Positions 1-64,000 of a stretch of DNA of 64,000 nt are shown in pieces. Made by a program: the position numbers and the translations under genes. The stretch's first letter is position 1, and each line of letters begins with the position of its first letter. The notes under the pieces are model-generated. The model was given only the letters and a program-made list of their open reading frames with translations. It was not told the origin of the DNA and did no database searches. This stretch comes from Phycisphaeraceae bacterium (lineage in GTDB: Bacteria > Planctomycetota > Phycisphaerae > Phycisphaerales > Phycisphaeraceae): the NCBI GenBank assembly GCA_020851465.1, contig JADZCR010000006.1, positions 744,001 through 808,000 on the forward strand. Direction: 5' to 3'.

Positions 1-659
1 TGGAGCTATGGGGTACGAAAGAGCAGCCGCGTCCGGCGATCCTCTCGACATCGCCCGAATTATTTCTGGAACTTGATGTGCATGGCCGCATCGTTACCAG
101 ACCGATCAAAGGCACCCGCCCCGCAACGGCCTCGGTTGAAGAACTCCGCAACAGCGAAAAAGATACGGCTGAGCTGAACATGATCGTGGATTTGCTCCGC
201 AACGACCTGGGGCGCGTCTGTACCTACGGCTCAGTGCAGGTACCTCAGCAGCGCGTGATCGAAAGCCACCCGACCGTACATCATGGCGTCGCCACCGTGA
301 CCGGACAGCTTCATGCCGGCAAGGACATCGTGGACCTGCTCCGCGCGACGATCCCCGGCGGTTCCATCACCGGTGCGCCCAAGGTGCGAGCCATGCAGAT
401 CATCGACGAACTCGAACCCGTGCGGCGCGGCCCTTACTGCGGCGCGATCGGTCTCCTGTCGCGGGATGAGGCGTGCCTGAACATCGCCATCCGAACGATT
501 CTGGTCGAGCAGGACCTGACCGGCGCGGGCCGTCTGGATTTTTCTGTCGGCGGAGGTGTCGTCGCGGACAGCCAGCCTGCGCGGGAATACCAGGAGACAC
601 TCGATAAGGCAGCGGCGATCCTGTCGGCTCTGGGCTTGACGCAGAACCAGCCGCACTGA
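1..659 (+). CDS. pabB: Aminodeoxychorismate synthase component I, 3' part (PabB)
   Basis: The reading frame is open from the left edge of the window, so the 5' part of the gene lies outside it. The GTG at 78 is internal: the frame upstream already encodes family sequence (TSPELFLELD, then RPIKGTRP). Chorismate-binding enzyme signatures are present: ELNMIVDLLRNDLGRVC, GGSITGAPKVRAMQIIDELE and RGPYCGAIG. PabB converts chorismate and glutamine-derived ammonia to 4-amino-4-deoxychorismate for folate synthesis. TrpE and other chorismate-utilizing enzymes share the fold; the PIKGTRP and NDLGRVC wording favours PabB. The missing N-terminus limits certainty. clpS follows 55 bp downstream on the same strand. 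Confidence 0.85.
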   Translation, partial: ELWGTKEQPRPAILSTSPELFLELDVHGRIVTRPIKGTRPATASVEELRNSEKDTAELNMIVDLLRNDLGRVCTYGSVQVPQQRVIESHPTVHHGVATVTGQLHAGKDIVDLLRATIPGGSITGAPKVRAMQIIDELEPVRRGPYCGAIGLLSRDEACLNIAIRTILVEQDLTGAGRLDFSVGGGVVADSQPAREYQETLDKAAAILSALGLTQNQPH

Positions 660-714
660 GTCAGCTTGCCCCGCTATTCCCGACGAAATAAACTATTTGG
701 AAAGGGAGAGAGCC

Positions 715-1080
715 ATGCCTGATAACGACAACAATCCGAACACCCCGGAAACCCCGGAAAAGTCGAGCGCCCCAGCCGAGCCGCGTGAGTCGCAGACGGG
801 GACTGCTGTGCAGACCAAGCCTGCGCCATCCAAGCCGAAACCAAAGCAACTACCGCCCTGGAAGGTCATCCTTCACAACGACGATGTCAACGACATTCTC
901 TACGTCATCGAGACGGTGCTGATGCTCACGACACTCGACAAGAAGAAAGCAACCCAGTGCGTAGCTGAAGCGCACAACTCCGGGCTTTCCCTTCTGCTGA
1001 CGACACACCAGGAACGGGCGGAGCTGTACCAGACACAATTTGCCAGCCGCAATCTGACGGTGACAATCGAGCCGGAATGA
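715..1080 (+). CDS. clpS: ATP-dependent Clp protease adaptor ClpS
   Basis: Encodes 121 residues if started at the ATG at 715, which sits just behind a purine-rich AAAGGGAGAG ribosome site; an in-frame TTG at 697 is less likely. The first 45 residues are low-complexity (Pro, Glu, Lys). The ClpS core follows: PPWKVILHNDDVND, YVIETVL, then a late LTVTIEPE strand. ClpS binds the N-domain of ClpA/ClpC-type unfoldases and delivers N-degron substrates bearing bulky hydrophobic first residues. The unfoldase is not in the window. The start choice affects only the disordered leader. Confidence 0.93.
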   Translation: MPDNDNNPNTPETPEKSSAPAEPRESQTGTAVQTKPAPSKPKPKQLPPWKVILHNDDVNDILYVIETVLMLTTLDKKKATQCVAEAHNSGLSLLLTTHQERAELYQTQFASRNLTVTIEPE

Positions 1081-1113
1081 ACCGGCTGCGCGGTGCGCTC
1101 AGGCGCAAGCCTC

Positions 1114-1404
1114 TCACCGCGTGGTGAAATCGACGTCCGCCACGCTGCTGCAAATCTCATCCACGTATTGAATCACCGGCACGTGTCGGGGGTGAGTCAT
1201 GTACGCCTCGAAACCGGCGACATCATCAAAGCGGGCGATGTAGAGCAGGTCGTGAGATTTCCGCCCCTTTCGCTCATTGGGAATCACCTTCAATTCGCGG
1301 ATCGTCGGCACGTCATCCTTGAGCTGCTTGAGTCGGGCGATGAAAGGTTGAAGCTCAGAGGCTTTGTGTTCCTTGAGCTTGAACATGACGTAATGTTCAA
1401 ACAT
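1114..1404 (-). CDS. Dabb (stress-responsive alpha/beta barrel) domain protein
   Basis: A 96-residue single-domain protein with the Dabb pattern: an N-terminal strand EHYVMFKLKE, a helix of the form PFIARLKQLKDDVP, and a C-terminal HPRHVPVIQYVDEI segment. Dabb proteins are small dimeric ferredoxin-like barrels; some act as polyketide or olivetolic acid cyclases, but most bacterial members have no assigned substrate. It lies just upstream of the convergent clpS end, and follows the aldo/keto reductase gene on the same strand with a 42-bp gap, so the two are probably co-transcribed. A catabolic or detoxifying role is inference only. Confidence 0.85.
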   Translation of the reverse strand: MFEHYVMFKLKEHKASELQPFIARLKQLKDDVPTIRELKVIPNERKGRKSHDLLYIARFDDVAGFEAYMTHPRHVPVIQYVDEICSSVADVDFTTR

Positions 1405-1446
1405 GGGACAGCTCCCGTTGATTTGGTTTTCGCAGCTCGTGTCGGA

Positions 1447-2451
1447 TCAATACTTCCCGCGGATCGTCTGGGCGATCTCACGCTTGTAGAGGTCGCGCAG
1501 CGACTGATGCGTTGCGGCACCCAGCGGAGCCAGGTCGGAGGCAGCGGCGTTCGATTCGGCCTGTGACAGCTTCGTCGCTCCGGGAATCACCGTGGAAATC
1601 GCGTCGTGGTCAAGTACCCAGCGGAGAGCTTTCTGCGCCATCGAGGAGGAAGCGTCGGGTTTGAGGATTTCCTCCATTTTTCGTGCGAAAGCGACGCCCT
1701 GTTCAAAGGGCACTCCGGCGAAAGTTTCGCCGACGTTGAATTTCTGGCCGTCCGCGTTGAAGTGGCGGTGGTCCTTGTCGTTGAAGCGGTGGCCGGACTT
1801 GAACTTACCCGAAAGCAGTCCGCTGGCCAGCGGCACGCGCGCGAGGATGCCGACGTTGGCTGCCTTCGCCCGCGGCAGAAGCTCATCCACCAGCTTTTGA
1901 CGGAAAAGATTGAAGATCACTTGAAGCGTCGCGCAGCCGGGATTATTCATGCAGATCATCGCTTCCTCGACCGACTCGATGCTGCAACCCCAGTTCTGGA
2001 TCAGACCTTCCTTTTTGAGTTGCTCAAGCGCAGCGAAGGCTTCACCGCTTTTGAGCATCTCGGTCGGGATGCAATGCCATTGCTGGAGGAAGATGGTTTC
2101 GACGCCGAGCTTTTTCAGTGAGTCCTGCGTGTAGCGGCGCGCCAGATCGACGGAGAAGGATTTAGGCCATCCGCTTTCGACCCAGATTCTGCGGCCGAGC
2201 TTGGTGGCGACGTGAACCTTGCCTTTGGTTTCCTTGAGGAATCGGCCGATGGTCTGTTCGCTCTTGCCGTCGCCGTAAACATCAGCGGTGTCGAAGAAGT
2301 TGATCCCCAGATCGACGGAGCGGCGCAGGATCGCCAGAGCCTCATCTTCCGCGAAGGTGCCGTCTCCCCAACCACCGCCGCCAAGCTGCCAGGTACCCAG
2401 CCCCACTTCCGAAACTTTCACGCCGGTCTTTCCGAGTGCGCGGTATTTCAT
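1447..2451 (-). CDS. Aldo/keto reductase
   Basis: 334 residues, the usual length of an AKR TIM barrel. The catalytic tetrad can be placed: Asp54 (in NFFDTAD), Tyr59 (DVYG), Lys84 (VATKLGRR) and His126 (QQWHCIP). The N-terminal MKYRALGKTGVKVSEVGLGTW is typical of the AKR11/12-like group that reduces sugar or small aldehyde substrates with NADPH. The gene is between a GH51 glycosidase (upstream, 75 bp) and a Dabb protein (downstream), all on the minus strand, which suggests a role in handling sugar-derived carbonyls. The exact substrate cannot be read from sequence. Confidence 0.9.
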   Translation of the reverse strand: MKYRALGKTGVKVSEVGLGTWQLGGGGWGDGTFAEDEALAILRRSVDLGINFFDTADVYGDGKSEQTIGRFLKETKGKVHVATKLGRRIWVESGWPKSFSVDLARRYTQDSLKKLGVETIFLQQWHCIPTEMLKSGEAFAALEQLKKEGLIQNWGCSIESVEEAMICMNNPGCATLQVIFNLFRQKLVDELLPRAKAANVGILARVPLASGLLSGKFKSGHRFNDKDHRHFNADGQKFNVGETFAGVPFEQGVAFARKMEEILKPDASSSMAQKALRWVLDHDAISTVIPGATKLSQAESNAAASDLAPLGAATHQSLRDLYKREIAQTIRGKY

Positions 2452-2526
2452 CTCTGCACCTTTCAGGGTTGCGTGGCGATGTCACTGGCCGAATGCCCCG
2501 CTCAGAGGTCGGCGAGGCGCAAAATC

Positions 2527-4053
2527 TCAGATCTCAAACTCCAGCAGCGTCAGACTGGCCGGGGGAAACGTGAAGGTATCACCCACGTTCTGCTCCTGCA
2601 TCTCCAGACCGACCTCGTTGGGATGTTCCGCGGTGTTGCTGGCATTGAGCGACTTGCCGGTCAGACGGTGGACCTTCACGCGGTTGCTTCGCGGCTTGAC
2701 CTTGCCGTGGAAATCAAGTTTCACGTTCAGCGGTCGATCCTCCAACTTCTGCACCACCGACACGCACATCCGATGATGCGGCTCGTCGATGGTGACCAGC
2801 GCATCAATCGCGGGCACATCCTTGAACTTCAGCAGCGTGGGCAGGTTTTCATCCTTGGCCTTTTCCACGTCCACGATTCCGCAGAAGTATCGCTCGTGCT
2901 TGGCGTCGAATGTCGGGCCATCGAAAACCGACTCGACCGCCCGGCCCGTGAACTTGTCCCGGAAAAGTTTGTGCGGGTAGTAGATCGTCTGCTTGATGAG
3001 CTGATCGTTGCGGGTAAACAGCACCCCCATCGTATTAACGAGCATCGAAATGTTGGACATCTTCACGGTGCGCGTGTTTCGCAGCACGGCATGGAAGAGC
3101 GTGGCGACGGTCAGCGCATCGGCGTAATCGAAAATCTCCTCGACATCCGCCTCGCGGAGATGCTGCGAGCGATACCAGACGTTCCATTCATCGCAGCAGA
3201 GGCCGGGGCGATCCTTGCGGGTCAGCAGTGTGTCGAGTGCTTCGTCGATCGCGAGGTTGGCCCAGCGGATCATTTCCTCAAAGATCAGGCCGGCCGTCAT
3301 GCAGTCCTTGAAATTAGGCCGTCCGAAATAGTTGTGGACGCTGATGTAGTCGATGCGGTCGATCAGGCCCTTGAGAACCTTTCGGTCCCAGTCCGGCCCC
3401 GGCCTGCCCAGGCCGACACAGATGATTTTGATCGTCGGATCAACCCGCTTCATCTGGTTGATCGCTTCCTTACACCAGGCGACATATTCCTCAGCGGTTT
3501 TCGCGCCGGGCTGCCAGTCGCCGTAAATCTCATTCCCCAGTCCGAAAAGTTTGATGCCGAAAGGCTCCTCACGACCGTGACTGCGGCGCAGGTCCGCCCA
3601 CTTGGTCGGCTCGGATGAGTTGAGGTATTCGACAAGATTGGCGGCGTCTTCGGGCGTCTGCGTGTGGGCGTTGATGGTCAGATAAAGCTCCGAGTCCATC
3701 TGGCGCACGTACTCGTAGGCTTCGGGGATGCCAAAGGCGGACGACTGCGGAACACCGGGCACACGGAAGAACTTGGCGCGCGGTCTCTTTTCACGCGGGC
3801 CGACCAGTTCCTGCCAGTCCCAGTAAGCGGCAGCGCAACCGCCGGGATAGCGGATGTAGCTGGGTCGCAGGTCGCGGATGATCTCGAAAACATCCCCGCG
3901 TGTGCCGTCGGGACGTGCGGTGGAGCTTTTAGGATCATGGATACCGCCGTTGACGCATCGGCCGGCCAGTTCCATGAACTGTCCCCAGATTGCGCCGTCG
4001 AGAGTACCCAGTGTCTTGTTGGTGAAAACAACCAGTTCAGCGTCGTGTGGCAT
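2527..4053 (-). CDS. Alpha-L-arabinofuranosidase, GH51 family
   Basis: 508 residues, standard for GH51. The acid/base Glu175 is in GLGNEIYGDW and the nucleophile Glu289 in CCDEWNVWY, on a TIM barrel (YIRYPGGCAAAYWDW near residue 70), followed by a C-terminal beta-sandwich. GH51 enzymes release terminal arabinofuranosyl units from arabinan or arabinoxylan oligosaccharides by a retaining mechanism. No signal peptide is visible, so it likely acts in the cytoplasm on imported oligosaccharides. It is followed on the same strand by the aldo/keto reductase; the next gene upstream is an ABC permease of a different substrate class. Confidence 0.92.
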   Translation of the reverse strand: MPHDAELVVFTNKTLGTLDGAIWGQFMELAGRCVNGGIHDPKSSTARPDGTRGDVFEIIRDLRPSYIRYPGGCAAAYWDWQELVGPREKRPRAKFFRVPGVPQSSAFGIPEAYEYVRQMDSELYLTINAHTQTPEDAANLVEYLNSSEPTKWADLRRSHGREEPFGIKLFGLGNEIYGDWQPGAKTAEEYVAWCKEAINQMKRVDPTIKIICVGLGRPGPDWDRKVLKGLIDRIDYISVHNYFGRPNFKDCMTAGLIFEEMIRWANLAIDEALDTLLTRKDRPGLCCDEWNVWYRSQHLREADVEEIFDYADALTVATLFHAVLRNTRTVKMSNISMLVNTMGVLFTRNDQLIKQTIYYPHKLFRDKFTGRAVESVFDGPTFDAKHERYFCGIVDVEKAKDENLPTLLKFKDVPAIDALVTIDEPHHRMCVSVVQKLEDRPLNVKLDFHGKVKPRSNRVKVHRLTGKSLNASNTAEHPNEVGLEMQEQNVGDTFTFPPASLTLLEFEI

Positions 4054-4092
4054 GGGGCGACAGTATATCGTCTCGCCGTGCCGTCACATCTG

Positions 4093-5946
4093 TCACACTC
4101 GAAAGATCGCGCCCAGTTTTTTACCCATCATGATCCCAGCACCCACCAGCGTCACCGTCAAGAGCACCATCGCCCAGACACCCATCGCGCTGGCGATGTA
4201 CGGGCCGTCACCCAGCCGCCCGAAGAAATCAAAGATCGCCTTGGTGATCGGGTAGTGTTCTTCCCGCTGCGCGAGAATGAGCGAGTCGCTCACTTCCAGC
4301 ATCGAAAAGCTGAACGCGAGAATGGCCCCGGCGATAAGGTTGGCGGCAATCAACGGCAGCACCACGCGGCGGATCGCATAGGTGGTTGAAGCTCCGAGAT
4401 TCAGCGCAGCTTCTTCCAGTTGCCCCGAAGTCTGTTCCAGTCCCGCCGACGCTGAACGCACCACATAGGGCAACCGTCGAATGGCGTAGGCGATGATGAG
4501 CAACGGGACCGGATTGGGCGACTGGCCGAGCACATCGAACCAGCCGCTCAACGGCGCGGTGTTGGACTCGGCGAGGGGCTGCACCCAGGCGTGAGGCATG
4601 ATCCAGTCGAGACTCCAGGCGATCCACGCCGGCATCCTGCCGTAGAACGGCCATGACAGCGACATCGCCACATAGCCAAAGGCCATCACCAGACCGGGCA
4701 CCGCCAGAGGCAGCATCGACAGGCTGTCGATGAGCCACCCCCCGCGGATTTTCACCCGTGCGACCAGATAGGAAATCGCTACACCCATTATCACGCAAAT
4801 GACCATCGCGCCCGATGCGTACCAGAGGCTGTTGCGGATCGAGTTCAGCGTCAGCGGATGCGAAAGTGCGTTGATGTAGTTCTGCGTCGTCCAGTGACTC
4901 GGCAGGATGGTGCGGTACCACGAGCCATCGGTGCTGAAGGACGAGAGCACCACCCCCAGGTGAGGCAGGATTGCGATGCCGATGAGCAGGGCAAACGGGG
5001 CCGCAGCCGCGATCCCCTTAAGCCCGCGCAGGCGCGTCGTTCCGCTGGCGATTGAGGCCTTAGCCTGCATTTCGTAAGCGCGTCCGCCGAAGACCACCTT
5101 GCCCAGCACGTAGAGGATCAAAGCCGTCGCGAGCATCACGACGACCAGCGCGTAAGGCCGGGGGTTACTCGCCACCTCCTGCACCCCCGCGTAAATTTGC
5201 ACGGGGGTGACCATGTTGAAATCAAACATCATGGGTGTGCCCAGCTCGGTGAACGACCAGATAAAGACGATCGTCCCGCCCGCGAAGATGCCCGGCGTGA
5301 TGAGCGGCAGCGTAATGCGCCAGAGCCGCCGCCAACGCCCGGCTCCCAAACCGTCGGCGGCCTCGTCCAGGGCTGGGTCCAAGTTCGCCAGAGCCGCGAC
5401 GAGATTGAGATAGAGGATCGGATAGAGATGCAGGGCTTCGGTGATGCACACACCCCAGAAGCGACCGCCAAGCCCTCCGCCGAGAAAATCGATACCCGGC
5501 TGATCGGCGGGCAGCAGCCCCAGATACATCATTGCGGCATTGATCGCACCCATACGGCCAAAGATCGCACGCATGCCGATCGCTCCAACGAACGGCGGAA
5601 GAATCAGCGGCACGAGAATCAGCCCGCTGAAAAGTCCCTTGGCGGGGAACTCATACTTCACCGAAATCAGAGCCAGCGGCAGCGTCATCGCAAGGCAGAC
5701 GAATGTCGTACAGGCTGCGATGAGCAGACTGTTTTTGAGTCCCTGGAGATAGGCGACATCACGCAGAACACCCAGATCGGGGCCAATGAAATAACGCAAT
5801 GATGAGGCGACGCGCTCGGAGAAAGTTCCCCCTTCCGCCGGCGCGAACGCACCGCTGACGGTCAGCAGGATCGGCCAGATCAGGAAAATGGACAGGACGG
5901 CCAGAATGAGGAGAAAGAGAAGCCGTCGCTGGAGCTTGAGGCCCAT
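4093..5946 (-). CDS. Fused two-domain ABC permease, Fe(III)/thiamine-type (FbpB/ThiP-like)
   Basis: About 617 residues when started at MGLKLQRRLLFLL (5946); the frame can extend to 6006 but the added residues are basic and not family-like. Two tandem binding-protein-dependent permease domains are visible, each with its EAA loop: EAADGLGAGRWRRLWRITLP near residue 215 and EEAALNLGASTTYAIRRVVLP near residue 535. About twelve hydrophobic helices are expected. This fused layout is typical of ferric iron (FbpB/SfuB), thiamine or 2-aminoethylphosphonate importers. No ATPase or binding protein of that type lies next to it, so the substrate is open. ispG lies directly upstream on the same strand. Confidence 0.87.
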   Translation of the reverse strand: MGLKLQRRLLFLLILAVLSIFLIWPILLTVSGAFAPAEGGTFSERVASSLRYFIGPDLGVLRDVAYLQGLKNSLLIAACTTFVCLAMTLPLALISVKYEFPAKGLFSGLILVPLILPPFVGAIGMRAIFGRMGAINAAMMYLGLLPADQPGIDFLGGGLGGRFWGVCITEALHLYPILYLNLVAALANLDPALDEAADGLGAGRWRRLWRITLPLITPGIFAGGTIVFIWSFTELGTPMMFDFNMVTPVQIYAGVQEVASNPRPYALVVVMLATALILYVLGKVVFGGRAYEMQAKASIASGTTRLRGLKGIAAAAPFALLIGIAILPHLGVVLSSFSTDGSWYRTILPSHWTTQNYINALSHPLTLNSIRNSLWYASGAMVICVIMGVAISYLVARVKIRGGWLIDSLSMLPLAVPGLVMAFGYVAMSLSWPFYGRMPAWIAWSLDWIMPHAWVQPLAESNTAPLSGWFDVLGQSPNPVPLLIIAYAIRRLPYVVRSASAGLEQTSGQLEEAALNLGASTTYAIRRVVLPLIAANLIAGAILAFSFSMLEVSDSLILAQREEHYPITKAIFDFFGRLGDGPYIASAMGVWAMVLLTVTLVGAGIMMGKKLGAIFRV

Positions 5947-6060
5947 GTCAGACGAAACTTTACCGTGAAGAATTCGCCGACGCCACGGGGATGACGTGAT
6001 CTGCACAAACCGTTGCTGGCTCAGATCGACTTACCGGGTCACGCGAAGGGGAATCGACCG

Positions 6061-7320
6061 CTATTTTGAGATCGTCAGAGGCGTCACCCGTTCCACATTT
6101 CCCGAAGCGATCTTGTCAAACCCGCTGCCCAGTTCGCCGATCGGATCGGGGGGCAGAATCTCTACTATTTTTTCGCCCAGTTTCGCTTCGCCGCGACGGA
6201 CTTTGTCCTGGAACTTACGGCACTCGTTAAGGAGGGTTTCGAGAATCTCACTTTCAGGCACGGTCTGCATCTTTTGACCCTGCACGTAGATGATGCCCTT
6301 GCGGTCGCCGGCAAAGATCGCCACGTCTGCACCTTCCGCTTCGCCCGGGCCGTTGACCACACAACCCATGACAGCGACCTTGATGGGAATTTCGATTTCT
6401 GCAGCCAGTTTTTTGCGCACGTCCTGCACGAGTTTGAACAGGTCCACCTGAATCCTGCCGCAACTGGGGCAGGCGATCAGTTCCGCGCCGACGCGCTGCC
6501 GCAGTCCGAGGATGTAGAGCAACTCCAACCCGTCCTCGACTTCGAATTTCGGATCGTTGGCGTAACTGATGCGGATGGTGTCGCCGATCCCCGACGCGAG
6601 CAGATGTCCCAGCGGCACCACGCTGCGGATCGTGCCCGTCTCTCTGGGGCCGGCATGCGTCACCCCCAGATGCAACGGATAGTCGAACCGCTTGCTGATT
6701 TCTGTGTAGGCGGAAATGACGATCTGCGGATCGATCGACTTGGCACTGATGACGATGTCGTGAAAATCGCGCTCGTGGAAGATGTCGAGGTATTCCTCAA
6801 GCTTGGTAATCATGATCGCCAGCAAGTGGCCGTGAGGATTATTCGAGAAGACTCCGCCCAGCTCCTTCATCCGCTTCTGCTTGTCTTTCCGCTCGACGAT
6901 TGACCCTTCATTGACGCCGATACGAATGGGCAGCTTTCGCTCCTTGCAGGCGTCGATGACGGTGAGCACCTGTTCGCGGTCCTGAATGTTTCCGGGGTTG
7001 AGCCGAATCTTGTGGACGCCCGCTTCGATCGCTTCCAAGGCCCGCTGGAAGTGGAAATGCACGTCGGCGACGATCGGCACATTCACCTGCGGAAGGATGG
7101 ACTTGAGCGCTTCGGTGTCTTTTCGCTCAGGCACCGCGACACGGACGATATCCGCGCCTGCAGCTGCGAGCTTGTGAATCTCCGCCACACAGCGGTCGAT
7201 CTCGTGCGTGTAGCCGGCAGTCATGGACTGCACCGCCACCGGCGCATCGCCGCCGATTTTTACAAAGCCGTGTTGTTTATCGCCGAGAGTGACCTGCCGG
7301 GTTTTACGTCGCTGGATCAT
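6061..7320 (-). CDS. ispG: 4-hydroxy-3-methylbut-2-enyl diphosphate synthase (IspG/GcpE)
   Basis: 419 residues. IspG is the penultimate enzyme of the MEP isoprenoid pathway, converting MEcPP to HMBPP with a [4Fe-4S] cluster. The TIM-barrel part begins VAVQSMTAGYTHEID and contains KIRLNPGNI; the cluster cysteines are Cys284 and Cys287 (CPSCGR) and Cys320 (GCVVNGPGEA). This is the compact bacterial form without the large plant/Chlamydia-type insertion. The gene is divergent from the dioxygenase gene at 7539, with 218 bp between the starts. Confidence 0.97.
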   Translation of the reverse strand: MIQRRKTRQVTLGDKQHGFVKIGGDAPVAVQSMTAGYTHEIDRCVAEIHKLAAAGADIVRVAVPERKDTEALKSILPQVNVPIVADVHFHFQRALEAIEAGVHKIRLNPGNIQDREQVLTVIDACKERKLPIRIGVNEGSIVERKDKQKRMKELGGVFSNNPHGHLLAIMITKLEEYLDIFHERDFHDIVISAKSIDPQIVISAYTEISKRFDYPLHLGVTHAGPRETGTIRSVVPLGHLLASGIGDTIRISYANDPKFEVEDGLELLYILGLRQRVGAELIACPSCGRIQVDLFKLVQDVRKKLAAEIEIPIKVAVMGCVVNGPGEAEGADVAIFAGDRKGIIYVQGQKMQTVPESEILETLLNECRKFQDKVRRGEAKLGEKIVEILPPDPIGELGSGFDKIASGNVERVTPLTISK

Positions 7321-7538
7321 GATTCTGTTTCAAAAGAGGAGGCGATTTGGTTTTCGCCAAACACTTAAGTATAACCGGGTTCGGCGAAAAACCTGCTTTG
7401 CGGACACTAAAATCCTGCCCGTCGTCGAACTGCACACGACACCACGACGATATATTTTTGTATCGTTGGTATAATTGCCCGTTACGCGGATGTTTTATAC
7501 TGATCCGTGCCGACTTCCGTTATTTCAGAAAGTGAAAC

Positions 7539-8507
7539 ATGACCACCGCGACCACCTCACCAGAAGTGACCACTGCGAAGCGTATCGACGTGCCGAAGAC
7601 CGCTACGGACCAGCAGGTTCGATTTTTCGTTGACAACGGCTACCTCGTCGTCCCGAATCTCGTCGCAGCCGATGAGATCGAGGAACTCAAGGCTGACACC
7701 ATTAAGATCGCCCGTGGCGGGTACCCCTGCGAAAATCTCAAGCCCCTGCCTGCCAATCTCACCGACGCGGAGGTGCTACAGAGCATCCTCTGTATCCACC
7801 AGCCGCATTACATCAGCGAGGTGATGCTCAAGTATGTCAAACACGCGCGGATTTGCGGTGTGCTCAGCCAGATCACCGCAGCCCACCTGCCCTACTGGGA
7901 CGGCAGCGTCAAGTGCATGCAGTCCATGCTCTTTGTCAAGCCGCCAAATTTTCAAGGACAGGCATGGCATCAGGATGAGATTTACATCCCGACGCGCGAC
8001 CGCTCATTGATCGGCGCGTGGATCGCCATTGACGATGCGACGATTCAGAACGGCTGCCTCTATGTCGTCCCCGGCTCACATCGCAGCGGACTCCTGTACG
8101 ACCAGCGACCGCACAACAATCCCGATGAGTTCGACTTCGCCGGCGAAAGCTATGGTTTTGATGAAAAGCAGCAGGTTCCCGTCGAGGTCAAGGCTGGGAC
8201 CGTCGTCTTCTTCAACGGCTATTTACTGCACCGCTCATTCAAGAACCGCAGCAACATCTACCGCCGTGTGCTGGTGAGCCATTACATGAACGCCTACTCA
8301 CGTCTGCCGTGGCAGGTGAGGGAAGGCGAGACCCCCGCAGCGGCGGATCGACGAAACGTGGTCCCCGTTGCCGGCATCGACCCCTATGCCTGGAAGGGCT
8401 ACGAGGCCACGCCTAACAGCGTCGGCCTGCGCACCTGCAAAGCGAACAAGGACATGACCGACCCTGCGTCGGATCATCGGTTCAAATCCATGACCAAAAA
8501 GTCATGA
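7539..8507 (+). CDS. Phytanoyl-CoA dioxygenase (PhyH) family protein
   Basis: 322 residues with the double-stranded beta-helix of Fe(II)/2-oxoglutarate oxygenases. The iron triad can be placed: His144 and Asp146 in AWHQDE, and distal His231 in LLHRSFKNRS. The region NGCLYVVPGSHRSG is characteristic of PhyH. Members hydroxylate fatty acyl-CoA, ectoine precursors, sugars or secondary metabolites, and planctomycetes carry many of unknown substrate. It stands alone, flanked by divergent ispG and a convergent minus-strand gene. The ATG is preceded by AGAAAGTGAAAC, a usable ribosome site, and by an AT-rich stretch with TATAAT at 7470. Confidence 0.88.
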   Translation: MTTATTSPEVTTAKRIDVPKTATDQQVRFFVDNGYLVVPNLVAADEIEELKADTIKIARGGYPCENLKPLPANLTDAEVLQSILCIHQPHYISEVMLKYVKHARICGVLSQITAAHLPYWDGSVKCMQSMLFVKPPNFQGQAWHQDEIYIPTRDRSLIGAWIAIDDATIQNGCLYVVPGSHRSGLLYDQRPHNNPDEFDFAGESYGFDEKQQVPVEVKAGTVVFFNGYLLHRSFKNRSNIYRRVLVSHYMNAYSRLPWQVREGETPAAADRRNVVPVAGIDPYAWKGYEATPNSVGLRTCKANKDMTDPASDHRFKSMTKKS

Positions 8508-8573
8508 GCGGTCGGCCGCGTAATTGACCCGGTTACTCGCCAGCGACTCCATCTGTACCGAATGGAACGCACA

Positions 8574-9326
8574 TCACCATTCGTCCGGCTGTCGCATGCC
8601 GACCGGTGGGTCGATGATTTCCCGCAGGATGAAAATGTCACGAAGGTTGCGGCCTTTGATCGCCGGGAGTCGCGCCGCGGCGGCGGCAGTCGGAGAAGGT
8701 GTAGCTCGCTGCGATGGCGCCGTACGCGGCCGGGGTGCCGGCGCGAGCTTTGCCATCGGTGCGGTGGGGATTTCTTCGAGCGGGGTAAGCGAAGTCGGCT
8801 CATGACGCGGTGCGGGCCTCGCGGCGGCGGCCTTGGCGCGGCGGGCGGCTTCGTTGGCTTTCTGCTGACGTAGTGCAGCCTCACGAGCGCGACGGCGGGC
8901 GGCTTCTAATCGCGCACGCTCCTGCATGTCGATCTGAGCCTGCTGCGGCACCTGTTGAGGGGCTTGCGCCATCGCTCGCTGCCGTCTGAGTTCCGCGGCT
9001 CGCTGCTCGTAAATCGCGCGTGCGCGATCGCGTGCTCCTCGCTCCGCGATGGATAAATTCGTCGGCTGCTCCGAGACCGGCTGCTGCGGAGGCGGCGCAG
9101 ACGGCCGCGAGCCTATCAATGCCAACAACTCCTCCATCCGACGCTTGGCCATTTCTTCCTTGGATGTCTGAACGCTCGTCTCATCGGCCGCATCACCGCC
9201 CATGCGTTCCATCCGCTCACGACGACGCTTCTCCGCCTCAATCTGCTCACGAATCCATTTCAACAACGGCGCGCCGATGAAGAAAAAGATGATGAATAAC
9301 GAGAAGATGATTTGAAATGGTTTCAC
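8574..9326 (-). CDS. Membrane-anchored Ala/Arg-rich coiled-coil protein, unknown function
   Basis: 250 residues. An N-terminal membrane helix (IIFSLFIIFFFIGAPLL, residues 6-22) is followed by a charged, Arg/Ala/Glu/Gln-rich region predicted as helical or coiled coil (about 25-170), a Pro-rich linker and a conserved-looking C-terminal patch LRDIFILREIIDPPVGMR. The layout, a single anchor plus disordered linker plus short terminal motif, recalls planctomycete proteins of unknown function. No catalytic motif is seen. A run of nine C residues lies 52-60 bp upstream of the start codon. Confidence 0.7.
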   Translation of the reverse strand: MKPFQIIFSLFIIFFFIGAPLLKWIREQIEAEKRRRERMERMGGDAADETSVQTSKEEMAKRRMEELLALIGSRPSAPPPQQPVSEQPTNLSIAERGARDRARAIYEQRAAELRRQRAMAQAPQQVPQQAQIDMQERARLEAARRRAREAALRQQKANEAARRAKAAAARPAPRHEPTSLTPLEEIPTAPMAKLAPAPRPRTAPSQRATPSPTAAAAARLPAIKGRNLRDIFILREIIDPPVGMRQPDEW

Positions 9327-9377
9327 TCAAGTCTCCTCAGCACGACCTGCCGGCTCACATCAAAGTCTTCCGCGTTG

Positions 9378-9386
9378 CCCCCCCCC
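9378..9386. repeat. Homopolymeric C9 tract in an intergenic region
   Basis: Nine consecutive C residues on the plus strand (G9 on the minus strand) lie 52 bp upstream of the minus-strand start at 9326. The position is compatible with a promoter spacer. Such tracts can slip during replication, but a single sequence cannot show variation. Confidence 0.9.
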
Positions 9387-9442
9387 GCATCTGTCCGCAT
9401 GAAGAATATCAGCCAGCGACTACATCAGTGTATCGTGCCGAC

Positions 9443-10234
9443 TCATACTTCAGCGATCAAAATCGGCCGATTTTCATCAGCCAGACGGCGCAGGCGAACG
9501 CCGTAGATCGGTTCGAGCACTTCCGGTTGCAGCACCTCATGACAGGTCCCCTGCCGAACCAGCCTTCCCGCATCGAGCAGCCAGACATCGTCCGCGTAGC
9601 GCGCGGCGAGATTCAGGTCATGCAGCACGACGAGCACAGCCATGCCCCGTGATGCCAGCGCAGCGAGCGTGCTCATGGTTTCGTGAATGTGACGCAGATC
9701 CATAGCACTGACGGGTTCATCGAGGAGCATGATCTTTCCGTGCCCGCGCGATTGCGCCAACGCTCGCGCCAGCAACACGCGCTGTTGCTGCCCCATCGAA
9801 AGCTCGGAAAAAACGCGACGCCTGAGGGAACCCAGATCACATTGAGCGATGGCGTCATCAATCGCGACAGGATCACGGGATAAGGCGAACCGCCCCAGCG
9901 ACACCACCTGCTCGACCGTAAAGGCGAAGCTCACGCTCGACCGCTGCGGTACATAGCTGAGGACTCTCGCCCGTGCCGCAGCCTGCCAATCCGTGATCGG
10001 CTTATCCATAAGTCTGACGCAGCCCTGTAATGGCTGGAGCTGCCCCAGTAACAGACGGAGCAGCGTCGTCTTGCCGGCGGCGTTCGGCCCAAGCAGCACG
10101 GTGATTCGGCCCGGCTTCAGACTGGCAGTAAACCCCGACAGCACCGGCGCGTTCGAGTCATACGCGAAATGGACGTTTTCAGCAGCGAGGATGAGGCTTG
10201 TTGTGGTCGCGGTCATGTTTTGCACAGCAGTCAT
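9443..10234 (-). CDS. ABC transporter ATP-binding protein, FecE/HmuV (haem, siderophore, B12) type
   Basis: 263 residues. Walker A is GPNAAGKT (49-56), the Q-loop lies in YVPQRSS, Walker B is IMLLDEP (168-174) and the switch His is in VVLHDLN. The signature loop reads LSMGQ (145-149) rather than LSGGQ. The order and spacing fit ATPases that pair with BtuC-type permeases importing haem, ferric siderophores or cobalamin. No such permease or binding protein is adjacent, so it is an orphan here or serves components encoded elsewhere. The ATG at 10234 has GAGAAGG at a good distance. Confidence 0.87.
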   Translation of the reverse strand: MTAVQNMTATTTSLILAAENVHFAYDSNAPVLSGFTASLKPGRITVLLGPNAAGKTTLLRLLLGQLQPLQGCVRLMDKPITDWQAAARARVLSYVPQRSSVSFAFTVEQVVSLGRFALSRDPVAIDDAIAQCDLGSLRRRVFSELSMGQQQRVLLARALAQSRGHGKIMLLDEPVSAMDLRHIHETMSTLAALASRGMAVLVVLHDLNLAARYADDVWLLDAGRLVRQGTCHEVLQPEVLEPIYGVRLRRLADENRPILIAEV

Positions 10235-10308
10235 GGTTGCCTTCTCAGATTCACGCGACCCGTGCCGCAGGCTTCGCCGACATCAGCGGTCACACGTTGC
10301 GTGTTTGG

Positions 10309-10872
10309 TCAGGCGGACTTCCATTTAATCGAGCAGCCGATCGCATACGTTTTGGGTTCAGCGACGGACTGCCCCCGGGACAATGCCACGATCGCATCAC
10401 GCAACGGGCGGCGCGTGACCCGTGAAATGTCCTGATAGTTGTCGTCAATCCCCCCTTCATAGCGGCAGATTCCCTTGTCGTCGAGCACGAAAACTTCCGG
10501 CGTCCGCTCCGCGCCATACGCCCGCGCGACGGCCTGATCTTCATCCCTCAGGTAGGGAAAGATCAAACCCCATGAGGCGGCGTATTTTTTCATGTTGTCG
10601 AAGCTGTCCTGCGGGTAGGTCGTCGCATCGTTGGAGCAGATCGCCAGGAGCTGCGCCGCAGGCCGGGCGGCTCCGCCTGCTGAACCCAGTTCTTTTTCCA
10701 GTGCGATAAGCCGTGGAATATACGCCTGTACGTAGGGGCAGTGGTTACAGATGAAAAGCACCACGGTCGCGGCGGCACCGGGCAGCCGGTCTGCCAGCGA
10801 TATTTTGCCGCCGGCTATGTCGGGCAGGGTAAAGTCAGGGGCCTTTTCGCCGGGTTTGAGCTTTTGAGCCAT
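10309..10872 (-). CDS. Thioredoxin-fold peroxiredoxin-like protein (AhpC/TSA superfamily)
   Basis: 187 residues when started at the ATG at 10872, which has GGGAG six bases upstream; an ATG two codons earlier would abut that site, and the open frame to 10962 is not family-like. The N-terminus LKPGEKAPDFTLPDI is typical of AhpC/TSA proteins, and the redox site is Cys42-Asn-His-Cys45 (FICNHCPYVQAY). The N-H between the cysteines marks a subgroup annotated as thioredoxin family, often of unknown substrate. No signal peptide, so cytoplasmic. It lies 74 bp upstream of the ABC ATPase gene on the same strand. Confidence 0.85.
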   Translation of the reverse strand: MAQKLKPGEKAPDFTLPDIAGGKISLADRLPGAAATVVLFICNHCPYVQAYIPRLIALEKELGSAGGAARPAAQLLAICSNDATTYPQDSFDNMKKYAASWGLIFPYLRDEDQAVARAYGAERTPEVFVLDDKGICRYEGGIDDNYQDISRVTRRPLRDAIVALSRGQSVAEPKTYAIGCSIKWKSA

Positions 10873-11045
10873 GTGCATCTCCCGCGCCTGTTGCGCTGCT
10901 GTTGAATCGCAACTCGATATTGCAGGCATTAAAACCGGAAAACCAGAGCCGCGAGGCAACATTTTACGACTTAATCGCTTAGGTCGGAGGCCTCTCAGTC
11001 CGATATATCCATTACCGACAGGATATTTGGCTTCGGAGGCGGTCG

Positions 11046-14015
11046 ATGACGGTCAAAGACGCGGCCAGTGCGGCGAAGGCTCCTGATTCGCAGCAGGTGA
11101 TGAGTCTGCTCAGCGATCTGGAGTCCCGTCTGGGGGCCCTTAAAAACTGGCAGCAGGACAGCGAAAAGCACGAGGCAGAGCTCAAGGAACGTGAGCAGCG
11201 CCTCGAAGCTGCGCTGGAATCTCTTGCAGACGCACAACGCAAGCTCGAATCAGACCGCCAGCAGACGGCCGCCTCGCGAGAGGAATTGACTGGCTTGCAG
11301 CAGTCCCTCAAAACCGAGACGGCAACGCTGAGCCAGCGCAGCGCGGAGCTGGATCGACGTCGCGAGGAATTGCAGCAGCAGGCGCGGAAGATCGAGGAAG
11401 ACGCAGCAGCCGTTGAAACTCTCCGCAAGCAGGAGATCGAAGCAGCAGGCGTCGAGATTGAACGCCAGCGTGCGCAGGTCGAAGCCGCAAGGCAAGCCAT
11501 CGCCGCCCAGGAGTCTGCGGTTTCCGCGCAGCGTGAGGAAGTCGCCCGGCTCCAGGCGCAATACGATCAAGCCAACGAATCACTCGAAGCTGAACGCAGC
11601 GATCTGACCGCACAGCGCGAGCAGGTAACTGCGGATGTTCAGCGTCTGGCAAGTCAACTGGCGGAAGTCGAAGCCGGCAAGCGAACGCTCTCCGAACAGG
11701 TGCAGGCACTCGAAGTTCTCCGTGCTGAACTGGAGGACCGCGCAGCACAGGAGGAAGCATCCAAGGCTGAGCTGGAAACACAGTGGATCGAATTTGAAGC
11801 GGAGAAACAGGCTTTCACCAGCCAGCGTGAAGCCTTATCTACAGCCCAACATGATCTGGCTGCACAACAGGCCCGGCTTGATGAAGCACGTGCAGCGCTG
11901 GATCAGGAAACCGCGTCCCGAAGCGAAGCGCAGCAACAGCTCGACAGGCAGCGTGAGGAGCTTGAGGCTTCCCGTGCCCGATTGGCGGAACGTGAGAAAG
12001 ATGTCGAACGGATCAAAAACAGCATCACCACTCAACAGGCTGCGCTAAACGCCAAGCAGCAGGCAATCAAAGCAGAGTGGACCGCTTTCGATGCGGGACG
12101 GGAAAGTCTGACCGCCAAGCAAGCCGCCCTGGAAGCGGAAGCCCGGCAGTTCGAACAGCAGCGGGAGGAATTGGCTGCGGATCGCGCAGCCCTCGAACGG
12201 CGCCGCGCGGAGGTCGAAGCCCGTGCTGCCCAGATTGAAGCGCAGCAACACGAATTGCTCACCGCTCGCGAGGCCTCGGCAAGCGAGCTGGAAAAAACGG
12301 TAGCCGAGCAGACACATGCCGATACGCAGGCCCTCGAAGCTGCTCAGGCGAAGCTCGCATCACAGGCGCAGGCCCTCGCGGATGAGCAGGCGAAGATGGA
12401 GTCCGAGTCGCGCCGGCTGTCGCAGGAGGCGGAACAACTCGAAGCGACACGTCAGCAGATCGCGCAGCAGCAGGCCAAGCTGATGCGACAGGAGTCGGAG
12501 TTCGCCCATCAGGCTGCGGCATTACGTGAGCAGGAAACCGCGCTGGAGGCGGCGAAGCAGGCATGGCAGGCCGAGCGTGAACAGGCTCAGGCTGAACAGG
12601 AAAAAGCCCATCATGCCGCCCTTTCCGCCGAGCGTGCCAAGCTCGAAGCGGAGGTCCGACAGCTCCACGCCACCCGTCAACGGATCGCCACTGAGCGTGC
12701 GGAGGTTGATGCAGGACTGGCTGAAGTCCAGAAGCAGCGAGCCGATCTGACCGCTGCACGGCAGGAGTGGGAAGCCGAGCGTACAGCCGCCTCGCTGTCG
12801 CAAGCCTCCGCCGACGGTGAGATCACCCAATCCGAAAAGGCGAAAATCGAAGCCCTTTCCGCAGGGCTGCTGGCTCGTGAACGTCAGCTTGCCGCACGCG
12901 AGGCCCAGATCGCCCAGCAGCAGACGCAGTTAGCACAGCGTGAGGCCGAGCTTGAGGAAAAGCTCACCGCGTACCGCGAGACGCTGCAAAAAAGCAAGGA
13001 TCAACTCGTCTCCGAACGCGAAGCGCTCCGCCGTCTGGAAGCCTCGCTGGAAGAGCGCAACGCCAAGGCGCAGGCCAAGGCCGAACTGCTCAAGAAAGCC
13101 GATGCCACGGTGGCCTTACGCCGCGCCAAGCTGCATCGCTATAAGAAAATTCTCCGTGAGCGTTCCCGCGCTATCGATCATGCGCAGACTCGCACCGAGT
13201 CCACTCAGCAGCAATACGCCAGCCTGCTCCAGCAGCGTCAAATGCTTCTGGATGTCAAACGGTTTCTCGCTTCGAGCGAAGCAGAGATGGTCCGCCGCTG
13301 GTCCACGCACCGCGCGACGGGGCTGGTCGCCGGCACGGTGATCGCCATCGTTTTTCTGGCGATACTCAGTTACTCCATCGGCCAGCGGGCTGTCGATCCG
13401 GTCTGGCGAGCCACCGCCACCGTCGAAGTGGCTGCTCCTCCTGCTGATACCGGCGATACCTGGCTCAAGTCTCAACGCGAAATCCTGCTGAACGAAAGCG
13501 TCCTGACCGAGACGATCAGCCAGCTCAACCAGCGCGGCTCATGGGTGGATGGCAAGGTTCCCGAACTGCGGCAGCGACTCGACAAGACACTTCGGCTCTC
13601 CTCGGCCTCGCCGGGACGCCTGACCATCGAGCTGCGCCAGTCGCAACCGGAAGCCAAGAACAACGACGTGTACTACCAACTCGAAGCGTTGAGCCGGGCG
13701 TATCTGGGATTCCAGATGTCCGAAGATCGCAAGGCTGATCGCCCCGCTTCCGCCAAGTCAGTCGAAGCCGCGGCTCTGGACCCCAAGCCCGTAGTGGACA
13801 ATCGCAACATCCTGGCGGCCAGCATTTTTGGCGGCTCGGTCACCGCAGCACTGATCTTGACTTTGATTTTCCGGTGGTGGCTGCTCAAGTCGTCAAAAGT
13901 CTTTGACGGCGCCAACCCTCTGCTGGATCAACTGGAAACCGGCGATGCCTGGCCGAAGCTGCCCGACGTTTCGCGCGAGGCCAGCGAGCCTGACGTGACG
14001 ACCGAACCAGCCTGA
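11046..14015 (+). CDS. Giant coiled-coil protein with Wzz-like membrane domain
   Basis: 989 residues. Residues of about 20 to 740 are almost unbroken Glu/Ala/Gln/Arg/Leu heptad sequence, a very long coiled coil. A first membrane helix lies at about 757-778 (GLVAGTVIAIVFLAILSYSIG), then about 140 residues that resemble a chain-length determinant periplasmic module (WRATATVEVAAPP, LKSQREILLNESVLTETIS), then a second helix at about 921-942 and a short cytoplasmic tail. Wzz-family proteins set polysaccharide length; here the helical part precedes the first membrane helix and so is predicted cytoplasmic, unlike the canonical periplasmic coil. No polysaccharide gene is adjacent. Function is open: scaffold, envelope organiser or polysaccharide copolymerase relative. 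Confidence 0.8.
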   Translation: MTVKDAASAAKAPDSQQVMSLLSDLESRLGALKNWQQDSEKHEAELKEREQRLEAALESLADAQRKLESDRQQTAASREELTGLQQSLKTETATLSQRSAELDRRREELQQQARKIEEDAAAVETLRKQEIEAAGVEIERQRAQVEAARQAIAAQESAVSAQREEVARLQAQYDQANESLEAERSDLTAQREQVTADVQRLASQLAEVEAGKRTLSEQVQALEVLRAELEDRAAQEEASKAELETQWIEFEAEKQAFTSQREALSTAQHDLAAQQARLDEARAALDQETASRSEAQQQLDRQREELEASRARLAEREKDVERIKNSITTQQAALNAKQQAIKAEWTAFDAGRESLTAKQAALEAEARQFEQQREELAADRAALERRRAEVEARAAQIEAQQHELLTAREASASELEKTVAEQTHADTQALEAAQAKLASQAQALADEQAKMESESRRLSQEAEQLEATRQQIAQQQAKLMRQESEFAHQAAALREQETALEAAKQAWQAEREQAQAEQEKAHHAALSAERAKLEAEVRQLHATRQRIATERAEVDAGLAEVQKQRADLTAARQEWEAERTAASLSQASADGEITQSEKAKIEALSAGLLARERQLAAREAQIAQQQTQLAQREAELEEKLTAYRETLQKSKDQLVSEREALRRLEASLEERNAKAQAKAELLKKADATVALRRAKLHRYKKILRERSRAIDHAQTRTESTQQQYASLLQQRQMLLDVKRFLASSEAEMVRRWSTHRATGLVAGTVIAIVFLAILSYSIGQRAVDPVWRATATVEVAAPPADTGDTWLKSQREILLNESVLTETISQLNQRGSWVDGKVPELRQRLDKTLRLSSASPGRLTIELRQSQPEAKNNDVYYQLEALSRAYLGFQMSEDRKADRPASAKSVEAAALDPKPVVDNRNILAASIFGGSVTAALILTLIFRWWLLKSSKVFDGANPLLDQLETGDAWPKLPDVSREASEPDVTTEPA

Positions 14016-14124
14016 TCGAGCTTCCCCCTCACCAGCCGTCTCGTACATGGCCGCGCCGTTGGACTCCGCCCATCAATGCGGATTTATCCTCACGCCTTCA
14101 TTGCTTGAGAGATCAGCGATCGCG

Positions 14125-15342
14125 TTACGCTGGATCTTTTCCGGTAGCTGAGTGGGAAGGCGATAACACTTTGGTGAGCTGTTTGAGAGCCTGGCGGATG
14201 CGGTGTTCATTTTCGACCAGCGCAAGACGGATGCAGCCTTCACCCAGCTCGCCAAAGGCTGAGCCGGGAGTCATCGCCACCTCTGCCTGATCCACCATAG
14301 CCATGCAGAAGTCCACGACGTTCCCGCCGAATGCCGCGACGTGTGCCGGCTTAGCGCGTGCCCAGACGAACATGGACGCTCGCGGGCTTTCGACTTCCCA
14401 GCCCAGTTTCCGCAGACCTTTGACCAGTACGTCGCGTCGGGCTTCGTAAACCTTGGCCTGATCTTCGATGTGCTGATCGCCGCTGCGCATCGCGATGATC
14501 GCCGCAATCTGCACGGACTGGAAGATGCCGTAGTCGTAGTACCCCTTGATGGTCGCCAGTGCTTTGACCATTTCGGGATGTCCGCAGCAGAACCCGATGC
14601 GCCAGCCAGCCATGTTGTAGGGTTTGCTGAGCGTGGAGAATTCGACGCCGTATTCCTTCGCCCCATCCACCTGAAGAAAGCTGGGAGCCTTGTAGGAATC
14701 GAAGCAGGTTTCCCCATAGGCGAAGTCATGAATAATCATGACCTGGTGTTTTTCCGCCATGCGGACAACGCGGTCAAAGAAGGAAAGCTCGACGGTCATG
14801 GCCGTCGGATTATGCGGATAGTTAAGGATGACCAGCTTGGGCTTGGGGGTTGAGGATTCGAGGACTTTTTCGATGCGGTCGAGGAAGGCCTGGTCATTGC
14901 CGAGCGGAACGGAGATGACGTTGCCGCCGGCGAGAATAATCGCGTAAGTGTGGATCTGAAACGCGGGATTACCGACGATCGCCGTATCACCAGGCCCCAT
15001 GAGGGCCAGAATCATGTGGCTGAAGCCCTCTTTGGAACCGATGGTGGCGATGACTTCCGTATTGGGGTCGAGTTCGACTCCCCACTTGCGCCGATACTTC
15101 AAGGCCATTTCACGGCGAAGATTGAAGATGCCGTTAGATGCCGAGTACCGGCCGTTGCGAGGATCGGTGCAGGCTTCACGGAGCTTTTCGACTACCGCAT
15201 CGGGAGGCGGGTCGGTCGGATTACCCATGTTCATGTCGATCACGTCGGCACCAGCTTTACGGCGCTCGTAGATCAACGTCTTGAGCTTGTTAAGCACATA
15301 CGGGGGAAGACGCTCGATACGCGTTGCGGTTTGAATCTTCAT
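14125..15342 (-). CDS. PLP-dependent aminotransferase class I (AlaC/alanine-type)
   Basis: 405 residues from the ATG at 15342 (MKIQTATRIERLPPYV, matching the family N-terminus); the frame is open to 15405 without family resemblance. Fold-type I aminotransferase features: substrate-loop MNMGNPTDPPPD, Asn174 in ILNYPHNPT, Asp206 in IIHDFAYGE, and PLP lysine Lys240 in TLSKPYNMAGWR. The wording fits the AlaC/glutamate-pyruvate aminotransferase branch, with LL-diaminopimelate aminotransferase as a near relative. It likely transfers the amino group between glutamate and pyruvate or a related 2-oxo acid. It is a single gene between unrelated neighbours. Confidence 0.88.
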   Translation of the reverse strand: MKIQTATRIERLPPYVLNKLKTLIYERRKAGADVIDMNMGNPTDPPPDAVVEKLREACTDPRNGRYSASNGIFNLRREMALKYRRKWGVELDPNTEVIATIGSKEGFSHMILALMGPGDTAIVGNPAFQIHTYAIILAGGNVISVPLGNDQAFLDRIEKVLESSTPKPKLVILNYPHNPTAMTVELSFFDRVVRMAEKHQVMIIHDFAYGETCFDSYKAPSFLQVDGAKEYGVEFSTLSKPYNMAGWRIGFCCGHPEMVKALATIKGYYDYGIFQSVQIAAIIAMRSGDQHIEDQAKVYEARRDVLVKGLRKLGWEVESPRASMFVWARAKPAHVAAFGGNVVDFCMAMVDQAEVAMTPGSAFGELGEGCIRLALVENEHRIRQALKQLTKVLSPSHSATGKDPA

Positions 15343-15471
15343 GGTTAATTTCGCCGATCGCGTGTAAGCAGACGACCGGATTAGAAAGCCTGAACTCTGT
15401 GGCAACTGACACGATCGACTACCGGCGATTTCTCCCGGTGCTGCCTCCCCCTTCCGGCTGCCAAAGTAATC

Positions 15472-16485
15472 CTATTCCTGCATCGCCCGCCGGGTCTGCT
15501 GGGCGAAGCTTCTCTGAAGCGCCGGATCAAGAACGACGACCTGCGACTCGGCAATGATCGTCCGGGCCAACTGCTGCATGGCTATGCGTTCGATGTCACG
15601 CTGCACACGGGCAGTCAGCTCACCTCTCACATCGTCAAACTTGACGTTGGAACCCTCGATTTTACGTTCCATCTTCAGGACGCCAAACCCTCGATCAAGG
15701 GCGATCGGGTCGCTGATCTGGCCGACCGCAAGCTGCGCGATCGTGGAGCGGACCCCGGCTGGATAGGTCGGATCAGCGGGACTGATGGGTGAAAGCAGCC
15801 CGCCCTGAGCACGGCTGGAGTCTGTCGATAGCTCCACCGCCAGATCGGAAAACGATTCGCCCGCCTTGGCGCGGCGAATGGCCTCGGCGGCTTGAGGCAT
15901 CGTCGTAGTCACGATCAGCCTCGCCTGATAGCGCGGGCCATACCGGAACTCAAAAGCATCTTTCAATGCCGCTTCCGTTACCTGTCCGGTGCCTTCGGTC
16001 TGGACGAGCAGCCGCAGGCCGGCATTGCGGCGCAGAAGATGAGACCAGCGACTCTCACCCAGGCCGCGACGTTCGCGCAGCTCGTTAATCAGCCGCTGGG
16101 CATCGTCGGCATTGTCACTCAGGTCGCCGGTCAGATAACGCCGCTCCGTCTCGATCATCGCATCATCAACCGTGAGGTGGCGATCGTGAAGCCGGCTGTT
16201 GATGCCGCGATCAACGATTTCCTCGATGAGCACCTGACCGCCGGCCGCCTCAGCCAGCGCCTGCTGCATCTCGTTCCACGTCACGTCCTGGCCGTTCACA
16301 TAGGCGGCTGGTTTCCCTGTGATTTTGACAGGGGCAGCCGATCCTTCGACGGCAGGCTGCGTGCCGGCGGGTGTGTCGCTGAATCCCCCGTCGGAGACAG
16401 CCGAATCGCCGGGACCAGAGCCGGTGTTTTGGCATCCGGCAAGGAGAAACGCGAGAATACCGATGATTAACGTGTAGCGCGCCAT
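15472..16485 (-). CDS. Parvulin-type peptidyl-prolyl isomerase lipoprotein
   Basis: 337 residues beginning with a lipoprotein signal (IIGILAFLLAGC, lipidated Cys18). A low-complexity Gly/Ser/Pro stretch is followed by a helical chaperone-like segment (about 55-170) and a PpiC-like domain (about 180-285: ARLIVTTTMPQAAEAI, SFSDLAVELSTDSSRAQGG, AVGQISDPIALDRGFGVLKME). PrsA/SurA-like proteins assist folding of secreted or outer-membrane proteins. Some residues of the classical parvulin active site are hard to place, so isomerase activity is inferred from the fold. It is divergent from the zinc-ribbon gene at 16597. Confidence 0.87.
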   Translation of the reverse strand: MARYTLIIGILAFLLAGCQNTGSGPGDSAVSDGGFSDTPAGTQPAVEGSAAPVKITGKPAAYVNGQDVTWNEMQQALAEAAGGQVLIEEIVDRGINSRLHDRHLTVDDAMIETERRYLTGDLSDNADDAQRLINELRERRGLGESRWSHLLRRNAGLRLLVQTEGTGQVTEAALKDAFEFRYGPRYQARLIVTTTMPQAAEAIRRAKAGESFSDLAVELSTDSSRAQGGLLSPISPADPTYPAGVRSTIAQLAVGQISDPIALDRGFGVLKMERKIEGSNVKFDDVRGELTARVQRDIERIAMQQLARTIIAESQVVVLDPALQRSFAQQTRRAMQE

Positions 16486-16596
16486 CCCGCAAAGTTAAAT
16501 CGCCTGTGGTGTGGTGTCAAAGCGGATCATTAACCAACAGGCACCAAAGGCAACGAATTCCAACACCCGCCTGACCAGGCTTAAGTGAGAAAGACG

Positions 16597-17871
16597 ATGT
16601 CCGAAAGCAAGTTGATTTTGTGTCCCTACTGCGGTCATACGCAACAAGCAGATTCTGATCGCTGCGAGGAATGCCGCGGACTTTTTGAGCCGCTGAGTCG
16701 CCACGCAACGCAGATCTCCATGGGGCCGTGGTTCATCCGGGACAAGGCGCATCCCTTCCGGCCGGGTTGCAGTTATGACGTGATAGTTAAGCAGGTCGCT
16801 GCCGGCAAGATCAAGTCCACGACAGTGATGCGAGGTCCGACGACACGACAGTTCTGGTCGGTGGCGCGGAACGTACCGGGAGTGGCGCACCTGCTGGGAT
16901 ATTGCTACCGATGCGGCGCGAGAGTCCAGCCTGACGGCATGTCGTGCCGAGAATGCTTTGAGCAATTCCATGAGCCGCAGGAACGCAACGAACTGGGCTT
17001 GATGTACCCCACCGCAGGAGACGCCAAAGTAGCCCAGCGGGCATTGGAAAAAGAAATCGCGGCATTGGCGGGATTCGGCGGCACATCCGACCCCACGCTG
17101 CCTCATGTCTCGGCAGTTCAACAAGGACTGGCAATCCGCTCAATACGGGAGGAGTTCAACCCGATGACACGCGGGGCTGACCTGCTGGATGAAGTGGTCA
17201 GCGAGGTCAAACCGCGGACACGCGAGGCAAAGCAGCGCGTAGCCGCAAAGCCGCCCGTGCAGCCCCCGCCGACCGCACCCGCTTCATCACCCGAAGCATT
17301 GAACTTTGAGCCTACCGACGAACCTGACCAACCGACCAACAGCGATGCGCTGCGGAAACGAAACATCTGGATCATCGTGCTGCTGGTGGTGGTCGTCGCG
17401 TTGCTGGCGGCACAGATCGGCCTGATGATGATCTGGAGCGGAGAACACGACCGCCAGCCGCAACCTGCCGGGTCCTATTTCCCACCCGCGATGCAGCCGC
17501 AGGCTCTGCCCGCCCTGCCCGAAAGCCCCCCGCCATCTCCAGCACCCGCGCCAACGCCGGATCAGGCTGCGCCGCACGAGCCGACCTCACTCTTTGATAC
17601 CAGCACAGAGACAACAGAGACAGAGAAACCAGCCTCACGAGCCGAGGAGATCACATCGCCCGATGATGCACCGGCCGATCTGAACACCCGGCTTGCTGAA
17701 GCGAGGAAGCTAGAAAATCAGAAGCGTTACCGTGAATCGCTTGAAGTGCTGCGTGACATCGAAAGGCGAACGCCCAACTCCCGCCGTCCAGAGGAACTGC
17801 ATCAGTCCATCGAACGAGTGGAAACCGCGCTCCGCCGTCAAAATGCGACCCGTATTTTTGAAGATAACTAA
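16597..17871 (+). CDS. Zinc-ribbon, membrane-anchored protein, unknown function
   Basis: 424 residues from ATG 16597 (GAGAAAG upstream); a GTG four codons earlier is possible. Two zinc ribbons are visible: Cys9-x2-Cys12...Cys23-x2-Cys26 (CPYCGHTQ...CEEC) and a second near residues 102-118 (CYRCGAR...CREC). Between them lies a compact GYF-like or DUF4339-like segment (WFIRDKAHPFRPGCSYD, VKQVAAGKIKSTTVMRGP). After a Pro-rich linker comes a membrane helix at about 256-280 (IIVLLVVVVALLAAQIGLMMI), a second Pro-rich linker and a C-terminal helical repeat (LEVLRDIERRTPNSRR). The ribbons are predicted cytoplasmic. No enzyme motif. A regulatory or scaffold role is a guess. Confidence 0.75.
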   Translation: MSESKLILCPYCGHTQQADSDRCEECRGLFEPLSRHATQISMGPWFIRDKAHPFRPGCSYDVIVKQVAAGKIKSTTVMRGPTTRQFWSVARNVPGVAHLLGYCYRCGARVQPDGMSCRECFEQFHEPQERNELGLMYPTAGDAKVAQRALEKEIAALAGFGGTSDPTLPHVSAVQQGLAIRSIREEFNPMTRGADLLDEVVSEVKPRTREAKQRVAAKPPVQPPPTAPASSPEALNFEPTDEPDQPTNSDALRKRNIWIIVLLVVVVALLAAQIGLMMIWSGEHDRQPQPAGSYFPPAMQPQALPALPESPPPSPAPAPTPDQAAPHEPTSLFDTSTETTETEKPASRAEEITSPDDAPADLNTRLAEARKLENQKRYRESLEVLRDIERRTPNSRRPEELHQSIERVETALRRQNATRIFEDN

Positions 17872-18081
17872 AACTGATCGACCACGCCTCCGCGTTGATT
17901 AAGCCGCGTCACCCGTAATACACCCGCAAGGCAAGCAGGAGCATCCTGCGCATTCGGTGCGTTCAGATTAAGGGCCGGGACGTTTCCACCCCAGGCTCTT
18001 AATTGGTTCTCCGCGTCGGCGTGTCCTAGAATACTCCCCTGCGCCATGAGGTGCTAGTTCAGCGACAGATGGGAGTTTGCC

Positions 18082-19299
18082 TTGTCCGAAGTCACCCGCT
18101 TATACATGGACAATGCCGCCACCAGCTACCCCAAACCGCCTGGGGTATTGGAGGCCATTACACGCTACGCCACTGAATCAGGAGCCCCCGCTCGCGGCGC
18201 GTACAAGGAAGCACGCGAGTCGGCAAGACTGGTCAAGCAATGCCGCCAACGCATTTGCCGATTGATCGGCGCGGATGAATCAAAATCTGAGCAGATTATT
18301 TTCACGCTCAACACGACAGACGCGCTCAACCTGGGAATCCGCGGGATTGCCTGGGCGGCTCCGTCACCGGCCCACCTGATCGCATCGGCTCTTGACCACA
18401 ATTCCGTGCTTCGACCGTATAACGAGCTTTGCCGCCATGATCGTTTTGAGCAGACTCGCGTGCGGTGCGATCCACAGACGGGACTCGTGGACCCCGATGA
18501 TGTCCGCCGGGCCATTCGACCGCAGACAAGACTCATCGCGATGATGCATGGCTCCAACGTGTCAGGGACGTTGCAGCCGATCCGCGAAATCGGCCGAATC
18601 GCCAGAGAGCACGGGATACCGTTCCTCGTCGATGCTGCGCAGACATTGGGACACGTACCGATTGATGTCGTCGCGGACAACATCGACCTGCTCGCCGCAC
18701 CCGGCCATAAAGGGCTGCTTGGACCGCTGGGAACCGGATTTTTGTACATCAAGCCGGGCATGGAAAAGCTCATGACCACCATCCGGGAAGGCGGCACCGG
18801 CTCGGTGAGCGACCGCGACACGCAGCCGGAGTTTCTGCCTGATCGATTTGAGCCAGGCAGCCACAACACGCTGGGGATCATCGGCCTCTCAGAGGGGGTC
18901 AAGTGGATTCTCGATCGAGGTGTCGAAAATCTCTGGAGACACGAACAGGAACTTTGCCGCGCGATGATCGAAGGTCTCTCCGATGCAGCGGGTACTCCGG
19001 GGCTGACCTACTTCGGGCCGCAGGGCATCCGCAATCGCTGCGGGGTTTTCTCCGTCCGACTGGCTGCAGGGATGGGCTTCGACCAGCCGCAGACGCTTTC
19101 CGATCTGCTCGAATCCCGCTACGGCATCATCACACGCTCAGGCATCCATTGTGCCCCGTTGGCGCATCGCACCTTCAATACGCATGAGCTGGGAGGAATG
19201 ACGCGGTTCAGCTTCGGCCCATTCCTTTCGTCTCAGGACGTCAAGTACGCCTGTGACGCGCTGAGCCAGATCTGCCTCGAACGTGCTGCGACGGTCTGA
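18082..19299 (+). CDS. Cysteine desulfurase family aminotransferase (class V)
   Basis: 405 residues. The start is taken as the TTG at 18082, with GGGAG about seven bases upstream; the next in-frame ATG (codon 9) would cut into the conserved start YMDNAATSYPKP. Family residues: His105 (SALDHNSVLRP), Asp184 (FLVDAAQTLG), PLP lysine Lys210 (APGHKGLLGP) and the persulfide Cys357 in TRSGIHCAPLAH. The order and spacing match the EF2568-type cysteine desulfurase-like group rather than IscS or SufS proper. It would mobilise sulfur from cysteine, or act on a related substrate. No Isc/Suf scaffold gene is adjacent. The 210-bp stretch before it shows no gene or clear RNA element. Confidence 0.9.
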   Translation: MSEVTRLYMDNAATSYPKPPGVLEAITRYATESGAPARGAYKEARESARLVKQCRQRICRLIGADESKSEQIIFTLNTTDALNLGIRGIAWAAPSPAHLIASALDHNSVLRPYNELCRHDRFEQTRVRCDPQTGLVDPDDVRRAIRPQTRLIAMMHGSNVSGTLQPIREIGRIAREHGIPFLVDAAQTLGHVPIDVVADNIDLLAAPGHKGLLGPLGTGFLYIKPGMEKLMTTIREGGTGSVSDRDTQPEFLPDRFEPGSHNTLGIIGLSEGVKWILDRGVENLWRHEQELCRAMIEGLSDAAGTPGLTYFGPQGIRNRCGVFSVRLAAGMGFDQPQTLSDLLESRYGIITRSGIHCAPLAHRTFNTHELGGMTRFSFGPFLSSQDVKYACDALSQICLERAATV

Positions 19300-19428
19300 C
19301 AGGTGTAACCCGTTGCCGTGAGGAATACGGGTTCATAAGAGACGAAAGCACGCCACGGAAACATCGCGCCGGGGATGATGACGACGTCCCGACTCGCGAG
19401 TGATCCCCATGCCGCGAACTGCGGCGTT

Positions 19429-21477
19429 TCAAGCCGGAGTGGGCATCACGGACGGGTTGTCGCCGTCAAGTGTGGAGTTTTGCGACGACGTAGGTTTACC
19501 TGACGGCCGAGACTTATTCTGTTCAGCCTTGAGCAGGTCGCCGACGGTTGGCTTGGCGAGTTGTTCACCTTTCATGAGGCGATCAACGTCGTCACGATTG
19601 AGCGTCTCGTAACGGAGCAGAGCTTCGGCGAGACGTTCGAGCTGGGCACGATTGGTTTCGAGCAGTTGGCGGGTCTCGTGGTAGGCACGGTCGATGAGGT
19701 TTTTGACTTCTTCGTCGATGGCCTTGGCGGTTTCATCGGAGTAGAGCTTTTCGGGCTGCTCCCAGGGGTTGCGGGACTCGTCCATGCCGTAGAGGAGGAA
19801 TCCGAGCTTCTCGCTCATGCCATATTGAGTAATCATGGCGCGGGCGATATGGGAAGCCTGTCGGATGTCCATCGCCGCACCGGAGCTGATATCGCCACAG
19901 AACATTTCCTCAGCGATGCGTCCGCCGAAAGTGACGCGAAGCTGGGACATGAGCTGGCGCTTGGTCCAGATGTGCTTGTCCTTTTCAGGGAGCATGAAGG
20001 TGACGCCCAGCGCCTGACCACGGGGGATGATGGTGACCTTGTGCAGAGGCTCGCTGTCGGGATCGTGGTACATGACCAGGGCGTGGCCTGCCTCGTGGTA
20101 GGCAATGACCTTCTTTTCGATCTCGTCGATCTTGTGGCTCTTGCGGGAGCGGCCCCACTTGACCTTGTCACGGGCTTCTTCGAGGTCCTCCTGTTCGACG
20201 AAATCCTTATTGAGAAGCGTCGCGGAGATGGCGGCCTCGTTGATGATGGCGGCCAGATCGGCACCGGAGAACATGGGCGTTCCACGCGCGAGTTTTTCGA
20301 GATTGACATCGGGGCCCATTTTGATGCGGCGGGAGTGGACCTTGAGGATGTCCATGCGTCCCCGGATGTCTGGCAGCGGTACGTGTATCTGACGGTCAAA
20401 GCGACCGGGCCGAGTCAACGCGGGGTCAAGGACGTCGGAACGGTTGGTTGCCGCCATGACGATGACCTGATCGTTGGTATCGAAGCCGTCCATTTCAACG
20501 AGGATGGCGTTGAGCGTCTGCTCGCGCTCGTCATGCCCGCCGGAGAACGACCCGGAGCCGCGCTTGCGTCCGACGGCATCAATTTCATCAAGGAAGATGA
20601 TGCAGGGGGATGAATCCTTCGCTTGCTTGAACAGATCGCGCACGCGAGAGGCACCGACACCCACGAACATCTCGACAAAATCGCTGCCGGAGATCGAGAA
20701 GAACGGCACCTCCGCCTCACCCGCGACGGCTTTGGCCAGCAGCGTCTTACCGCAGCCGGGATCGCCGATGAGCAGGATGCCGCGCGGAACGCGACCGCCG
20801 AGCCGCTGAAACTTTTTCGGGTTTTTAAGGAACTCGACGACTTCGCTTACTTCTTCCTTGGCTTCCTCGATACCCGCCACATCCGCCAGCGTGACGTTTG
20901 AGTGTTCCTTATTGGTCACCTTATGCCGACTGCGTCCGAAGTTACCCAGCATTCCGCCCGGGCCGCCGCCGGAGCCGCGCAGCGAGCGGAAGAAAAGGAA
21001 GTAAACCAGGATGCCGAGGATCACCATCGGCCCCCACGAAATGATGAAGGGCAGCAACAGCGATCCGCCGGACTTCTCGGTGTACTTGACGCCCAGATCC
21101 ATCAGCTTCTTGACATATTCCGCTTTGGTCGTCGGGCTGATAGCGGCAGAGACTTTCTCAACGGCTTTGGGTTGCGAGCGACTCGTGGAATCACTCTTAA
21201 GCGTGCCGATCATCTGATCGTCTTCGAGTACGACCGAAGAAAACTTATCCGCCTGAGCGTAGTTGAGGAATTCAATCGGCGAGACGGCGCGAGCCGGATT
21301 CGTCGCGTTGTTCATCAGCACCAGCAGCACCACCGCCAGCACGCCAAGCAGCAACCACCACATCGCGCTGCGCGACATGAACGGCTGCGATCCGCGCTGG
21401 CCAGGCCCTTTACCTCCACCCGGCCCCTGCCGGTTTGGACGATCCTGGCGCGATTCATCGTTGTTCGGTTCGGACAT
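19429..21477 (-). CDS. ftsH: ATP-dependent zinc metalloprotease FtsH
   Basis: 682 residues from ATG 21477, which has AAGAGG six bases upstream; the frame extends to 21537 without support. Two N-terminal membrane helices (38-56 and 141-163) flank a periplasmic domain, followed by the AAA module and the M41 peptidase. Walker A is GDPGCGKT (238-245), Walker B IIFLDEID (294-300), the second region of homology lies near [17 protein letters not shown] and the zinc site is HEAGH (461-465). FtsH degrades unassembled membrane proteins and short-lived regulators. The Cys in the P-loop and Asp after its first Gly differ from the usual GPPGTGKT but keep the GxxxxGKT pattern. Confidence 0.97.
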
Positions 21478-21672
21478 TGGCATCCTCTTGAATCGTTGAG
21501 GCAATCGGTCAGCAAACTCGAGAAACCCTGATCTCATCCCCTCACCGCGAACAGGGCATTTTAGCCCCCTTTTTCGCCATGACTATCTTATCGGCCAATT
21601 GATGTCCCGGCAGAAGCATTCCGCGCCGGCCACGGAAAAATCCGCAGCCTCACTCGACGATGCCGCGAATAC

Positions 21673-22197
21673 TCACCAATCACCGCGCATGGACGCCACG
21701 ATCTGCTCCGCCATGTTTTCCATGGCCTGATGCTGGCCGGTGAAATAGGTCTCACCCACTTTTTGGCTGGGGATATAGCGTCCGATCGTCTCCAGCCCGA
21801 CGCGCTCTCGGATCACCTTTCCCGTGCGATTATTCTTCCAGATGAAGTTCACGTTAACCTTCATCTCCATCTCTTCGGGCAGGCCGCCCTCTTTCTCCCG
21901 ACTCAGCCGCACCTGATCGATGGAATTGATATTACCCACCAGTTCCGTGTCCGCTCCGCTGGACGACACCACTTTGTAAGGCGTCCTCCGCTCAATCTCT
22001 TTTGTCAGGGCCTCCGTCAGATCAAACTCCGCTCCTTGATAAAAAGAGCGATTCTTGAAAATCGGCACGTGAATCGACCGCACGTCTTCGGGGAATGTTT
22101 TACGGGCTGTGTAGCCGCACCCCACTAGCGACAGCAATGCTGCTGCGACACACGCTGCCAGCAACCGACTCATGCTGTCACGACGCATTAGTCTCAT
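21673..22197 (-). CDS. lptE: LptE-like lipoprotein, LPS assembly
   Basis: 174 residues. A basic start and hydrophobic stretch end in the lipobox LVGC (Cys27), then GYTARKTFPEDVRSIHVPIFKNRSFYQGAEFDLTEAL in the pattern of LptE/RlpB-type proteins, closing with a strand-rich half. LptE plugs the LptD outer-membrane barrel that inserts lipopolysaccharide. The start ATG overlaps the stop of the upstream BamD-like gene by four bases (ATGA), so the two are translationally coupled. Assignment rests on overall pattern in a divergent family; a generic planctomycete LptE-domain lipoprotein is as far as the sequence supports. Confidence 0.75.
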   Translation of the reverse strand: MRLMRRDSMSRLLAACVAAALLSLVGCGYTARKTFPEDVRSIHVPIFKNRSFYQGAEFDLTEALTKEIERRTPYKVVSSSGADTELVGNINSIDQVRLSREKEGGLPEEMEMKVNVNFIWKNNRTGKVIRERVGLETIGRYIPSQKVGETYFTGQHQAMENMAEQIVASMRGDW

Positions 22198-23342
22198 TGA
22201 GCGTCCTCCGGCTGCGTCGAAGCGTCGTGCGATTTCGCATCGCCCACGGGAGCAGCATTGGCCGGTGCCGCTTGCGTGGCCGGCTGCGTCGCATCGGTCT
22301 GCGTTGCAGGCACCTTAGCAGCGGTCGCCTGTGTCGTCGGCGCGACAAGGGTTCCGCCTTGCTCCGGGTCGATGACCGACTGGTTCATCTCGCTGAGTCG
22401 CTGCATTGCGATTTTCGCCGCCGCCGTCTGCGGATGATCTTTGATGACACGACGGTACATCGTCGCGGCACTGACCTTTTCACCTCGACCGCGATACCAG
22501 TTGGCGTTGTAATAGGTTTTCAGCGCCAACGATTCGTCGATGCGCACCAGCAAAGCATCCGATCCGATGCGCTCCGCTGCCGCAGGGTATTCCTTTTGAT
22601 ATTGCTTGATGCGTTCGTTGGCCTCGATCAGGCCGGTCGAGTCAAACTCAGGCCCTTTGAATCGCGCCAGGTTCGCCTGGATCACCCGCAACAAAGCCCG
22701 CTCCCGCCGCGGACTGCGGGGGTAGTTCAGAATAAAAGCGTCGTATGCCTCCGCTGCGTTCCGCATATCCGCACGGGCGAAGAGATGATCACCCAGCGTC
22801 ATGCTCGCGTCCTCACCCAGCGCACTGCCCGGAGTCCGCTCCTGGATACGGATGTAAATCTCCTGCGCTTCCTCATCCGCGGAAATGATCCGCATGTTCA
22901 GAAACTTCCGCCTTCTGCCTGCTGTGTAGAGCTTGGCGATTTCGTACTCGCGCTCCAGTGCGGTCGTGAATTGTTCCGAGCCGGGAAATTCGCGGATGAC
23001 GTACTCGTACTCACGCAGGGCTTTGTACTCATTGCCGCGCATCACCTTCGCATCACCACGGAGTAACCACGCCTCGACCAGCAACGGATGGTTGGGATAC
23101 CGCTTGATCCACTTACTGCACAGGTTCTCTGCTTTCTCTCCTTTGCCCTCAGCCAGTGCCCGGCGGATCTCCTGAATCTGTCCCTCAGGTGTCGCCGGGT
23201 CGTATTGCGTCAACTTTTTCCATTCATCATCCGTCAGTCGGTAACGCTCCTGAGCCAGACTCGGCGTCACAAAAACACAGAGCAGCGCAAACACAAGCAC
23301 CGCCAGCATCCCCCGCTTGTTTTTCCATCCTGCCTTCAGCAA
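22194..23342 (-). CDS. BamD/YbgF-like tetratricopeptide envelope protein
   Basis: The TPR region carries successive helix pairs (about residues 40-330): EIRRALAEGKGEKAENLCSK, YKALREYEYVIREFPGS, AAEAYDAFILNYPRSPRRE, AATMYRRVIKDHPQTAAAKI. Such repeats occur in BamD and in CpoB/YbgF, which act in outer-membrane assembly and envelope constriction. The C-terminal 60 residues are Ala/Thr/Pro/Gln-rich and disordered. The start is uncertain: a TTG at 23342 or the ATG at 23309 place a signal peptide (MLAVLVFALLCVFVTPSLAQ) at the N-terminus, while the frame to 23528 adds 60 residues unlike a signal. Coupled to lptE by an ATGA overlap, which supports an envelope-biogenesis role. Confidence 0.75.
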   Translation of the reverse strand: MLKAGWKNKRGMLAVLVFALLCVFVTPSLAQERYRLTDDEWKKLTQYDPATPEGQIQEIRRALAEGKGEKAENLCSKWIKRYPNHPLLVEAWLLRGDAKVMRGNEYKALREYEYVIREFPGSEQFTTALEREYEIAKLYTAGRRRKFLNMRIISADEEAQEIYIRIQERTPGSALGEDASMTLGDHLFARADMRNAAEAYDAFILNYPRSPRRERALLRVIQANLARFKGPEFDSTGLIEANERIKQYQKEYPAAAERIGSDALLVRIDESLALKTYYNANWYRGRGEKVSAATMYRRVIKDHPQTAAAKIAMQRLSEMNQSVIDPEQGGTLVAPTTQATAAKVPATQTDATQPATQAAPANAAPVGDAKSHDASTQPEDAQ

Positions 23343-23664
23343 ACCGAGTCCAGACGCGGACAGATCGGAATGTGGCGCCCTCCAACTGCGGGAGAAAGAT
23401 GCTTGCTTTCGTAACTCTCCCGTACCGCCTGCGAGCGGATCACAACCGCTGATCGCGGATTTAATGCGGGAGGGATGCGGGATTTCCGGGGATTGAGCAG
23501 GCAAGTAGGTCGTGGTGGATTCGATCACTACGGAGCTCCGGAAGTTCCGGGGAAGTCAGCCGACACAACTCGGATGATAAATGCCCGTGCCGCGACCGGC
23601 AAAGCGCAGCGGCGACCCGTTCTGCGGCAATTCGCAGCCAGGTTGTGCGTTCATCGTCGTGTTC

Positions 23665-23692
23665 TTGACACTTGTGAGCAACGCATTAGCAT
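23665..23692 (+). promoter_or_regulatory. Candidate sigma-70 promoter of tRNA-Lys
   Basis: A consensus -35 TTGACA (23665-23670), a 16-nt spacer and a weaker -10 TAGCAT (23687-23692) end about 30 bp before the tRNA. Only the -35 box is perfect, so the call is moderate. Confidence 0.6.
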
Positions 23693-23722
23693 GTTTCGTC
23701 GCGCGACACTTCGCGTTGTCAG

Positions 23723-23795
<73 letters not shown>

Positions 23796-24043
23796 TTTCC
23801 CAACCCCGCCCCATCGCTCCATCTCTGAGCGTGCTGAGTATTCCGACAACCAGCAACGATTGTCCGGTCTGGCTTGGGTGGATAGTTACATCCAGCACTG
23901 TATCCCCACTTCTGTCATCCGCCCGATCATCTGACTGGTGCGCAGATTGGCTGCCGTACTACACTTTCATTCCACTTGGCATTTCCAATCTCGATCATGA
24001 CAATGAATCCGTGATTGCACAGCGAAGTTATTTCTTCCTCCGC

Positions 24044-25510
24044 ATGCGGCTGATGGTGCTGCCGACGGCCTTGCTGGCAGCGGTTGGCTGCGCGCGATCT
24101 AACCGCGATGCAGGATTTCCGCAGGTTCAGCAGGTCGTCACGGAACGCATCGGTCAACGTGTTCATTGGAATAACGGCAGCGAGGCAGACCGGCAGGCAC
24201 AGGAACGAATCGCAGCACTGTTGTCCCGCGAGCTTTCCGCTGATGATGCTGTTGCCCTGGCGTTACTCAATAACGCGCAGCTTCAGGCGACCTACGAAGA
24301 CCTTGGAGTGTCACAGGCTGATCTGGTGCAGGCCGGGTTGCTGCGAAATCCCGTGTTGTCGGCTGAAGTGCGATTTCCCGGCCGGCCAAGGCTGCCGTTG
24401 GAAATCGACGTAACCCAGAGCGTGCTTGATCTGATTTTTCTGCCGCTGCGTCGTGCGGTGGCTGAGTCTGAGTTTGAGGCAACTCGGCTGCGCGTGACGG
24501 ATGCGGTACTCGATCACGCTGCCCGGACGCGGGCGGCCTATTACGCGCTTCAGGGTGCAAAGCAAACGGTGGAGTTGCGTCGCTCCGTGGTTGATGCGAC
24601 CGAAGCCGCAGCGGAAGCGGCGCGTCGGATTCATGCTGCGGGCAATCTGAAAAAGTTTGATCTGGAGGCACAGCAAGCGCTGGCAGAGCAGACCCAACTG
24701 GACTTGACCGAGGCACAGGTCATCGAAGCGGAGAATCGTGAACAGTTGGAGCGATTGATGGGCCGACGCGCGGACCAGCCAAACTGGACCATAGCGGCAC
24801 GGCTGCCGGACCTGCCCGCAGGCGAGTCATCGGAGGCGGAGCTGGAGTCTCTCGCAATCGCGCAGCGTCTCGATCTTGCAGCGGCGCGACAGGAGGTCGA
24901 GTCGCTCAGCCGATCGGAGAAACTGACACGCCGCACCTTACCGCTGGGTGATGTGGAAGTCGGCGGACACATGGAGCGTGAAGCCGATGGAACCACCACC
25001 GCTGGGCCGAGTGTGTCGGTTCCGCTGCCAATTTTTGATCAGGGGCAGGCAGCGATCGCCCGTGTGGAGGCTCTTCGCCGTCAGAGTGAGTCCCGTTATT
25101 CCGCGATGGAGGTGGAAGTCCGCAGCGACGTGCGGCGTGCGCTGAGCCGGATGTCCGCTGCGCGACGACGCGCGGAGCGGCTGCATCACGTGGTGCTTCC
25201 GCTGCGACGTTCACTGACAGACGAAGCACAGAAACAGTTCAACGGCATGCTCATCGGAGTTTTTCAGCTTCTCGAGATCAAGCAGGCTGAGATCGAAGCT
25301 GGACGCGAATATGTCCGGGCGATGACGGATTACTGGATCGCACGTTCGGAGTTGGAGCGAGCGATCGGCAGCCAACTGCCGACCGTGGCGACACCTGCTC
25401 CGACCACGGTACCCGCTGATTCAGTGACAGCTACACCGGAACCGCCAAATGCGCCAGTCACGCAGCCCGCTTCCGGTCATCACCATCACGGAGGAGCCGG
25501 CCATGATTAA
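24044..25510 (+). CDS. TolC-family outer membrane lipoprotein with His-rich C-terminus (copper efflux)
   Basis: 488 residues from ATG 24044, giving a lipoprotein signal MRLMVLPTALLAAVGC (Cys16); the open frame back to 23738 covers the tRNA and is not coding. Two outer-membrane efflux repeats are seen: an N-terminal half with LLNNAQLQATYEDLGVSQADLVQAGLLRNP and a C-terminal half with RVEALRRQSESRYSAMEVEVRSDVR. TolC-type trimers form the outer-membrane duct of RND or ABC efflux pumps. The tail ends GHHHHGGAGHD, a metal-binding-like cluster. The stop overlaps the start of the multicopper oxidase by eight bases. Copper or silver is the likely cargo. No CusA/CusB genes lie in the window. Confidence 0.88.
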   Translation: MRLMVLPTALLAAVGCARSNRDAGFPQVQQVVTERIGQRVHWNNGSEADRQAQERIAALLSRELSADDAVALALLNNAQLQATYEDLGVSQADLVQAGLLRNPVLSAEVRFPGRPRLPLEIDVTQSVLDLIFLPLRRAVAESEFEATRLRVTDAVLDHAARTRAAYYALQGAKQTVELRRSVVDATEAAAEAARRIHAAGNLKKFDLEAQQALAEQTQLDLTEAQVIEAENREQLERLMGRRADQPNWTIAARLPDLPAGESSEAELESLAIAQRLDLAAARQEVESLSRSEKLTRRTLPLGDVEVGGHMEREADGTTTAGPSVSVPLPIFDQGQAAIARVEALRRQSESRYSAMEVEVRSDVRRALSRMSAARRRAERLHHVVLPLRRSLTDEAQKQFNGMLIGVFQLLEIKQAEIEAGREYVRAMTDYWIARSELERAIGSQLPTVATPAPTTVPADSVTATPEPPNAPVTQPASGHHHHGGAGHD

Positions 25511-26828
25511 TCGGCGTGAGATGATTGCAGGCAGCGCCGCAGCACTGGCGAGCCTCAGCGCGATGATACAAAGCGCGAAAGCCGCATCGGGTGACCACGA
25601 CCATGCTGGAAGCGAGCTGGACGCGGCTGCAGGTCGGACGCACCACGAGCCGGCGTCTTCGCGACCAAGCGGAAATTACGTACCCGTCATCACACCCAAC
25701 GGCGCGACTCTGCCGTGGAAGCTCGAGGACGGGGTCAAGGTATTTCACCTCATCGCGGAGGAAGTCGATCATGAGTTTGTAAGCGGTCTGCGTGCCCGCT
25801 GTTGGGGCTACAACGGCCGGGTGCATGGCCCGACCATCGAAGCTGTCGAAGGTGACCGCGTCCGTATCTTCGTCACCAACAAGCTGCCTGAACCCACCAG
25901 TGTTCACTGGCACGGTCTCCGATTGATTAACGGCATGGATGGTGTCGCCGGCCTTACGCAGCGGGCGATTGCGCCGGGTGAGACATACAAATATGAGTTC
26001 ACTCTCAATCAGCACGGCACGCACATGTATCACCCGCATTTCGATGAGATGACACAGATGGCACTGGGAATGATGGGAATGTTCATCATTCATCCGCGCG
26101 AGCCGGCGGAAGACGACATCGTGGATCGAGACTTTGCCATCATGCTCAGCGAATGGCGGATCGAACCGGGCACGTCGCGCCCCGTGCCGACTGAGATGAC
26201 GGATTTCAATGTGCTGACGATGAACGCCCGCGCCTATCCGGGCACGGAGCCGCTGGTGGTACGGACCGGTCAGCGGGTGCGCATCCGGCTGGGAAACCTG
26301 GGGCCGATGGATCATCATCCGATCCACCTGCATGGCTACGAGTTTCGCATAGCGGCCACGGGAGCCAGCCCATTGCGGCGTGAGATACAGACCGTTACGG
26401 ACACGGTACTCGCGCCCGTGGGCACCACGCGCACCATCGAGTTCACCGCTGATGCGCCGGGGGACTGGGCGTTTCACTGTCACATGACGCATCACCTCAT
26501 GAACCAGATGGGACACGATGTTCCCAACATGATCGGAGTGGATGCCCACGGCCTGAGTCAAAAGATGAATAAGTTGCTGCCCGACTATATGACGATGGGA
26601 ACGACGGGTATGGGCGAGATGTCCCATATGCACATGTCGATGCCGGAGAACAGCGTGCCGATGCTCGGCGGCAAGGGACCGTTCGGGGTGATCGACATGG
26701 GTGGAATGTTCACCATCCTGAAAGTGCGCGATGGGTTGACGAGCTTCGATGATCCCGGCTGGTACGAGCATCCGAAGGGCAGCGTTGCATCACCGGCTAC
26801 CAAAGAAGAAATCGCGCGGTTGACCTGA
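25503..26828 (+). CDS. Tat-secreted multicopper oxidase
   Basis: 441 residues from ATG 25503 (GGAGGAG 7 bases upstream). The N-terminus MINRREMIAGSAAALASLSA is a Tat-like twin-arginine signal. All four copper motifs are readable: HWHG (His135, His137), HMYHPH (His177, His179), HPIHLHG (His272, His275, His277) and HCHMTHH with Cys326, His331 and Met336 as type 1 ligands. The enzyme would oxidise Cu(I) or organic reductants in the periplasm. The late region is Met/His-rich (MGEMSHMHMSMPE), as in CopA/CueO-like enzymes. The gene starts inside the end of the TolC-like gene, and both products carry His-rich metal sites. Confidence 0.93.
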   Translation: MINRREMIAGSAAALASLSAMIQSAKAASGDHDHAGSELDAAAGRTHHEPASSRPSGNYVPVITPNGATLPWKLEDGVKVFHLIAEEVDHEFVSGLRARCWGYNGRVHGPTIEAVEGDRVRIFVTNKLPEPTSVHWHGLRLINGMDGVAGLTQRAIAPGETYKYEFTLNQHGTHMYHPHFDEMTQMALGMMGMFIIHPREPAEDDIVDRDFAIMLSEWRIEPGTSRPVPTEMTDFNVLTMNARAYPGTEPLVVRTGQRVRIRLGNLGPMDHHPIHLHGYEFRIAATGASPLRREIQTVTDTVLAPVGTTRTIEFTADAPGDWAFHCHMTHHLMNQMGHDVPNMIGVDAHGLSQKMNKLLPDYMTMGTTGMGEMSHMHMSMPENSVPMLGGKGPFGVIDMGGMFTILKVRDGLTSFDDPGWYEHPKGSVASPATKEEIARLT

Positions 26829-26889
26829 ACGCCTGCACGCAGCGTGTCGGCGCGGACTCGACGAACTCAGCGCGGACGTTGATGGATAA

Positions 26890-27651
26890 TCAGTACCGGG
26901 GTAAGGGAGGATTAACCGGCGGGATATCCAGCCGACGCGAAAGCTCCAGTTCGTCGGAGGTCGGTTTGATCGCCAGCGTTGGGCCGGGTGTGTAACCAAG
27001 TCGGCGGAAGCGTTCCGCAATGCGTTCATTGCGGGGCGTGAGGTAATAGGCTTTCCCCAGCGCGATGATCGCCCCCTGCGTGTCGCCGACGGATGCGAAG
27101 TAATCACCCATCGCGATATAGGGTGCCGGATCATTTCGAGGTGCGAACTTGAGTGCTTTGCGGAAGGCGAGTTTGGCACCATCCACGTCGTTGATCTTGC
27201 CGAGGTATTTCGCCTGACGGAGATAATCGGGCACCGTACCGTAGTCGTCGGCAGCTTTCTGAAGCATCGCGGCCAGCGCTGCCTGCTGGTCCTGTTGAAA
27301 GAGCGACTCCGCCAGTGCATCGAGGATCAGCGGTGTGAACTGCTTGTCAGACGGGCGAAGCGTGAGGGCTTTTTCTTCCGCGAGCTGAGCTTCAAGTGGG
27401 CGGTTCTGCTTGAGCCGCACCACGCCGAGGTAATACTGCGATTTCCAGTCGGTCGAGTCCTGCTTGATGGCTGTGGTGAAATGCTGATCGGCAGCCTGCA
27501 CGTTATCAAGATCCAGAGCCTCCATGCCGTCGCGACGGAGCAGCGAGTTGGGCTTCTGACAGCCGGCGGCGATGAGGATTGCGGCTGACAGGAAAACCGG
27601 GAGCATGACAGCCGCGGAGCGGGTGACGATCAATCGACTCGTGGCGTACAT
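26890..27651 (-). CDS. TPR lipoprotein
   Basis: 253 residues. The signal peptide ends in ILIAAGC (lipidated Cys31). The mature part holds TPR-like pairs: ALDLDNVQAADQHFTTAIKQDSTDWKSQYYLG, AKLAFRKALKFAPRNDPAPYIAMGDYFASVGDTQGAIIALGKAYYL. TPR lipoproteins mediate protein contacts at the envelope. It is convergent with the multicopper oxidase (61-bp gap) and divergent from the small gene at 27750. No enzymatic motif. Confidence 0.8.
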   Translation of the reverse strand: MYATSRLIVTRSAAVMLPVFLSAAILIAAGCQKPNSLLRRDGMEALDLDNVQAADQHFTTAIKQDSTDWKSQYYLGVVRLKQNRPLEAQLAEEKALTLRPSDKQFTPLILDALAESLFQQDQQAALAAMLQKAADDYGTVPDYLRQAKYLGKINDVDGAKLAFRKALKFAPRNDPAPYIAMGDYFASVGDTQGAIIALGKAYYLTPRNERIAERFRRLGYTPGPTLAIKPTSDELELSRRLDIPPVNPPLPRY

Positions 27652-27749
27652 GAGCGTTATCCTCTAATGGCGTCCCACAACCGCGAATGATCCTGATCGC
27701 CGCGGTGAGTGACGCATAAAATCGGACATATTCAACGCAGAGCATAAGA

Positions 27750-28214
27750 ATGGCCGCACCCGCTGACAAGCCAAACGCTCCACCCCAACAGGCGGAATCC
27801 GCCACCGCTCAACCGCCTTTCCCACGGCTGGCCACAGCAGTGCTGCTCCACCACGCGCCTGATGGCGATCATTATGACTGGCTCATCGAAGACCCGCGCC
27901 AGTTCGGCGCGATCAATCCGCTCTGGACCGCGCGCGCAGCAGATCCGCCTGCGTCCTGGCGATCCCTCCGTCAGTGGTCGCTCGAAATCATCGCCAACCA
28001 CCGACGCGATTACCTGACTTATCAGGGAGAATTAACCAACAACCGAGGAAGCGTCGTGCGCGTCGATCAAGGCACCTGTGACGCTACGGCTTGGGAAAGC
28101 GACAACATCAAGCTCATCGTGTGCCTCCAGAGCTTTCAAGGCAGAGTGTGGCTGACGCCAAACCTCGGCTCGATGTGGACCGCTCGACTGATGGATGAGG
28201 CGACGGGTAGTTGA
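27750..28214 (+). CDS. Small conserved-looking protein of unknown function
   Basis: 154 residues. A Pro/Ala-rich start is followed by a compact aromatic-rich domain (ATAVLLHHAPDGDHYDWLIEDP, LRQWSLEIIANHRRDYLTYQGEL, VVRVDQGTCDATAW). No signal peptide, membrane helix or recognised motif. The gene is supported by codon pattern, an uninterrupted frame and a divergent promoter space of about 98 bp shared with the TPR lipoprotein. It could be a cytoplasmic protein restricted to this bacterial class. No function is proposed. Confidence 0.6.
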   Translation: MAAPADKPNAPPQQAESATAQPPFPRLATAVLLHHAPDGDHYDWLIEDPRQFGAINPLWTARAADPPASWRSLRQWSLEIIANHRRDYLTYQGELTNNRGSVVRVDQGTCDATAWESDNIKLIVCLQSFQGRVWLTPNLGSMWTARLMDEATGS

Positions 28215-28484
28215 GCGGATGGGCGTATTGGTACACACAGCAGTGAGCCAGCGATGAAGGTCGGTCTCGTGAGCCGTGGGTTCGTCTCCGCGCTGCTGCT
28301 CTTGACTCCATCAAGCTCATCAGTACGCTGTGTCCGGGTGTGATTGGTGGAATGTCTTCAGGTAGTTTGCACGGCCAAACGACGGTGATTCACGGCTGCT
28401 GAGCAATGAGCCGGATCGGAACCACTTTTGGCTGGCATGATGCGCTCCAATCATTCCTGCCTTCCGGGGATCACGGCTGAACGA

Positions 28485-28507
28485 GAAATCGCAACGGTTG
28501 CGATTTC
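28485..28507. promoter_or_regulatory. Perfect 23-bp palindrome, candidate operator of the dehydrogenase gene
   Basis: The arm GAAATCGCAAC (28485-28495) and its exact reverse complement GTTGCGATTTC (28497-28507) are separated by a single G. It ends two bases before a perfect TATAAT hexamer (28510-28515), so a bound protein would cover the -35/-10 spacer. The start codon of the dehydrogenase is about 100 bp downstream. An operator is inferred from symmetry and position; no regulator is known. Confidence 0.7.
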
Positions 28508-28550
28508 GTTATAATTGGGATATCGAATTGCGTGATAACCCTCATGGTTG

Positions 28551-28566
28551 AAGTATCTTGATACTT
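28551..28566. repeat. 16-bp perfect palindrome in the dehydrogenase leader
   Basis: AAGTATCT and its reverse complement AGATACTT are reflected about 28558/28559 (AAGTATCTTGATACTT, allowing for the central TG). It lies in the AT-rich leader 42 bp before the start codon, next to a second short inverted repeat (GTTG 28570-28573, CAAC 28579-28582). It may form a hairpin or a second protein site. Confidence 0.55.
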
Positions 28567-28607
28567 TAGGTTGTATATCAACATACCTAACACATAGATT
28601 TACGCCT

Positions 28608-29882
28608 ATGCATACAGCTTTTGAGAACGCGATGTCTCAGCTGCGTAAAGCAGCTCAGATCATGAACTTAACAACAGAAAAGGTGGAGCTTCTCTCCCGC
28701 CCGGATCGTGTTATCGAAGTATCAATACCCGTAGTAATGGATTCCGGGGAAATACGTGTATTTATCGGGTATCGAGCACAGTATAACAACACACTCGGTC
28801 CCTATAAGGGCGGCATTCGCTATCACTGGAACGTAACCCCTGACGAAGTGAAAGCGCTCTCATTCTGGATGACGATCAAGTGTGCAGCGCTTGGACTGCC
28901 GCTGGGCGGTGGCAAGGGCGGCGTGATCGTTGACCCCAAGAAACTATCCAAAACTGAGCTGGAACGGCTATCACGAGGCTACATCCAGAAACTCTGGCGC
29001 TTCCTCGGTTCCGACATCGATGTACCCGCCCCGGATGTGTACACCAATGATGAAATCATGGGCTGGATGCGCGATGAATTCGAGACATGCTCAGGAAAAT
29101 GCGATCCCGGTGTAATCACCGGAAAGTCGCTCACCGATGGCGGCTCAGAAGTCCGTGAATACGCGACCGCGCAAGGCGGTATCTACTGCATTGAGGAGTT
29201 GTCAAAGAAAAAAGGCTTCGTCCCCCAAAACACCAGAGTGGCCATCCAGGGGTTTGGTAACGCAGGAAGCCACACGGCAGATATTCTCGCGGCGAAGGGT
29301 TACAAGATCATCGCTGTATCCGACTCCAAGGGCGGAGTATTTAATGGCGACGGACTCGATTTGGTAGCCCTCAAAGAACACAAACGTAAATACGGAAGTG
29401 TCGTCAACTTCCCCTCTGCGAAAAATATTTCCAACGAAGAATTGCTCGGCCTTGAGGTTGATATTCTCATTCCAGCAGCACTTGAGAGTGTTATCACCGC
29501 TGAGAACGCAGGAAATATCAAAGCGAAAACAATCATCGAGCTGGCGAACGGCCCAACCACTCCCGAAGCGGATGATATTTTGATCGCCAAGGGAATCACG
29601 ATCGTCCCCGACGTACTCTCGAATGCGGGCGGCGTAACGGTGTCGTGCTTTGAATGGCAACAGAACATCGCGGGCGAACACTGGACCGAAGAAGCTGTAC
29701 TCGCAAAACTCGAATCCGCGATGAAAACCGCATTCCGAGACATCTGGAATACGAGCAGAGAGTACGGCGTACCTCTGCGCAAAGCGGCATTCATGCAAGC
29801 CCTGAAGCGAATCGTGGATAATCACCCTGTATCAAACCCGACTAAGTCTATCAAAACAGTATCAAAGGCAGTTTCGGTATAG
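28608..29882 (+). CDS. gdhA: Glu/Leu/Phe/Val-type dehydrogenase (glutamate dehydrogenase family)
   Basis: 424 residues from ATG 28608 (MHTAFENAMSQLRKA, the family start). Substrate-domain motifs GPYKGGIRYH (64-73) and GLPLGGGKGGV with catalytic Lys103, then a Rossmann domain with GFGNAG (215-220) for NAD(P). The ending (YGVPLRKAAFMQALKRI) also fits. It interconverts glutamate and 2-oxoglutarate plus ammonia. Codon usage and base composition are visibly more AT-rich than its neighbours, and no Shine-Dalgarno is seen before the ATG. Two palindromes precede it. These features suggest different ancestry or regulation. Leucine or phenylalanine as substrate cannot be excluded from sequence. Confidence 0.94.
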   Translation: MHTAFENAMSQLRKAAQIMNLTTEKVELLSRPDRVIEVSIPVVMDSGEIRVFIGYRAQYNNTLGPYKGGIRYHWNVTPDEVKALSFWMTIKCAALGLPLGGGKGGVIVDPKKLSKTELERLSRGYIQKLWRFLGSDIDVPAPDVYTNDEIMGWMRDEFETCSGKCDPGVITGKSLTDGGSEVREYATAQGGIYCIEELSKKKGFVPQNTRVAIQGFGNAGSHTADILAAKGYKIIAVSDSKGGVFNGDGLDLVALKEHKRKYGSVVNFPSAKNISNEELLGLEVDILIPAALESVITAENAGNIKAKTIIELANGPTTPEADDILIAKGITIVPDVLSNAGGVTVSCFEWQQNIAGEHWTEEAVLAKLESAMKTAFRDIWNTSREYGVPLRKAAFMQALKRIVDNHPVSNPTKSIKTVSKAVSV

Positions 29883-30309
29883 ATCAGGGCTGCTTTTAAT
29901 TGCAGGAAAATATCTGCGAGGTCTTTCTTACGACACTAGCTATTGAGCTAAAAGCGAAGCGATCACCTGCAATAAACGGTATTCCCAACCGCTATTTCAT
30001 ACTATTCTTCACGAGTCTAGGCGAGAATGCCCAGACTTGCTTTTATTCACACGTACTTGGATTGGTTCTTATCGACATCGCTTGCGACATGCAAGTGAGA
30101 TTCGGATTTTTACGACTTTTACACCCACTGCTTTTCATCAGGAGATGCTATCGCGGTGACGGTGTCATACCGACCAAAGTTGTAACAGTCTGGATCAGTT
30201 TCCCCTCTGAACCGGGGACGTACACAGCCGGGTGGTCATAGAACCACCACCGCAAACCTTCAAGCAGACGCGGAGCTATGTATGGGAAAGGCGGGAGTAG
30301 TCGTCCGGA
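29883..30309. other. Intergenic region, no gene identified
   Basis: 427 bp between the dehydrogenase and a convergent PEP-CTERM gene, more AT-rich than the surroundings. A 113-codon open frame here has no ribosome site and reads as noise. The only structured element seen is the terminator-like hairpin at 30014-30046. Confidence 0.6.
30014..30046 (+). terminator. Weak terminator-like hairpin after gdhA
   Basis: AGTCT (30014-30018) pairs with AGACT (30033-30037) and GGC (30020-30022) with GCC (30029-30031), with a one-base mismatch between, followed by TGCTTTTATT. Stem is short and the T tract is interrupted, so this is a low-confidence call 130 bp after the stop. Confidence 0.35.
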
Positions 30310-31119
30310 TCACCGGCGCGACCGGCCCCGCCCGCGGCGGACCACGCAGGCGGTGCCCAGCGCGAGCAGCACCAAGCTCGCCGGCTCAGGGATGGCGGTC
30401 TGCTGGAAGTTCACGTCGTCGAGCGAGAGGTTTCCTGCCCCGCCGCCGGTGAAGTGGATGTCCAGGACGAGCGTCCCGGCTCCGTAGCCGGCATTCGTGG
30501 CGATACTGAACGGCGGGCTGACTTTGTTGAAGGAGAAGCTCTGCGCCGTCCCGCCGAGCTGACCCTGACCGTCGGTCTTGCTGGAGGCCAGTACCGTCCC
30601 GCCCGCCGTGTTGTTCCAGAGGGTCCAGTCGGCAGTCAAGGTCGGGGGAGAGCCACCCCACGATCGCAGCACGAAGCTGTTGACCTGCACGGTATAACCC
30701 GAGTCGGGAGTGAAAGTGATGTAGTAGTGGCCGTAAGAGTTCAGAAAAGCGACGCGAGGCCAGTAAATGTCATCATAAGTGTCAAATATTGACGTATCGG
30801 CGGAATAGCTGACGCCGATGTTGGGCGTGTAGCCCTCTCCGGCATTGCCATAGTTGTACCAGGTCGTGCTGCTCCCGTCAGGCGGGTTCACGGTAACAGC
30901 AGCGCTCGAGGCATGGTCGCCGTAGTAGGTGGTGGGATAGCTTGGATTGGTAGGAGAAAAATAGGTCATCAGAGAGTACGAGTTGCCCCAATACGTCGTG
31001 TTATTGGTGCCGAAACGGATGTCGTACGTGAGCACCGTCGCGTGCAGGGCCCCGGCTGAAAAGAACAGGACCAGCAACGCAGTTACAAAATGAGACAGAC
31101 GAAAGTTGGAAGTGCGCAC
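30310..31119 (-). CDS. PEP-CTERM sorted secreted protein
   Basis: 269 residues from a GTG start with AGGGAGA four bases upstream. Signal peptide LSHFVTALLVLFFSAGALHA, then a beta-rich secreted domain (about 27-240) rich in Tyr, Ser, Gly and Thr. The C-terminus is a full PEP-CTERM signal: AIPEPASLVLLALGTACV then an Arg-rich tail VRRGRGRSRR. Exosortase recognises the PEP motif, cleaves and retains or exports the protein, often after glycosylation. The glycan-assembly genes begin 480 bp away on the other strand. The passenger domain is of no recognised function; lectin-like or adhesin roles are guesses. Confidence 0.88.
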   Translation of the reverse strand: MRTSNFRLSHFVTALLVLFFSAGALHATVLTYDIRFGTNNTTYWGNSYSLMTYFSPTNPSYPTTYYGDHASSAAVTVNPPDGSSTTWYNYGNAGEGYTPNIGVSYSADTSIFDTYDDIYWPRVAFLNSYGHYYITFTPDSGYTVQVNSFVLRSWGGSPPTLTADWTLWNNTAGGTVLASSKTDGQGQLGGTAQSFSFNKVSPPFSIATNAGYGAGTLVLDIHFTGGGAGNLSLDDVNFQQTAIPEPASLVLLALGTACVVRRGRGRSRR

Positions 31120-31601
31120 AAATCTCCCTTCGATTTGAGACCGTTAAAACTGTCCAGCCATTGCTTGAGACGGATGGCTTGGTGAATGGGCTACCTCCGT
31201 AAGCACAACTTTAGCCCACCGATAGAGGTCTATATTACTCTATGGTTTTATCCAAAGCAACCGAAATCTGAATCCGGAGCCGAAAACTCCTACAATCTCA
31301 GCTCCGCTACGGCACGCCCGATCGACCGCGTTATCCTCGAACTGGATGGCTCGGCAAGCAAGTTACAACCGGCGGCACTCATTTCACGGGATCGCCATAC
31401 ACCTGAAATTCACGAGATTTTTTGAGTCCGGTAATGCTGTTTTCCTGAAGCAGCGCTTTCCGGTTGATTGTCACCAACTGCCTTCGATGCGACTGTCCGA
31501 CCCCGTGATTTGAAGCCTTAAGCGGTCATCTTAAGCGGTCATCTCTTTGTGCCGAAGAAACGGTGTGTAGGGCCTGTAACGCCTGGCCGGACGGAAGCTC
31601 G
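31120..31601. other. Divergent intergenic region before the glycan operon
   Basis: About 480 bp separate the divergent PEP-CTERM and GT9 starts. A 79-codon open frame (31186-31425) has no plausible ribosome site or family motif. I see no tRNA and no strong terminator. It contains the exact tandem 13-bp repeat listed separately, and presumably both promoters. Confidence 0.6.
31518..31543. repeat. Tandem exact 13-bp repeat
   Basis: TTAAGCGGTCATC occurs twice head to tail (31518-31530 and 31531-31543). It lies about 58 bp before the GT9 start. It may be a regulator site pair or a replication slippage product. Confidence 0.95.
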
Positions 31602-32816
31602 ATGAGCCGCGAGTCGTTTAACACTGAGCAACAATCCGTCGCTTTGCCGACGCAGGCGATCGCTCCGGACTGCAGACACTATCGCGGCGACAAACCTTGC
31701 TTTCAAAATCGTCTCTGCAATGGCTGCGGGCACTACTCTCCTTACACAAGCCGTCTGTGCATCATCAAACTCGGTGCGTTGGGTGATGTCATCCGCACAC
31801 TTTGCATCCTGCCCGCACTCCGCGCTGCTTATCCAGATGCACAAATCACCTGGATCAGTCTCCCCAATGGCTGCCGCATGATCGCGGATCATCCGCTCAT
31901 CGATCGCGTACTCCCCTTTTCTCCGACAACGACACAGCAACTCGTGCAGGAAGTTTTCGATGTCGTCATCAACCTCGATAAAGAGGCGGAGCCTTGCAGC
32001 CTGGCCAATGCCATGCGCGCGTCGCGCAAGCTCGGCATCGCACTGAGTCCTTTTGGAACGCCGATCCCAGCAAATGCCGAAGCCGAGGCGTATTTCCATC
32101 TCGGACTCAGCGATGACTTGAAGTTTCATCAAAACACGCGGAGCTATCCGCAACTGGTCCACGAGGCTCTGGGACTCGAATACAACGGTCAGTCCTACAC
32201 ATTGCCGGTCGCGGATGCCGCATCCGAGCGTATCCGAGTCGAGCTCGAACTCTGCGGATGGAGTCCCGACCGCTTGACCATCGGCATCAATGTCGGCGCG
32301 GGCAAGGTGTTCGCCAATAAGATGTGGCCGGTCGAACGACTGATTGAACTCGTTCGCACGCTGCGCCGGTCGCAGCCGGACACGCAGATTCTGTTGCTCG
32401 GCGGGCCGGACGAGCGACCGATTATCAACGCAATCGGACTGGCAGTACCGCATCGCTCCGTTATCGATGCAGGTACCGATCATGACGAGCCAACTTTCGT
32501 CGCACTGGTGGATCTCTGCGATGTCGTCTTCACCGGCGACACGATGGCGATGCACGTCGCCATCGCACGCAGCAAGGCTGTCGTCGCGTATTTCGGTCCA
32601 ACCTGTGAGCAGGAAATCGACCTTTTCGGTCGGGGTGAAAAGCTGATCGCCCGTGTCGATTGCGGGCCATGCTACAAGCGGACATGCGACAACGGCCACG
32701 TGTGCGTGCAGTTTCACGAGATCAACGATGCGGCAGAGGCGATCGGTCGCGCTCTCCCTGCTGCATCGACACGTCGTTTCACGCTGCCCGTCTTTCCTTC
32801 AAGAAAGGCCGGGTGA
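31602..32816 (+). CDS. Glycosyltransferase family 9 (heptosyltransferase-like)
   Basis: 404 residues from ATG 31602 (CGGAAG five bases upstream); earlier ATG 31563 is possible. The N-terminus has a Cys set (CRHYRGDKPC...CNGCGHYSPY), then the GT9 start KLGALGDVIRTLCILPALRAAYP, a nucleotide-sugar half GINVGAGKVFANKMWPVERL, GGPDERPI, and GDTMAMHVAIARSKAVVAYFGPTCEQE. The end repeats a Cys cluster (DCGPCYKRTCDNGHVC). GT9 enzymes transfer heptose or related sugars from ADP/UDP donors to lipid-linked glycans. The gene opens a five-gene operon and ends three bases before the ligase start. Confidence 0.88.
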   Translation: MSRESFNTEQQSVALPTQAIAPDCRHYRGDKPCFQNRLCNGCGHYSPYTSRLCIIKLGALGDVIRTLCILPALRAAYPDAQITWISLPNGCRMIADHPLIDRVLPFSPTTTQQLVQEVFDVVINLDKEAEPCSLANAMRASRKLGIALSPFGTPIPANAEAEAYFHLGLSDDLKFHQNTRSYPQLVHEALGLEYNGQSYTLPVADAASERIRVELELCGWSPDRLTIGINVGAGKVFANKMWPVERLIELVRTLRRSQPDTQILLLGGPDERPIINAIGLAVPHRSVIDAGTDHDEPTFVALVDLCDVVFTGDTMAMHVAIARSKAVVAYFGPTCEQEIDLFGRGEKLIARVDCGPCYKRTCDNGHVCVQFHEINDAAEAIGRALPAASTRRFTLPVFPSRKAG

Positions 32817-32819
32817 CGT

Positions 32820-34193
32820 ATGAAGCAACTGCTCTTTATGACAGTGCTGACCATACTCAGTGCCATCGGTGGGACGAGCAATCCCGTATGGCCCATCCTT
32901 CTTTATTACGGCATGGCGGTGCTTCGCCCGCAATACCTCTGGAAATGGGCCTTACCCGATATCCGCTGGTCGCTGATCGCCGGGGCCCTCGTGCTCGCCA
33001 GCGTCGTCATCAACATCAAATCCGTCGCCATCCGCGGCCGCTTCAATGTCGTCATCGCGCTGATTCTGGCGCATGCGTTGTTCCTCCTGCTGAGCCTGCT
33101 CAATGCTTACGATCCGGCAACCGCACAGGTCTGGGCCATCGAGTACGGAAAGATCGTGCTCATGGCGATAGTTGCGTCATTCGTGCTGACGCGGCTTTCC
33201 GAGTTGCGCCTGCTGGCTCTGGTGATCTTCGCAGCGACCGGCTACATCGGCTGGGAGATGAACTATCTCTACTTCGTCGATGGCCGTATGGATATTTACC
33301 ACAACGGCTTCGGCGGTCTGGACAATAACGGAGCCGGCCTCCTGCTCTCGATGGGACTGCCGCTGGCGTATCTCTTTGGCATGACGTGCAAACAGTGGTG
33401 GCGTCGCGGCGTTTCCTGGTTTGCCGGCGTACTGATCCTTCATGCCATGCTCATGAGCTACTCGCGCGGCGCGATGCTTTCCGCTATGGTGGGCCTGGGT
33501 TGGCTGCTGATTCATCACCGTCCGCGACGGCATGCCGTGATAATGCTCCTCGTCATCTGCATGATCGTGCCGCTCCTTGCGGGCAAAGAGATTCGCGCAC
33601 GCTTTTTTTCCACCACACAATACGAGTCGGATTACAGTGCCAACTCCCGGTTTGAAAGCTGGGCGGCAGCGTGGCGCATCACAACGGATCATCCGCTTAC
33701 GGGAATCGGGATTCGTAATTCCAATGCCTTTTCCCAGCAATACGGTGCCGATCTGCGTGGCAGGACGATTCACAGCCAGTATCTCCAGATCGCTGCCGAT
33801 TCGGGTATCCCTGCGATGCTCACCTACGCTGCGATGCTGATCGTCGCAGGCATTTCCTGTGCTCGCGCCAGAGCAATGTGCCGTCGCAGTCTGAGCGATG
33901 CAGATTCTCCGCTGCCGCAGGAAGCAAGCGAGCGTCTCCGCGATACCTCGGTGCTGGCGGTAGCGTGTCAATCCAGCCTGCTCATCTTCGCCTTCGGTGC
34001 AGGGTTCCTCTCGCTGGAGGTCTTTGAACTGCCGTGGATTTTGATGGTGCTGTCAGGAGTGCTTCCGGGATGTGTGCAAAACGAGCTGGCGGAGTCTTTA
34101 CCGCAGATTGAAGCACCCCCACCGCAATCCGGGACATTCCCGATTGGATTCGGATCGAAGCTCTCCACCCATCATGGAGCGTTACAGCCATGA
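32820..34193 (+). CDS. O-antigen ligase-like membrane protein (exosortase-associated O-glycosylation ligase type)
   Basis: 457 residues, mostly membrane helices (about ten to twelve). The Wzy_C-type loop and helix are seen as HAMLMSYSRGAMLSAMVGLGWLL, and the preceding loop DIYHNGFGGLDNNGAGLLLSMGLPLAYLFG fits the exosortase-associated O-ligase group. A periplasmic loop follows (TTQYESDYSANSRFESWAAAW, ITTDHPLTGIGIRNS), as in WaaL/PglL-type ligases. It would move lipid-linked glycan to an acceptor, possibly PEP-CTERM proteins. The stop overlaps the radical SAM start by four bases (ATGA). Confidence 0.8.
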   Translation: MKQLLFMTVLTILSAIGGTSNPVWPILLYYGMAVLRPQYLWKWALPDIRWSLIAGALVLASVVINIKSVAIRGRFNVVIALILAHALFLLLSLLNAYDPATAQVWAIEYGKIVLMAIVASFVLTRLSELRLLALVIFAATGYIGWEMNYLYFVDGRMDIYHNGFGGLDNNGAGLLLSMGLPLAYLFGMTCKQWWRRGVSWFAGVLILHAMLMSYSRGAMLSAMVGLGWLLIHHRPRRHAVIMLLVICMIVPLLAGKEIRARFFSTTQYESDYSANSRFESWAAAWRITTDHPLTGIGIRNSNAFSQQYGADLRGRTIHSQYLQIAADSGIPAMLTYAAMLIVAGISCARARAMCRRSLSDADSPLPQEASERLRDTSVLAVACQSSLLIFAFGAGFLSLEVFELPWILMVLSGVLPGCVQNELAESLPQIEAPPPQSGTFPIGFGSKLSTHHGALQP

Positions 34194-35419
34194 GTACCCT
34201 TCAGCTCCACGTCGATCGTCAACTGGCCCGTACTGTCACGTTCACGGGGCGCCTCAAGCAAGTGCGCTTCCGTCTCCGCGCGACCAAAGCTGTGGTGCAT
34301 GGTCTGGACTACTTCGCCCGTGGCATCTTCCACGTATGGCGTAATCGCCGCTATCTCACGGCCATCAAGCTCATCAACATGGCCCTGGTGAATGTGCAGT
34401 TTCGTCTTAAGACCGAGTACGTGTTCGGCCGTCCGTACAACATGAAGATCGAGTCCACCAATATCTGCAACACCAAGTGCCAGCTTTGCCCCACCGGTCA
34501 GGGGCTTGAAGGTCGTCCCAAGGGCAGGATGGACATCTCGGCATTTCGCAAGTTGATCGACCAGCTCAAGCGTTTTCTGTTTGGGCTGGATTTATCGATG
34601 TGGGGTGATCCGCTGATCGTGCCTGAGATCTACGACATGATCCGTTACGCACATGATCGCGGCATCTGGACCTATCTCAGCTCCAACCTCCACGCCCTCA
34701 AAATTACTCCGGAAAAACGTCAGGCGGAAGCGTTGGTCAAGAGCGGCCTCGACATGCTCACCTGCTCACTTCATGGCGCGAGTCAGGAGACTTTCGCGAT
34801 TTATCAACCGGGCAAGAGCTTTGCCGACACGCTGGAAAAGGTAAAGCACATCATTGCGGTGCGTGACGCCCTGGGCAGCGCGACGCCGACCATTCAGCTC
34901 AACTTCGTCGTTACCCGTTTTAACGAACACGAGAGACCGAAATTTGAAGCGCTGGCCAAACAGCTTGGTTGCAAAGCTGTCTTTTCAACCGCTTCGATGA
35001 ACATCCGTTTCCTGGGTCGGGATAAGCAGCTCCACGACCTGGGACTGGCTCCGGACATTTTGAAGAAAAAAGTGCGAGATCATCTTGAGAAGTGGTTGCC
35101 GCGTGACGATGCCTATGTTCTCAAGCCGTACAAGCAACTGCTTGAAAATGACCTGACGATCGATGAGTTCAACGGAAAAAAACTGTTCGACTGTTCCTGG
35201 CCGTGGAAAGCCAGCGTCATCAACTGGGACGGCACAGTCTGCGCCTGCTGCGGTTCATTCGATCCGAATGAAGACTTTGGAAATGTCTTTGAGCAAAGCT
35301 TCGCGAAGGTGTGGAACAGTCATCGATACCGCATGGCAAGACGGAGCTTCAAAAACAAACTGGAGGCAGCAGACGCGAAGGATAACCCTTGCGCGAGCTG
35401 TCCCGGATTCATGATTTGA
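34190..35419 (+). CDS. Radical SAM / SPASM domain protein
   Basis: 409 residues. Radical SAM motif CNTKCQLC (Cys93, Cys97, Cys100), then LDLSMWGDPLIVPEI and LSSNLHA, and a C-terminal SPASM region (CSWPWKASVINWDGTVCACCGSFDPN, CASCPGF) with the Cys ligands of extra Fe-S clusters. SPASM enzymes modify peptides, sugars or other substrates by radical chemistry. About 80 residues precede the SAM motif without recognised fold. It sits inside the glycan operon by an ATGA overlap with the ligase, which makes glycan or glycoprotein modification a reasonable inference, but the substrate is not known. Confidence 0.9.
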   Translation: MSTLQLHVDRQLARTVTFTGRLKQVRFRLRATKAVVHGLDYFARGIFHVWRNRRYLTAIKLINMALVNVQFRLKTEYVFGRPYNMKIESTNICNTKCQLCPTGQGLEGRPKGRMDISAFRKLIDQLKRFLFGLDLSMWGDPLIVPEIYDMIRYAHDRGIWTYLSSNLHALKITPEKRQAEALVKSGLDMLTCSLHGASQETFAIYQPGKSFADTLEKVKHIIAVRDALGSATPTIQLNFVVTRFNEHERPKFEALAKQLGCKAVFSTASMNIRFLGRDKQLHDLGLAPDILKKKVRDHLEKWLPRDDAYVLKPYKQLLENDLTIDEFNGKKLFDCSWPWKASVINWDGTVCACCGSFDPNEDFGNVFEQSFAKVWNSHRYRMARRSFKNKLEAADAKDNPCASCPGFMI

Positions 35420-35522
35420 CGGGGCGCGGGGAGAAGGATTTCGGCATCGACGTCGGCGGTGGGAATAAGCATCAGCCGCCGGCGCCGGTGACCGAAAATA
35501 TTCCAATGGAACATAGGAAGCC

Positions 35523-36782
35523 ATGACCCCTGCTGAACACCCACACCTGCCAGAACCTTCCGTGACGCCGGTACTGCGACTGGCGGGCGATCGTCCACGC
35601 TCGGACAGTCCGCGTGTCAGCCCGCCATTCGTGCTTCATGTGCGAGTCGTGGCCGGCAAGGGTGGCGGGCCGGATAAGACCATTCTTCGCTCCGCGGAAC
35701 ACCTCAATCCCGCCAAGCTCCGTGTCGCAGCGGCCTACATTCATCCTCATGGCGACCCCGGCATTGCCACCATCCGCCAGCAGGCGCAACAGCACGGGTG
35801 CCCGCTTTATGAAATCGGCGAATCAGGTGCCGTTGATCCGCGAACCATCCGCTCGCTGATCCAGCTCTGCCGAAAACTCCGTGTGACGGTCTGGCATGGT
35901 CATGATTACAAATCCAATGCGTTAGGCCTCATCGTGCGCAAGTGGTGGCCGATGAAACTCGTCACCACCGTGCATGGCTGGACAGGGGAGACATTCCGCA
36001 CCCGGCTGTATTACCACGTCGATAACTGGTGCCTGCCGCGCTATGACCACGTCATCACGGTCAGCCCGCAGCTATACCGTCATTGCCTCAAACTCGGCAT
36101 TCCTCGTGAGAAGCTCAGCTACATACCCAATGGCGTTGAGATCACAGAGTTTCACTCGACGGGACAGCGCGACGCGCAACGCCGTGAGTGGGCCGTTCCA
36201 CAGGACGCCACGGTGATGGGTGTTGTCGGTCGGCTCAGCATTGAAAAAGGAGTGGATCGCGCGATCCGTCTGCTCGCAGACCTCAAACCGCAATACCCCC
36301 GTCTCGAGCTGCATCTCTTTGGTGACGGTCCTCAGCGTGCAGCATTGGAGGGGCTGGCTGCGAGCCTGAACGTCGCGGATTCGGTACGGTTTCACGGGTG
36401 GCTTGAAGATTCACGTCCCGCCTACGAAATGATGGACATACTGCTGCTTCCCAGCCATACGGAAGGTTTGCCGAATGTGGTCCTCGAAGCGATGGCGATG
36501 AAGGTCACAGTCGCAGCAACCGATGTGGGCGGCGTGAGCGAGTTGCTCGATGGCGGCCGGTGCGGGTCATTACTGCCGCAGGATCACACTGAATGGCCGC
36601 GCCTGATCGAACCGCTCCTGGTCAGTGCAGCCCGCCGTGAAGAGCTTGCCCGTCAAGCATACGAACGGGTCGGGAAGCGTTACACATTTACTCAACGGCT
36701 CAGCAAGGAATGGACGGTGTACAAACATCTGTTGCGCCTCGCAGATCGTCCAGCCGCAACCGCTTCACGTCGAGTCGCATGA
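35523..36782 (+). CDS. GT4-type glycosyltransferase
   Basis: 419 residues with GT-B fold. N-terminal half starts at about residue 37 (FVLHVRVVAGKGGGPDKTILRSAEHL), the glycine-rich acceptor loop follows, and the C-terminal half carries VGRLSIEKGVDRAIRLLADL, HLFGDGPQR and the E-x7-E motif EGLPNVVLEAMAM with VAATDVGGVSELL. It would transfer a sugar from a nucleotide donor, retaining the anomeric state, to a lipid-linked or protein-linked glycan. It is fourth in the GT9 operon, with a 103-bp gap after the radical SAM gene. Confidence 0.9.
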   Translation: MTPAEHPHLPEPSVTPVLRLAGDRPRSDSPRVSPPFVLHVRVVAGKGGGPDKTILRSAEHLNPAKLRVAAAYIHPHGDPGIATIRQQAQQHGCPLYEIGESGAVDPRTIRSLIQLCRKLRVTVWHGHDYKSNALGLIVRKWWPMKLVTTVHGWTGETFRTRLYYHVDNWCLPRYDHVITVSPQLYRHCLKLGIPREKLSYIPNGVEITEFHSTGQRDAQRREWAVPQDATVMGVVGRLSIEKGVDRAIRLLADLKPQYPRLELHLFGDGPQRAALEGLAASLNVADSVRFHGWLEDSRPAYEMMDILLLPSHTEGLPNVVLEAMAMKVTVAATDVGGVSELLDGGRCGSLLPQDHTEWPRLIEPLLVSAARREELARQAYERVGKRYTFTQRLSKEWTVYKHLLRLADRPAATASRRVA

Positions 36783-36837
36783 GATTTCTTACAATTCGCC
36801 GCTTTCCCACCGTTGCGTGGGGCCGGAGTGTCGTCAC

Positions 36838-37629
36838 ATGCAGCCTGCTTTGGCGCTACTGTCCATTCCCAACGACGCCTGGTTGAATCTCATTCTGCCC
36901 GCAGCAGTGCTCACGCTCTTTGTTTCGACGATCGCCTACATCCACAACCCGCGGATTAAGACACTGGTTTTCTCCATGCCCGTGCCTTTCACCTGCGCGT
37001 ACCTCTCGACGGCTATGAAGATCAACCCGACCCATATGACCGGCGTGCTTTATGTGTCGCTTTATCACTGGATCGTCTGGGCGATTTACCGAAAAGCAGG
37101 TTTTCCGCTCGCTGTGGGCATGACAGCGGGGATCGTGTTTTATCTCAGTGCTTCGTACGGAACGGCACAACTCTTCCAATATCAGTGGCAACCAACCATG
37201 CCGCTGGCCATCAGTGCCCTGCTGGTCCTGTGGTGCCTGGGAATCTGGCTTTATCACCCGATCCGTGAGCCAGGTCATCGCAGCACCGCGCCGTGGTATG
37301 TGAAGACGCCGATCATCTTTCCGATTGCTCTGCTGCTGTTCAGCCTGAAGCACTTTTTGCTCGGCGCGGTTACAACATTTCCCTACGCAGGGGTATTCAC
37401 CAGTTACGAGATGCGTCACAGTCCTCGCACACTTGCGGGGCAATACTCGATCAACAACATTGCGTTCATTCTGATGTTTGTGGTGATATGGCAGCTCGAA
37501 ACCTACGGCCGAGTACCGGCACTGTTGGGCGGATGGGGGATTACGCTCGTAATCCTGACGATCATTTATCGTTTCGGTATCGGGCGACCCACTACGCCGG
37601 CAGCCGAGCCGGTGCCCACGGGAGAATAG
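36838..37629 (+). CDS. Multi-pass membrane protein of unknown function
   Basis: 263 residues from ATG 36838 (CGGAG about eight bases upstream); the frame opens at 36625 inside the GT4 gene but that part is shadow. About eight hydrophobic segments: LNLILPAAVLTLFVSTIAYI, MTGVLYVSLYHWIVWAIY, LAVGMTAGIVFYLSASYG, PLAISALLVLWCLGIWLY, IIFPIALLLFSLKHFLLGAV, NIAFILMFVVIWQL, GGWGITLVILTIIY. No known transporter or enzyme motif. It follows the GT4 gene closely, so it is likely co-transcribed and may serve glycan export. That is inference from position only. Confidence 0.65.
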   Translation: MQPALALLSIPNDAWLNLILPAAVLTLFVSTIAYIHNPRIKTLVFSMPVPFTCAYLSTAMKINPTHMTGVLYVSLYHWIVWAIYRKAGFPLAVGMTAGIVFYLSASYGTAQLFQYQWQPTMPLAISALLVLWCLGIWLYHPIREPGHRSTAPWYVKTPIIFPIALLLFSLKHFLLGAVTTFPYAGVFTSYEMRHSPRTLAGQYSINNIAFILMFVVIWQLETYGRVPALLGGWGITLVILTIIYRFGIGRPTTPAAEPVPTGE

Positions 37630-37641
37630 TGCCGTACCGTC

Positions 37642-39618
37642 TCATGGAGTCGGCCCCTGACGATCGATCAGGAAGCCCCCTTTCCAGCCACGCTCTAGTT
37701 CACGATTCTCAATCATCTCGGAGCCGTATTGATCTTTTCCACCCTCATCAATGAGGAACGAAAAGTTTCCGCCCGCGTCTTCGTGGTAATCGACCGCTGG
37801 ATTCGCAGTACCCGGCGACGGTCCTGCGTAAACATCATCGCCGCTAGCGTCGTACACCACGGAAATTCCAGCGTTGTTCGATGATCCTGCCCCGCCGTTA
37901 CCCTCGCCGGCGTATTGGTCATTCCCCGCAAAATCGAGGATCACGCCGACGGCAATATCCCATGTGAAGCCGACGCAAGCATGGTTACCTCCATAGGTAT
38001 CGTCACCGGCATCATCAATCAGAAAACCGGCGGCGTAATGGCAACCGTAACCGGTTCCCCAGCGGACGAATCGCTGCACGGTGCGCGGCGTGGAGTCGAA
38101 GTTCGTCCGTGTCGCGCCGACCCGCTGATCGTTACCCCCGAAGTCCCGCGCAAACCCGGCAGCAAACCAATAAGCACCGCCTTGAGAAAAATAGTCCGCT
38201 TCGTAAACGTCATCACCTCCACCGTCGAGGAACACACCGATGCCGCCGTTAGCGACGCCTCGCGGCCCGACGCCCACACCCTGCGACCACCCGCCGAAGC
38301 CCGGCGTGTCGTCATAGCCCCCCGGATACTTGCCCCCCGCGTAGTAGTGATCCTTACCTGCAAGATCATCGAGCAGCCCGAAGCCCAGCGGTCCGCCGAC
38401 ACCCTGCGACAGGAGCGCTGCTCGGAAATCATCATCTCCCGCGCGATCGAGCAGAATACCGATACCGCCGATTGCTGAGCCTTGAACTCGACGGTCGCCG
38501 ACATATTTGTCGTCGCCTCGAAGGTCAATCAACATTCCCACTCCACTGAGTGCCGACCCCTGTGCGATGTCACGGGCGGTGTAGGAGTCGTTACCCGCTG
38601 CGTCGATGAGGATCGACACACCGAGAATGGGTGAACCCTGGATGCCTGATTTTTCACCGCGATATGTGTCATCGCCCGCTAAGTCAATGACGATCAGCAC
38701 CGGTCGTTCATCACTGGTTGTTCCCTCCAGATAGGTGTCATCACCACCAAGGTCCACAACCGCTGCCACATCTTTCATTTCGTCGAGGTTGTATTGATTC
38801 GCTTCACGTCCTCCTACCACGATTTTTCCCTCTGCTGTATTGATGATCTGCACAATCGGGCCGGTCGCACCGGGTGTGGCAGGCTGGTTGTGGTCTGTCT
38901 TGAAGTCGGTAAGTCGCGTCAGGAAAGCGGTGTCAACCAATGGCACGACGGCGTATGCAGCACGTATCCACGCGCGACGATCCAGTTTTTCCAGGAGATC
39001 ACAAACCTGCCGTCCCTTGGTTACATCCGCAAAGCGATGACCAAGACCCGCATCACCTGTACTCTGTGCGTACAGGTTCGCTCGAAGTTCCGCCCACTCT
39101 GAAGCTGATATACCTTTTCGTGCCGCATCCGTCGCAGCACGAATCTGTTTCAGCGCATTGGCAAGCTCATCCATCGGCGTCACATCCTTGGACCACTGCC
39201 GTACCGGCTCCGGCTCGGAAGCATCCAGTTTCGCAGCAACGATCGTGATGATCCGATCAAGATCGCCGTTGGCTTGGTGGGAGTCGGTGCTGCCCTTGGC
39301 TGCATCATGGAGCAACCGTGTGAATACCTCACTCTCAGCAACCGCTTCAAGAGGATGCCGCAGCAGATGATCGACCCACGCGAGTCGGCAATTGCCGGTC
39401 TTATCCGAGAACGTCTTTAAGCCCGCGCTGGCGTCAAATCGCTCACCGATGAACGCGACGAGACGATCGAATCGCGGCTTGATCTGCCGCTGTTCAATCA
39501 AGGCGTGCATCTGTGTGACCAGCCGTTCCGTCGTCAACTGCGATGGGGGTTTGACGGGTTCCGCAGAGACCGTCAGGGCAAAGCAAAACACGACCAACGT
39601 AGCCAGGATGGTTCGCAT
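37642..39618 (-). CDS. Secreted DxxGDDxY-repeat protein, beta-solenoid-like
   Basis: 658 residues. Signal peptide MRTILATLVVFCFALTVSA, a helical N-terminal domain (about 30-280), then about 350 residues of repeats with a period near 26-27 residues, each with (I/L)D-x2-G-(D/N)-D-x-(Y/F) followed by a QGS or QGxG turn: DLAGDDTYRG, DAAGNDSYTA, DLRGDDKYVG, DRAGDDDFRA, DDLAGKDHYY, DGGGDDVYEA. Regular Asp/Gly turns suggest a right-handed beta-solenoid that may bind Ca2+, similar in spirit to RTX but with a different consensus. It has no PEP-CTERM tail. It is followed head-to-tail from pilB with 109 bp between. Role unknown. Confidence 0.75.
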   Translation of the reverse strand: MRTILATLVVFCFALTVSAEPVKPPSQLTTERLVTQMHALIEQRQIKPRFDRLVAFIGERFDASAGLKTFSDKTGNCRLAWVDHLLRHPLEAVAESEVFTRLLHDAAKGSTDSHQANGDLDRIITIVAAKLDASEPEPVRQWSKDVTPMDELANALKQIRAATDAARKGISASEWAELRANLYAQSTGDAGLGHRFADVTKGRQVCDLLEKLDRRAWIRAAYAVVPLVDTAFLTRLTDFKTDHNQPATPGATGPIVQIINTAEGKIVVGGREANQYNLDEMKDVAAVVDLGGDDTYLEGTTSDERPVLIVIDLAGDDTYRGEKSGIQGSPILGVSILIDAAGNDSYTARDIAQGSALSGVGMLIDLRGDDKYVGDRRVQGSAIGGIGILLDRAGDDDFRAALLSQGVGGPLGFGLLDDLAGKDHYYAGGKYPGGYDDTPGFGGWSQGVGVGPRGVANGGIGVFLDGGGDDVYEADYFSQGGAYWFAAGFARDFGGNDQRVGATRTNFDSTPRTVQRFVRWGTGYGCHYAAGFLIDDAGDDTYGGNHACVGFTWDIAVGVILDFAGNDQYAGEGNGGAGSSNNAGISVVYDASGDDVYAGPSPGTANPAVDYHEDAGGNFSFLIDEGGKDQYGSEMIENRELERGWKGGFLIDRQGPTP

Positions 39619-39727
39619 GGATAGATTCTATGTTGTTCAGGAGCGATGCTGAAGCACGAGGCAACAGAGTGCCGCGTAACGTCACCACACAAAATAGGCG
39701 AAGAATCGGAGAGTGCGGCGAGATGCG

Positions 39728-41554
39728 TCAGATCGTGCTTTCGGTGACCCGGAGAACTTCATCCACCGTGGTCATTCCCTGCGCGACTTTGCGGAAACCA
39801 TCCTCGCGCAGCGTCACCATGCCACGCTCCACACAGAGGCGGCGAAGCTCGGTGACATTAGGGTTACTGGCGATCTTGTCTCGCATCATGTCGTCGAGGA
39901 TGAGCAACTCATACAACCCCAGGCGGCCGGCGTAGCCGGTGTTGCGGCAGCGGTCGCAGCCGGCACCAACCCAGACCTGATCCGCCGGGATACCGTGCAT
40001 TTCCAGATGTTCTTTGAGATGCTCCGGCGGAGCAATCTGCTTTTTGCAGTTGGGACATATCCTGCGAACAAGGCGCTGCGCAAGAGTCGCGTTAACCGCG
40101 GCACCGATCAGATAAGGCTCGACGCCGATGTTGATCAACCGAGTGATCGAGCTTGGCGCATCGTTGGTGTGCAGTGTTGAAAGCACGAGGTGTCCGGTCA
40201 ACGATGCCTGGATAGCGATGCGTGCGGTTTCCGCGTCACGAATCTCACCGACCATGATGACGTCAGGGTCTTGTCGGAGCAGCGATCGCAGAGCTGCGGA
40301 AAAGTTCATGCCGATCTTTTCATGCGTCTGTACCTGCGTGATACCGTTGAGGTGATACTCGACCGGGTCTTCGACGGTCGAGATATTCAGTTTCTGCATA
40401 TCCATCTGCGCCAGCGAGGCGTAGAGAGTGGTGGTCTTACCGCTGCCGGTTGGGCCGGTGACAAGGATGATTCCGTGCGGCTGATCGATCTGGTGTTTCC
40501 ACATGAGCAGGCTGTCACCGTCCATGCCAAGCTCGTCGAGCTTCACCTGGATCGATCGCGTATCGAGAATACGCATGACGGCCTTTTCACCCTGCGCTGT
40601 GGGTAAAGTCGAGAGACGCAGATCGAGTTTCCGCCCGTGAACCATGGCGCGGATGCGACCGTCCTGCGGCAGTCGTCGCTCGGAAATGTCGAGATTCGAC
40701 ATGATCTTCAGACGAGAGATGATGGCCGCGTGCATGTGATGCGGCGGGTTCATCATCTCGAATAACACACCATCAATGCGGTAGCGGACCTTGAGCTTTT
40801 TTTCCTGCGGCTCAATATGAATATCACTCGCGCCTTCCTTGACCGCGTTGAAGATCAGGTAGTTCACATAGCGAATGACCGGTGATTCGCCGGCCATCTT
40901 TTCGAGATCAACATCCTCTTCCTTGGATTGGACGACTTCAATGTCATCTTCCTGGATACCGGCGATGATCCGATCGACCTCGACGGTCTCCTCGCTTTCC
41001 TCACGCATGCCATCGAGAATGGCCGCGATGTCGCAGCGGCAGACGACGACAGCCTTGACCGGAAGAGAGAGCTTGTGTCGTACTTCGTCGATGATGATGA
41101 GATTGTCAGGATGCACGACCCCCAACAGGAGCCGCGTACCCGACATTTGGAGCGGGATCACGCCGTGATTTTTACAAAAATCCGCCCCGAGGCGGCTGAG
41201 GTGGCGGGCATCGATCTGCTCAGGTTTCTCGACGCGCTGGAATGCCAGCGAATTAATCTGCGCGATGACCTGCTGGAGCGCGATTTCATCAATACCCATG
41301 TCATAAAAAGCGTCTGCCAGCGTCTTGCCGGGCGTCTTTTCGACAACGGTACGTGCGGTGCTTACCTGCGCAGCGTCGGCGGCACCGGCTGCGATGAGTG
41401 CTTCACCCAGATCGCTTGGTGCCGCTGCCGGCGCGGACTCATCTTCAGGTGACCACAGATCACTCAGCGACTCACCGGTGCGTACCGGGGCTGCGGGAGA
41501 GCCGGCCTTCGCGGCGGTCCGGGCCAACCACTGATCGAGATCATCCTTCGCCAT
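39728..41554 (-). CDS. pilB: Type IV pilus/type II secretion ATPase (PilB/GspE)
   Basis: 608 residues. N-terminal MshE/GSPII_E-like domain (about 45-180), then the assembly ATPase: Walker A GPTGSGKT (367-374), Asp box, Walker B DVIMVGEIRD (431-440), His box, and the four-Cys zinc site Cys500, Cys503, Cys533, Cys536 (CPNC...CDRC). It powers pilus or pseudopilus extension with PilM/N/O. Last of the pilM-N-O-P-B operon; GspE and PilB share this architecture, and the PilM partner favours a pilus-type machine. Confidence 0.93.
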   Translation of the reverse strand: MAKDDLDQWLARTAAKAGSPAAPVRTGESLSDLWSPEDESAPAAAPSDLGEALIAAGAADAAQVSTARTVVEKTPGKTLADAFYDMGIDEIALQQVIAQINSLAFQRVEKPEQIDARHLSRLGADFCKNHGVIPLQMSGTRLLLGVVHPDNLIIIDEVRHKLSLPVKAVVVCRCDIAAILDGMREESEETVEVDRIIAGIQEDDIEVVQSKEEDVDLEKMAGESPVIRYVNYLIFNAVKEGASDIHIEPQEKKLKVRYRIDGVLFEMMNPPHHMHAAIISRLKIMSNLDISERRLPQDGRIRAMVHGRKLDLRLSTLPTAQGEKAVMRILDTRSIQVKLDELGMDGDSLLMWKHQIDQPHGIILVTGPTGSGKTTTLYASLAQMDMQKLNISTVEDPVEYHLNGITQVQTHEKIGMNFSAALRSLLRQDPDVIMVGEIRDAETARIAIQASLTGHLVLSTLHTNDAPSSITRLINIGVEPYLIGAAVNATLAQRLVRRICPNCKKQIAPPEHLKEHLEMHGIPADQVWVGAGCDRCRNTGYAGRLGLYELLILDDMMRDKIASNPNVTELRRLCVERGMVTLREDGFRKVAQGMTTVDEVLRVTESTI

Positions 41555-41589
41555 TACGAACCCCTGGGCTGATGCCTGAACTGCCGGAC

Positions 41590-42351
41590 TTACTGCTCGC
41601 CCCGGATCGAATTACCCGAACCGGGTTTTTCTTCCATCTGGAGCTTGAATATCTCACCCGCAGCTTCAAGCTCGACCGTCATGCCTTCGATCGACTTGAT
41701 CGTGAAGCTCTGAAACTTCTGGCCGACCTGAACAAACTGCCCGTTGATGACGGCGATTGATCCGGCGCGGCCCTTCATCACTGTCTGGAGTTTGAGCTCC
41801 TGTGCTTCAGCGGCGAGCTTTTTACGCGCACCGTTTTCACGCACCGGGGCTGCGGTCTGCTGATTGGCAGCCGCTTCAGGTTCCCGTGCCTGCTCCATAG
41901 CAAAGGGATTTTTCTTAACGTAGTCGATAGGAACCTGACGCTGACTCGGATCACTGGCGAACATCGCGATGATCGAGTTGGTGTCCTTGAAAAGCGCGTT
42001 GAGGTTGTTCTTTGCAAGGGGATCATCGGGAGCGAGGCCGGCAGGCTGCGCGAGCTTCGCCAATGCCTGCTCGATCTTCGCTTCGACCTCTTTGGCGTTG
42101 GCGTTGTTCACATTCCCCTGGCTGAAGCGCATGAGGTATAGCCCGCCGCTGGCGACGATCAGAACACCCAGCAGCAGCAGCGTGCCGTGACTGATCGACC
42201 GCTTCGGCTTGGTCTCGAAGTCAAGATCGCTGGCTTCGGGCAGACCTTCCGGGCCGACGATACCACCCATGAGGGACATCTGCCTGGCCTCTTCCGCTGG
42301 TGCGGCTTCGCCTGACTCGTTCAAGTTTTCATCGCTGGTATTGAGCTTCAC
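41590..42351 (-). CDS. PilP/GspC-like membrane protein
   Basis: 253 residues. A cytoplasmic Glu-rich start, one membrane helix (about 60-80: HGTLLLLGVLIVASGGLYLM), a long linker and a C-terminal small beta domain (AVINGQFVQVGQKFQSFTIKSIEGMTVELEAAGEIFKLQM) that matches the HR/PilP-type fold. Position after PilO and before PilB supports a PilP-like inner-membrane role, though the family is weakly conserved. Starts by ATGA overlap with pilO. Confidence 0.7.
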   Translation of the reverse strand: MKLNTSDENLNESGEAAPAEEARQMSLMGGIVGPEGLPEASDLDFETKPKRSISHGTLLLLGVLIVASGGLYLMRFSQGNVNNANAKEVEAKIEQALAKLAQPAGLAPDDPLAKNNLNALFKDTNSIIAMFASDPSQRQVPIDYVKKNPFAMEQAREPEAAANQQTAAPVRENGARKKLAAEAQELKLQTVMKGRAGSIAVINGQFVQVGQKFQSFTIKSIEGMTVELEAAGEIFKLQMEEKPGSGNSIRGEQ

Positions 42352-42911
42352 AACCGGCCCTTTCCTGGATCGTCACCGCGGTTCTGTGCTTCAAAGAAGA
42401 TGCTGAGCACAAAATCAGCCTGCATCTGCCCCTCCTGTGGAGGAATCTTTTTGACCGTCATTTGCGGCATCCGTGTGATGCGCTTGAGCTTTTCAAGGTC
42501 GAGCAGGAAGCTGTAAAAGCCATCGAAGTCGCCGAGTATCGTCAGACGAATCGGCAGCTCCGAGTAGCCGGCGGCGGGCACCGGCTTATCCGTGCGGATG
42601 CTCTTGGGTGTCAGATTGTGACGCGCTGCGAGTTCCCACACCTGTTTGAGGATCACTTCCACCTCACGTTCAGCGGGCAACTTCTGCTCAAAGACTTGAA
42701 TGGCTTCGCTGAGCTTGTCAATCTCCACGCCCAGATCAGCAATGTTCCGTGTCGCAGCTTCAAGCTGTTCGAGCTTGGCCTGCTTCTGTTTCACCTCACG
42801 GCGAGCCTCGTTGATCTGCTTGTTACGCGGCTCAAAGACAAAGAAATAGGATGCTGCGGGCAGAGCCAGCAGCACCAGCAGAAAGAGCATTTCTCGCATT
42901 CCGAATCGCAT
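42348..42911 (-). CDS. pilO: Type IV pilus assembly protein PilO
   Basis: 187 residues from ATG 42911; the longer frame to 43076 lies over pilN and is shadow. One N-terminal membrane helix (MLFLLVLLALPAASYFFVFEP), a coiled coil (INEARREVKQKQAKLEQLEAATR, about 35-75) and a ferredoxin-like periplasmic domain (ELPIRLTILGDFDGFYSFLLDLEKLKRITRM). PilO pairs with PilN in the inner-membrane alignment complex. Overlaps the following gene by four bases. Confidence 0.86.
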   Translation of the reverse strand: MRFGMREMLFLLVLLALPAASYFFVFEPRNKQINEARREVKQKQAKLEQLEAATRNIADLGVEIDKLSEAIQVFEQKLPAEREVEVILKQVWELAARHNLTPKSIRTDKPVPAAGYSELPIRLTILGDFDGFYSFLLDLEKLKRITRMPQMTVKKIPPQEGQMQADFVLSIFFEAQNRGDDPGKGRL

Positions 42912-42966
42912 GGCTTTGGTCCTTTGTGTGATCCCAGAACGACAGCACCGCCGCGAATACCGTCTC

Positions 42967-43761
42967 TCAGTCGGAGATCTGCACACCCAACGGGAGCGTT
43001 GGCGTGGGCTTGGCGAGTTTGCCCGATTCATCCACCACGATGGTGTCACCCAACGGGTCGCGCTGCTTGGCGTCACGCTTAACCATCATGGGCTGGATCT
43101 TCTGGAGATCGATCCCCTGATTGATCTTCAATTCCACGCGGAACTTCCGCATGGTTTCGTCTTCAACTTTCACTTCCTCGCTGTAAGCAAGGTTCAGGTC
43201 GATAAAGAGCGGCGAGCGACCCAGCGCTGACATGAATTGCGCCACCTGCACATCCGTCGGCGCGACACCGATGAGACTCAGCGTCACTTCCGTCTGCTTC
43301 ACCTCCGGCTGAGGATGAGCTTTTTTCGCGGCTTCCGCCTTCTTTTCCTCGCGGGCTTTTTCCATCGAAGTCGCCGGCTGAGCATCGACCCGCACGACCT
43401 TGGTCTCAAAGCTCGCCTCGATCAGGCTCACGTTCGAGGGCATGTTGTTAATCAGTTCCGAGAAAATAAGCGTTCGCGGTACGCGCTCGAGCAGACTCGA
43501 AGTCACACGGGCCTTCTGAATCATCTCCTCTTTGCGCTGCCGAAGCTGATCGAGTTGTTCAAGCCGCTTGGCGGCTGTCTCGAAACGGCTGTTGACCTGC
43601 GCCTGGAGTGACTGCACCTCGGTGCGCTGACGGTTGGTCACGTAATAGGCTGCCACCACAGCACCCATGACCAGCACGAACATCGTCAAGCTGAAGATAT
43701 TCGTGCGCTGTTGCGCCTTGCGCTCGAGGTAATCTTCGGGAAGGAAACTGGAGTTCGCCAT
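42967..43761 (-). CDS. pilN: Type IV pilus assembly protein PilN
   Basis: 264 residues. The N-terminal cytoplasmic PilM-binding stretch is LPEDYLERKAQQRTN (residues 7-21), close to the usual INLLPWR-type motif but different. A membrane helix follows (IFSLTMFVLVMGAVVAAYYV), then a coiled coil (TEVQSLQAQVNSRFETAAKRLEQLDQL) and a periplasmic PilN domain (LLERVPRTLIFSELINNMPSNVSLIEASF). A 50-residue Lys/Glu/Ala insertion (AREEKKAEAAKKAHPQPE) is unusual. Lies 59 bp after pilM. Confidence 0.85.
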   Translation of the reverse strand: MANSSFLPEDYLERKAQQRTNIFSLTMFVLVMGAVVAAYYVTNRQRTEVQSLQAQVNSRFETAAKRLEQLDQLRQRKEEMIQKARVTSSLLERVPRTLIFSELINNMPSNVSLIEASFETKVVRVDAQPATSMEKAREEKKAEAAKKAHPQPEVKQTEVTLSLIGVAPTDVQVAQFMSALGRSPLFIDLNLAYSEEVKVEDETMRKFRVELKINQGIDLQKIQPMMVKRDAKQRDPLGDTIVVDESGKLAKPTPTLPLGVQISD

Positions 43762-43820
43762 ATACAGGCTCCGGAATCATGAGAGCGGCAGTCGAGGAAT
43801 AGTTCTGCCGCGATTGTTCT

Positions 43821-45050
43821 TCACCCTTTATTGCCGGGTTCTTCACTGAGGCACAGCCCCAGCGGTACAGCCCATCCCGGTTGAGGTTGATTGATGTCCA
43901 CCCCTTTGCCCGGACCGGCCTGATTAACACGCAGCAGTCGAGCTAATGGATCACCCAGTTGTGCGCCGATGCGCAGTGACCTGGCGATTTTCTGACAGGT
44001 ACCCACATGCCGGGCTTCACCGCCAAGAAAGACGAGTTTCTCAATGGTGCGGCCGGGGAACAGACTCTGGTGATACCGCACACAGAGTTGAAGCTCATCA
44101 ATGAGGCAATCAAGTGTGTCGCTGGCAACGTCTGCTTGCGCAGCCGGTGCGGATCGCGGAGCGGGTGCCGCATCGGGTAAAGCGCCTGACGCCTTTCGCT
44201 CAGCAGCGATCTGGGTGTCGATGAGGGCAAACGCACCACCCGTCGGATCACCGCCACCGACAGCCACTGGTTCGGGCACAGGCTGTGCAGCAGGCAACGC
44301 TTTACCGCCCGCCTCGTTGTACCTCGCTGCGCGAGCGTCCATGAAACTTGTGTTGTCACGTTTGGCGCGTTCGCGGGTGAGGTGATCGCCCGCAGCGTGA
44401 ATGGTCTTGGCGAATACCATCTGTCCGCCGTGCGCGATGATGACTTTGGTCGCCGCCCCGCCGATGTCGATGAAACACGTCGTGCGTTCCTCAGCACGAT
44501 TGGCCGCGTAAAGGTGGCCGAATGCTTTGAGGATTGCCAGCGGCTCACAGGTCATGCTGACGACATCGAGTTTTGCCCGCTGGGCACTCTCAACATGTCG
44601 CATGACAGCATCACGGCTGGCTGCAAAGCAGATGACTTCCTGCTTAGGGGAGCCGTCACGCACAACCTGGCAGACATCAAAATGACGGATGACCATGCGA
44701 GACGGATCGACATTGAGCCGTTGCCGAAGCTGAAGGCCAATCTGAGCATCGAAGTCTTCGTGTTCGACTCGCGCAATCTGAAGATGGGTCGCCAGCGTGT
44801 GATACGCGGGGATCGAGAGGATCGCCCGATTACCTTTGAACGGCTGGGACTTGAGCAGTGACTTGAGAGCTTCGACAAAGAATGCGTAACGTGCTGTCGG
44901 GTCCAGTCTCGCGTGCTCAGGGATTTCCGCACTGGCCGCGGTAATGACCTGCGGCGGATCGCTGGGAATGACCTGAAGCAGTTTGATCGAGTCTGCGCCG
45001 AAATCCACCGCGATCGGCGAGTAGCGGGTTTTGCTCCATCCAAATGCCAT
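43821..45050 (-). CDS. pilM: Type IV pilus assembly protein PilM
   Basis: 409 residues from ATG 45050, with GGAGGT ten bases upstream (a TTG two codons earlier would have closer spacing). Actin-like fold: SPIAVDFGADSIKLLQV, RAILSIPAYHTLATHLQI, CFIDIGGAATKVIIAHGG and the late LVFLGGEARHVGTCQKIA. Residues about 250-315 hold an Ala/Pro-rich insertion. PilM binds the PilN N-terminal peptide on the cytoplasmic face. First gene of the operon; upstream on the same strand lies a structured leader with terminator. Confidence 0.9.
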   Translation of the reverse strand: MAFGWSKTRYSPIAVDFGADSIKLLQVIPSDPPQVITAASAEIPEHARLDPTARYAFFVEALKSLLKSQPFKGNRAILSIPAYHTLATHLQIARVEHEDFDAQIGLQLRQRLNVDPSRMVIRHFDVCQVVRDGSPKQEVICFAASRDAVMRHVESAQRAKLDVVSMTCEPLAILKAFGHLYAANRAEERTTCFIDIGGAATKVIIAHGGQMVFAKTIHAAGDHLTRERAKRDNTSFMDARAARYNEAGGKALPAAQPVPEPVAVGGGDPTGGAFALIDTQIAAERKASGALPDAAPAPRSAPAAQADVASDTLDCLIDELQLCVRYHQSLFPGRTIEKLVFLGGEARHVGTCQKIARSLRIGAQLGDPLARLLRVNQAGPGKGVDINQPQPGWAVPLGLCLSEEPGNKG

Positions 45051-45261
45051 TGACAATGCCACCTCCGTGCCGCTGCAAGTGCTCCGGGGCACCGCACACG
45101 CACCGCGTCCGGGTTGGGCCTCTACACAGCCTGCTGTGGAACATCGACGATTACACGGGCTTGGTTTAGAGAGAGGCGGCGAATCCTGAAATTACTTTTG
45201 GATCGGTTATGCCAAATGAAACACTGATATGACGTCAAAAATTCAGGATATTTTGGGGGCT

Positions 45262-45301
45262 AAAAAACCCCAGGCAGTGTCGGGGGAGTTGCTGCCTGGG
45301 G
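45262..45301 (-). terminator. Intrinsic terminator upstream of pilM
   Basis: On the minus strand a 10-bp perfect stem CCCCAGGCAG (45301-45292) / CTGCCTGGGG (45277-45268) with a 14-nt loop is followed directly by six T (45267-45262). No minus-strand gene ends near it, so it ends a leader or a small RNA. pilM starts 212 bp downstream. Confidence 0.85.
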
Positions 45302-45419
45302 CGAGTTCTCGGGCTGAGTCGGGGGGAGAATTCAACCCGAGATTGGGGGTCATATTGGAATATTCCTGAGGCGATTGGCGGGGCACAGATCTCAAACTAG
45401 TCGCCCCAGGATTTATTGG
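45262..45419 (-). ncRNA. Structured leader or small RNA upstream of pilM
   Basis: Predicted from a minus-strand promoter-like pair and a terminator; about 158 nt. In transcript order: an outer/inner hairpin with GGGGC (45407-45403) and GCCCC (45384-45380); a hairpin with CTCGGG/CCCGAG (45341-45336 and 45313-45308) plus TGA/TCA, loop of 14 nt; and the terminator hairpin with a 14-nt loop. The two loops are attctccccccgac and caactcccccgaca, sharing CTCCCCC(C)GAC. The first segment CCTGGGGC (45410-45403) is also perfectly complementary to GCCCCAGG (45302-45295), the terminator 5' arm. Either an attenuator of the pilM operon or a sRNA with SD-antisense loops. Confidence 0.55.
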
Positions 45420-45425
45420 CGGCTA

Positions 45426-45455
45426 ATGTTAGCCGGACTGCCTACGACTAATCAA
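45426..45455 (-). promoter_or_regulatory. Candidate promoter of the pilM leader RNA
   Basis: Minus-strand TTGATT (45455-45450), 18-nt spacer and TAACAT (45431-45426). The predicted start, about 45419, lies just before the three-hairpin RNA. Neither hexamer is perfect. Confidence 0.45.
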
Positions 45456-45551
45456 GGCTTTCTGATGCGTTTGCCGCACTATTTTCAACTATTTTTGGGT
45501 AGTCCTCTGTCCAGGTGAGGCTCCGCCGACCTGTCGGCTACCATACCGGCC

Positions 45552-46892
45552 ATGCATGACTTGACTCCCAGTCGAATTGTCACGGAGCTTGACCGTTACA
45601 TCATCGGCCAGGCCGCAGCCAAGCGGGCCGTCGCCGTCGCCATTCGTAACCGCTGGCGGCGACGACAGCTCGGCGCATCCATGGCTCGTGAGATTTACCC
45701 CAAAAACATCATCCTCATCGGCCCCACCGGGGTGGGTAAAACCGAAATCGCCCGACGCATGGCCCAGCTTACCGGTGCCCCCTTCCTTAAGGTTGAAGCC
45801 AGCAAGTTCACCGAGGTGGGATACCACGGACGGGATGTCGAATCCATGGTCCGCGATCTACTCGAACAGGGCATCGCCATGGTTCGCGCTGAGCAAAGCA
45901 AGCTCGTCGCTCAGCGAGCTCAGCAGGCAGTCCGCGATCGAATCCTCGATTTGCTGTTACCGCTGGGTACTTCGGATTCCGATGATGCCGTCCCATCCCC
46001 CGCCCGTCAGCGACTGGCGGAACAGCTCGATGCCGGCTCACTGGAAACACGTCAGATCGAGTTGACAATTACTCGCCGCTCCTCGCCATCGGCCATGTTC
46101 GCAAACATGGGTCTCGATCAGATGGACCCGGAGATGGCTAACGTCTTTGACCGGCTTATGCCCGAACAGGTTAAACGTCGGCGTGTGACCATCGCTGAAG
46201 CCCGACGTATTCTCGCAGAACAGGAAACCGAAAAACTTGTCGATCAGGAAAAGCTCATCGCCGAGGCCATCACCCGCACCGAACAGGATGGCATCATCTT
46301 CCTCGACGAGATCGACAAGATCGCGGCTCCGTCAGGGAAAGCCAACAACGGCGGCGGGCCGGATGTCTCCCGGCAAGGTGTGCAGCGCGACCTGCTGCCG
46401 ATCGTCGAAGGCTCCGCAGTCAGCACTCGTCACGGCGTGGTGAACACGGACCACATCCTTTTCATCGCGGCTGGTGCTTTTCACATGGCGGCTGTCAGTG
46501 ATCTAATGCCCGAACTTCAGGGACGCTTTCCTGTCCGTGTCGAGCTTTCCGCACTTGGGCGCGACGAGTTCGTCCGCATCCTCACGGAACCCGGCAATGC
46601 TCTGACACGCCAACAACAATCGCTGCTGGCGGTCGAGGGGATCGATGTCGAGTTTGAACCGCGAGCGATCGAAGCCATGGCGGATCTGGCTGCGAAAGCC
46701 AATTCCAAACTCGAAAACATTGGCGCCCGTCGGTTGATGACCATCGTCGAAAAGCTCTTTGAGCAGGTGAACTTTGAAGCACCCGAAATGGCTGCACGCG
46801 GCGAGACCAGACTCGTAGTCACGCCGGACATGGTCTCCCGTCATGTCGGCTCGTATCTGAAGGATCAGGGGGTGAGCCGTTTTGCTCTCTAA
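45552..46892 (+). CDS. hslU: ATP-dependent protease ATPase subunit HslU (ClpY)
   Basis: 446 residues. N-terminus LTPSRIVTELDRYIIGQ, Walker A GPTGVGKT (57-64), FLKVEASKFTEVGYHGRDVESMVRDL, an I-domain of Arg/Glu-rich helices (about 100-235), Walker [13 protein letters not shown] (near 247) and QGRFPVRVELSAL near the sensor region. HslU unfolds substrates for the HslV peptidase. hslV, usually directly upstream, is not in the window. A GCCGAC-CT-GTCGGC inverted repeat lies 13 bases before the ATG. Confidence 0.97.
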   Translation: MHDLTPSRIVTELDRYIIGQAAAKRAVAVAIRNRWRRRQLGASMAREIYPKNIILIGPTGVGKTEIARRMAQLTGAPFLKVEASKFTEVGYHGRDVESMVRDLLEQGIAMVRAEQSKLVAQRAQQAVRDRILDLLLPLGTSDSDDAVPSPARQRLAEQLDAGSLETRQIELTITRRSSPSAMFANMGLDQMDPEMANVFDRLMPEQVKRRRVTIAEARRILAEQETEKLVDQEKLIAEAITRTEQDGIIFLDEIDKIAAPSGKANNGGGPDVSRQGVQRDLLPIVEGSAVSTRHGVVNTDHILFIAAGAFHMAAVSDLMPELQGRFPVRVELSALGRDEFVRILTEPGNALTRQQQSLLAVEGIDVEFEPRAIEAMADLAAKANSKLENIGARRLMTIVEKLFEQVNFEAPEMAARGETRLVVTPDMVSRHVGSYLKDQGVSRFAL

Positions 46893-46968
46893 ACGGCTGG
46901 CTCACTTACCCCGAAGCGATCAAGAAGATTGCGTAAGCGTTTGGATGACTACACCGATATAATAATAA

Positions 46969-47850
46969 ATGTTCGTTTGCCGCAGATTTTCAGGACTCGC
47001 TTCCATGCGATCATTTGTCATCGACCAATACGATCCGGTTGCAGGAGACAAGGCTCCGCTGTGCGGCAACAAGTCGTGTGGAAGACCAAGCTCGACAGCG
47101 AGGCGCAGCTCCGCTGGCAACCCGCGCGTAAGCGGATTCACGCTCATTGAGCTGCTTGTAGTCATCTCGATTATCGCATTGCTGATTGCGATGCTTTTAC
47201 CTGTATTGCGTAACGCCAGGGATGCGGGTAAGCAACTGGTGTGCGCATCGAACATGAGGCAGGTAGCGACGGCAGCACTGGCTTACACCAACGAATACAA
47301 AGAACAACTACCGCCGTTCACCGACAACGGCGGTCCGCCATGGTATGCGCGATACATCTACCTGGTGCTCTCGCCGTACGTAGGTTTCGACTGGCAATCC
47401 GAATGGGCGACGACCGCCAGATTCCTGGCGTGGCGTAAAGGACGCAACGTCTATTGGTGCCCGGGAATTTCGCCCGATGAGCAGGACTCCCGCTTCCTCG
47501 ACGGCAGCATCTGGACGTATTACTACTCGACCTATGGCTACAACCTCAACATCTCCCCGGATTACAACGTCAAGTTTCGGAAAATCACCGAATACTCCGG
47601 GCATGAATCATCGAGCGTGCTCTTTTACGAATGGCGCATCAAACAACTCAGCGAGGGCGGGGTCTTTTTGTGGGATCCCTACATCTCATCCCCAGTGGTT
47701 CAGATGAACCTTTGGTCGCAGTTCATTATTGACAAGCCCGCACACAATGGACGGAACTATTTCAGTTTCATGGACGGCCATGTACAGGGAGTCAAAACCC
47801 GTCTCACCTACAGCGACTACATCACCAACGAAATGCGCTGGCTGCCGTAG
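46969..47850 (+). CDS. Pseudopilin/prepilin-like protein with N-terminal methylation motif
   Basis: 293 residues from ATG 46969; 47005 is an alternative, and the TATAAT at 46958-46963 would put a transcript start at about 46970, favouring the later start. The prepilin motif is SGFTLIELLVVISIIALLIAMLLPVLRNAR (residues about 55-85), with the Glu at position +5 after the cleavage Gly. The Leader before it is unusually long. The rest is beta-rich and ends with FSFMDGHVQGV, the MDGH motif typical of planctomycete pseudopilin-like proteins. A PilD-type peptidase would process it; the pilM-B machine is 1.5 kb away. Confidence 0.85.
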   Translation: MFVCRRFSGLASMRSFVIDQYDPVAGDKAPLCGNKSCGRPSSTARRSSAGNPRVSGFTLIELLVVISIIALLIAMLLPVLRNARDAGKQLVCASNMRQVATAALAYTNEYKEQLPPFTDNGGPPWYARYIYLVLSPYVGFDWQSEWATTARFLAWRKGRNVYWCPGISPDEQDSRFLDGSIWTYYYSTYGYNLNISPDYNVKFRKITEYSGHESSSVLFYEWRIKQLSEGGVFLWDPYISSPVVQMNLWSQFIIDKPAHNGRNYFSFMDGHVQGVKTRLTYSDYITNEMRWLP

Positions 47851-47908
47851 CGTTTGATCCTCTCTGCATCCGGCGCAGCGGATGCCGGTAATCTGTTAAA
47901 ACTTCTCC

Positions 47909-50900
47909 ATGTCATCCTCCGCCATCGACTGGCTCATCCTCACCGCCGCGAACGCCGCCCAGGCGCGAGGCTACACCGCGCAGCTACGCCAGAGAGAACA
48001 AACCGGAACACTTGGTGCGATCTCGAAATGGAAAGTGATCGCCGACCCGCATGGCCGACGAGTCGGGTCGGGAGGTTCGACGCTCTGGGTGCTCCATGAG
48101 GTCGCACAAGCTCTGCTCGGCAACCATCGTAATCCTCGTACACTGACCGACCTCTTCATTGGCAAGCGCATCATCGTCATCCATTCCGGGGGCGACAGTC
48201 GGCGACTGGCTGCCTATGCGGCGCAAGGAAAAGTATTCACTCCCCTGCCCTGTGAGGTGGAAGGCCAGCCTGCGACACTCTTTGACCTCATCGTTAAAAA
48301 TCTCGCCTCGTTACCCGTCCCACAACGCGGGCAGGTTTTGCTGGCCGCAGGCGATGTGCTGCTGACTTTCGATCCGTTCGCGGTGCGATTCGACCTGCCC
48401 GGCGTGGTGGGTGTCGCTTATCCCGGCCCGATCGAGCGCGGCAGCAGACATGGCGTTTACGTCGCTGATGCTGACGGTCGTGTCGTTGATTTTCTGCAAA
48501 AGCCTGATGCTGCGACTGCGCGATCGCGTGGCGCACTTGATAGCGTTGGTCGCCTGCTCGTGGATACCGGGCTGGTAAGCCTTGATCCCCAAACGACCGC
48601 TCACTGGCTCCGCGCCGCGGGTGTTGTGCTCAAGAGCAGCAAGTCCCCTCAACATCCCAATCAATCTGCTCGCGGACGACGCAAATATCGTCCTCTCCAG
48701 CCAACCTCATCAACCGCGAAATCGGATGCACCAAGTCAACTCGTCATTCACCTCGGACTCCTCCGCGACATACTCGATGGACGGACTCCCGCGATCGACC
48801 TTTATGAGCAGGTACTCATCGCGATTCCAGCCAGACAGAAACGCAATCTTTATCTCGATTCCGTCTCAAAACCGCTCGACTCCCCTGCTGCGCATCGAGC
48901 GCATCAGCAGCGGCTTGCGCGACTGCACCAGCACCTTCACGGCAGGCCGTTTCACGTCAACGTCCTGCCATGGTGCGACTTTTTTCACATCGGTTCGATG
49001 CGTGAAATGCTCGCGAACGTCAACGTCCTTGGTCGCACCGCAACTGAGTACGGCTTCCAACATTTCAGCCATGCTGTCGTTGCCGATCGCGCATCACTCG
49101 AAGGAGCGTTTGTCTATAACAGCCTGCTGGCCAACCCGCGCACACGCACCGGGCGGAGCGTGCTGCTCGAAGCGGTAGATGCGCAATGTCCGGTCACACT
49201 GGCGGGTCGCAATCTCGTTGTGGGATGGCCTGCCGAGGCAAAAACACCGCTGAAATTACCCGAAGGCTGGGGCCTCGTCTGCCTGCCCTTGAGCCGTGGC
49301 GCGTCGAATCGCTCCCCTTCATGGGCTGTCGCGCTCATGGGTGTGGATGACGACTTCAAAACGCCTGTTGGTTTTGAGCAAAGTCTCTCGCAACTCGCTG
49401 CACAGGCCAATACCGCCACCTTCGGCAACCGTCCTTTATCCGAGTTCATGGCCAGTCACAACCTCACCATCAACGATCTCTGGCCGGGTGAGCCTCAATC
49501 ACGACGAACGCTCTGGGAGGCCAGGCTCTGGTGCGTCGGTCCGATCGATCAGGTGTTGAAGCAGACACTATGGATGTGCAACAGCCATACAGAGCGATCA
49601 TCCATGCCGCGAAATTGGCTGCGTGAGCGACGGATGAGCATGGAGGAGTTGATCCGCTGCGTCGATCATGGACGATTGCTCAATCATCGAGCTGATATCC
49701 AGCGGAAGGTCGCGCTGGCGCATGTCGGTCGAAGGCTGGTCGAAAATACCATGCTCCCCGCGCAGGACGTACTCAACCTGATACGTGACAAGGGTGAAGC
49801 ACGATGCGTCCTGACCGAAATCGACTCACTCCTGCGAAATCGGCCAGCGGCGGAGCACGCGCGATTTTTCAAGCTCAGTGAAATGGTGCGTCGGGAATAT
49901 CCGCGAGCAACCGCCCCGCCTTCACTACGCGGCGATCTTCCTCTTGCTGCGTCAGATGCCATCGCCCGAGCCGTGGCGCAGCACATCGAGTTGCCCCAGC
50001 AGCCAAGCAAGGCGGCTATCCTCCCCGATCAAGCGGTATGGGTCACGACACCCGTGCGCATCGATCTTTCCGGCGGCTGGTCCGACACCCCGCCGATCTG
50101 TACCGAGCTTGGCGGTGCGGTTGTCAATGCCGCGATTATGCTCAACGGCCAATATCCCGTGCAGGTCATGGCGAAGCTGCGTGAGGAGCCGGCCATCGTG
50201 CTTAACAGCATCGATCTGGGGCGGTCAGTTCGTCTCACCGATGCTGCCGCGATCCAGCGGTATCAGGATCCCACCGACTGGGCCGCCTTACCCAAAGCGG
50301 CACTCATCCTTGCCGGCATCTGCCCGCGGCAGGGAGGCGACCTCAAACGCTGGCTGAAAAAACTCGGCGGAGGACTTGATATCACTCTTTTCTCCGCACT
50401 ACCCAAGGGTTCGGGGCTGGGTACCAGCTCCGTCCTCGGCGCAGCCATGCTCGCAGGCCTCGCCCGCGTCGTCGGGGAATCGCTCACCAGCGAACAACTC
50501 ATCGCCCGCACCAGTCTGCTCGAACAATTCATGACCACTGGCGGCGGGTGGCAGGATCAGGTCGGCGGCATCACGCCCGGCGTCAAGCTGATTCGCACCC
50601 ATTCAGGAGCCGATCAATCGCCGAGCCTGCACTGGACGGTCTTCGACACTGGCCCAACCAGTCCGTTTCACGGACGGTTGCTGCTTTATTACACCGGCTA
50701 CCGCCGTCTGGCGCGGAACATCCTGCGCAATGTCGTGGGGCGATACCTCGCACGCGATCCGCAGGCAGTGCGGATCATTCATGAACTGAAGGACGCCGCC
50801 GAACAGATGAAGATGGACCTCGATTCACAGAATCTCGAAGCAGTCGGCCGAGGAGTCGAAAGATACTGGGAGCTTAAAAAACGATTAGATCCCGGCTCGA

Positions 50901-51121
50901 CAAATCCGCAGATCGAATCCCTGCTTCGCCCCATTCAGCGTGACCTGATCGGCAAGGTACTGCCGGGAGCAGGCGGCGGCGGCTTTGTCTTCATGGTCGC
51001 CAGGGATACGAGTGCCGCCCAGCGCGTGCGCCGTGTGCTTGATGCGACCCCGCCGAATCCACTGGCGCGTTTTTTTGACTTCAATGTCGATGCGCAAGGT
51101 CTGCGGGTGACGGTCCTCTGA
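47909..51121 (+). CDS. fkp: Bifunctional L-fucokinase/L-fucose-1-phosphate guanylyltransferase (Fkp-like)
   Basis: 1,070 residues. N-terminal half: nucleotidyltransferase with IADPHGRRVGSGGSTLWVLHEV (43-64), GVAYPGPIERGSRHGVYVAD and RHQQRL-type helices. C-terminal GHMP kinase: VRIDLSGGWSDTPPICTELGG (about 716-736), LPKGSGLGTSSVLGAAML (about 830-847), TGGGWQDQVGGI and GAGGGGFVFMVA. It converts free L-fucose to L-fucose-1-phosphate and then GDP-fucose, as Fkp of Bacteroides. A linker (about 225-275) is Ser/Pro-rich. GDP-fucose would feed surface glycan genes such as the GT operon here. Confidence 0.92.
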   Translation: MSSSAIDWLILTAANAAQARGYTAQLRQREQTGTLGAISKWKVIADPHGRRVGSGGSTLWVLHEVAQALLGNHRNPRTLTDLFIGKRIIVIHSGGDSRRLAAYAAQGKVFTPLPCEVEGQPATLFDLIVKNLASLPVPQRGQVLLAAGDVLLTFDPFAVRFDLPGVVGVAYPGPIERGSRHGVYVADADGRVVDFLQKPDAATARSRGALDSVGRLLVDTGLVSLDPQTTAHWLRAAGVVLKSSKSPQHPNQSARGRRKYRPLQPTSSTAKSDAPSQLVIHLGLLRDILDGRTPAIDLYEQVLIAIPARQKRNLYLDSVSKPLDSPAAHRAHQQRLARLHQHLHGRPFHVNVLPWCDFFHIGSMREMLANVNVLGRTATEYGFQHFSHAVVADRASLEGAFVYNSLLANPRTRTGRSVLLEAVDAQCPVTLAGRNLVVGWPAEAKTPLKLPEGWGLVCLPLSRGASNRSPSWAVALMGVDDDFKTPVGFEQSLSQLAAQANTATFGNRPLSEFMASHNLTINDLWPGEPQSRRTLWEARLWCVGPIDQVLKQTLWMCNSHTERSSMPRNWLRERRMSMEELIRCVDHGRLLNHRADIQRKVALAHVGRRLVENTMLPAQDVLNLIRDKGEARCVLTEIDSLLRNRPAAEHARFFKLSEMVRREYPRATAPPSLRGDLPLAASDAIARAVAQHIELPQQPSKAAILPDQAVWVTTPVRIDLSGGWSDTPPICTELGGAVVNAAIMLNGQYPVQVMAKLREEPAIVLNSIDLGRSVRLTDAAAIQRYQDPTDWAALPKAALILAGICPRQGGDLKRWLKKLGGGLDITLFSALPKGSGLGTSSVLGAAMLAGLARVVGESLTSEQLIARTSLLEQFMTTGGGWQDQVGGITPGVKLIRTHSGADQSPSLHWTVFDTGPTSPFHGRLLLYYTGYRRLARNILRNVVGRYLARDPQAVRIIHELKDAAEQMKMDLDSQNLEAVGRGVERYWELKKRLDPGSTNPQIESLLRPIQRDLIGKVLPGAGGGGFVFMVARDTSAAQRVRRVLDATPPNPLARFFDFNVDAQGLRVTVL

Positions 51122-51195
51122 TCTGTCGCTGCTTCAATCCCCCCTCTCGCTGATCGTGACTCATTCTCCTTGTTCAGCAGAGCGTATTGGCAAAT

Positions 51196-51230
51196 AAAAA
51201 GGCTCGGCGATTTGGATGCGCCGAGCCTTT
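51196..51230. terminator. Bidirectional intrinsic terminator between fkp and a PEP-CTERM gene
   Basis: AAAAA, then a 9-bp stem GGCTCGGCG (51201-51209) / CGCCGAGCC (51219-51227) with a 9-nt loop, then TTT. The minus strand has five T after the stem and ends the PEP-CTERM gene; the plus strand has only three T after fkp. Confidence 0.85.
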
Positions 51231-51252
51231 GAGAAATTATCTTTTCAACCGA

Positions 51253-52323
51253 TCAGGCTGAGCGACGACGTGTTGCCGCCATCACAGCAGCACCGACGCC
51301 GAAGATACCCAGAGCCGCCGTCAGAGGTTCGGGCACAGCATTGCCGGGGGTTTGCCCCTGACGAAGCGTGTTGGGGAACAGACCCGAAGCGGAGTAGGTA
51401 GTCGTTCCTGCCGGACCTTCGTAGGCCGTCTCGACGCTGTTAGCGAAGTTCAGATCGACCGACACGTTCTGTTGCGAGGCGTCGAGTTGTACCAGCGTTT
51501 CAAGGTTGAGCACCCAATCGAAATCGCCATTGGGGTTGAAGGTCGCAAACACCTTGGTCGGCGTGACCGCATCGACCGCCAGAATGTGCGCCGGATCGAT
51601 GTCGTAAGGAGTGACCGCCGAGCCGAAGTACCAGTATTCGTTGGCGATGCGGGAAGCGACAAACTGGGCGTTCAGCGCGGTGTATTCCGCGTATGTCCGG
51701 GTGCCGAAGTCAAATGTCTCCAACTCGCGGAGGAGGCTAAGCCCACCGGGCTGGAACGCCTGGAAGCTCAGAAATGCAAAGACATTATTTTTGGTCTGCC
51801 CTGGGCTGTAATCCACGGGGTCGGGCAAGCCGGCCGGAACATCGGAGATGCCGGTGACCGACATACCAAACTGAACCGTATCGCCCGCAGTCCAAAGGAA
51901 CGGTGCGTTATTCGAATAGGTGGTGAAACTGTCCGCGAAGCGCACCTGACTGCGCGATGATCCGTTACGGACACCAACAGGCATCACCGCGCTGCCCGCC
52001 ACATCAGAGCCAAAGGATAAAAATGACCTTGACTTGAGAACTCCGTCAGCCAGTGATGCACGGGCGAAGACGTTGTCAGAGGTTGGTTTGATGGCGTAGC
52101 CACCCGACCCGTTGTTGTAGGCGAGATTCTGGCTGCTGCTCGCCGAAAGTTGTAACGCCGCACCCGTCGCGTCAAACGCATCGTCAGGTGTCGGATCAAC
52201 GATAGACGAGTAGGAGTTGATCGTCGCGGAAGTGAAGGTTTCCACCGAAGGCGACGACGTCGCCCATGACGCCGATGTCAACGATAACCCTACCGTTAAA
52301 CCCAATGCAATAGCGGATCGCAT
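51253..52323 (-). CDS. PEP-CTERM sorted secreted protein
   Basis: 356 residues. GGAGG lies seven bases before the ATG. Signal peptide MRSAIALGLTVGLSLTSASWA, a beta-rich passenger (Ser, Thr, Asn, Tyr) and a C-terminal PEP-CTERM domain GNAVPEPLTAALGIFGVGAAVMAATRRRSA split across residues 327-356. The passenger shows no recognised domain. Substrate for exosortase, likely anchored or released at the surface. Terminates at the hairpin at 51196-51230. Confidence 0.88.
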   Translation of the reverse strand: MRSAIALGLTVGLSLTSASWATSSPSVETFTSATINSYSSIVDPTPDDAFDATGAALQLSASSSQNLAYNNGSGGYAIKPTSDNVFARASLADGVLKSRSFLSFGSDVAGSAVMPVGVRNGSSRSQVRFADSFTTYSNNAPFLWTAGDTVQFGMSVTGISDVPAGLPDPVDYSPGQTKNNVFAFLSFQAFQPGGLSLLRELETFDFGTRTYAEYTALNAQFVASRIANEYWYFGSAVTPYDIDPAHILAVDAVTPTKVFATFNPNGDFDWVLNLETLVQLDASQQNVSVDLNFANSVETAYEGPAGTTTYSASGLFPNTLRQGQTPGNAVPEPLTAALGIFGVGAAVMAATRRRSA

Positions 52324-52626
52324 TCTCTATCCTCCATAAAAGGGATGTTAAACCGTCAAAAGACGAGGCGGCCAATAGACCATCCTGAGGCTGAATTGTC
52401 AATCAAATCTATTTTTTCGTTCAAATTCCAGCGACAATACGGCCGCAGTTCTATTAACCACCGCAAGATCATCAGGAATAAACCACCAAACCAATTATCA
52501 CGATTTGATTCAGCAAACATTACGAAGTTTCGACATCGTTTTTGCGTCCGGAATACCTGTCGAAGAGGCATGACCAGGCAAAAGGCCGTTCCCCCTCAGC
52601 CAAGAGTGCAGTCTTTGCACGCACTT
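52324..52626. other. Intergenic, AT-rich, no gene seen
   Basis: 303 bp between the PEP-CTERM start (minus) and the end of comM (minus). AT content is higher than in the genes. No open frame with a ribosome site, RNA gene or strong hairpin was found; it presumably holds the promoter of the PEP-CTERM gene. Confidence 0.6.
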
Positions 52627-54141
52627 TTACTTCTGCCTGTCGAGCAAGCGATAACCAACCGCTTCGGCGACGTGATGAGATTCAATATCTATCCGGTCTT
52701 CGAGGTCTGCGATCGTCCGCGCGACGCGACGGACCTTGTCATACGCACGGGCGGAAAGTCCCAGTTCCGTCATCGCCTGCTTGAGTAATTCCTGACCTGA
52801 TGCGTCAAGCTTGGCGTAGCGGTCCAGTTCCTTGCCCGACAATCCGGAATTGGGGCGGGTCGCGCTGCCGTTTCGTTTTACCTGTGTCTGACGCGCAGCC
52901 ATCACACGGCTTCTCATCGTCGCTGAGTCTGTGCCTCGCGTTTCGCCCATGAGTTGACGATGCGGCACAGCCGGAACTTCAACGTGAATATCAATGCGGT
53001 CAATCAACGGCCCGCTGAGTCGGGCGAGATATTTATCCATTGCCTTCTGCTCGAACGCATCCTGCGGTTTGCCGCCCTTGGGTGTCGGATTCATCGCTGC
53101 GACAAGTTGAAACCGAGCTGGAAAGCGGATCGAACTATGCGCCCGCGCGATAGTCACGCAGCCGTCTTCGAGAGGCTGACGGAGCGTCTCAAGCACTGAT
53201 CGTGGAAACTCCGGCATCTCATCCAGAAAAAGCACGCCATGATGCGACAGGCTCACCTCACCGGGCCGTGGAATGGTTCCGCCTCCTATGACCGCGATGG
53301 TGCTGGCGGTGTGGTGCGGGGTGCGTACAGGTCGCTGCACCATCAGCGATTGTCCCTTGGGTACCTGCCCCACGCATGAATAAATCCGCGTGACCTCAAG
53401 GGCTTCATCTCGTGAAAGCAACGGCAGGATCCCCGGCAGAGCCTTGGCCATCATGGTCTTGCCGGTGCCTGCCGGGCCGATCATCAAAATATTGTGCGAC
53501 CCGGCAGCGGCGATCATCATCGCACGCTTCGCTGCCTCCTGACCCCGGATATCAGCAAAATCCACCGGCGTAGGATGGCTCGCAAGCGTAGCCTCGAAAT
53601 CCACCGGCGGTTGCGGCTCGATCTCGTGCGTACCGTTGAGATAACCCACGACCGACGTGAGTGTGTCAGCGGGAATCACCTCGATGCCGCCGACGGCAGC
53701 AGCTTCACTCGCGTTATCCATTGGTACGACGATTCCTCGCATCTCCAGCTTGTGCGCAAGGATCGCCAGGTTAATCACGCCATTGACCGGCCGAAGTCTG
53801 CCGTCGAGTGCCAACTCGCCTGCGAAAAGCAATCGCTTATGCGCTTCGGTTTGAATCGCCTGTTCCGCCAGCAACAGTCCGACAGCGATGGGCAGATCGA
53901 AACTTGGCCCCTCTTTACGGATGTCCGCCGGCGCAAGGTTCACGAGCATTCGCGTCATGGGAAACGGGAAGCCCGAATTCATGATCGCTGACCGCACACG
54001 GTCGAGTGATTCTTTCACCGCGGCGTCAGGCAGACCGACGATGGCCGTTCTGGCGAGACCTCGATCCGCGACATCCACTTCGACTTCACAACGGATCGGA
54101 TCAATGCCTTGCAGAACAAAGCTGTGGACCTGGGCCAGCAT
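52627..54141 (-). CDS. comM: ComM/YifB family Mg-chelatase-like AAA ATPase
   Basis: 504 residues. N-terminal Lon-protease-like domain (about 1-170: GIDPIRCEVEVDVADRGLARTAIVGLPDAAVKESLDRVRSA), then the AAA core with Walker A GPAGTGKT, VTRIYSCVG and the Mg-chelatase Walker B GVLFLDEMPEF, and a C-terminal domain (GKELDRYAKLDASGQELLKQAM). ComM is a hexameric helicase that extends recombination intermediates in natural transformation. No competence gene is adjacent. Confidence 0.95.
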   Translation of the reverse strand: MLAQVHSFVLQGIDPIRCEVEVDVADRGLARTAIVGLPDAAVKESLDRVRSAIMNSGFPFPMTRMLVNLAPADIRKEGPSFDLPIAVGLLLAEQAIQTEAHKRLLFAGELALDGRLRPVNGVINLAILAHKLEMRGIVVPMDNASEAAAVGGIEVIPADTLTSVVGYLNGTHEIEPQPPVDFEATLASHPTPVDFADIRGQEAAKRAMMIAAAGSHNILMIGPAGTGKTMMAKALPGILPLLSRDEALEVTRIYSCVGQVPKGQSLMVQRPVRTPHHTASTIAVIGGGTIPRPGEVSLSHHGVLFLDEMPEFPRSVLETLRQPLEDGCVTIARAHSSIRFPARFQLVAAMNPTPKGGKPQDAFEQKAMDKYLARLSGPLIDRIDIHVEVPAVPHRQLMGETRGTDSATMRSRVMAARQTQVKRNGSATRPNSGLSGKELDRYAKLDASGQELLKQAMTELGLSARAYDKVRRVARTIADLEDRIDIESHHVAEAVGYRLLDRQK

Positions 54142-54240
54142 GTGCGAGAGTGTACCCGTATAAAAGTGAAAACTACGCTTGACCTGCTGCGTCCGACTCC
54201 GACAGGGATGACGCGCCGTGGTGCGTACCTGACGTCCTCA

Positions 54241-55242
54241 TCATTTCAGATTTACAAAACACTTCTCCGGCTCAACCGTGTGTTTTGCGATGCCGATCTC
54301 GACAAGCTGCTTGCTCAACTCGATCCAGCGTTCCTTACTCATCGAACCCAGCCCATGCTCAGCGGTTTCCTGATTTTCAATGAGCGGCTTCTGGGCCTCG
54401 GCAGCCTGGGCGAATGTTTTGAGATCCATATTCGGGTTCAGTTTGGCCATCATTTCATTGGCGGGGGCGGGATTATCGAGGTACGCCCGCCACCCCTCCG
54501 CCAATGCCGCAGCGAATCTCGCAGCAATCTCGTGATTTTTCTTCAAGAACTCACCACGTGTCACCACCACCGCTGTATATGGATTGAACCCCGTGTCGGC
54601 AATGAGAAAGACCTTAGGCTTTGCGCCTTGTTGCTTGGCCGCGACCGGTTCGGAGAAAACAAAGCACTGCTGCACGTATGCGGGATTATTGAGAAACTGC
54701 GCCACCCCGCCGTCGTAGGCGATGAAGCGAATCTTGGACACGTCATATTTTTTCTCGAAGTATTTGACATAAGCGATCTCAGGTTGGACCGCGATGTCTC
54801 CGCCAGCCGCCAGAAGTTCGGGAATCGATCCGGCGGGATTGCTGTCGTGAACCATGATGCCTTGCGGTGAAGTCTGATAGGTGGCAAAGATCGCTACCAG
54901 ATCGTCGCCCTGAAGTCGGAAGTTAATCACCTCATCGGCGGCTGCGATGCCCATATCAACACGTCCGCTGGTGACCAATTGCACCGCTGGGACGTTGGGC
55001 CCGCCCTGAAGGATCGTCACTTCCAGGCCATACTTTTTGAAGATGCCGGCCCGCTCGGCTTCATAGATCCCGCCAAACTCCGGTTCAGGAAACCAGTTGA
55101 GCTGGAGACTGACCTTATCTAACGTCGCAGCCGGAGACGCTGAATCGGTGACGGTAGGCGGCTCCGCGTTGTAATCACAGCCCATCAGCAGCAGGCTGCC
55201 TATCAATGAGGCAGCGACGAAGCAATGCTTGAGTAATGTCAT
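54241..55242 (-). CDS. ABC transporter substrate-binding lipoprotein, THI5/NMT1 type
   Basis: 333 residues. Lipoprotein signal with LMGC (Cys22), then the NMT1/THI5-like domain: VSLQLNWFPEPEFGGIYEAERAGIFKKYGLEV and AADEVINFRLQGDDLVAIFATYQTSPQGIMVHDS. Members bind thiamine precursors (ThiY, formylaminopyrimidine) or sulfonates and nitrates. Last of a three-gene operon with permease and ATPase. No TPP riboswitch was seen upstream, so thiamine precursor is one option among several. Confidence 0.9.
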   Translation of the reverse strand: MTLLKHCFVAASLIGSLLLMGCDYNAEPPTVTDSASPAATLDKVSLQLNWFPEPEFGGIYEAERAGIFKKYGLEVTILQGGPNVPAVQLVTSGRVDMGIAAADEVINFRLQGDDLVAIFATYQTSPQGIMVHDSNPAGSIPELLAAGGDIAVQPEIAYVKYFEKKYDVSKIRFIAYDGGVAQFLNNPAYVQQCFVFSEPVAAKQQGAKPKVFLIADTGFNPYTAVVVTRGEFLKKNHEIAARFAAALAEGWRAYLDNPAPANEMMAKLNPNMDLKTFAQAAEAQKPLIENQETAEHGLGSMSKERWIELSKQLVEIGIAKHTVEPEKCFVNLK

Positions 55243-55290
55243 GTGAAGTTCCGATTGGGTTGAGGACCGTTTGGATCACGATAGCAGCGG

Positions 55291-56073
55291 CTATTCCCGC
55301 TCCTGTGCCGATGCATGCCAGCGACGCAGCAGAAGATATCCCGTGAGGTTCACGGTTCCAAACAAGACCAGACCGAGCAGGGACGCCATCACCACCGCGG
55401 CAAAGAGATAATCAGTGCGAGCCACCCGCGAGCTGCCCAGCACGATCATTCCCAGCCCCGCATCATGCCCAATGAAGCTCGCCACCGATTCACCGACGAT
55501 CGTACCAATGACCGCCAACCCGGCAGCGATGCGCAAGCCGGTAAAAATACTCGGTAGTGCGGATGGAAGTTTGAGCTTGAAAAGTCGCGCCCAGGGTGAG
55601 GCACCGTAGAGTTTGAACATGTCATGCAATGCCGGGTCCACGGAACGCAGGCCGATGAGCGTGTTGGCGATCACGGGGAAAATCGACACCACCAGTGCCA
55701 GGACGATTACCGGCAGCTTGCCTGGCCCACACCAGACGAGTACCAGCGGCGCAATGGCGACCAGCGGCACGGTCTGGAGAAAAATGGTGAAGGGATAAAA
55801 CGCCCTTTCCACCAGACGGCTGCTCGAAAGAAAAATCGCAGCAATCACACCGAGCAATCCTGCCAGCAGAAATCCTGCGATCGCCGCCTGCGCGCTAATC
55901 CATGCAGCACGCCATAACGGGGCCTGCGACTCTAAAAAAGCCTGCCACACCCGTAACGGGCCGGGAAGCATCGTCGGAGCGACACCGGACACGCGCACCA
56001 CGATTTCCCACAGCACGATCGCGCCCAACAATGCAACGGCAGGCGGCAGGATGATCCGGGCTGCCTTCATCAA
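55291..56073 (-). CDS. ABC transporter permease, SsuC/TauC/ThiX type
   Basis: 260 residues with five to six membrane helices and the EAA loop (MFKLYGASPWARLFKLKLPSALPSIFTGLRIAAGLAVIGTI). Pairs with the ATPase (ATGA overlap) and the lipoprotein 49 bp downstream. Family members import sulfonates, nitrate, taurine or thiamine precursors; the binding protein points to the last. Confidence 0.92.
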   Translation of the reverse strand: MMKAARIILPPAVALLGAIVLWEIVVRVSGVAPTMLPGPLRVWQAFLESQAPLWRAAWISAQAAIAGFLLAGLLGVIAAIFLSSSRLVERAFYPFTIFLQTVPLVAIAPLVLVWCGPGKLPVIVLALVVSIFPVIANTLIGLRSVDPALHDMFKLYGASPWARLFKLKLPSALPSIFTGLRIAAGLAVIGTIVGESVASFIGHDAGLGMIVLGSSRVARTDYLFAAVVMASLLGLVLFGTVNLTGYLLLRRWHASAQERE

Positions 56074-56888
56074 GCTCCTTCTCGTTCGAGTATTTTGTAA
56101 ACCTTGGCTGTCCAGCGAGAAAAGGCCTGATCCTCGCGAAGCACATGAGTCCGTTCCCTCGGCAGGTCGAACCGCTCATCAGCCACAATCCGTGCCGGAC
56201 GCTTTGACAACACAACCGCCCGCTGCGCGAGATACACAGCCTCGGTGATCGAATGCGTGACAAAGAGTACGGTCATATTCAGTCGGTTCCACAGATCACG
56301 AAGCTGCTCATCGAGTCGGTGGCGCGTCATTTCATCAAGGGCGGCAAAAGGCTCGTCAAGCAAAAGCAATCGCGGCTGTGTTACTAATGCCCGCGCCAGC
56401 GAGACACGCATCTTCATACCGCCGGAGAGTTGAGCGGGATATCGGCGGATCGCTTCGTTGAGACCGACCTCTGCGATCGCGCGTTGTGCGGCAGCTTCGC
56501 GCTGCACCTTATCAATACCTTGCAACTCTAATGGCAGCGCGACATTCCCAAGGACGTTACGCCAGGGTAATAATTGTGCATCCTGAAAAACGAATGCGAG
56601 GTCCGACCGCCCCGTCGTCGCGTCCATATGTCGGCCACCCAGCGAAACCGTTCCCTTCTGCGGCCGATCCAGACCCGCTACAAGACGGAGCAACGTGGAC
56701 TTACCACAACCCGAAGGCCCCAGCAATGCCACGAACTCACCGGAGTTGACTTCAAGATTGATGCCCTGAAAAGCCACAGTCTGGTCATCAAACCGCCGCT
56801 CGACATCGCGCAGCGTGACGCCGATACCACCCTTATTAGTTATGGACTCGTCCCCGGGCATGTGAGTGATATTGTTGTGAAGCGTCAT
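56070..56888 (-). CDS. ABC transporter ATP-binding protein, SsuB/TauB/ThiZ type
   Basis: 272 residues. Walker A GPSGCGKS (57-64), signature [15 protein letters not shown], Walker [13 protein letters not shown], switch His in VLFVTHS. First of the operon; overlaps the permease start by four bases. A 20-residue extension before the domain ([20 protein letters not shown]) is of unclear use; the start may lie later. Confidence 0.93.
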
Positions 56889-56963
56889 AAGAACACAACC
56901 GACATACCTGACTTACAGCAGAATGTCTTCGTTTCACAAGACTTCCCCACAGCCATCGGGGAT

Positions 56964-57722
56964 TCACCACTTCCGCAGCCTCCGCACTTCATACGTGTGC
57001 TCTCCCAGGCCGATACCACGGCGAAGCGTATAGACCGGCAAATGCGGCGGACAGAAAAGACGGAACGGCAGATTCACCTCCCCCAGGCCGCGTGACACCG
57101 CCGCAAGCGTGTTTTGATGTCGAAAGATTCCGCTGGTTAAACTCAGCGGCAGATCGGATGAATTGCGCAGCGCGAATCCTCCCGGTAGTCGGCACTGACC
57201 GCCATGCGTGTGACCACAGAACATGATGTCAACCCCCAGATCACCCGCGGCAGGCAGGAACGTATGCATATGAGCGAGCATGAGACGCAGCAGCGGTCGC
57301 TCCGATGATGATGTGGCCGACTTCGCATGCCAGTCGCAGACCAGGCGGGTCACATCAGTCAGGTGACCGCGATCCATATCCAGGCCGAGCAATTCGATTC
57401 CAAGCTCCGGCATCACATGTGATTCATTGACCAGCCATTTGACGGGTAGATTTTTTGCCATTGTTCGGAACTCAAGCGTGTCATGATTTCCGAAGACGCC
57501 GTAGATGCCGTGCGGCGGACGCAGGCCGCGGGTAATCTGCTCCATCTGCGTCATGGCGACCTGCTCATCGCCGGAGTAACTCATGTAGTCGCCGGTAAAA
57601 AAAATCAGGTCAGGACGACAAAGTGCCAGTTCCTTAATGATCCGCTGATGTCTCTGACGAGGACGCTCGATATGCAGGTCGGTCAGGTGGGCGATGCGCA
57701 GACCTTCGAGCGAGGCAGGCAA
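56964..57722 (-). CDS. Metallophosphoesterase, YaeI-like
   Basis: 252 residues from a TTG start (57722); in-frame sequence upstream has no ATG before the stop at 57773, so a rare start or a short protein is likely. Motifs in order: HLTDLHI, FFTGDYMS, GVFGNHD, LAHMHTF and CGHTHGGQCRLP, the calcineurin-like dinuclear metal site. YaeI is a lipid A or membrane-linked phosphodiesterase in some bacteria. The usual N-terminal membrane helix of YaeI is absent here. Substrate unknown. Confidence 0.85.
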   Translation of the reverse strand: MPASLEGLRIAHLTDLHIERPRQRHQRIIKELALCRPDLIFFTGDYMSYSGDEQVAMTQMEQITRGLRPPHGIYGVFGNHDTLEFRTMAKNLPVKWLVNESHVMPELGIELLGLDMDRGHLTDVTRLVCDWHAKSATSSSERPLLRLMLAHMHTFLPAAGDLGVDIMFCGHTHGGQCRLPGGFALRNSSDLPLSLTSGIFRHQNTLAAVSRGLGEVNLPFRLFCPPHLPVYTLRRGIGLGEHTYEVRRLRKW

Positions 57723-57965
57723 ATTCGAGAAGGCCAGATCGAAATGTTCAATGAGTCGCGGAACGGCGTATTACTCGCGTAATTAAAGGATTCAGAAACA
57801 ATAGGCCTGACCGTCAGATAACCCCTCGCGGATCAAAACCCCTTGTCAGCATCGACCAAATATCCTAAGTTTATGCAGGGTACAATGGTTACACACCCAC
57901 GGCGGATACTGGCCCAGTGCCACGGTCGCCGCTAAAAGCCACCCACGCACCGCAAGGAGCAAGTC

Positions 57966-58817
57966 ATGGCAAAGATGTTTTACACAATCGAAGAAACCGC
58001 TGAGAAGCTCAAACTCAGCACCGATCAGGTGCGCGAGATGGCGACCTCCGGCAAGCTCCAGCAGTTCCGTGACCGTGACAAACTCATGTTCAAGCGCGAA
58101 CAGGTGGACAACCTCGCCGGCGGTGAGAGCGACCCTAATGACGAAAGCTCCATCCCCCTGGCCAGTAGCGGCGACACCGATGCCATCAGCCTCACCGATG
58201 AAAAACCTCCTCGCAAGGAAGACCCGCGACAGGCGACCGGCGTGAGCGTGTTCGATTCCAGCGAAGTGGAACATGCCGACCCGATGGCACAGACGCAGGT
58301 CACAACTCCGATCGCGGATCAGGAGCAACTCGCGCTGGAGAGCGTCGGCTCAGGCAGCGGTCTGCTCGATCTGACCCGCGAGAGCGACGACACCAGTCTC
58401 GGCGCTGAACTGCTGGATGAAATCTATCCGGGCGGCGAAGGCGGCGGCGCAGCCAAGGGTGCTTCGGTACCCGGGTCATCAGGTGTATTCGACGGCGCGA
58501 TCGCGCTGGAATCCGGTGCCAGCGGTTTGGAAAACCTGCAACCCAACGACACTGCTCAGGTCGCCATGGTGAACATGACGCCTGAAGAAGAGGTGTACGA
58601 TCCAGCAGGCAGCGGCATGACTACCGGCGCACTGCTGGTGGCCACTTTCATTTTGATCGTCGGACTCTTCCTGGCATCTTCGGCGGTTGTCGATGTACCC
58701 AGCAAGATCACCGCGGCAATGGCTGGAGCCAACGTCCTGGTGTATGCCGGCATCGCGATCGTGGTAGCACTGGTCTTCGCGGCAGCGGGCTTCTTCATCG
58801 GCAAGACGCAAAAGTAA
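57966..58817 (+). CDS. Excisionase-like HTH domain fused to a membrane anchor
   Basis: 283 residues. An N-terminal MerR/excisionase-like helix-turn-helix (MFYTIEETAEKLKLSTDQVREMATSGKLQQFRDRDKLMFKREQVDNLA, residues 4-51) leads into a long acidic, Ser/Gly/Asp-rich linker and two C-terminal membrane helices at about 221-242 and 257-279. HTH proteins of this kind bind DNA or protein; tethering to the membrane by a tail is uncommon but seen in planctomycetes. The ATG is preceded by AAGGAGCAAGTC, a strong ribosome site. Not an active excisionase (no recombination partner). Confidence 0.75.
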   Translation: MAKMFYTIEETAEKLKLSTDQVREMATSGKLQQFRDRDKLMFKREQVDNLAGGESDPNDESSIPLASSGDTDAISLTDEKPPRKEDPRQATGVSVFDSSEVEHADPMAQTQVTTPIADQEQLALESVGSGSGLLDLTRESDDTSLGAELLDEIYPGGEGGGAAKGASVPGSSGVFDGAIALESGASGLENLQPNDTAQVAMVNMTPEEEVYDPAGSGMTTGALLVATFILIVGLFLASSAVVDVPSKITAAMAGANVLVYAGIAIVVALVFAAAGFFIGKTQK

Positions 58818-58853
58818 GAACTTCACCTGCCGGTTCAGAATTTATCCGCCAAC

Positions 58854-60518
58854 CTATTTCGCTTCGATCAGGTGATAGGCAAAGGCATCCGTAAGCGCCT
58901 GCCACGCAGCGTCCACGATATTCTCATTGACACCGATCGTCGTGAAATAATCCGCCGGAACTACCTGGCCGTTTTTTCGCACGGCAAACTCGATAATGAC
59001 GCGCACCTTCGCTGCTGACTCGGCAGTCGGGTTTACCACGCGAACCTTAAAGTCGCGTAGGTGGACCAACTTGAGCTGCGGGTAATGCGGCTCCAGACAT
59101 CGTCGCAGCGCACCATCCAGAGCGTTGACCGGTCCGTCCCCTTCCGCCACCTGATGTTCGATCTTGCCGTTGACTTCCAGCTTCACCGTGCTTTCGGTCG
59201 TCGGATTTCCGCCGTCACTCTTGGCGATTACACATCGGTATTGATGCAGCTTCCAGAAGGCGGGCCGCTTACCGAGTTCCTCATATAGAAGCAGCTCGAA
59301 ACTCGCGCGTGCTGCCTCGAATTGATAACCCTGATGCTCAAGATCCTGCACACGCTGGAGCACTTTACGCTGGACAGCCTTGTCGTCTTCGATGGAAAAC
59401 TTTTTCCCCAGCGTCGCCACGATATTGCTTGCACCGGAAAGCTCACTGACGAGCACCCGTCGAGAATTGCCAACCTTTTCAGGCGGTACGTGCTCATAGC
59501 TGTGCGCCAATCGCTGCACTGCGTGGACGTGCATTCCGCCCTTGTGCGCAAAGGCAGCACTACCGACGAACGGTTGATACGGCACCAGACTGAGGTTGGC
59601 CAGTTCGTAAACAAACCGGCTCGTATCTGTGAGTCGTTCGAGCGACTGCCCATGAAGGCACCTGTAGCGGTCGTGAAGTTTGAGATTGATGTTGGCGATG
59701 ACGGTAGTCAGATCCACGTTGCCGCAGCGTTCACCGATGCCATTGATAGTTCCCTGAACCTGGACACAGCCGGCTTCGACCGCAGCTAGTGAGTTGGCAA
59801 CAGCAAGCCCCGAATCGTTGTGACAATGGATGCCCAGCCTCGTATGTCGGGCCTCCGGGTTTGTCTTAAGAAATTTCTCAACTTCCGAGACAGCTTTCGC
59901 GATCCACGAAGGAAGCGATCCGCCGTTGGTGTCACAGAGGACGATTCGAGAAGCACCCCCTTCGAGCGCAGCCGCGAGAGTCTGCAAGGCGTATTCACGA
60001 TTAGCGCGGAATCCGTCGAAAAAGTGTTCCGCATCGTAAAAAACCTCACGACCAGCGCTCTTACAAAACGCCAGCGATTCCCGGATCATGGCAAGGTTTT
60101 CATCACGGGTGATGCGCAATATTTCATCCACGTGCAGATCCCACGTCTTGCCGACAATGGTGACCACGGGAGATTTCGCATCAACCAGAGCCTTCATTCC
60201 CGGATCATCATCGGGCGAGATACCCTTTCGGCGTGTCATGCCAAAGGCACAGATTTTCGCGCAGGAAAAAGTAAGCTTCCGCACCTCGTCAAAAAAAGCT
60301 GCGTCTTTGGGGTTCGACAAGGGATAGCCGCCCTCGATGTAGTCCACTCCCAGAGCGTCGAGATGCTGAGCGATCTTGAGCTTATCCACCAGACTCAGGG
60401 CAACGCCTTCACCCTGCGTACCGTCGCGTAGAGTCGTGTCATAGATCTCGATGTGACGGGGCGGAGCGGCTTCGGCAGTCATGGGGGAATGCTCAGGCTG
60501 CGTTTTCGAGGTCGTCAT
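58854..60518 (-). CDS. cimA: Citramalate synthase (CimA)
   Basis: 554 residues from ATG 60518 with AAGGAG six bases upstream. LeuA-like catalytic TIM barrel: IEIYDTTLRDGTQGEGVALS, DALGVDYIEGGYPLSNPKD, HCHNDSGLAVANSLAAVEAG, GTINGIGERCGNVDL; then a linker and a C-terminal LeuA dimer regulatory domain. CimA condenses acetyl-CoA and pyruvate to (R)-citramalate, the first step of the threonine-independent route to isoleucine. The 177-nt leader carries an isoleucine-rich leader peptide and terminator/antiterminator pairings (separate entries). Confidence 0.93.
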   Translation of the reverse strand: MTTSKTQPEHSPMTAEAAPPRHIEIYDTTLRDGTQGEGVALSLVDKLKIAQHLDALGVDYIEGGYPLSNPKDAAFFDEVRKLTFSCAKICAFGMTRRKGISPDDDPGMKALVDAKSPVVTIVGKTWDLHVDEILRITRDENLAMIRESLAFCKSAGREVFYDAEHFFDGFRANREYALQTLAAALEGGASRIVLCDTNGGSLPSWIAKAVSEVEKFLKTNPEARHTRLGIHCHNDSGLAVANSLAAVEAGCVQVQGTINGIGERCGNVDLTTVIANINLKLHDRYRCLHGQSLERLTDTSRFVYELANLSLVPYQPFVGSAAFAHKGGMHVHAVQRLAHSYEHVPPEKVGNSRRVLVSELSGASNIVATLGKKFSIEDDKAVQRKVLQRVQDLEHQGYQFEAARASFELLLYEELGKRPAFWKLHQYRCVIAKSDGGNPTTESTVKLEVNGKIEHQVAEGDGPVNALDGALRRCLEPHYPQLKLVHLRDFKVRVVNPTAESAAKVRVIIEFAVRKNGQVVPADYFTTIGVNENIVDAAWQALTDAFAYHLIEAK

Positions 60519-60587
60519 AAAAACTCCTTCATCATGCTTCACTGATACTCGCCGAATTGTTTGAATCGTGAAATTGTCAGCAAGAAT

Positions 60588-60610
60588 AAAAAAACCCTGC
60601 CAAGGCAGGG
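60588..60610 (-). terminator. Intrinsic terminator of the cimA attenuator (3:4 hairpin)
   Basis: Minus strand: CCCTGCC (60610-60604), a TT turn and GGCAGGG (60601-60595), then seven T (60594-60588). With steric limits this is a 6-bp stem closed by a CTTG tetraloop. It lies 70 bp before the cimA ATG and no gene ends before it. Confidence 0.93.
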
Positions 60611-60687
60611 TCTAGTGTCGATCAAATGCGATCACAGGCCCTGCCGGTCAAGGGTTGCTCCCAATAATCATGATGGTAATCAGGGCC
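60595..60687 (-). promoter_or_regulatory. Ribosome-mediated isoleucine attenuator of cimA
   Basis: Three mutually exclusive perfect 7-bp pairings are readable on the minus strand: segment 1 GGCCCTG (60687-60681, inside the leader peptide) with CAGGGCC of segment 2 (60643-60637); GGCAGGG of segment 2 (60645-60639) with segment 3 CCCTGCC (60610-60604); and segment 3 with segment 4 GGCAGGG (60601-60595). A ribosome stalled on the Ile codons just after segment 1 would free segment 2 for pairing with 3 and block the terminator. A ribosome finishing at the TGA covers segment 2 and lets 3:4 form. Confidence 0.78.
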
Positions 60688-60695
60688 AAGTTCAC
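60648..60695 (-). CDS. Isoleucine-rich cimA leader peptide (15 aa)
   Basis: GTG-initiated peptide MNLALITIMIIGSNP followed by TGA. Four of residues 6-11 are Ile (ATT, ATC, ATT, ATT) and two Leu precede them. The stop codon ends two bases before segment 2 of the attenuator. A -10-like TACAAT ends six bases before the GTG, placing the transcript start at the G itself, so no Shine-Dalgarno can exist. Longer in-frame starts up to 60830 would give a 60-residue frame, but only the last part has the leader-peptide pattern. Function: senses charged tRNA-Ile during transcription. Confidence 0.7.
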   Translation of the reverse strand: MNLALITIMIIGSNP

Positions 60696-60701
60696 GGGGA
60701 T

Positions 60702-60729
60702 ATTGTACCCGCCCCGGCCGGCGGAGCAA
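60702..60729 (-). promoter_or_regulatory. Candidate promoter of cimA leader
   Basis: TTGCTC (60729-60724), a 16-nt GC-rich spacer and TACAAT (60707-60702) on the minus strand. Seven bases on is 60695, the G of the leader-peptide GTG. Confidence 0.55.
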
Positions 60730-60880
60730 AGCAGCGGCGCATTAAGGCCGTCCGTCAGGCTGGCGATGGTGCAAAAGCAACGGATCACTTTTGCGTCGGG
60801 TATCGCTTTTCCTACAATGCCCACTCGCACTGGTCTGCCGCGCCGATCGGGAATGATCGGCGTCCCTAAGCGAGGATCGC

Positions 60881-63800
60881 ATGCCCGTACCGACGGAAAC
60901 GTTTTGGAATATTAAGAAGCTCAACATCGTGTTTGCCGTGACGGCAGTGTTGCTCCTGGGCTCGATGCTCTGGATGCTCAAAGCCGACCACGAAAAGCCT
61001 TGGCGTGGTTATCAGGACGACGCCAAAACGTGGGAAGTCGCAATGAACCGCGACGCCGCGAAGAACGCGATGAACGCCGACCAGAAGGCGGAACTCGCCG
61101 AGCGCAAGCACGAGCTGGCGTTGTTACAGGCACAGAAGCCGGACGAGGAGCTAACACAGCTTCAGAAAGATCTGGATACTCAGGAACGGGATAAAGCCAC
61201 GCTAGACCTGCCCATGCGCAAGGACAAAGGCGAGCTGACTCCCCTGACTCAGGTCTATGAGAAAGCGCGGCTTGCTTACGGCGAAGACTCTCCCCAATCC
61301 AAAGATGCCTTCAAAGCCCTTCAGAAAAAGCAGAGTGAGTACGACCAGAAGTTTGCGAGGATGTCCGAGATTGATCTGGCAATCGAAGAACTGAGCCAGA
61401 AGATCGCAAACAAGCAGTCGGAAATCGCATCAAATAAAAAACGTATCGATGACCTGGAGCGAACAACCACCACTCTTCAGGAAAAAATCGACAAGCTAGA
61501 GCCGGACACGCTCGGTAAAAAGTTCACGGAAAAATTTCGAAACGCGCCGCTGTCCGACTGGTTCAATCCTGACCAGAAGGTCCAGCAGGTCGTCGTTCCT
61601 GACGTGCGTACTGACCTGAACTTCCTCACGGTCGAGACGATCGATCGATGCCAGACCTGCCACGTCAACATCGACAATCCCAAGTTCGAGGAATCGACGC
61701 TGATCGGATTTGTCGAACGTCAGCTGGCGATCAGCGGCGGTCAGGCGGTGAACGAACTCGACCAGCCGCTGGTGATGACCGGTTTCTGGAAGCGTGCGAT
61801 TGACGTGCTCGGAGAGCAGGCGCAGACCAAAGCTAAAGCAGCACGGGAAAAGGCACTGACCGCGATCAACGATTTGCTGTCCGCGCAGGGTGGGAAAGCC
61901 ATCGACGACGCAGGCCTGGATGCCTTTGTTGAAAATTCAGGACAGGCAGCACTTGGCGCCCAACCGGTGCCCGGCAGCGAACCACGCCTGCCTGAGAATG
62001 CCACGGATGCTCAAAAGGCGGAACACCAGAAGGCTCACGCCGAGTGGGAAAGCCGAAATAAGGCACTTGCTGCGTGGAATACTGCACGAGATCAATTCCG
62101 TGCCCGCCAGCGTCAGGCCGTTCTCTATATAGAGGACCTCAAGCGGATCGTCCGCGAGGAAGCGGGAGCGGAGCAATCCAAGGAAGTTCGTGGGTTGTAC
62201 CGCCACGCATTGGTTGACGCCTATAACGTGCAGCGGAAAAAGGCTGGCTTATCACCCGTCAGTGCCAGCTCGGTGTTGCTGGCTCACCCACGGCTTGATC
62301 TCTATGCCGAAGCTGAATCAAAGCACCCGATGAAGACGATGGGTTGCACCGTCTGCCATGAAGGGTCGGGACAGGAGACGCAATTCGAGCATACCGCCCA
62401 TTCGCCACGCGACATCTGGGTGGATGCAACAACCGGTGCGCCGGTCCCCGCATTCCTGCTCAAGAGCGACAAACACGCGCCAGGCAACGGAAAGGACGAC
62501 GCCAAAGTTGCCGACCACGGCACTGCAACGGTAACGCTGGCGTCCGCGAAAGCTGGTGAGACTCACGACAACATCGCGGCATCTCAGCAGGACGCGCATG
62601 CTGGTGGTAACGGATCGTCTGGTCACGGCGTCTCCACTCATCAGGACATCAAGCTCACCGACCCGAATAATCCGGCTCCCTTTGCACCCGAGGAGCCGCA
62701 CCACGACAGCGAAGCGATCTACACAAGCATCGCCACCGACGCATCAGGCACCCGACAGGCGATCACGCAGGAGGAATACTGGACTCGCAAGTACGGCTGG
62801 GCAGAGGTCCATTACATGCACTGGGAAAAGCCGATGAACACGCTCGACTACATCGAGTCGAGCTGCTCACGCTGCCACAGTGAGGTCTTTGATATTCGTG
62901 ACGACGCGCCCCGGCTCTTTGAAGGACGCAGACTCTTTGCACAACTTGGCTGCGCCAACTGCCACCTTGTCGAGCAGATCGGACATTCACTCGATCTGAA
63001 GAAAGTCGGGCCGAGCCTCGCGCATTTGCACGACAAACTTTCGCCGGAGATGACCGCCAGTTGGATCTGGTCACCTCGCGCATTTCGCCCGATGACGCGG
63101 ATGCCGCATTTCTTTATGCTTGAGAACAATTCAAGCCCGATCGACATCCTGCGCACGCGAACAGAAGTCGCAGCGATTACCTACTACCTCCTCAATGAAC
63201 CGCTGGGCTATGAGACGACACTGCATGACTTGCAGAAAAAGAAGCAGCAGTTGCAAGCTGAGCTTTCTCAGCCGATGGATGAAGGCACGCGCAAGCTCAA
63301 GCTCGGCGATGCAGCCAAGCTTAACGACGAGCTGAAGGAAACCGCTCATCTTGTGGCGCTGAATACCTACAACCCCGAAAAACCACCGGCGACCGAAGGC
63401 GACGTGGCAAAAGGCCGTGAGCTGTTCACCAGCGTCGGGTGCATGGCGTGCCACACCAATATGGCGGAGCAAGGCGAGACGATGATCGTCGAAGATCTCG
63501 TCAAGCGCAGCGGCTTAGGCGTGAAGGAAGCAAAGTCAAAATACACCTCGATGAGCTATAACCAGCGACACTGGTACGCGCTGGAGCATCTAAGCGAAAA
63601 GCTTATGCTCGTCGGGCCGGAGCTTTCAGGTGTCGGCACCAAGCTCAAAGCTGGACGAACCAGCGAGCAGGCTCGCGCATGGACCTACGACTGGGTACGG
63701 AATCCGCGTCACTACTCGTCCTACACGATCATGCCCAGCTTCCGCCTGTCGGAAGAAGAGGCAAATGATCTGACGGCCTATCTGCTCTCGCTGGAGAGAC

Positions 63801-64000
63801 CTGACTACAAGCCGGAAAACTTCCTGGCTTTGGACGATTCGGGAAAGACGATGCTCACGGAGCTGGTTGCCGGCCTCAAATCAGGGCAGGTAACGACCGC
63901 GTATGCCCGTGATATTCTCGCAGGCAAAGTCGCTGACCCTGCCGTCCCCAACAGCACAGCTCATGCATGGAGCGATGAGGAAAAGCTTCACTTCCTTGGC
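60881..64000 (+). CDS. Large multihaem c-type cytochrome, N-terminal anchor, 3' end outside window
   Basis: The frame is open from ATG 60881 to the window end (1,040 codons so far). An N-terminal membrane helix (residues about 16-35, IVFAVTAVLLLGSMLWML) anchors it, then coiled-coil-rich Lys/Glu/Gln sequence to about 230. Five CXXCH haem sites are seen: Cys257 (CQTCH), Cys489 (CTVCH), Cys662 (CSRCH), Cys691 (CANCH) and Cys854 (CMACH). The last two belong to class I-like domains followed by candidate Met ligands (MTRMPHFFM; TIMPSFRLSEEEANDLTAYL). Likely carries electrons at the outer face of the cytoplasmic membrane. Divergent from cimA. Confidence 0.9.
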   Translation, partial: MPVPTETFWNIKKLNIVFAVTAVLLLGSMLWMLKADHEKPWRGYQDDAKTWEVAMNRDAAKNAMNADQKAELAERKHELALLQAQKPDEELTQLQKDLDTQERDKATLDLPMRKDKGELTPLTQVYEKARLAYGEDSPQSKDAFKALQKKQSEYDQKFARMSEIDLAIEELSQKIANKQSEIASNKKRIDDLERTTTTLQEKIDKLEPDTLGKKFTEKFRNAPLSDWFNPDQKVQQVVVPDVRTDLNFLTVETIDRCQTCHVNIDNPKFEESTLIGFVERQLAISGGQAVNELDQPLVMTGFWKRAIDVLGEQAQTKAKAAREKALTAINDLLSAQGGKAIDDAGLDAFVENSGQAALGAQPVPGSEPRLPENATDAQKAEHQKAHAEWESRNKALAAWNTARDQFRARQRQAVLYIEDLKRIVREEAGAEQSKEVRGLYRHALVDAYNVQRKKAGLSPVSASSVLLAHPRLDLYAEAESKHPMKTMGCTVCHEGSGQETQFEHTAHSPRDIWVDATTGAPVPAFLLKSDKHAPGNGKDDAKVADHGTATVTLASAKAGETHDNIAASQQDAHAGGNGSSGHGVSTHQDIKLTDPNNPAPFAPEEPHHDSEAIYTSIATDASGTRQAITQEEYWTRKYGWAEVHYMHWEKPMNTLDYIESSCSRCHSEVFDIRDDAPRLFEGRRLFAQLGCANCHLVEQIGHSLDLKKVGPSLAHLHDKLSPEMTASWIWSPRAFRPMTRMPHFFMLENNSSPIDILRTRTEVAAITYYLLNEPLGYETTLHDLQKKKQQLQAELSQPMDEGTRKLKLGDAAKLNDELKETAHLVALNTYNPEKPPATEGDVAKGRELFTSVGCMACHTNMAEQGETMIVEDLVKRSGLGVKEAKSKYTSMSYNQRHWYALEHLSEKLMLVGPELSGVGTKLKAGRTSEQARAWTYDWVRNPRHYSSYTIMPSFRLSEEEANDLTAYLLSLERPDYKPENFLALDDSGKTMLTELVAGLKSGQVTTAYARDILAGKVADPAVPNSTAHAWSDEEKLHFLG

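Follow-up and report, generated by a model that had tools for sequence, protein, structure and literature searches.

What controls cimA, the gene for citramalate synthase, in a planctomycete? In the 64 kb stretch of DNA that we analysed (the window), a short open reading frame with a run of isoleucine codons lies upstream of cimA and is followed by an intrinsic terminator. Is this a ribosome-mediated attenuator that reads charged tRNA-Ile, or do the parts lie together for another reason?

CimA and isoleucine synthesis

The predicted CimA protein scored 634 bits against the TIGR00977 equivalog (NCBIfam; cut-off 450), the test for citramalate synthase. Every leuA model scored this protein below its own cut-off. 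The preliminary description had called the gene a citramalate synthase and its host a planctomycete, and both assignments stand: the host belongs to the Phycisphaerales (Planctomycetota), its family probably being Phycisphaeraceae, and the named related loci come from Phycisphaera, Phycisphaeraceae and other Planctomycetota. A search with TIGR01127 alone found no threonine deaminase above the cut-off in the same genome (best score 92 bits against 379; genome 95.5% complete). Because no such enzyme passed that cut-off, CimA is probably the sole route into isoleucine in this organism, as judged from gene content. cimA was present in 46 of 51 genomes of its own family and in 219 of 397 genomes of the class.

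Leader, segments and terminator upstream of cimA

The upstream region contains the following features.

60881-64000, plus strand: divergent gene with several CxxCH motifs, open at its 3' end; multihaem cytochrome c-like
60707-60702, minus strand: -10-like promoter element TACAAT, read from the sequence, ending 6 nt from the leader start codon
60695-60648, minus strand: leader ORF GTG...TGA, 15 codons, MNLALITIMIIGSNP, read from the sequence and in the same place in 39/49 loci
60687-60681, minus strand: segment 1, GGCCCTG, the 5' arm of the protector inside the leader ORF; pairs with CAGGGCC of segment 2
60680-60663, minus strand: regulatory region ATT ACC ATC ATG ATT ATT (Ile-Thr-Ile-Met-Ile-Ile); in the folding model, stalling here frees 2:3
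60645-60637, minus strand: segment 2, GGCAGGGCC; CAGGGCC (60643-60637) pairs with segment 1 and GGCAGGG (60645-60639) with segment 3
60610-60604, minus strand: segment 3, CCCTGCC, 3' arm of the antiterminator and 5' arm of the terminator (folding, alignment)
60601-60588, minus strand: intrinsic terminator, with segment 4 GGCAGGG (60601-60595) and a T7 tract (60594-60588) (folding, pair counts)
60529-60524, minus strand: Shine-Dalgarno sequence of cimA, AAGGAG, read from the sequence
58854-60518, minus strand: cimA, 554 aa, citramalate synthase (TIGR00977); an HMGL-like catalytic domain and a LeuA_dimer allosteric domain

The leader encodes isoleucine at codons 6, 8, 10 and 11 (first bases 60680, 60674, 60668 and 60665, minus strand). 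The 15-codon leader with four Ile codons had been noted before and all its coordinates hold, with the start codon now refined to GTG. The Ile codons begin directly after segment 1, and the stop codon lies two bases ahead of segment 2, as had also been described. The mutually exclusive 1:2, 2:3 and 3:4 pairings and the T7 tail were verified on the minus strand. Segment 2 can enter either 1:2 or 2:3 through its GGCAGGG and CAGGGCC motifs, which share bases. The terminator reads CCCTGCC-TT-GGCAGGG-T7, and its predicted stem reaches 8-9 bp once flanking pairs are included, longer than first described. We ruled out that it marks the end of the neighbouring upstream gene, since that gene is divergent.

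Short ORFs are frequent, and one could pair by chance with a nearby terminator. We shuffled the upstream region 1,500 times with dinucleotide frequencies kept: a strong terminator appeared in 17 shuffles and a correctly placed Ile-rich ORF in none. Scanning both strands of the whole 64 kb window returned this one site alone. Together with the repetition of the arrangement in 39/49 loci, comparative evidence that by itself already refutes chance, these results make a fortuitous origin extremely improbable.

Conservation of the cimA leader

We gathered upstream DNA from 176 cimA loci. The main comparison set held 49 of these, from the window's own family and one sister family of the Phycisphaerales, the window included. 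An Ile-rich leader followed by a terminator preceded cimA in 39/49 loci, mostly 26-43 nt apart; the leader frame of the window was fixed by hand in this set of 39. Among the other 10 loci, which had no clear attenuator, L062 was degenerate and nine lacked both an Ile run and a comparable nearby terminator. Isoleucine made up 27.4% of the 689 leader codons, compared to 4.2% in genes, and the Ile codons were kept while the remaining residues varied. This is what the isoleucine reading of the leader frame had predicted for relatives. Leader Ile codons were mostly ATT (119/189, 63%); genes favour ATC (720/880, 82%). The ATT preference may make decoding slower or benefit the RNA structure.

Most relatives have their UAG stop codon within segment 2 itself, in a CGG-UAG-GGC motif that pairs with CCCUGCCG. 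In the window and in L052, C replaces the U of this motif and the stop lies just upstream instead.

Outside the two families, 39 more loci passed a looser criterion of at least three Ile codons, and part of these were checked by eye. Genomes with cimA Ile leaders included Gimesia, Tepidisphaeraceae, Sedimentisphaerales and Pirellulaceae. The Gemmata leader mixes Ile and Val and is a weaker example. We found no cimA Ile leader among the Omnitrophota, Bacillota, Nitrospirota, Thermodesulfobacteriota and Geobacter-type loci examined.

Two further observations concern the cimA loci. Leaders of other Phycisphaerae families and Gemmata mix Ile with Val (RAGIIAVVIVPCVP, RAGIVVVVVAAGG, MRTVAIIATVVVITTG; loci L074, L107, L120, L217, L229 and similar), as if both amino acids were sensed. 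Elsewhere, leuA adjoins cimA in the same direction, ~60-125 bases apart (G064:C69, G133:C244, G148:C59 and G188:C95), and this proximity may explain why these four lack a separate cimA attenuator.

A probable leaderless start

We scored a -10-like box as at least 4 of 6 consensus positions. Such a box ended 6-10 nt ahead of the leader start codon in 32/39 loci, compared to 4.8% of random positions. No convincing -35 box was found in the promoter region of the window. From the spacing, the predicted +1 in the window is the G of the GTG. Because the distance from the -10 element to the start codon is so short, the leader mRNA is probably leaderless.

Covariation of the three helices

We compared segment duplexes from the same species with duplexes swapped between species (10,000 permutations); the species are related, so the z values serve as guides and not as exact probabilities. 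In the order set, native 1:2 duplexes averaged −20.1 kcal/mol and swapped ones −17.4 kcal/mol (z −5.7, 0/10,000 permutations). Native duplexes were also more favourable than swapped ones for 3:4 (z −6.0) and, more weakly, for 2:3 (z −2.6), the latter because the core of this helix is nearly invariant within the order. Among other planctomycetes, the advantage of native duplexes was z −7.4 for 2:3 and z −12.3 for 3:4. In the alignment, standard pairs filled 97.4% of the cells for 3:4 and 97.0% for 2:3; both partners had changed at 4/8 pairs of 3:4 and 1/7 pairs of 2:3.

All three helices thus covary by this measure, which is the comparative result that the proposed segments called for. For the predicted antiterminator 2:3, exclusive with the terminator, covariation support is modest within the order and strong across the phylum.

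Folding model and stall positions

We modelled a ribosome whose footprint ends 13 nt past the A-site codon and folded the remaining free RNA at equilibrium. In the window, the computed probability of the terminator, P(terminator), averaged 0.0003 over the Ile codons and did not exceed 0.001 whichever Ile codon occupied the A site. It climbed at codons 12-14 and reached 0.999 at the stop codon. Across the 39 loci, modelled P(terminator) had a mean of 0.34 for a ribosome at Ile codons, compared to 1.00 for one at the stop. The stop-codon value exceeded the Ile-codon value in 39/39 loci and was ≥0.98 in all loci except L055 (0.89). At Ile codons, P(terminator) was <0.95 in 34/39 loci and, in this equilibrium model, >0.9 in 6/39. 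The zone of low P(terminator) lies 13 to 6 codons ahead of the stop, and the Ile codons of the 39 loci cluster there. In most Gimesia, Gemmata and Sedimentisphaerales loci, 3:4 was more stable throughout, and the equilibrium model does not discriminate there, although these loci have plain 2:3 complementarity (in Gemmata CTTCGGGGT:ACCCCGAAG, 9 bp).

Plain minimum-energy folding of the whole leader was misleading, as it yielded 2:3 plus extra pairs, so we used stepwise folding and ribosome-footprint folding. The transcript up to, but not including, segment 3 had 1:2 as its minimum-energy fold. At equilibrium the naked full-length leader of the window preferred 2:3 (P(terminator) 0.08). Repression in the absence of a ribosome would therefore hinge on 1:2 forming first. 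In these computations the Ile codons fall where a stalled ribosome would permit antitermination.

These data also bear on whether cimA is simply lowered without isoleucine sensing, by a constitutive terminator or by an upstream ORF with translational coupling. A strong terminator does lie in the 5' region. A constitutive terminator would not account for the covariation of terminator, antiterminator and protector helices, or for Ile codons placed where, in the folding model, stalling would antiterminate. Coupling is unlikely because the leader stop lies 129 nt from the cimA start (60518), which is too far. We consider this explanation very improbable.

Ile and Leu leaders at other genes

We examined the upstream regions of other amino acid genes. 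An Ile leader with a terminator preceded ileS in 13/30 family members, the window's own genome included. In the same family, 25/30 leuA loci had a Leu-rich leader (28% Leu), with the UAG stop again mostly inside segment 2 (CCGGAUAGGG:CCCUGUCCGG); in the phylum sample, a Leu leader was found at 7/29 leuA loci. Leaders of this type were absent upstream of ilvB (0/30), trpE (0/20) and hisG (0/20). Searching with the shared core pattern returned five genomes with the Ile version ahead of ileS and one with the Leu version ahead of leuS. The same pattern also matched at G334:C1:4129787-4129847, away from cimA and leuA. The loci named below are the two in the window's own genome (G000) and the leuS case.

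G000:C2 144273-146828, minus strand: ileS, with leader MPPNRTIFRIIITITITSTHSR and an attenuator with a CGG-TAG-GGC core (L422 / L485)
G000:C6 386216-387703: leuA, with a Leu-rich leader and attenuator (L309 / L465)
G325:C202:26389-26451, minus strand: Leu-rich leader MTTSPSTFAAGLKLPELLGLLARVG and a like attenuator upstream of leuS (L404, one case)

A gene-blind scan of 1.25 of the 3.4 Mb (37%) of the window's own genome, ranked by the 2:3 helix, placed ileS first, leuA second and cimA third.

An amino acid gene preceded by an intrinsic terminator and an alternative fold could also belong to a riboswitch that binds isoleucine or a T-box that binds tRNA, with the Ile codons incidental. We searched the window and 20 relatives with Rfam. 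No family reached its gathering score there: neither the T-box covariance model nor the known leader families (Leu, Thr, His and Trp leaders, ilvB motifs and others) gave a match. Conservation is found in the Ile codons of the leader and in the segments that pair, no stretch resembling an aptamer is conserved, and leuA carries Leu codons within the same architecture. A riboswitch or T-box is therefore highly improbable.

On balance, we favour the view that these loci form an undescribed BCAA attenuation network of the Planctomycetota, in which leaderless Ile-rich leaders would act on cimA and ileS and Leu-rich leaders on leuA and leuS. In Phycisphaerales it would operate through a UAG embedded in the antiterminator arm.

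Proposed mechanism

We conclude with high confidence that cimA is controlled from its upstream region by ribosome-mediated (leader-peptide) transcription attenuation, with charged tRNA-Ile as the signal sensed. The conserved leader Ile codons and the covarying segments support the isoleucine attenuator of classical leader-peptide geometry that had been suggested. Measured against what defines such an attenuator, the locus has a short ORF, predicted to be translated, in which codons for the end product cluster (4 Ile in 15 codons). A predicted intrinsic terminator, 3:4, lies upstream of the structural gene; 2:3 is exclusive with 3:4 and covaries; and in the protector 1:2, segment 1 lies at or before the regulatory codons. 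In the computed states, an Ile stall frees 2:3 and a ribosome at the stop blocks it. Runs of regulatory codons are not proof of attenuation: in Streptomyces coelicolor, mutations of such codons ahead of ilvB are reported to have had no effect (PMC1262725). On the combined comparative and computed data, the cimA attenuator is very likely functional.

In the proposed mechanism, RNA polymerase would start on the GTG or right next to it, and the 15-codon leader would be translated by a ribosome from the leaderless 5' end. When Ile-tRNA is ample, the ribosome would reach the stop codon and cover segment 2, the 3:4 terminator would form and cimA would be off. When Ile-tRNA is scarce, the ribosome would stall on any of the four Ile codons and cover segment 1 but not segment 2. 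With the ribosome stalled, 2:3 would pair, the terminator would be blocked and cimA would be transcribed. If no ribosome were present, 1:2 would form first and the terminator would be favoured. We infer the transcription start, termination in vivo and the response to isoleucine as parts of this model.

Comparison with known systems

Compartmentation in planctomycetes leaves transcription-translation coupling in this phylum an open question. Attenuation needs a ribosome close behind RNA polymerase; if the model is true, transcription and translation would therefore be coupled in planctomycetes, despite compartments proposed to separate them. The attenuator set offers a test of this coupling.

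In the literature searched, we found no report that links leader-peptide attenuation to cimA or to Planctomycetes, although the 2010 Lopatovskaya survey may hold an earlier prediction. The suggestion that a cimA attenuator is undescribed thus holds within that literature and Rfam, from which Planctomycetota leaders of this kind are absent. Short upstream ORFs of Planctomycetes have been counted by gene distance, with cimA, citramalate and isoleucine unmentioned (PMC4833913). In 2010, leader-peptide attenuation was stated to be known only in Proteobacteria and Actinobacteria, to which Firmicutes were added (PMC2965389). The conserved, covarying loci described here would carry attenuation into a deeply separate phylum, Planctomycetota, with cimA and ileS as added targets, and one simple architecture would serve two amino acids at four genes. 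The mechanism itself is classical. Its novelty lies in the phylum, in cimA and ileS as targets, in the accompanying Leu system and in a probably leaderless start joined with a stop inside the antiterminator.

Proteobacterial ilvL, leuL and thrL are leader-peptide attenuators of ilv, leu and thr. They share with the cimA leader an end-product-rich leader, exclusive 1:2, 2:3 and 3:4 pairings, a U-tract terminator and a biosynthetic gene downstream. The planctomycete system differs in its phylum and in its target, which is cimA instead of ilvGMEDA or leuABCD. Its leader has little Leu and almost no Val and is probably leaderless, and most cimA relatives hold the UAG stop inside the antiterminator arm. 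Sinorhizobium meliloti trpL is a leaderless leader-peptide attenuator; translation of its leader peptide begins at the mRNA 5' end, as predicted for the leader described here. It differs in that trpL senses Trp, not Ile, and belongs to an alphaproteobacterium.

Among actinobacteria, ilvB and leuS leader candidates are known, including predicted leuS attenuators in Streptomyces (PMC1262725), and ilvBNC of C. glutamicum is a leader-peptide example (PMC11857589). BCAA-rich leader peptides and terminators are common to those systems and the planctomycete loci. The actinobacterial target is ilvB, with mixed Ile/Val/Leu codons, whereas planctomycete ilvB has no such leader. Actinobacterial leuA carries a LEU element and ileS carries T-boxes; in planctomycetes, candidate leader peptides stand at cimA, ileS and leuA.
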